DNA of 32,442 nucleotides, from assembly GCA_016875225.1 (NCBI GenBank), contig VGRW01000040.1, positions 1 through 32,442 on the forward strand, given 5' to 3'. Each line of letters begins with the position of its first letter. Positions within the stretch are counted from its first letter, which is position 1. The notes below the pieces were generated by a model that saw nothing but the letters and a program-made list of their open reading frames with translations, did no database searches and had not been told where the DNA came from. Source of the DNA: Deltaproteobacteria bacterium (GTDB lineage: Bacteria; Myxococcota_A; UBA9160; SZUA-336). Shown one piece after another: positions 1 to 32,442 of this stretch. Position numbers and translations under genes: made by a program.

Positions 1-231
1 GCCGGCGAACGGCCCGCCATCCCCTCGAAGGCCGCCGCTGGCCCTCGGCCGCCGAGCCACCACCGCCGACGCCCTCGCAGCGCACCGCGACCACCTACGG
101 ATCACCGTGGTGAGAAATGCGGGCTAGAGCGGACCCGGTCTCCTCGGCGCGCCAAAACTACGGGGCGGCCGCGTTCCAGGTTTTGACGCGAAGATCCGGG
201 ACGGTCACTTGCCAGTTCTAGACTCGGGGGC
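1..231. other. Left-edge region of the integrative element, no assignable gene
   Basis: No convincing complete gene is visible. One plus-strand frame stays open from the window edge to a TAG at 125-127 and could be the C-terminus of an upstream gene, but its composition gives no recognisable family. From about 128 to 231 the sequence is probably the leader of the first assigned gene. It holds a TTGACG at 183-188 and a TAGACT at 219-224, which are too far apart to form one promoter. I looked here for a copy of the tRNA-Phe 3' end (the expected second attachment site) and found none, so the other element end is probably outside the window. Confidence 0.3.
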
Positions 232-558
232 ATGCCACGACACGCCGTCTCGGTCTTGGACCTCGCCCACGAGCTCGGGCTCGCGGAGCGCACCGTGCGA
301 CGGCTCGTCGCCGCGGGACGGATTCCGGTGGTGCGGGTCGGCCGGCGCGTCCTCGTGCTGCGCGACGCCGCGCTCGCGGCGCTGCACGTCGCGGCGGCGG
401 GCGGGCTCGCGGCTGCGCTGACGGCCGCGCGCCTCGAGCTCGCGCGGGAGATCGCGCGACGCGCGGCGATCGACGCCGTGGAGCTCGCCGAGCTCGTCGC
501 GACGCGCGACGCGATCGAGTCGGCGCTGCTCGCGCTCGAGGCTGAGGCGGCGTCATGA
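232..558 (+). CDS. Excisionase-like helix-turn-helix DNA-binding protein
   Basis: This 108-residue protein begins with a MerR/excisionase-type (HTH_17-like) helix-turn-helix. Residues 1-45 contain a VLDLAHELGLAERTVRRLV helix pair, then the IPVVRVGRRVLV beta-wing that usually follows in excisionases. Residues 50-108 are Ala/Leu/Glu-rich and helical, probably an oligomerisation coil. It is the first gene of the element's rightward series, and its TGA overlaps the ATG of the primase-helicase (ATGA at 555-558), so translation is probably coupled. Such proteins usually steer integrase toward excision or repress the element promoter; which of these applies here is not visible. The ATG at 232 is preceded by a G-run only a base or two away, not a normal ribosome-binding site. 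Confidence 0.72.
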   Translation: MPRHAVSVLDLAHELGLAERTVRRLVAAGRIPVVRVGRRVLVLRDAALAALHVAAAGGLAAALTAARLELAREIARRAAIDAVELAELVATRDAIESALLALEAEAAS

Positions 559-2597
559 CCGCGCTCGCTCGAATTCGCGCAGCGCTGGAGCGTGTAGGGT
601 CGACCACGCGCGACGGCGGCAAGACCTGGCGCTGTCCGGCGCATGACGATCGCACGCCCTCGCTCAGCGTCACGGAACGCGACGGAAAGGTGCTCTTGAA
701 ATGCCATCGGAACTGTACCGTCGAGGCGATCGTCGCCAGGCTCGGGCTCGAGATGCGGGACCTCTTCGACGACGATGGAGCGCGGGTCGAGCGAGCGCGG
801 AGCGACTCTGGGGCGCGTATTGAGATCCTCGGGCCACCGACGGCGGCGCAGGTCGCCGCACTCAAGCGGTCGCGGCGCATCCTGCGCGAGCAGACACTTA
901 CCGCACTCGAGCTTGTGCGCGTCCGCTGCTACGGCGCGGAGTGGCTCGCAATCCCCGCGCTTTCGGGCTCGCGGAAGCTCTGGGCTATCGATGCGTCGGG
1001 CAAGCCGAGACTCGAGGACGCCAAGCTAATCCGCTGGAACGCGGGCTCGGTGTCGCTGGTTGTCTCGCCTGCGCTCCGCGGGGGCGCACTCGCAGTCGAG
1101 CGGCTATGGGATGTCGAAGGCGAGAGCGATCTCTTCGCCTGCGTCGATGCAGGCCTTGCGCACGTCGTCACGAGTATGGGCGGTGCGAGCTCGCTGGTGG
1201 CGCACGATCGCCACGGGGAATGGCTGCGCGGGCTTCGGCCGCGCGAGGTCTGCGTGGTTCGCGATCTCGATGACGCGGGCCGCGACGGGGCCGAGAAGGC
1301 TGACGCGTGGTGGCGGTCACAGGGCGTTTCTACGCGAATCGTCACTCTGCCGGCGGATCTGGGCGAGCACGGTGACCTTCGCGACTACTTGAACGGCCGG
1401 CCCGCTCGCGAGGGAATGCTTGCGACAGAACCGCTCGGCGACGCCTGCGATCTCGACGCTATTGCGAATTGCGTGGAGCTCGTCGATCCCGGGGGCCGAT
1501 CGGCCAACTGCGCTGAGCTCATAAACCTCGCGACGGTCCGGCCACGCGTGGTTGAATGGCTATGGCCGGGCCGCATCCCACGCGGAAAGCTGAGCGTTCT
1601 CGACGGTGACCCGGACGTCGGGAAGTCGACCATCACTCTCGACCTCGCGGCGAGAGTCTCCACAGGGCAGGCGATGCCCGATGGCGCTCCCGGTACGCTT
1701 GGCGGAGTTCTCTTGCTCTCGGCAGAGGACGACCCAGAAGACACGATCCTTCCCCGATTGATCGCGGCGGGCGCGGACGCTTCGCGCGTGAGCGCTCTCC
1801 CCGGTGTGCGGAATGAGCGCGAGGAGCTAGTGCCGGTGTCGATCCCAGAGCACCTCGACACGATCGAGCGAGCGATCGAGGCGACGGGCGCGGTTCTCGT
1901 CGTGGTTGACCCGTTCATGGCGTACCTCTCGGGGACGCACTCGTCGCACAAGGATCAGGACGTCCGCCGAGCACTCGCGCCGTTTGCGAAGCTCGCCGAA
2001 CGGACACGGGCGGCGGTGCTCATCGTTCGCCACCTGAACAAGAGCTCGGGCGGGCACGCTCTCTACCGCGGCGGTGGCAGCATCGGGATCATCGGAGCCG
2101 CAAGATCGGGCCTTCTCGCGGCGCGCGACCCCGACGACGATTCGCGCCGCGTGCTCGCAGTGGTCAAGAGCAACCTTGCGGAGCGCGCACCGTCGCTCGC
2201 ATATAGGCTCTTGCCGGCCGACTCGAGCGTGCGGCTCGAGTGGCTCGGGGAGTCGACCCACTCCGCCGCAAGCCTGCTCGCCTCTCCCATAGCGGACGAG
2301 GAACGGTCCGCGGTCGACGACGCCGTAAACTTTCTGCGCGAGGCGCTCGCTCGAGGCGGCGTCGCCGCTCGCGATCTGAGCCTGAGCGCACGTAGCGCGG
2401 GGATCTCCGAGGCCACCATCCGACGAGCGCGCAAGCAGCTCGGAGTCACGCGCCGGAAGACCGGCATGCGCGGTGGCTGGGTGCTTGAGCTGCCGAAGGC
2501 GCTCAAATTTACCGAAGGCGCTCATCCCCAGGACTTGAGCGCCTTCGCGGAAGACGAGCGACGTCGGGAGTCCGAGATCGAGGAGCACTTGCTATGA
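555..2597 (+). CDS. Mobile-element primase-helicase (zinc finger, Toprim, RecA-like ATPase, winged helix)
   Basis: This 680-residue replication protein shows a CHC2-like zinc finger (C27, H30, C50, C54). A Toprim domain follows, with its glutamate in VEGESD (about 187-192) and acidic DLDDAG (237-242). Next is a RepA/AAA_25-type ATPase with Walker A GDPDVGKST (351-359), Walker B AVLVVVD (446-452) and a polar motif near RHLNKSSGG (492-500). The C-terminus (about 590-650) looks like a winged helix of the kind that reads phage or plasmid origins. The family primes and unwinds DNA for self-replication of phage satellites, plasmids and integrative elements. It overlaps both neighbours by ATGA. No structural, packaging or conjugation gene is visible, but only one end of the element is in view. 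Confidence 0.87.
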   Translation: MTALARIRAALERVGSTTRDGGKTWRCPAHDDRTPSLSVTERDGKVLLKCHRNCTVEAIVARLGLEMRDLFDDDGARVERARSDSGARIEILGPPTAAQVAALKRSRRILREQTLTALELVRVRCYGAEWLAIPALSGSRKLWAIDASGKPRLEDAKLIRWNAGSVSLVVSPALRGGALAVERLWDVEGESDLFACVDAGLAHVVTSMGGASSLVAHDRHGEWLRGLRPREVCVVRDLDDAGRDGAEKADAWWRSQGVSTRIVTLPADLGEHGDLRDYLNGRPAREGMLATEPLGDACDLDAIANCVELVDPGGRSANCAELINLATVRPRVVEWLWPGRIPRGKLSVLDGDPDVGKSTITLDLAARVSTGQAMPDGAPGTLGGVLLLSAEDDPEDTILPRLIAAGADASRVSALPGVRNEREELVPVSIPEHLDTIERAIEATGAVLVVVDPFMAYLSGTHSSHKDQDVRRALAPFAKLAERTRAAVLIVRHLNKSSGGHALYRGGGSIGIIGAARSGLLAARDPDDDSRRVLAVVKSNLAERAPSLAYRLLPADSSVRLEWLGESTHSAASLLASPIADEERSAVDDAVNFLREALARGGVAARDLSLSARSAGISEATIRRARKQLGVTRRKTGMRGGWVLELPKALKFTEGAHPQDLSAFAEDERRRESEIEEHLL

Positions 2598-3049
2598 GCG
2601 CTGCGCGCGTGCTCGCCCGCATCGAGGCGCTCGGCGCGAGGATCGACGTGCACCGGGGCCGGCTCCGCGTGGTTGCTCCCCGGGGAGTGCTTGGCGAGCA
2701 GGACCTCGAGGCGCTCGCGACGCAGAAGGCCGAGCTTCTCGCGCTGTTCCGGAACCAGGCCTCCCTCACTCGCTCGGCCCGGGCTCGTTTGGATCGGTTC
2801 CTCGAGGACTGCTCGATCCCCTTCGCGGTGCTCCATTCCCGCGCACTCGGTCGCGACTTCCTCCTCGCGCGCGACGGAGCTGCGCTCGAGGACCTCGCCG
2901 AGGCGGCGGGCCGTTTGCCTGTCCTTACCTTCGCCGATTGCGAGATGCTGGCCGGGCTCGAGGTGCGCGACCTGGCCGAGATCCTCGACGTGCGCGAGGC
3001 CTTCGGCCCGAGCGCGGAGATTCTCGCTGTCAGGCCGCGCCTTGGCTGA
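2594..3049 (+). CDS. TubC N-terminal docking domain-like protein of a mobile element
   Basis: The first 55 of 151 residues follow the TubC_N pattern: a helix (VLARIEALGARI), a short beta hairpin rich in Arg and Val (GRLRVVAPRGVL), and a helix ending KAELLALF. TubC_N was defined as an N-terminal docking domain on polyketide/nonribosomal peptide synthetases, but no such enzyme is present here. Residues 60-151 are unrecognised, acidic and mostly helical. The gene is coupled to the primase-helicase by ATGA at 2594-2597, which suggests the two proteins act together, possibly through the docking fold. That role is inference. The fold assignment is from pattern memory and needs a profile search. Confidence 0.6.
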   Translation: MSAARVLARIEALGARIDVHRGRLRVVAPRGVLGEQDLEALATQKAELLALFRNQASLTRSARARLDRFLEDCSIPFAVLHSRALGRDFLLARDGAALEDLAEAAGRLPVLTFADCEMLAGLEVRDLAEILDVREAFGPSAEILAVRPRLG

Positions 3050-3347
3050 GAAGCGCCGATCGATCGACCTCGCGAACCGCCTCACGCTGCGCGCGGATGA
3101 GACTGCGCTCGTCCTCGGCGTCTCGCTGCGAAAGCTCCGGGACATGCTCCCCCGGCTTCCTCACTTTCGCGACGGTGGCACGCTGCTCTTCCCGGTCGAG
3201 GGGCTCCATCGGTTCATCGCGGAGCGGGTAGGGCAGCCGAGCGCCGAGCGGGATTCCGTGGTCGGGACGGATTCGCGTTCCATGGCGAGTCCGCTCGATG
3301 GCCGCGCAGTCGCTGATGAAGTCCTCGCTCGCCTGAGGGAGTATTGA
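3042..3347 (+). CDS. Small HTH protein of the element
   Basis: A 101-residue protein is predicted from a TTG start at 3042 that overlaps the end of the previous gene (stop at 3047-3049). No ATG or GTG start lies at a suitable place, so TTG is chosen by position. Residues about 15-60 have an excisionase-like arrangement: LTLRADETALVLGVSLRKLRDML forms the helices, then a GGTLLFPVEGLHRFI wing, as in HTH_17 proteins that bind DNA next to integrase genes. The C-terminal 35 residues are low in recognisable structure. It is the second HTH protein in the element and sits next to a ribbon-helix-helix protein, so one may repress and another may act as excisionase. The exact role is not visible. Confidence 0.6.
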   Translation: MAEKRRSIDLANRLTLRADETALVLGVSLRKLRDMLPRLPHFRDGGTLLFPVEGLHRFIAERVGQPSAERDSVVGTDSRSMASPLDGRAVADEVLARLREY

Positions 3348-3350
3348 TAG

Positions 3351-3598
3351 GTGCTTGTAGTTTCTAGTTGGCCATGCGAGTATTCCGACGTGGCCGCAAG
3401 GAAGAGCAAGCGGGGCGGAGCCAGGCCAGGCGCAGGGCGGCCGGCAATCCTCGAGGAACGGCGCTCCGTGACGCTGCACATCGAAGCCGCGCAGAGGGAG
3501 CGCCTGGGGCAGATCGCCGAGGCGCGCGGGGTTTCGGTCTCGGACCTGATCCGACAGGCGATCGACGCCTTCCTGCGGCGCTCCCGAGGGGAAAAGCG

Positions 3599-3602
<4 letters not shown>
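3351..3602 (+). CDS. Ribbon-helix-helix (CopG/Arc-type) DNA-binding protein
   Basis: This 83-residue protein has a basic N-terminal arm with RGGARPGAGRPA, then a typical ribbon-helix-helix core: strand RSVTLHIEAAQ, helix ERLGQIAEARG, turn, and helix SVSDLIRQAIDAFL. Such dimers bind operators through the beta ribbon. It ends in an ATGA overlap with the integrase start (3599-3602), suggesting coupled expression and perhaps control of integrase or its promoter. The GTG at 3351 has a good ribosome-binding site (GAGGGAG, 3335-3341). A second GTG at 3390 would start directly at the basic arm and looks more natural as protein, so the first 13 residues are uncertain. Confidence 0.72.
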
Positions 3603-4911
<1,309 letters not shown>

Positions 4912-4921
4912 AAGGCCGCGC

Positions 4922-4950
4922 AGTATGGCTCAGCCCGGCTCGACCGTCAC
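4922..4950 (-). promoter_or_regulatory. Candidate promoter of tRNA-Phe
   Basis: On the minus strand GTGACG (4945-4950) and CATACT (4922-4927) are separated by 17 bases, with the -10 box ten bases from the tRNA 5' end. It overlaps the last codons of the cyclophilin gene. Both hexamers match the sigma70 consensus at four of six positions. Confidence 0.42.
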
Positions 4951-5538
4951 GCTCTCGACCACCACGTCGGCGAGCGGGCGGTCGTTGGCGTCGCGGGGGG
5001 CGGCGGAGATGCGGTCGACGATGTCCTGGCCCGAGAGGACCCGGCCGAAGGCGGTGTACTGGCCGTCGAGCTTCGGGCGCCAGGGCTCGGAGGCGGTGGT
5101 CATGATGAAGAACTGCGAGCCGGCGCTGTCGGGGCCGGAGGCGCGGCCCATCGAGACGGTGCCGGGCAGGTGGGGCAGGTCGTTGAACTCGGCGCGAAGC
5201 GCGTAGCCGGGGCCGCCGAAGCCGTCGTTGGCGGGGTCGGCGTCCTTCGAGTTGGGGTCGCCGCCCTGGATCAGGAAGCGGGGGATCACGCGGTGGAAGG
5301 TGGTTCCGTCGTAGAAGTGCGCGGCGGCCAGCGACTTGAAGCTCGCGACGTGGCGCGGGGCCTTGTCGGGCAGGAGCTCGAAGCGGATCTCGCCGTGGCC
5401 GCGCACGCGCAGCACCGCGACCTCGCGCGCGGGAGCGCCCGGCCGGCATGCGAAGACGAGCGCGAGAGATGCGGCGAGGACGAGCGCGCCGGCGCGCGCG
5501 GCGATGCGTCGGAGCGTCACGGGCGCGAACGCTAGCAC
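4930..5538 (-). CDS. Cyclophilin-type peptidyl-prolyl cis-trans isomerase, probable lipoprotein
   Basis: The protein begins with a signal peptide: a basic TLRRIAARAG start, a hydrophobic stretch, then FAC at the lipobox. It is therefore probably lipid-anchored on the periplasmic side, where it would catalyse proline isomerisation during folding of exported proteins. Cyclophilin motifs are clear: FHRVIPRFLIQGGDP, then GTVSMGR and SQFFIMT, with catalytic-type Arg in FHRVIP and the later Phe residues kept. The first possible start is GTG at 5538; an in-frame GTG at 5520 gives a more normal signal peptide (MTLRRIAARAG) and leaves more room for the promoter of the divergent ggt gene. The length of about 200 residues fits bacterial single-domain cyclophilins. 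Confidence 0.9.
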   Translation of the reverse strand: MLAFAPVTLRRIAARAGALVLAASLALVFACRPGAPAREVAVLRVRGHGEIRFELLPDKAPRHVASFKSLAAAHFYDGTTFHRVIPRFLIQGGDPNSKDADPANDGFGGPGYALRAEFNDLPHLPGTVSMGRASGPDSAGSQFFIMTTASEPWRPKLDGQYTAFGRVLSGQDIVDRISAAPRDANDRPLADVVVESVTVEPG

Positions 5539-5570
5539 GCGCGCGAGAGCGCGTGATACGGTCCGCGGCC

Positions 5571-7301
5571 ATGCGCAACATCACTCGCGTCGGCTGGCTC
5601 GTCGTCTGCGCTTCACTGCTGCTGGCGCCGCTCGCGCGGCTCGCAATCGCGGCCGAGCCCGGTCCGGCGTGGGGCAAGCGCGGCATGGTCGTGACGTCGG
5701 TCGGGCCGGCGGCGGCGGCGGGGCGCGAGATCCTCGGGCGCGGCGGGAACGCGGTGGACGCGGCAGTCGCGACCGCCTTCGCGGCGGGGGTCGCGCACCA
5801 GTACAGCTCGGGGATCGGCGGTGGCGGATTCGCGGTGGTGTACATGGCGGAGTCGGGCGAGGTGAGCGCGCTCGACGCGCGCGAGACCGCGCCCGCGTCG
5901 GCGAGCGAGCTCGCCTACCTGGACGATCAGGGCAAGCCGATCCCTGGCGCGACGCTCGCGGGCCCGCGCGCGGTGGCGGTGCCGGGCCTGGTGCAGGGGC
6001 TGTACGAGCTGCACCACCGCTACGGGTCGCTCGAATGGCGCGAGCTGGTGAAGCCGGCGATAAGGCTCTGCCGCGACGGCGTCGAGGTCGCGCCCGGCGA
6101 GCGGCGCATGCTGCAGATGGTCGCGCCGCGGCTCGCGGGCTTTCCCGAGACCGCGCGAATCCAGCTCGACGCAGGGCAGGTGCCGGAGCTCGGCTGGCGG
6201 CTCTACCAGCCCGATCTCGCGCGCACGCTCGAGGAGATCGGCGCGCGCGGCGGCGGGGCGCTCGCGTACGGGCATCTCGCGCGAAAGATCGTCGACGCGA
6301 CCGGCGGCGCGCTCTCGCTCGACGATCTCGCCGGCTACCAGCCGATCTGGCGCGATCCGGTGCGCGGCACGTACCGCGGGCTCTCGGTGGTGTCGATGCC
6401 GCCGCCGAGCTCGGGCGGCGTGCTTCTGGTCGAGATGCTGAATGCGCTGGAGCCCTACGACCTCGCCGCGCTGGGCGCGAACTCGAGCCAGACGGTGAAC
6501 CTGATCGCGGGCGCGATGAAGCTCGCCTTCGCGGATCGCGCCGAGTATCTCGGCGATCCGGGCTTCGTGCGGGTTCCGACCGAGCATCTCACGTCGAAGG
6601 CGTACGGCAATCAGCTCGCGGCGCTGCTGCGCCCGCCGTTCTTCCTGCTGCGCGCGCCGTGGAACTGGGGCAAGCCGGCGATTCCGAAGACGCGCCGCGC
6701 CGCGCCGGCGCCGCCCGACGATCGCGGCACGACACAGATCTCGGTCGTCGACGAGCAGGGCAACGCGGTGTCGCTCACGCAGACCGTGAACACGCTGTTC
6801 GGCTCGCTCATCACCGTGCCGGGAACCGGAATCGTGCTGAACAACGAGATGGACGACTTCTCGCTTCCCGGCACCCCCAACGCCTGGGGCGCGGTCGGCC
6901 AGGCCGCGAACTCGATCCAGCCCGGAAAGCGGCCGCTCTCGAGCATGACGCCGACGATCGTGCTCGACGGCGACCAGGTCCGCTACGTCGTCGGCAGCCC
7001 GATGGGCACGTTCATCATCAGCGCGGTGCTGCAGACGCTGCTGAACAGCGTCGACTTCGGGCTCGGGCCGGAGCAGGCGGTGGCGCTGCCGCGCTTCCAC
7101 CACCAGTGGAGCCCCGACGTGCTGATGGTCGAGCCGGGCCACCCGCGCGACGTGCTCGAGAAGCTCGGCGCCTGGGGCCACCGCGTCGAGCCGAGCCGCT
7201 TTCCGATGGGCGCGGTGCAGCTGATCGTGCGCGAGAAGGGCTCCGACACCTGGCTCGGCTCGACCGATCCGCGCCGCGACGGCGCGGCGCTGGGCTACTA
7301 G
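5571..7301 (+). CDS. ggt: Gamma-glutamyltranspeptidase
   Basis: This 576-residue precursor has a signal peptide (about residues 1-28, ending LARLAIAA). It belongs to the Ntn-hydrolase family that cuts itself into large and small subunits and transfers or hydrolyses the gamma-glutamyl group of glutathione and related compounds in the periplasm. The GNAVDAAVATAFA and GIGGGGFAVVY motifs of the large subunit are present. The cleavage site lies before T387 in DDRGTTQISVVD, making T387 the nucleophile, and NNEMDDFS follows as in known enzymes. The ATG at 5571 is chosen since the signal peptide starts there; longer upstream readings are GC-rich noise. A TACGGT hexamer at 5557-5562 could be a -10 box. 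It is divergent from the cyclophilin gene. Confidence 0.93.
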   Translation: MRNITRVGWLVVCASLLLAPLARLAIAAEPGPAWGKRGMVVTSVGPAAAAGREILGRGGNAVDAAVATAFAAGVAHQYSSGIGGGGFAVVYMAESGEVSALDARETAPASASELAYLDDQGKPIPGATLAGPRAVAVPGLVQGLYELHHRYGSLEWRELVKPAIRLCRDGVEVAPGERRMLQMVAPRLAGFPETARIQLDAGQVPELGWRLYQPDLARTLEEIGARGGGALAYGHLARKIVDATGGALSLDDLAGYQPIWRDPVRGTYRGLSVVSMPPPSSGGVLLVEMLNALEPYDLAALGANSSQTVNLIAGAMKLAFADRAEYLGDPGFVRVPTEHLTSKAYGNQLAALLRPPFFLLRAPWNWGKPAIPKTRRAAPAPPDDRGTTQISVVDEQGNAVSLTQTVNTLFGSLITVPGTGIVLNNEMDDFSLPGTPNAWGAVGQAANSIQPGKRPLSSMTPTIVLDGDQVRYVVGSPMGTFIISAVLQTLLNSVDFGLGPEQAVALPRFHHQWSPDVLMVEPGHPRDVLEKLGAWGHRVEPSRFPMGAVQLIVREKGSDTWLGSTDPRRDGAALGY

Positions 7302-7308
7302 GCGCGCG

Positions 7309-9957
7309 CTACTTCACGATCGCGATCACCGGCGCGTCGAGCCGGATCACGCGTTTGGCGACGCGCTTCACGTCGTCGACGCTGACCGCGCTGATGCGCT
7401 GGTCGTAGTCCAGGTGGTAGGTCGCGCCGAGCCCGTACAGATCGTCGAGCGAGAGCAGGCTCGCCTGCGTGCCGAAGCGCTGCAGCGACACGGCCTGGCT
7501 CCCGATCAGGTACGCCTTCGCGCGCGCGAGCTCCTCGTCGGGGATCGGCCCCTCGACGATCTTCGCGAGCTCCTTCTCGATCCCGCCCGTCATCTCGCCG
7601 AGCTTCGCGGGCTCGCCCGCGATGTACACGCCCCAGATGCCGCGGTCCACGCCCTCGCGGTCGAACGCCCCCACCGTGTAGGCCAGGCTCTGCTTGTCGC
7701 GCAGCTCGAGGAAGAGCCGCCCGCCCTGACCCGAGAGGATCTGCGTCAGCACGTCGAGCGCGGGCAGGTCGGGGTCGCCGATCGTGAGCGAGAGGAAGCC
7801 GTAGACCACGTGCGCCTGGTTCTTGTTCTTCGCTAGCGAGACCTCGCGCATTCGCGCGGGCGCCTCGGGCGTCTTTCGCGCCGGCAGCGCGACGGTTCCG
7901 CTGCCGGGCCAGTCGGAAAGGTGCGATGCGATCGCGGCGACGATCCCGTCGGGATCGACGTTCCCGACCACGCCGAGCACGCCGTTTGCGGGCTGCGCGT
8001 ACCTCGCGAAGTAGCGCGCGAGCGCCTCGCGATCGAGCGACGATATCGACTTCGCGGTGCCGATCGACGAGAAGCGGTAGGGATGCTCGGGATAGATTGC
8101 CTGCTGGAACGCCTCGAACGCCTTGGTGGAAAGGCTGTCCTCGCGGCGGCGCAGCGCGGCCATCCGCTCGACCTTGACCTTGGCGATCTCGTCCGGCGGG
8201 AAGGCCGGGTGGAGCAGCACGTCGGCGAACAGGTCGAGCCCGGTGTCGAGCGACTCGGTCAGAAACTCCGCCTGCAAGCCGAAGCTATTGCGCCCCGAGA
8301 AGCCGGAGAGATCTCCCGCGATGTCCTCGATCTCGGTCGCGAGCTGCGTGGAGCTTCGCGATGTCGTTCCGCGCGAGAGCATCTCGGCCAGGAACGACGT
8401 GATTCCCTGCGTGCTCTCGGTCTCGGCGAGCAGTCCGCCCAGGAACGAGAGCCGCAGCGAGACCAGCGGCACGTTCTCGTTGCGCTTCACCACCACGCGC
8501 AGCCCGTTCGGGAGCCGGTACTCGCGGATCCCGTCGCGAAGCTCGACGAAGTCGAGCTTCGGCCCGGCGCTTCCCGCGCCGCGTTCCAGCGCCGCGAGCA
8601 GCTTCGCGGAGTCGACCGAGCCGTTCGCGTCCTTCGCGGTGAGCGCGACCACGGTCGCGCGCTCCGGCGACAGGTAGGTCTTCGCCACGCGCTGCAGGTC
8701 GGCCTGCGTCGCGCGGCGCACGCGCTCCAGGTACAGCGCCTCGGCCTCGATCCCGCCGGCGAGAACCTCGAAGTAGCCGAGCTTCTGCGCCTGGCCCTGC
8801 ATCGTCTCGCGCTCGTGCACCTGGCTCGCGAGCAGGTTCGTGCGCGCGCGCTCGAGCTCGGCCTCGGACGGGCCCAGGTCGCGCACGCGCCGGATCTGCT
8901 CGGCGATCGCGCCGACGGTCGCCTCGATCTTGTCGGCGTCGAGCTCCGCGTCGACGACGAAGAGCCCCGGATCGAGCGGCGTGTAGGAGCTAGCGTGGAT
9001 TCCGTGCACGAGCTGCGCGCGGTCCTTCACCTCGCGGTAGAGCCGCGAGCTGTCGCCGCTGCCGAGCACCATCCCGAGCAGGTCGAGGTACGGCGTGTCG
9101 GGATTCTCGAACGCGGTGATCTTCCAGCCGATCCCGAGCAGCGACTGCTCGAACTGGCTCGGCACCACCGCGGCGCGCGGCGCGCTCTGCTCCGGCTCGG
9201 GCGCGCGCGGGTGCGCCAGGTCGGCGCGCGGTTTCGCTGCGGCGAACGCACCCTCGATCTGCGCGAGCACGGCCTTCGGGTCGAAGTCGCCGACCGCGAT
9301 CATGGTCATGTTGTTCGGCACGTACCACGAGTGGTAGAAGTCGAGCAGGCCCTCGCGCGTGAAGCTTCGCACGCTCGCCTGCGTGCCGATCACCTCTTTG
9401 CGGTAGGGGTGGGTCTGGAACGCGGTCGCGAACAACACCTGCGAGAGGAGATTGTCGGGTGAGTCGTCGGAGCGGCGGATCTCCTCGATCACGACCTCTT
9501 CCTCTTTCGCGAGTTCGGTCGCGTCGAAGGTCGAGCCCTGCATCGCGTCGGCGAGCACGTCGATTCCCACCGGCAGGTCACGGCTCGCCATCGTGATGTG
9601 GTAGACGGTCATGTCGTGCGAGGTGAACGCGTTGATGTTCCCGCCGGCGCCCTCGACCGTGCGCGCGATCTCGCCCACGCCGCGGCGCTCGGTGCCCTTG
9701 AAGAGCATGTGTTCGTGCACGTGCGCCATGCCCCACTGCTCGTCGCGCTCGTCGCCGCTTCCGACCCGGACCCAGACGTTCAGCGCCACGACCGGCGCGG
9801 AGTGGTCTTCGACCAGGATCACCTCGAGGCCGTTGGGCAGTGTGGTTCTGAGCATTGCGTCCTTCTCGAGGCTCATCGGCTCGCGAGTCGAGGTCGCGGG
9901 CGCGATCGCGCACGCGCAGAGCAGACAGAGCAAGGCGATCCCTGGGCTACTACGCAA
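7309..9957 (-). CDS. M16-family zinc metalloprotease with two M16 halves, probable lipoprotein
   Basis: The protein has 882 residues. A lipoprotein-like signal (MRSSPGIALLCLLCACA) is followed by an N-terminal M16 unit with the inverted zinc motif HVHEH (79-83) and the downstream glutamate region ARTVEGAGGNINAFTSHD. A second, non-catalytic M16 unit begins near residue 450 (LRDGIREYRLPNGLRVVVK). The two-unit arrangement is like pitrilysin/PqqL-type peptidases that close around short peptides, here probably in the periplasm. The TTG at 9957 is preferred: it has GGGGAGGAG seven bases upstream and gives a clean signal peptide. A longer TTG start at 10020 would overlap the divergent hemW. It ends seven bases from ggt, tail to tail. 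Confidence 0.9.
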   Translation of the reverse strand: MRSSPGIALLCLLCACAIAPATSTREPMSLEKDAMLRTTLPNGLEVILVEDHSAPVVALNVWVRVGSGDERDEQWGMAHVHEHMLFKGTERRGVGEIARTVEGAGGNINAFTSHDMTVYHITMASRDLPVGIDVLADAMQGSTFDATELAKEEEVVIEEIRRSDDSPDNLLSQVLFATAFQTHPYRKEVIGTQASVRSFTREGLLDFYHSWYVPNNMTMIAVGDFDPKAVLAQIEGAFAAAKPRADLAHPRAPEPEQSAPRAAVVPSQFEQSLLGIGWKITAFENPDTPYLDLLGMVLGSGDSSRLYREVKDRAQLVHGIHASSYTPLDPGLFVVDAELDADKIEATVGAIAEQIRRVRDLGPSEAELERARTNLLASQVHERETMQGQAQKLGYFEVLAGGIEAEALYLERVRRATQADLQRVAKTYLSPERATVVALTAKDANGSVDSAKLLAALERGAGSAGPKLDFVELRDGIREYRLPNGLRVVVKRNENVPLVSLRLSFLGGLLAETESTQGITSFLAEMLSRGTTSRSSTQLATEIEDIAGDLSGFSGRNSFGLQAEFLTESLDTGLDLFADVLLHPAFPPDEIAKVKVERMAALRRREDSLSTKAFEAFQQAIYPEHPYRFSSIGTAKSISSLDREALARYFARYAQPANGVLGVVGNVDPDGIVAAIASHLSDWPGSGTVALPARKTPEAPARMREVSLAKNKNQAHVVYGFLSLTIGDPDLPALDVLTQILSGQGGRLFLELRDKQSLAYTVGAFDREGVDRGIWGVYIAGEPAKLGEMTGGIEKELAKIVEGPIPDEELARAKAYLIGSQAVSLQRFGTQASLLSLDDLYGLGATYHLDYDQRISAVSVDDVKRVAKRVIRLDAPVIAIVK

Positions 9958-10004
9958 GCTCCGGCTCCTCCCCGACGCGCTTCGGGCCGCATAGGATACG
10001 GGGG

Positions 10005-11192
10005 TTGGCCTCTCAGACAAGCAGCGGCGCGGGCGAAGCCGACCTCGGGCTGTACGTGCACGTGCCGTTCTGCGAGCACGTCTGCCCGTACTGCGACTTC
10101 GACGTCATTGGCGTGCGGCGGCTGGCCGAGCGCGACGAGCGCGAATTCGTCGATCTGGCACTGCGCGAGCTCGATCTCTTGCGCGAGCGCGTCGCCGGCC
10201 GCGAGATCGCGACCGTGTACTTCGGCGGCGGCACGCCCGCGCTGCTCTCGCCCGAGTCGATCTCGCGGCTACTCGCGGCGTTCTCGGCCGAGCTGCGCTT
10301 CGCGTCGCCCGAGATCACCGTCGAGCTGAACCCGGGCCAGCTCGAGGTCGCCCGCGTTCCCGCGCTTCGCGAGGCCGGCGTGACGCGCCTGTCGCTGGGC
10401 GTGCAGGCCTTCGACGACGCGGTGCTGCGCAGGCTCGGCCGCGCTCAGAAGGGTAGGGAGGCGCTGCGCGGGCTCGAGGCCTGCCTGGCCGCGGGTTTCC
10501 CCACGCTCTCGGTCGACCTGATCTACGGAGCGCCCGGCCAGAGCCTCGACACGCAGCTCCGCGACGTCGAGACCGCGATCGACCTCGGCGTTCCGCACGT
10601 CTCGGCCTACTCGCTCACGATCGAGCCCGGCACGCCGTTCGCGCTCGGCGCCGAGCGGGGTGTGCTCGACCTTCCCGACGAGGACACCGTGCTCGCGATG
10701 AGCCGCTTGCTCCGCTCGCGCCTGGCCGCCGCGGGGATCGCGCAGTACGAGATCTCGAGCTACGCGCGCCCGGGGCACCGCTCGCGCCACAACCAGCGCT
10801 ACTGGCTGCGCGGCGACGTGCTCGGTCTGGGCCCGTCGTCGGCGACTCTACTCGGCGCTTCGCGCTGGCGGAACGCGCGCACGCTCGGCGAGTGGCGCGC
10901 GGCGCTCGAAGGCGATCGACTCCCGATCGTCGATTCCGAGACGCTCTCCGACGAGCAGGCCCGCCGCGAGACGCTCTACCTGGGCCTGCGCCGGCTCGAC
11001 GGCGTGAGCCGCGCCGACTTCCTGCGCCGCTTCGGCGCCGCCCCCGAGGCGTTCTTCGCGGCCGAGCTCGCGGCGCTTCGCGAGCGCGGCCTGATCTGCG
11101 ACGAGGCCGGCGCGCTGAAGCTCACAGAGCGGGGAATCCTCTTCGCGGACGAGGTCTTCTCCGGCCTGCTCGGCGACGACGGCGGGCGTTGA
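10005..11192 (+). CDS. hemW: HemW, radical SAM heme chaperone
   Basis: This 395-residue radical SAM protein has the cluster motif C23-x3-C27-x2-C30 in PFCEHVCPYC, then YFGGGTPALL, ELNPGQ and SLGVQAFD typical of the HemN/HemW family. The HNQRYW motif (near 10788-10806) marks HemW, which binds and delivers heme, rather than the oxidase HemN; HemW also lacks HemN's N-terminal extension, as here. A C-terminal HemN_C-like domain is present. The TTG at 10005 is chosen: it lies just before the conserved GLYVHVPFC start, and AGGA at 9993-9996 is either a ribosome-binding site or part of a TAGGAT -10 box. It is divergent from the M16 gene and followed 34 bases later by hrcA. Confidence 0.93.
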   Translation: MASQTSSGAGEADLGLYVHVPFCEHVCPYCDFDVIGVRRLAERDEREFVDLALRELDLLRERVAGREIATVYFGGGTPALLSPESISRLLAAFSAELRFASPEITVELNPGQLEVARVPALREAGVTRLSLGVQAFDDAVLRRLGRAQKGREALRGLEACLAAGFPTLSVDLIYGAPGQSLDTQLRDVETAIDLGVPHVSAYSLTIEPGTPFALGAERGVLDLPDEDTVLAMSRLLRSRLAAAGIAQYEISSYARPGHRSRHNQRYWLRGDVLGLGPSSATLLGASRWRNARTLGEWRAALEGDRLPIVDSETLSDEQARRETLYLGLRRLDGVSRADFLRRFGAAPEAFFAAELAALRERGLICDEAGALKLTERGILFADEVFSGLLGDDGGR

Positions 11193-11218
11193 CACGCCAA
11201 AGCGCGCGCCGCTAGCCT
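11189..11218 (+). promoter_or_regulatory. Candidate promoter of hrcA operon
   Basis: A perfect TTGACA (11189-11194) overlaps the hemW stop codon and is followed after 18 bases by TAGCCT (11213-11218). Transcription would start within a few bases of the hrcA GTG at 11227, giving a leaderless or nearly leaderless mRNA. No CIRCE inverted repeat is seen here. Confidence 0.45.
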
Positions 11219-11226
11219 CGCTCGTC

Positions 11227-12255
<1,029 letters not shown>

Positions 12256-12289
12256 CAGTTCCTGTCGCGCGAGTCCGAAAGGGTGTGGA

Positions 12290-12844
12290 ATGAGCGACTC
12301 CAAGGGGCCGAAGGTCGACCTTCCCGAAGAGCTGATCGCTGAGCTCGAGAGCAGCGGCGAAGCCGCGCCCGAGCCGCCCGCCGCGAACGCCGCCGATGCG
12401 GCGGAGATCGCGGATCTGAAGGAACGCTATCTGCGCCTCGCCGCCGAGTACGACAATTTCCGCAAGCGGAACCTGCGGGAACGCCAGGACCTGCTCAACT
12501 ACGCCAACGAGAGCATCGTCAAGGACCTGCTTCCGGTCGTCGATAACCTCGAGCGGGCCGTCGTTCATGGTCGCAAGGAGGAGCAGCGAGCCGACAGCGA
12601 GAACCTTCTGCAAGGGGTCGAGCTCACCCACCGCGCGCTGATGCAGATCTTGGGACGCTTCGGCGTCGTCGAGATCGAGGCCGCGGGAAAGCCGTTCGAT
12701 CCCCAGGTGCACGAGGCGGTGCGACGCGTCGTCACGAGCGAGCACGCACCCGGCACCGTCGTCGAGGTGCACCAGAAGGGATATCGACTGAAGGATCGAC
12801 TGCTGCGTCCGGCCATGGTCGCGGTCGCAGGCGAACCGGGATAG
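12290..12844 (+). CDS. grpE: GrpE nucleotide exchange factor
   Basis: GrpE (184 residues) releases ADP from DnaK so the chaperone can cycle. After an acidic, disordered start (residues 1-40) comes the long coiled coil with [15 protein letters not shown]. The C-terminal beta domain carries the signature [13 protein letters not shown] and [19 protein letters not shown]. The ATG at 12290 follows AAAGGG at a good distance (12278-12283). It lies between hrcA and dnaK as in the classic hrcA-grpE-dnaK-dnaJ operon, so co-transcription is very likely. Its acidic N-terminus is low in complexity, as is common in this family. Confidence 0.96.
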
Positions 12845-12890
12845 ATCGAGCGCTTCGAGCCGACTCATCCCCGGTCGCGGATCGGGAGTG

Positions 12891-14774
<1,884 letters not shown>

Positions 14775-14775
14775 G

Positions 14776-14797
14776 CCGCGCAGACGGGCTTGCGCGG
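14776..14797 (+). other. Hairpin in the dnaK-dnaJ gap
   Basis: CCGCGCA and TGCGCGG pair perfectly around an eight-base loop two bases after the dnaK stop. No T-run follows, so full termination is unlikely. It may slow 3' decay of the dnaK part or lower dnaJ expression. A second tiny stem (AGGC-CATA-GCCT) lies at 14806-14817. Confidence 0.45.
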
Positions 14798-14829
14798 GGC
14801 GACCGAGGCCATAGCCTAGGCGCGCCCCG

Positions 14830-15933
14830 ATGAAGCGCGATTACTACGAGACCCTGGGTGTGGCGCGGGACGTCAGCGCGGAGGACCTGAAGAAGGCCTA
14901 CCGCAAGCTCGCCCACCAGTTCCACCCGGACAAGAACCCCGGAAATCCCGAAGCCGAGGCCAAGTTCAAGGAAGCGAGCGAGGCGTACGCGGTGCTCTCG
15001 GACACCGAGAAGCGCGCGCAGTACGACCGATTCGGTCACCAGGCCTTCGGCGGCGGCCAGGGCGCAGGCGACCCGTTCGCGGGCTTCGACCCGTTCTCGA
15101 GCTTCGGGGATCTGTTCTCGGAGTTCTTCGGCGGCGACATCTTCGGCCGCAACGGGCGCGGCGGGCGCGGTCGGCGCGGCGCGGACCTGCGCTACGACCT
15201 CGAGGTCGACTTCGGCGTTGCGGCGCTCGGCGGCGAGCAGACGCTGAAGATCCCGAAGCACAAGGCCTGCGCGGCCTGCGCGGGCGCGGGCGGCGAGCGC
15301 GAGACCTGCGCGCGCTGCGGCGGGCGCGGCCAGATCGCGCTGCAGCAGGGCTTCTTCCGCATGGCGCGGACCTGTGACCGCTGCGGCGGGCTGGGCCAGA
15401 GCCTGAAGCGCGCCTGCGCCGAGTGCCGCGGCAAGGGGCGGCTCGAGACGCTGCAGTCGCTGTCGGTTCGGATCCCCGCCGGGGTCGACACGGGCGTCCG
15501 CTTGCGGCTGCAGGGCGAGGGCGAGGCCGGCTACGACGGCGGCCCGCCCGGCGACCTCTTCGTGGTGATCCACGTCCGGGACCATCCGCTCTTCGAGCGC
15601 GACGGAACCGATCTGCACTGCGAGGTTCCGATCTCGATCGCGCAGGCGGCGCTCGGCTGCGAGGTCGAGGTGCCCAATCTCGAGGGCAAGGAGAGCGTCG
15701 AGCTTTCGCCGGGCACGCAGTCCGGCGAGCAGGTGCGGCTGCGCGGCCGCGGGCTCCCGCGCCTGGGCGGCGGGCCGCGCGGCGACATCGTCGCGCGGAT
15801 CTTCGTCGAAGTGCCCACGAAGCTCGACGCGCGGCAGCGCGAGCTGCTCGAGGAGTTCGCGCGCGTCACCGGCGACGAGGTCTCGCCGCGCCGGCGCGGA
15901 TTCCTCGACAAGCTCCGGGATCTGTTCGAGTGA
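14830..15933 (+). CDS. dnaJ: DnaJ (Hsp40) co-chaperone
   Basis: DnaJ (367 residues) hands unfolded protein to DnaK and stimulates its ATPase. The J domain has YYETLGV and the HPD motif (FHPDKNPG). A Gly/Phe-rich linker ([20 protein letters not shown]) follows. The zinc domain has all four Cys repeats ([32 protein letters not shown]), so this is a type I DnaJ. The C-terminal substrate domains ([20 protein letters not shown]) are complete. The ATG at 14830 has no clear ribosome-binding site, but TAGCCT at 14812-14817 could allow separate transcription. Its TGA overlaps the GTG of the next gene (GTGA at 15930-15933), coupling the lipoprotein to the chaperone operon. Confidence 0.98.
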
Positions 15934-17891
15934 GCGCGCGGCCGTTCGCCTGCGCGGCGCTCCTGGCTGCGCTGGCGCTCTCGTGCGCGCAGCCGTCGGT
16001 CGTGCGCGAGGGCCGAAACGTCGGCTACGAGAGCGCCGCGAGGTCCGATCTGGACGCGGCGCGCGCGCTCCTGGCCAAGGGCGATCCGGCGCGCGCCGAG
16101 CAGGTGCTGGTCCGGTTCCAGAGCGAGCTCGCGCGGAGCAAGCAGGCGGACGAGGCGCTCTACCTGATGGGCGAGGCGCAGCTGGCGAAGAAGCAGCCAG
16201 AGCGAGCCGCGTCGACCTGGCAGAGGCTGGTCGAGAGCTACCCGAAGAGCCGCTGGAACGTCGATGCCGCGCTGCGCGCCGCCACCCTCTACGGAGAGCT
16301 CGACCGCCCCGACGACGGCCGGCGGCTGCTCGAGCGCTCGAGTCACTCGAGCGCATCTGCGCCGCAGCGCGCGCGTCTGTTCCGCATGCAGGCGGACCTG
16401 GCGCGCGCTTCCGGTGACTGGCCGGCCGCGCTGTACGCGCTCTCCCTCACGCGCCGCGACACGAGCGACGCGACGCAGCTCGCCGAGCTCGACGCGGAGA
16501 TCGGCGAGCTCGTGGACGGCCGCCTGCGCGAGCCCGATCTCGAAGCGCTCGCGCGCAAGCTGCCGCGCGGGCCGGTGAGCGATCGGGTGAACCTGGAGCT
16601 CGCGACGCGAGCGCTCGCGCGCGGCGACGCCGCGAAGGCGCGCGCGGCACTCGATCGACTGCCGAGCCAGCTCTCCGCGGCCGACGCGGACACACGCGAT
16701 CGGCTGCTCGCGCGCGCCTCCGATCGCGCGAGCGGCGGCGAAGCGACGCTCGGGGTCGTGCTGCCGCTCAGTGGCCCGTACGCGAAGATCGGCGAGTCGA
16801 TCCTGCGCGGAATCGCGCTCGGCTCCGGCATCTACGCCGACTCGCCCTCGCGTCTGCGGCTGCTCGTGCGCGACTCGGCGGGCGACGCCGGGATCGCGGC
16901 CGCGGCCACGCGCGAGCTCACCGCCTCCGGCGTCGCCGCGGTCTTCGGCCCGGTGCGCTCGAGCGAGGCGGTCGCGGCGGCGCCGATCGCGGAGTCCGCG
17001 CAGGTGCCGCTGCTCAGCTTCGCGCGCCGCGACGACGTGGCCGATCTGGGCGAGTTCGTGTTCCGCCTCGGGCTCACGCCCGGCGATCAGGCCTTCGAGC
17101 TCGCGCGCTTCTGCGCGGAGCAGCGCGGCTGCCGGCGCTACGCGATCCTGTACCCCGACGACGAGTACGGCACGACGTTCAAGAACCGCTTCTGGGACGC
17201 GATAGAGGCGAACGGCGGCAGCGTCGTGGCGATCGAGAGCTACCCGCCGGGCTCCGTGGACTGGCAGAAGCAGATCAAGCTGATGGTCGGGCTCGAGCCG
17301 CTCTCTCCCGGCCAGAGCGAGCGCGTGAAGGAGCGCGACAAGCTGCGCCGCAACGCCGTCGCGAACGCCGAGCGTCTGGCGTCGCCCGAGCTCGCGGGGC
17401 TTCCGCCCTACGTGGATTTCGACGCGATCTTCATTCCCGACGACGCCGCCAGCGTTGGACTGATCCTGCCGCAGCTGCGCTTCTTCGACGTGCGCGACGT
17501 GGTGTACCTGGGCCCGAGCGGTTGGAACGACGCGGCGCTGGTGAAGATCGCCTCGCGAGAGGCCGAGCGCTCGGTGTTCACCGACGAGTTCTTCGCGAAC
17601 AGCGCGCGGCCCGAGGTGGTCGAGTTCATGCACCGCTTCAGCGAGAGCTACGGCAGCACGCCGGACGCCTACGCCGCCGAGGGCTACGACGCCGCCATGA
17701 CCGTGCGCGCCGCGCTTCTCGACAGCGAGGGAGCCGACGGTCGCCAGCTGCGCGAGCGTCTGCTCGAGCTTCCACCGAACGCGGGCGTGACCGGACTCGG
17801 ATCGTTCGACTCCGCGGGCGGAGCTCGGAAGTCACTCGAGTTCCTGACCGTGCGCGGATCCGCCATCGTCGCCACGCCGCTACCGGAATAG
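15930..17891 (+). CDS. TPR lipoprotein with periplasmic-binding (LpoA/penicillin-binding-protein-activator-like) domain
   Basis: This 653-residue protein begins with a short lipoprotein signal ([18 protein letters not shown], then AQP). Residues about 35-260 are tetratricopeptide-like helical repeats ([36 protein letters not shown]). Residues about 270-650 form a type 1 periplasmic-binding fold starting [23 protein letters not shown] plus this fold is the layout of LpoA, which activates penicillin-binding protein 1A, and many deltaproteobacterial proteins of this kind are named for it. Binding of a small ligand is the alternative. The GTG at 15930 overlaps the dnaJ stop; longer readings run into dnaJ. 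lon follows 58 bases later, so a cell-envelope lipoprotein sits inside a heat-shock operon. Confidence 0.85.
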
Positions 17892-17949
17892 TCGACGCTC
17901 GCACGTCCGCGCATCAAGCTCGGGCTCGCGCGCGTCGATTTCCTGACTC

Positions 17950-20352
<2,403 letters not shown>

Positions 20353-20446
20353 CCAACCTCCCACTGCTTTCTCCCTCTTTCTCTCTCCTCACGCGAAAGA
20401 CGTGCCCCGCCTCGGCGGCCGCGCCGGCGTCGACGAGGAGGGTCGA

Positions 20447-20466
20447 GGGTCCTCCCGAGGGGACCC
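20447..20466 (+). terminator. Hairpin downstream of lon, possible terminator
   Basis: GGGTCCTC and GGGGACCC form an 8-bp stem (one G-U) around a CCGA loop in the 209-base gap between lon and thiL. No T-run follows. It may mark the end of the chaperone-protease transcript or act as an RNA-stabilising stem; the rest of the gap shows no gene. Confidence 0.4.
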
Positions 20467-20561
20467 CCGAGGAGACCCGGCGCGGCCGACGAGGCCGCCC
20501 GGACGCCTCGTTCCAAGTCCGGTCCGAGACGCACGAAGCCCCCTGGGACTACGATCGCCCC

Positions 20562-21575
20562 GTGGACCTTGCGACCCTCGGCGAGTTCGGCCTGATCGAA
20601 GCGATCCGCCGCCGCGCGCGCGTCGACCGCCGCGTCTGGCGGCTCGGCATCGGCGACGACGCGGCGATCCTGCGCGCGCGACCGCGCGAGGACCTGGTGC
20701 TGACCACGGATGCGCTCGTCGAGGGCGTGCACTTTCGCTGGAGCACCACCGACGCCGTCTCGCTGGGAGCGAAGTCGCTCGCCGTGAACCTGTCGGACGT
20801 GGGCGCGATGGGCGCGAATGCGCTCGGCTGTCTGCTCACGCTCGGGGTTCCGCCGGGCGTCGACCCGGCGCATCTCGACGGATTTCTCGCCGGACTTCTG
20901 CGCCTCGCGCACGCGAGTCACTGCCCGCTCATCGGGGGCGACACCGTGAGCTCGCCGCTCTGGCTGATCAGCGTGACCGTGGTCGGCTCGGTCGCGCGGG
21001 GTCGCGCGCTGCTGCGCTCGGGCGCGCGGCCGGGGGATCGCATCTTCGTCACCGGCGAGCTCGGCGGCGCGTCCGCCGGCCTCGCGCTCCTGTCGCGCGG
21101 CGGCCCGTCGAGCGCGAGCGAGCGGCGTCTCGTGGCCCGACAGATCCGTCCACGACCGCCGTTTCGCGCCGGCGCGGCGCTCGTGCGCGCGAGACTCTCG
21201 CGCGCAGGCATCGACGTCTCGGACGGTCTCGCCCAGGATCTCGGCCACGTAGCAAACGAGAGCGGCGTGGCCGCGCACGTCGACGTCGCGCGCGTTCCGC
21301 TGGCGCGCGGCCTGACCGCGGCGGCCTCCCGGCTCGGCCTCGATCCGCTCGCGCTCGCGCTCGCGGGCGGCGAGGACTACGAGCTGCTCTTCTTCGCGCC
21401 GCCGCGCGCCGGAACGGCCGCGGCGCTGTCCCGCAAGCTCGGTTGCCGGGTGACCGAGATCGGTGTCATCGCCCGCGGCTCCGGTGTGCACTTCGCGCGC
21501 GACGGAAGCGATTACCGGCTCGAAAGCGCCGGCTTCCAGCACTTCAAGCCCGCCCGAGCAAACTCCGAGAAGTAG
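20562..21575 (+). CDS. thiL: Thiamine-monophosphate kinase
   Basis: ThiL (337 residues) phosphorylates thiamine monophosphate to the active cofactor thiamine diphosphate. Family marks are [10 protein letters not shown] at the start, GIGDDAAIL and [12 protein letters not shown] in the ATP and metal site, the DVGAMGA stretch, GGDTVSS, and [12 protein letters not shown] and [11 protein letters not shown] in the C-terminal half. The GTG at 20562 starts directly at the conserved N-terminus. TACGAT at 20550-20555 lies six bases before it and could be the -10 box of a leaderless transcript; no ribosome-binding site is visible. A receptor gene of the chemotaxis operon follows 44 bases later on the same strand. 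Confidence 0.94.
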
Positions 21576-21619
21576 CGAGGCGCCCGCATTTCGCGGCGAA
21601 CTTGCGCTCGGAAGGCCTG

Positions 21620-22870
21620 TTGCGGTTCGACCTCTCGCAGAAGCTCGTGCTCGGCTTCACCATGGCGATCGCCATCGGCGCCGGGATCACTCCGGCGCTG
21701 CACTGGCTCGGCGTGCCGAGCTGGGGCGCGTTCTTCGTCGTGATGCTGGCCGGGATCGGCCTCGGCTGGATCTATGCCGGGCAGATCACCGCGAACTTCC
21801 GCACGCTTCGCGCCTGCACAGAGCGGATCAGCCGCGGCGACCTTTTGGCCGAGATCGACATCGAGGCCGGCCGCCGCTTCCCGGACGAGACCGTCGACCT
21901 GGCGCGCTCGATCGGCGGCATGCTGCAGAAGCTCCGCGAGCTCGTCGATCACATCCAGCGCGCCGCCGAAGACGTGGCGCAGTCCTCGCGCGACGTCGCG
22001 ACCTCGTCGCCCCGCGTGAACAGCACCAGCCACGCGCTCGGCGCGACCATGGAGACCGTCTCGTCGAGCGCGGGCCAGCAGCAGCGCGACGTCGAGCAGA
22101 TCCGCGCGCGCATCCACGAGATCGCCGATTCGCTTCGCGCCAACGCCGACGCCGCGCGCCGCGCCTCGTCGCTCACCAGCGAGGCCAGCCAGCGCGCGAC
22201 CGCGGGCGTCGAGGTCTCGCGGCTCTCGCAGGCGAAGATGCAGAGCCTGTTCGAGCGGATCGAGCAGGCCGGACACCGCGTGGAGAGCTTCGAGGGCAAG
22301 ATCCACTCGGTGCACCGCGTCACCGAGATGATCTCGAGCGTCGTCGAGAAGACGCACCTGCTCTCGCTGAACGCCTCGATCGAGGCGGCGCGCGCGGGCG
22401 ACGCGGGGCGCGGCTTCTCGGTGGTCGCGGAGGAGATCCGCAAGCTCGCCGAGAGCGCGGGCAGCTCGGCCGAACAGATCGAGGATCTGATCCGCGAGCT
22501 CGAAGAGGAGTCCAAGCGGATCGCACAGGCGACGCTGGCCATGCGCGACGACGTGCGCGGCGGCCGGCAGGACCTCGAAGCCATCTTCGTCGCGCTCGAG
22601 AAGGTGCAGGGCGCGGTCACCGAGGCGTCGAACCGCGCCGAGGACATCTTCCAGAAGGCGGGCAGCCAGGCGGCGGACTCCGAACGCATGGTCGGCGACG
22701 TCGAGCGCGTGGCGGCCGTCGTGGGCCAGAACGCCAAGGCGATGAACGAGATGCGCGGCGGGCTCGGCGCGCAGACGCGAACGATGGAGCAGATGGTGCG
22801 CGAGGCCGCGCGCCTCTCCGACATGTCGGTCCAGCTCGGCGAGGTCGCGCGCCGGTTCCGGACCCGGTAG
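21620..22870 (+). CDS. Methyl-accepting chemotaxis-type receptor without periplasmic domain
   Basis: The protein has 416 residues. Two membrane segments (about 8-29 and 36-54) are joined by only a few residues, so no periplasmic sensor domain exists. A HAMP-like region (55-110) and a long signalling coiled coil follow, whose tip [25 protein letters not shown]... (about 246-270) is the CheA/CheW contact region. No C-terminal CheR-docking pentapeptide is present. The signal is probably sensed in or near the membrane, or from a partner. The start is uncertain: TTG at 21620 has GGAAGG four bases before it, while TTG at 21602 would add six residues. It heads a receptor-cheW-cheY-cheA-cheC operon. 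Confidence 0.9.
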
Positions 22871-22884
22871 GCGAGGGCGCAAAC

Positions 22885-23352
22885 GTGGAAACGACTCCCT
22901 GGCTGCGCTTCGAGGTCTCCGAGCAGGCGTATGCGATTCCGCTGGCGTCGGTGGTCGAGGTGACGGGCGCCGCCCGGCCGCATCTGATTCCGCGCATCCC
23001 GCTCGAGATCGGCGGCGTGCTGAACGTTCGCGGCGAGCCGCTTCCCGCGGTCGACGGCGGGACGGTGCTCACCGGCTCGAAGTCGAAGCGTCACCGACAC
23101 GTGTTGGTGCTCGAGCGCGGCGAGCTGCGCATCGGCGTCCTGGTCGGAGCCGTGCGCAGGATCGAGCGCGAGCTCGCGGCGGAGCCGCCTTCCGACGACG
23201 CGGCCGACCCCGAGCTGGTGCGCTGGGTGATTCAGGACGACACGGCTCTGGGGCTGGTCGACCCCGAGGGGCTGATCGAACGGGCGACGATGCTGCTCAC
23301 GGATCAACGCAAGCAGCCTGGAGGACAGGAGGCATGGCAAACCGGGTTCTGA
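22885..23352 (+). CDS. cheW: CheW-like coupling protein
   Basis: This 155-residue CheW-domain protein has the usual beta-barrel motifs: [18 protein letters not shown], then [23 protein letters not shown], and [10 protein letters not shown]. CheW bridges the receptor tip and CheA in the cytoplasmic signalling array. The GTG at 22885 has GAGGG seven bases upstream (22873-22877) and starts directly at the domain. Its last 19 bases overlap cheY. The last 40 residues, beyond the usual core, form a short extension that includes [18 protein letters not shown]. Confidence 0.88.
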
Positions 23353-23708
23353 TCGCGGACGACGCGGCATTCATGCGAGAGATGCTGCGCGACATACTCA
23401 CGGACGGCGGCTACGAGGTCGTGGGCGAGGCGGCGGACGGAAACGAGGCCGTCTCGGCCTTCGCCAAGCATCTGCCCGACCTGCTCACGCTCGACATCGT
23501 GATGCCGCGAAAGAGCGGCCTGGAGGCGCTGCGCGAGATCGTCGCGGCGCACCCGGGCGCCTGCGTGGTGATGTGCAGTGCGCTGGGCCAGGAGGCGCTG
23601 GTGATGGAGGCGCTCGAGGCCGGCGCGCGGGACTTCATCGTGAAGCCGTTCAAGCCGGATCACGTGCTCGAGGTGGCGCAGAAGGCGCTCGCCAAGTCGG
23701 ACGACTGA
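23334..23708 (+). CDS. cheY: CheY-type response regulator
   Basis: This single receiver domain of 124 residues has the acidic pair D9-D10 (IADDAAF), the phosphoacceptor D54 ([12 protein letters not shown]), the switch Ser near 82 (VMCSALG) and K104 ([11 protein letters not shown]). When phosphorylated by CheA it would carry the signal to a motor or another output. A strong ribosome-binding site AGGAGG (23326-23331) precedes the ATG, inside the cheW end. cheA follows 13 bases later. Loss of phosphate is probably assisted by the CheC encoded two genes on. Confidence 0.94.
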
Positions 23709-23721
23709 CCCGGGATCTCTC

Positions 23722-25319
23722 CTGAACCTCGAGAAGTACAGAACGCTCTTCGTCGACGAGGCGGGCGACCATCTCCAGGAGATGGGCCGCGCGCTCGCCG
23801 CGCTCTCGGCCGGCGACGAGCCGATCGAGAGCGCGATCGACACGCTCTTCCGCATGGCCCACTCGATCAAGGGCATGGCGGCGTCGCTCGACTACGACGC
23901 GATCGCGTCGCTCTCGCACCGGCTCGAGGACTGGATGGAGCCGCTTCGCGCGGGCGCGGAGTTCGACCGCTCCCAGCTCGATCTTCTCGCCGAGGCGATC
24001 TCCTCGCTCGAGGAGATGGTCGCCCGCGTGGACGAGAACGGCACCCCTGACCCGGCGCGCGAGGATCTGCTGCTGCGGCTCGCGCAGAAATCCGAGGCGG
24101 CCACCGCGATCCAGCCCGGGCTCAAAAAAAAACTCCCGAGACCGCGGCAGCGCCGCTCCCTCGCACGGTTCGCGTTCGCACGGAGGCGATCGACCGCTTC
24201 CTGGCCGCGGTAGGCGTGCTGATGCAGGGCCAGTCGCGCCTCGAGGAGCTGCACCGCCGCGCGCCCTACTGGGACGGCCAGGGCGCGTTCGTCGACGAGC
24301 TCGACCAGCTCGCGCGCGTCGTGCGCGACCTGCGCCGCCACGCGCTCGACATCCGCATCACTCCGGTCCGCCGCGTGCTCGAACGGCTGCCGCGCGTGGC
24401 CCAGGATCTTGCGCGCGAGCTCGGAAAGCTCGTGCGCGTGGAGCTCGTCGGTGAGGAGGTCGAGGTCGACCGGGCGGTGCTCGATCACCTGGACGATTCG
24501 CTCCTGCACCTGGTGCGAAACGCGATCGACCACGGGCTCGAGAACGAGGCCGAGCGCAGAGCCGCCGGCAAGGACGCGATCGGGACGCTGCGCATGCGCG
24601 CGTCGCGGGTCGGCGGGCGCCTGCAGATGAGGCTCGAAGAGGACGGCCGCGGAATCGACGTCGAGAAGGTGCGCAGGCGCGCGATCGAGCGCGGTCTGCT
24701 GCTCGAGATGGTGGCCGAGGATCTGCCGGCCGGGCGAATCCTCGAGTTCATCTTCGAGCCAGGCATCTCCACACGCGACAGCGTCAGCGACATCTCCGGG
24801 CGGGGCGTCGGGCTCGACGCCGTGAAGCGGCAGCTGGAGGCGCTCGGCGGGACGATCTCGGTCGAGAGCGCGCCAGGAAAGGGAACCGCGTTCCTGCTCG
24901 ATCTGCCCGCGATGGTCGCCTTGCAGCGGGTGCTCGTGCTGCTGGTCTCGGGCGAGCGCGTGGCGCTGCCGATCGCGGCTGTCGAGGCGGTGCTCTCGGT
25001 CGAGGAGGCCGCCGTCGAGCGCGCCGGTGTCGACGCGTTCTTCATGCTGAAGGAGGAGCCGCTTCCGCTGCTCGATCTCGGGCCGCGCCTCGGCGTGGAC
25101 CCGACCCGCGCGGACGGAGGCTGCGTCGTCGTGGTGGAGGCGCGCGGCTTCAAGCTCGGCCTGCTCGTCGACCGCGTGGTCGACGACCTGGAGGTCTTCG
25201 TGCGCGAGACGCCGCCGCCCCTGCGCGCGCTCGCGTCCCTGGGCGGTGTCGCGATCCTGCGCGACGGCGCCCCTGTCTTCCTGCTCGAGATCGGCTCGCT
25301 CGTGGAGAACTTCCCGTGA
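23722..25319 (+). CDS. cheA: CheA histidine kinase, split between two frames at an A9 run
   Basis: The Hpt domain (phospho-His H47 in FRMAHSIKGMAASL) is read in one frame and the rest in the -1 frame; the switch is at nine A (24124-24132). After the switch come the dimerisation domain (VRVRTEAIDRFL), the kinase N-box HLVRNAIDHG (about 263-272), EDGRGID (about 307), GRGVGLDAVK (about 360) and a CheW-like domain (about 400-530). Without the shift, translation stops at 24211-24213 after a basic tail, giving an Hpt-only protein. With a -1 shift the product is about 532 residues. No P2 (CheY-docking) domain is visible. The Hpt helix A (NLEKYRTLFVDEAGDHLQE) begins at a CTG at 23722; the first ATG in frame, 23782, would cut it off. 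It ends in a GTGA overlap with cheC. Confidence 0.85.
24124..24163 (+). other. Candidate -1 frameshift or transcriptional slippage site in cheA
   Basis: CTC AAA AAA AAA CTC contains nine A and offers A-AAA-AAA as a slippery heptamer. Four bases later a two-part stem follows: CGAG (24137-24140) with CTCG (24160-24163), and inside it GCGGC (24144-24148) with GCCGC (24152-24156) on an AGC loop. No Shine-Dalgarno-like stimulator is clear upstream. The same run could also produce 10-A transcripts by polymerase slippage, as known for Thermus dnaX. Confidence 0.6.
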
Positions 25320-25870
25320 GCGCGTCAGCGGATCGCATCGCCGAGATCGCGAACATCTGCGCGGGCCATGCCTCGAGCGCGCTCGCGGACCTGCTCGACG
25401 CGACGCTGCTCTTCGAGCCTCCGACGGTCCACGCGCTGCCCGAGGGGCGACCGCTCGAGACGCTCTTCGCGCGCGAGGACCGGGTCGCCGCCGTGTTCGT
25501 CGAGCTCGAGGGCGTGCTGCGCGCGGATGCCGCGCTCCTGCTCTCGGCGAGCGCGGTCGAGGAGGTCCTGGCGCGCGTGGCCGGGAAGAGCGCCGACGAG
25601 ACCAGCGCGGGCTCGACGCTCACGGTGCTCGCAGAGGTGGGGAACATCGCGCTCTCCGCTGCGGCGAACGCGCTCGCGGTTCTGCTCGGCGAGCGCTCGC
25701 TTCCGTCGGTGCCGCGCGCGGCCTACGCGCGCGAGGGAACGCTCTCGATGCGCGAGCTCGGTCGCGGCGCGGATCGTGCACGCTCCGTCGTGGTCGTGGA
25801 GCTGGTCGAGCGTTCCGGGCCGCTGCGCCTGCACTTCGTGCTGGTGCCCAGGGACGAGGCGATCGACTAG
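25316..25870 (+). CDS. cheC: CheC-family CheY-P phosphatase
   Basis: This 184-residue protein has both copies of the CheC/CheX/FliY active-site pattern Glu-x-x-Asn: E10-N13 in AEIANICAGHASSAL and E107-N110 in LAEVGNIALSAAANAL. Such proteins remove phosphate from CheY-P and take the place of CheZ. The GTG at 25316 overlaps the cheA stop (GTGA), so the two are coupled. No cheD, cheR or cheB is visible in the window, so the methylation arm of adaptation is absent here or encoded elsewhere. The second half holds the usual mixed alpha/beta core and ends close to the larB promoter region. Confidence 0.87.
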   Translation: MSASADRIAEIANICAGHASSALADLLDATLLFEPPTVHALPEGRPLETLFAREDRVAAVFVELEGVLRADAALLLSASAVEEVLARVAGKSADETSAGSTLTVLAEVGNIALSAAANALAVLLGERSLPSVPRAAYAREGTLSMRELGRGADRARSVVVVELVERSGPLRLHFVLVPRDEAID

Positions 25871-25882
25871 ACTCGGCGCGGA

Positions 25883-26632
25883 ATGGACCGCGACCGATTG
25901 AACGCGCTACTGGACGGCTTCGCGCGCGGGGATCTCGAGCGCGACGAGCTGGTCGAGATGCTCGCGAGGCTGCCGTTCCAGGCGCTCGGCGATGCGCGCG
26001 TCGACACCCATCGCTCGCTCCGAAACGGCGTTCCCGAGGTGGTCCTGGGCGAAGGAAAGACGGTCGACCAGATCGCGCGGATCGTTCGGGTGCTGCGCGA
26101 TGCGGGCGGGGACGTGCTCGTGACGCGCGTCTCGGCCGAGCAGGCGCGCGCGCTGATTGCGGCGGTGCCCGGACTCGAGCATCTCGCCGCGGGGCGCCTG
26201 CTGGTGCTGCGGCAGACGCCGCTCGTTCCGCGCGGACGCGGCGTGATCGCGGTCGTCTCCGCGGGAACCTCCGACCTGCCCGTCGCCGAGGAGGCCGCGC
26301 TCGTCGCGGAGCACTTCGGCAACAAGGTCGAGCGCGTCTACGACTCCGGCGTATCGGGTCTGCACCGGCTGCTGGCCTCGCTCGAGACGCTGCGCGGCGC
26401 CTCGGTCGTGATCGCGGTCGCGGGAATGGAAGGGGCGCTCGCCTCGGTCGTCGGTGGGCTCGTCGCCGTGCCGGTGATCGCGGTGCCGACGAGCATCGGC
26501 TATGGTGCGTCCTTCGGCGGTGTCGCGGCGCTGCTCGCGATGCTGAACTCCTGCGCCGCGAACGTCACGGTGGTGAACATCGACAATGGCTTCGGAGCCG
26601 CGTACGTCGCGTCGCTCGTCAATCGCGCCTAG
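25883..26632 (+). CDS. larB: LarB, nickel-pincer cofactor biosynthesis carboxylase/hydrolase
   Basis: LarB (249 residues) carboxylates and hydrolyses nicotinic acid adenine dinucleotide in the first step of nickel-pincer nucleotide synthesis, the cofactor of lactate racemase and related enzymes. The C-terminal half is related to AIR carboxylase (PurE): VSAGTSDLPVAEEAALVAE, VIAVAGMEGALASVVGGL and PTSIGYGASFGGVAALLAML match the family. The N-terminus has DTHRSLRNGVPEVVLGEGKT, also conserved. The ATG at 25883 follows TAGACT (25868-25873), a candidate -10 box that includes the cheC stop. Its end overlaps larC by 47 bases. Confidence 0.94.
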   Translation: MDRDRLNALLDGFARGDLERDELVEMLARLPFQALGDARVDTHRSLRNGVPEVVLGEGKTVDQIARIVRVLRDAGGDVLVTRVSAEQARALIAAVPGLEHLAAGRLLVLRQTPLVPRGRGVIAVVSAGTSDLPVAEEAALVAEHFGNKVERVYDSGVSGLHRLLASLETLRGASVVIAVAGMEGALASVVGGLVAVPVIAVPTSIGYGASFGGVAALLAMLNSCAANVTVVNIDNGFGAAYVASLVNRA

Positions 26633-27821
26633 GCACGGCGCGCGCGCGGATCGCGCGCTCCACTTCGACTGCTTCTCCGGCGCCTCCGGAAACATGCTTC
26701 TCGGCGCCCTGCTCGAAATCGGCGCTCCGGTGTCCGCGGTGCGCGCGGCGCTCGCCGGGCTCGGGGTCGGGCCGATCCGGATGCGACTCTCGCACGTCGC
26801 GCGCGGGGCGATCCGTGCACGCCACGTCGGGTTCTCGACCCGCGAGCGCGGTCACGAAGGCCGGCCCTTCCGCGCGGTCCGGGCGATTCTGCGCAAGGCG
26901 CGAATCGAGCCGCGCGTGCGCGAGCGCAGCGTCGAGGTGTTCGAGCGACTCGCGCGCGCCGAGGGACGGATCCACGGCGTGCCGATCGAACGCGTGCACT
27001 TCCACGAGGTCGGCGCGATCGACGCGCTCGGAGACGTCGTCGGGGTCTGCGCGGCGGTCGAGTCGCTCGGGGTCGGGAGCGTCAGCTGCACTCCGCTTCC
27101 GCTCGGCCGCGGCGCGGTCGACACCGAGCACGGGCCGATCCCGCTCCCCGCGCCCGCGACGCTCGAGCTGCTGCGCGGCGTGCCCACCGTTCCGCTCGAC
27201 GTCCGCTGGGAGACGGTGACACCGACCGGTGCCGCGCTGCTCGCGACCCTCGTCGGCGAATTCGGCCCGATGCCCGCGCTTCGTCCGCTGGCGCAGGGCT
27301 TCGGCGCCGGAGAGGACCGCGCGGGGCCGCTGCCCAACGTGCTGCGTGCCGTGCTCGGAGAGCTCGAGCCGGAGCTGGGACGCGACCATGTCGCGCTTCT
27401 CGAGACCAACCTCGACGACATGAGCCCGGAGCACCTGCCCTTCCTGATGGAGCGGCTTCTCGACGACGGGGCGCTCGACGTCTCGCTCGTGCCGCAGCTG
27501 ATGAAGAAGGGCCGTCCGGGCCAGCTCCTGCGCGTGCTGGCGCGACCGCCCGACGCGGAGCGGCTCGCGCGCCGGGTGCTCTCGGATTCGACCGCGCTCG
27601 GCGTGCGCGTGCAGCTCGTGCCCCGGCTCGTGCGGGCTCGAAGCGCGCGCTCGGTGCAGACACCGTACGGGGTGATTCGCGTCAAGCTCGCCGGAGGCGC
27701 GAGGGAGGGGATCCGAGTGAAGCCGGAGTACGAGTCCTGCGCGCGCGCCGCGCGCCGGCACCGGGTTTCGATCGAGAGCGTCGCGCGTGCGGCGGATCTC
27801 GCGGCGCGGGGGCTGCCTTGA
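26586..27821 (+). CDS. larC: LarC, nickel-insertion protein of the nickel-pincer nucleotide pathway
   Basis: LarC (411 residues) inserts nickel into the pincer nucleotide in a CTP-dependent step. Family motifs are HFDCFSGASGNMLLGALLE near the start, VHFHEVGAIDALGDVVG, the glycine-rich PLPLGRG with HGPIPLPAPAT, ETNLDDMSPE and KKGRPGQLL in the C-terminal half. In Lactobacillus plantarum the protein is made from two frames by programmed frameshifting; here both halves lie in one uninterrupted frame. The ATG at 26586 lies inside larB (47-base overlap), and no later ATG, GTG or TTG precedes the conserved FDCFSGASG. Its stop overlaps the TTG of the hydrolase (TTGA). larE, the sulfur-transfer partner, is not in the window. 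Confidence 0.93.
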   Translation: MASEPRTSRRSSIAPRHGARADRALHFDCFSGASGNMLLGALLEIGAPVSAVRAALAGLGVGPIRMRLSHVARGAIRARHVGFSTRERGHEGRPFRAVRAILRKARIEPRVRERSVEVFERLARAEGRIHGVPIERVHFHEVGAIDALGDVVGVCAAVESLGVGSVSCTPLPLGRGAVDTEHGPIPLPAPATLELLRGVPTVPLDVRWETVTPTGAALLATLVGEFGPMPALRPLAQGFGAGEDRAGPLPNVLRAVLGELEPELGRDHVALLETNLDDMSPEHLPFLMERLLDDGALDVSLVPQLMKKGRPGQLLRVLARPPDAERLARRVLSDSTALGVRVQLVPRLVRARSARSVQTPYGVIRVKLAGGAREGIRVKPEYESCARAARRHRVSIESVARAADLAARGLP

Positions 27822-28579
27822 AGGCGGACGGAAGCGCGTTCCGGATCGGCGACGCGCGCGGAGGCGACGCGCCGGCCGTGCTCTGCGTCCACGGGCTCAC
27901 CGGTACGCCCTACGAGGTCCGCCCGCCCGCCGAAGCGCTGGCCGAATCGGGCTTCTTCTGCGAAGGACCGCTGCTTCCGGGGCACGGCACCCGGCACGAG
28001 GACCTGGCGGCGACCCCGCGCGGCGCCTGGGTCGAGGCGGTCGTCTCGGCTTTCGACGCGCTCGCCAGCCGACACGCGCGTGTGTACGTGCTGGGCCTGT
28101 CCCTCGGCGGTTTGCTTGCGCTCTCGCTCGCCGGACGCCGACCCGTCGCAGGCGCGGTGGTGCTCGCCGCGCCGCTCGATCTGGGGCCGCTGATCCGCAA
28201 TGCCGTGCCCTGGCTCTGGCCGCTCGTGCGCTCGCTTCCCAAGACGCCCGCGATCTTCGACGACGAGGCGCGAATGCGGCACCCCGGCTACGACCGGATG
28301 CCGATGCGCTCCGTGAACGAGCTGATCCGGCTCGCGCGCGAGGTCGAGCGCGCGCTTCCCGAGGTGCGCGCCCCGGTGCAGCTGATCTTCAGCCGGCGCG
28401 ATCCGACGGTCCCCGCGCGCAACGCGCAGGCGATTCTCGACGCGCTCGCGCCCGGCGACCGCGAGCTGCACTGGCTCGAGGATTCCGCTCACGTGCTGCC
28501 CGTGGACCGGGAGCGGGAGCTGGTCGCGCGCCGGGTCGTGGAGTTCCTGCTCCGGCTGGAGAAGAGCGCCGGCGGTTGA
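27818..28579 (+). CDS. Alpha/beta hydrolase, carboxylesterase-like
   Basis: This 253-residue serine hydrolase resembles small bacterial carboxylesterases and monoacylglycerol lipases. VHGLTGTPYEVRP gives the oxyanion-hole HG, GLSLGG the nucleophile Ser, RRDPTVP the Asp and SAHVLPVD the His of the triad. LLPGHGTRHEDLA after the first strand is typical of the Est30 type. No signal peptide is seen, so it is probably cytoplasmic. The TTG at 27818 overlaps the larC stop (TTGA), so it is translationally coupled with larC; no functional link with nickel-pincer synthesis is known to me. The substrate is unknown. Confidence 0.88.
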   Translation: MKADGSAFRIGDARGGDAPAVLCVHGLTGTPYEVRPPAEALAESGFFCEGPLLPGHGTRHEDLAATPRGAWVEAVVSAFDALASRHARVYVLGLSLGGLLALSLAGRRPVAGAVVLAAPLDLGPLIRNAVPWLWPLVRSLPKTPAIFDDEARMRHPGYDRMPMRSVNELIRLAREVERALPEVRAPVQLIFSRRDPTVPARNAQAILDALAPGDRELHWLEDSAHVLPVDRERELVARRVVEFLLRLEKSAGG

Positions 28580-28604
28580 CGGCAACGCCCGGGCTGGGAA
28601 TCCT
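28576..28604 (+). promoter_or_regulatory. Weak candidate promoter of the histone gene
   Basis: TTGACG (28576-28581) overlaps the hydrolase stop and is followed after 17 bases by AATCCT (28599-28604). The -10 box is poor. A GAACC/GGTTC stem lies further down at about 28612-28627. The gene could equally be read from the larBC transcript. Confidence 0.25.
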
Positions 28605-28643
28605 AGGACGCGAACCACGAACGGTTCCGGGGGCGAAGAGCTA

Positions 28644-28856
28644 ATGGCGGAGATTCCCGCGGCCGCGGTGAAGCGGCTGCTCACGAAGCATGGCAGTGAG
28701 CTGAGGACTTCGGGTACGGCCGTGGAGCTGGCGGTGGCCGCGGCCGAGGAATACGTCGCGCGCCTGGCTCAAGAGGCGAGCGCCTCGGCTCAGCGCGACA
28801 AGCGCAAGACGATCATGGACGACGACATCAAGAAGGCCCGGCAGGTCGTCGGCTAG
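28644..28856 (+). CDS. Bacterial histone-fold protein (archaeal HMf/NF-Y type)
   Basis: The 70 residues fit one archaeal histone fold end to end. Helix 1 is IPAAAVKRLLTKHG (4-17), the long helix 2 is TAVELAVAAAEEYVARLAQEASASAQ (25-50), and RKTIMDDDIKKARQVV (54-69) supplies loop 2 and helix 3. The RKTI...D61 pair corresponds to the conserved Arg-Asp clamp of archaeal histones (RKTIKAEDI in HMfB, recalled). The protein is short, like HMfB, with no tail. Related proteins are known in Bdellovibrio (Bd0055) and Leptospira. It probably dimerises and binds DNA; bending or wrapping is not predictable from sequence. The ATG at 28644 has GAAGAG five bases upstream. Its last 29 bases overlap the convergent REC-PilZ gene. 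Confidence 0.85.
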   Translation: MAEIPAAAVKRLLTKHGSELRTSGTAVELAVAAAEEYVARLAQEASASAQRDKRKTIMDDDIKKARQVVG

Positions 28857-30204
28857 CTCGCGAGCCCGGATCCCTCTCGCTTCGCAGCGCGAGCGCTTCG
28901 ATCACGCGGATCCAGCGCGGCTCGCCTCCGTCGAGAAAGCTGCGGAAGCGGATCCCGGCGAGCACGCTCGCGTATCCGGGCAGCGTCGCGCGCGACATCA
29001 CGTCGCCCTCGACCTCGATCGGCGCGAGCGGAGGCGGCAGCTCGATTCGGTAGCGCTCCACCGCGCCCGGCAGGATGTCCCGCCTCGTCCGCAGACAGAT
29101 TCCGCCCCGGGCGACGAGCTCGGTGAGCTCGTCCCAGTTCCCGACGCTCGAGTCGGTGCGCACCGCGAGGCGCGCCGGGAAGCGGCGGTAGCGGCGATGC
29201 GCGGCGTGATCGAAGAGGTCGAGGAGCGGCTTCTCGATCTCCTCCCAGCGCAGCGGCTTGGCGACGTACAGCGCCGCGCCCGCGTCGCGCGCGGCTGAAC
29301 GGTTGGTGTTGCTCTCGCGCTCGTCGACGAGCACGATCGGCAGCTGCTCCAGCCCCGGGAGCTCGCGAAATCGCATCGCCAGCTCGAAGCCGTCCTCGCG
29401 GCCGAGGCGGACGTCGATGAAGAGCAGCGGGTAGCTGGTCTCGCGGAACGCCGCGAGGCCGCGCTCCGGATCGCGCAGAAAGTCGAGCTCGATCGAGTGC
29501 TCGGAGAGATGGCTCTGCAGGCTGGCGAGCGCTTCGGGCGTGGCGGTCACGGCGAGCGCGCGGCGCGAGCGCTTGAGCGAGAGCGGCCGCGAGCTCTCGG
29601 GCGCCTGCGGCGCGACGATCAGGCCGCTGCGCGCTGCGCGCTCGCGCATCGCGGAGCCGATCGAGAGCGCGAGGTCGTTTGCGGTCTCCAGGCTCGGCAG
29701 CGGCCGATAGCGGCGCTCGCTCGGGTTGGTGAGCGAGCGCTCGGAGAGCTCTCCGCTGCTCGGCAGCAACAGCTCGCGCGGCGAGCGGACCTCGATCGAG
29801 CCGGCGGCCTCGTCGATCAGTCGCAGCCGAGCTCCACCGGCCGCGAGCTCGGTCGGGGCGTGCACGCGGTGGAGCCAGGCGAGCGCCTCTCGGAGGTCGC
29901 GAATCGACATCGCCCAGGCTTTGCGCAGGATGGCTTCGACGTCGCTGGCGGACTCACAGCGCGTGACGTCGAGCGCGGGCAGGTCGAAGAAGACCGCCGG
30001 ATCGAAGAGCTTCAGGCGGTTGTGACCCAGCGTGTAGAAGCGCACCCGCTCGATCACGAGCGGCCTGACGAGCGTCTCGAACGGGGTCGAGCCGAGCGAG
30101 AGCTCACCCTCGGCGGAGCTCGCCCCGCGGGCGCGCTCCACCCGGACGCCGAGCGCGCGCAGGCGCTGCGCCAGGAACTCCGCGTCACGCTCGGCGGACG
30201 ACAT
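28828..30204 (-). CDS. Atypical REC-PilZ protein with an unrecognised N-terminal region
   Basis: The protein has 458 residues. Residues 1-200 match no family I recognise; they are Leu/Arg/Glu-rich and probably helical. Residues about 215-331 form a receiver domain with phosphoacceptor D264 (LFIDVRLGREDG) and K316 (YVAKPL), but the acidic pair expected near the first strand is absent (VTATPEA), so phosphorylation may be altered. Residues about 337-445 look like a PilZ domain starting RRYRRFPARLAVR, a possible cyclic-di-GMP-binding arm. The ATG at 30204 has GAGGGCGAG just upstream. It lies 100 bases after groEL on the same strand behind a strong hairpin, and its 3' end overlaps the histone gene. 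Output and partner are unknown. Confidence 0.75.
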   Translation of the reverse strand: MSSAERDAEFLAQRLRALGVRVERARGASSAEGELSLGSTPFETLVRPLVIERVRFYTLGHNRLKLFDPAVFFDLPALDVTRCESASDVEAILRKAWAMSIRDLREALAWLHRVHAPTELAAGGARLRLIDEAAGSIEVRSPRELLLPSSGELSERSLTNPSERRYRPLPSLETANDLALSIGSAMRERAARSGLIVAPQAPESSRPLSLKRSRRALAVTATPEALASLQSHLSEHSIELDFLRDPERGLAAFRETSYPLLFIDVRLGREDGFELAMRFRELPGLEQLPIVLVDERESNTNRSAARDAGAALYVAKPLRWEEIEKPLLDLFDHAAHRRYRRFPARLAVRTDSSVGNWDELTELVARGGICLRTRRDILPGAVERYRIELPPPLAPIEVEGDVMSRATLPGYASVLAGIRFRSFLDGGEPRWIRVIEALALRSERDPGSRASRRPAGPS

Positions 30205-30216
30205 CTCGCCCTCGCT

Positions 30217-30249
30217 CCCCCGGAAGCTCCATCGGCGAGCTTCCGGGGG
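30217..30249 (-). terminator. Strong hairpin between groEL and the REC-PilZ gene
   Basis: CCCCCGGAAGCTC (30217-30229) and GAGCTTCCGGGGG (30237-30249) pair perfectly over 13 bp around a seven-base loop. On the minus strand this lies about 55 bases after the groEL stop and 12 bases before the next ATG. No T-run follows, so it may terminate partly, protect the groESL mRNA 3' end, or hinder ribosome loading on the next gene. Confidence 0.6.
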
Positions 30250-30304
30250 GGCTGAAGACGAGCGGATCAGGTCACGGGCGCTCGCCCGGGACCCGGGAGA
30301 CGGC

Positions 30305-32225
<1,921 letters not shown>

Positions 32226-32255
32226 GGTTGCGTTCTCCCTCGCGAGTTCGGTTGG

Positions 32256-32282
32256 TTGGCACTCTCGTAGACGGAGTGCCAG
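32256..32282 (-). promoter_or_regulatory. CIRCE operator (HrcA binding site)
   Basis: TTGGCACTC (32256-32264), nine bases, GAGTGCCAG (32274-32282): an inverted repeat with the exact spacing of CIRCE (consensus TTAGCACTC-N9-GAGTGCTAA). It covers the likely transcription start of groES-groEL, so bound HrcA would block initiation. Confidence 0.93.
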
Positions 32283-32291
32283 GCGCGGCCG

Positions 32292-32319
32292 ATGGTACGG
32301 CGGCCGGGTTCGAAGTCAA
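32292..32319 (-). promoter_or_regulatory. sigma70-type promoter of groES-groEL
   Basis: Reading the minus strand, TTGACT (-35, 32314-32319) and TACCAT (-10, 32292-32297) are 16 bases apart, and the predicted start falls at the edge of CIRCE. The -35 box overlaps the stop codon of the upstream gene. Confidence 0.72.
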
Positions 32320-32442
32320 CGCCTCGCGGGGGCGTTCTCGAGCTCGGCGAGGCGGGCGAGAGCGTTCTCCGGACGCGAGAACGGCCCGCGCGGAATCGCC
32401 TGCTCGAGCGCTTCGCGCGCTCTCGTTGCGTCGCCGAGCACC
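32316..32442 (-). CDS. C-terminus of a TPR-like protein (partial)
   Basis: The minus strand is open from the window edge to a TGA at 32316-32318. The 41 visible residues (ATRAREALEQAI, then ENALARLAELE) have the helix-pair pattern of a last tetratricopeptide repeat. The rest of the gene lies outside the window, so its role is unknown. It precedes groES on the same strand, and the groES -35 box overlaps its stop codon. Confidence 0.5.
   Translation of the reverse strand, partial: VLGDATRAREALEQAIPRGPFSRPENALARLAELENAPARR

Follow-up and report, generated by a model that had tools for sequence, protein, structure and literature searches.

The chemotaxis operon of the window (i.e., the whole 32,442-nt stretch of deltaproteobacterial DNA analyzed here) contained a cheA gene divided between two reading frames, raising the question of whether the break is an error, a boundary between two genes, a genetic switch, or a site of recoding. 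The first frame (23722..24213, plus strand) encoded a stand-alone Hpt domain (P1-like; PF01627, E = 1.5e-16) and a tail of 26 codons past a run of nine adenines, and ended with a TAG at 24211-24213. The -1 frame (24051..25319, plus strand) encoded the linker and, according to Pfam, the H-kinase_dim (P3), HATPase_c (P4), and CheW-like (P5) domains of CheA, with P3 conserved from 24168. Both frames were open from 24051 to 24213, the A9 run (24124..24132, plus strand) lay inside this overlap, and joining the Hpt frame to the kinase frame requires a -1 shift. Frames and Pfam matches together confirmed the initial annotation, in which the Hpt and kinase domains occupy separate frames that meet by a -1 shift at A9. 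The CheA domain set (Hpt, H-kinase_dim, HATPase_c, and CheW) was complete across the two frames; a domain search of the window CheA detected no P2 domain. The Hpt ORF would start at CTG 23722, a position at which relatives mostly have GTG, TTG, or ATG; the first in-frame ATG was at 23782. At this conserved start position (V/L-D-L), the codon was CTG in the window (23722-23724) and CTC in 14 relatives.

The surrounding genes, all on the plus strand, were a methyl-accepting chemotaxis protein (21590..22870) and cheW (22888..23352), both with approximate starts; cheY directly upstream of cheA (23334..23708); and a CheC-like phosphatase gene overlapping the cheA stop (25316..25870). Across the class, cheY was immediately 5' of cheA in 62 of 63 evaluable loci, and a CheC-like gene was downstream in 35 of 42. 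Further along the window (25883-27821), a LarB-like (AIRC) gene overlapped an unbroken larC (Ni_insertion); programmed frameshifting in the LarC/DUF111 family has been reported elsewhere (PMC3711429).

The A9 run stood out from its background. As the initial annotation had claimed, it was the longest A run of the window, and the only one of at least seven A; shuffling gave an expectation of 0.04 A7 matches in the window. Lysine codons in ten clear window genes were AAG 113 times and AAA once, so three consecutive AAA codons are not a product of codon drift. The whole 3.87-Mb genome contained two A9 runs, and that of cheA was the only coding one found. The second A9 supplied the T-run of a terminator-like hairpin (L167 1502-1531, minus strand; contig C3 of G000) just upstream of a DAHP-synthase ORF, where the hairpin may act as an attenuator or terminate the preceding gene. 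The genome's own dnaX was an open frame of 541 aa, and no run of at least seven A was found at that gene.

A kinase-domain profile run against 91 genomes of this class of uncultured bacteria recovered orthologous cheA in 72, and in 67 of these both the Hpt and the kinase halves were readable. Among the 67 evaluable genomes, 53 had a -1 relation between the Hpt and kinase frames with an A7-A10 run between them (52 directly, and G090 after allowing for a stretch of N further downstream), and three (G030, G050, and G051) had frames related by +1/-2 at an A run with G as its next base. The remaining 11 genes were unbroken, and ten of them were without any A run. Broken genes were distributed over 8 families and 29 genera, and G001, from the window's genus, had an A9 run with the identical break. 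Run lengths within the -1 class included A7 (n = 22) and A8 (n = 9), and A9-A10 runs made up approximately 40% of broken genes. The three +1/-2 genomes formed one supported clade on the tree; their breaks were at A7G or A10G (L148, L156, and L026, from G051, G050, and G030, respectively).

This survey bears on the explanation that the initial annotation had named as its main alternative, namely a homopolymer error in sequencing or assembly. The source is a metagenome-assembled genome (MAG) and an A9 run is a typical site of indel errors; against this, 56 independent class genomes were broken at the same place, nearly all with the same frame relation, and the same-genus genome shared both run and break. 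Recurrence in 56 of 67 genomes refutes such an error, and the probability left to it in the window is negligible. The question of whether relatives keep the A run and frame break was thereby answered: most do, and 11 of 67 do not.

No A-run break was found in named CheA loci of other phyla; among 379 sampled genomes of the phylum, a search at E<=1e-90 found this CheA in none outside the class, and the only genome checked from another class of the phylum (G091) had an unbroken CheA. A Magnetospirillum MAG locus (L062) had a cheA broken near P3 (at about 2900-3010) with no homopolymer run, probably through a local indel or an assembly error. On the tree, where the four named CheA were from Myxococcota and sat on long branches, 7-8 changes between broken and unbroken cheA were required, indicating that the break was gained or lost repeatedly. 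The unbroken genes also indicate that members of the class can do without two products.

The junction was examined for signs that the frames are connected at the run. In all 55 loci examined, the run lay within the open stretch shared by both frames. G034 and G084 had a shared stretch of only 16 nt, which confines the frame crossing to the run. Between the run and the first conserved P3 residues, the spacing was anywhere in the range 33-237 nt (25 distinct values in 43 loci), and the frame relation was kept throughout. A stop in the Hpt frame was found no more than six codons past the run in 84% of loci, compared with 11% from random kinase positions; the window's family was the main exception, with this stop 26-29 codons past the run. 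For close pairs, dN/dS was 0.05-0.52 in Hpt, 0.06-0.30 in the kinase, and 0.26-0.79 in the linker when translated in the kinase frame. Both the Hpt and the kinase halves are under purifying selection.

The two halves could also be separate genes, with the kinase started near the Hpt stop through reinitiation or translational coupling. Split CheA proteins occur in other bacteria, a precedent for this arrangement, and the Hpt-frame stop does lie near the kinase. Start codons in the right place were scarce: in 29 of 54 loci, among them that of the window, the kinase frame had no ATG, GTG, or TTG between the run and P3, and in only three of the 54 was there a start preceded by a Shine-Dalgarno (SD)-like motif. 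This scarcity makes independent initiation of the kinase unlikely. In addition, the kinase frame was open through the run in 55 of 55 loci, and separate translation leaves the run, its phase, and the hairpins behind it unexplained. Two separate genes are accordingly an improbable account of the locus.

Phase variation, in which changes of run length in the DNA would toggle full CheA within a population, was marginally less probable still. Long homopolymers are mutable, and broken and unbroken genes alternate on the tree, as switching would have it. Run-bearing genes, however, had -1, +1/-2, and in-frame relations in the ratio 53 : 3 : 1, which is far from the mixture expected of a switching locus and argues against phase variation. 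Many runs were merely A7, and in ten of the 11 unbroken genes the run had been lost entirely. The single in-frame case was an A10 in the otherwise unbroken cheA of G059 (L155:1195-1204). There, a -1 slip would soon meet a TGA and give an Hpt-only form, in the layout of E. coli dnaX; as a single case, this can be chance.

The reading put forward in the initial annotation, in which a slippery run resembling that of dnaX yields two products, was the best explanation of a break and run that recur in this way. On comparative evidence, cheA is very probably a programmed recoding gene encoding Hpt alone and full CheA. With no slip, translation would yield a stand-alone, P1-like Hpt ending soon past the A run. 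A net -1 slip at the run would yield full-length CheA (Hpt, linker, P3, P4, and P5), and both products would be made at some ratio. Free Hpt could serve as a diffusible phosphocarrier, phosphorylated in trans by full CheA, that feeds or buffers the neighboring CheY.

The runs themselves carried information on how the slip may occur. In the -1 class, every A7 run was phased as nnA AAA AAA (22 of 22) and every A8 run fell in one of the two phases containing A_AAA_AAA (9 of 9), with the qualification that shared descent reduces the number of independent cases. An in-phase A_AAA_AAA was present at every -1 locus (24126-24132 in the window), and this is informative for A7 and A8 only, since the heptamer occurs in A9 and A10 runs whatever their phase.

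Sequences flanking the run were compared as possible stimulators of slippage. Over 29 genera, the 45 nt past the run were more stable than shuffled sequences (mean z = -1.31), against z values of -0.43 to +0.04 in 15 control windows from those genes (genus-level Wilcoxon p = 4e-6). A7-A8 genes gave a strong signal (z = -1.95, -21.9 kcal/mol) and A9-A10 genes a small one (z = -0.87, -13.5 kcal/mol; controls, -14.0 kcal/mol). SD-like pairing upstream of the heptamer was enriched as well (genus-level p = 0.005), and this enrichment stemmed from A7-A8 genes (mean -7.5 vs. -3.8 kcal/mol). A9-A10 genes were mostly without an SD-like motif or a strong hairpin. In the window, no SD-like element was found upstream of A9. 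The stem that the initial annotation had placed 4 nt past the run does exist, as a bulged hairpin (24137..24163, plus strand; -12.7 kcal/mol). As a stimulator it was weak and unconvincing: its z of -1.56 was obtained for the hand-trimmed hairpin, and stretches of 45 or 67 nt gave 0.0 and -0.2.

In g26, the genus with the best sampling, a stem of 9 bp located 13 nt past the run paired in 95% of cells. Two of its pairs had changed on both sides, and the covariation score was matched by 22 of 500 shuffles, so covariation of this stem is suggestive only. The strongest hairpins of all were those of the +1/-2 genomes G050 and G051 (z = -3.8 and -3.9), right behind the run. Only six independent pairs on the tree differed in run type, too few for significance; among them, the difference was in the expected direction in 3.3 pairs for the hairpin and 4.1 for the SD-like element on average, and almost never in the opposite one. 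Across the family, run length appears to be traded against stimulators.

For A7-A8 genes, codon phase, SD-like element, and hairpin together indicate ribosomal -1 slippage, which is the most likely mechanism there: tandem -1 slippage on A_AAA_AAA would be aided by the SD-like element and the hairpin. For A9-A10 genes, including that of the window, the slip is likely to be made by RNA polymerase on the run or by unassisted ribosomes, with transcriptional slippage no less probable than ribosomal. The A9 of the window reaches the length of roughly nine A that marks transcriptional slippage genes, and the runs of A7-A8 genes do not. In many bacteria, avoidance of slippage first shows at nine A, also the run length of Thermus dnaX (PMC1088944), and two-ORF dnaX genes with 10 A have been assigned to transcriptional slippage (PMC3711429).

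A single mechanism throughout the class, either ribosomal or transcriptional, has an even chance of being correct. Ribosomal slippage alone is compatible with all tests run, and every run of the -1 class holds the in-phase heptamer. Transcriptional slippage alone has the nine-A avoidance length (PMC1088944) and the 10-A two-ORF dnaX precedent (PMC3711429) in its favor; it predicts no codon phase, no SD-like element, and no hairpin in A7-A8 genes, contrary to what was found. Somewhat below even odds, we place the possibility that the two-product output was fixed class-wide while its decoding drifted, being transcriptional and free of stimulators in A9-A10 genes, ribosomal and aided by SD and hairpin in A7-A8 genes, +1/-2 in one clade, and inverted in G059.

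The closest known counterpart is dnaX, which is decoded by ribosomal -1 frameshifting at A_AAA_AAG in E. coli and by transcriptional slippage at A9 in Thermus thermophilus. As proposed here for cheA, dnaX is a multi-domain gene with a poly-A slip site, from which two products with a common N-terminus are made, with an SD-like element and a hairpin in some members; both slippage mechanisms occur within the dnaX family, to which the cheA family can be likened. In two-ORF dnaX genes with A7-A10 runs (PMC3711429), the shifted product is the long form, as it would be in cheA, and the opposite holds for E. coli dnaX. What distinguishes cheA is a run length that changes, along with the stimulators, inside a single bacterial class. 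E. coli copA likewise gives a small N-terminal domain and a full multi-domain protein from one gene (PMC5009743); there, the -1 shift gives the short form and the function is metal transport, whereas in cheA the shift would give the long form and the function is signaling.

Two CheA forms per gene also exist in E. coli, as CheA-L and CheA-S. E. coli CheA-S is made from an internal start and is without the phosphorylation site, whereas here the short form would be Hpt alone, made via a switch of reading frame. No report of a recoded cheA was found in PMC3711429 or PMC1088944, nor in the accessible part of the review PMC5009743, and a survey of 1106 prokaryotic genomes contained no mention of cheA or chemotaxis. 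Literature term searches, in which subscription literature was little covered and earlier reports are possible, returned none. Poly-A recoding is of a known kind, and what appears to be new, with no report found, is its occurrence in cheA and the unusual depth of its conservation.

Conserved recoding is known in few bacterial genes outside mobile elements. Most genomes of the class probably have this cheA labeled by automated annotation as a pseudogene or as two fragments. The cheA family offers a natural experiment in slip-run length versus stimulators and, if true, a fixed proportion of free Hpt to CheA would add a new level of regulation to chemotaxis signaling.
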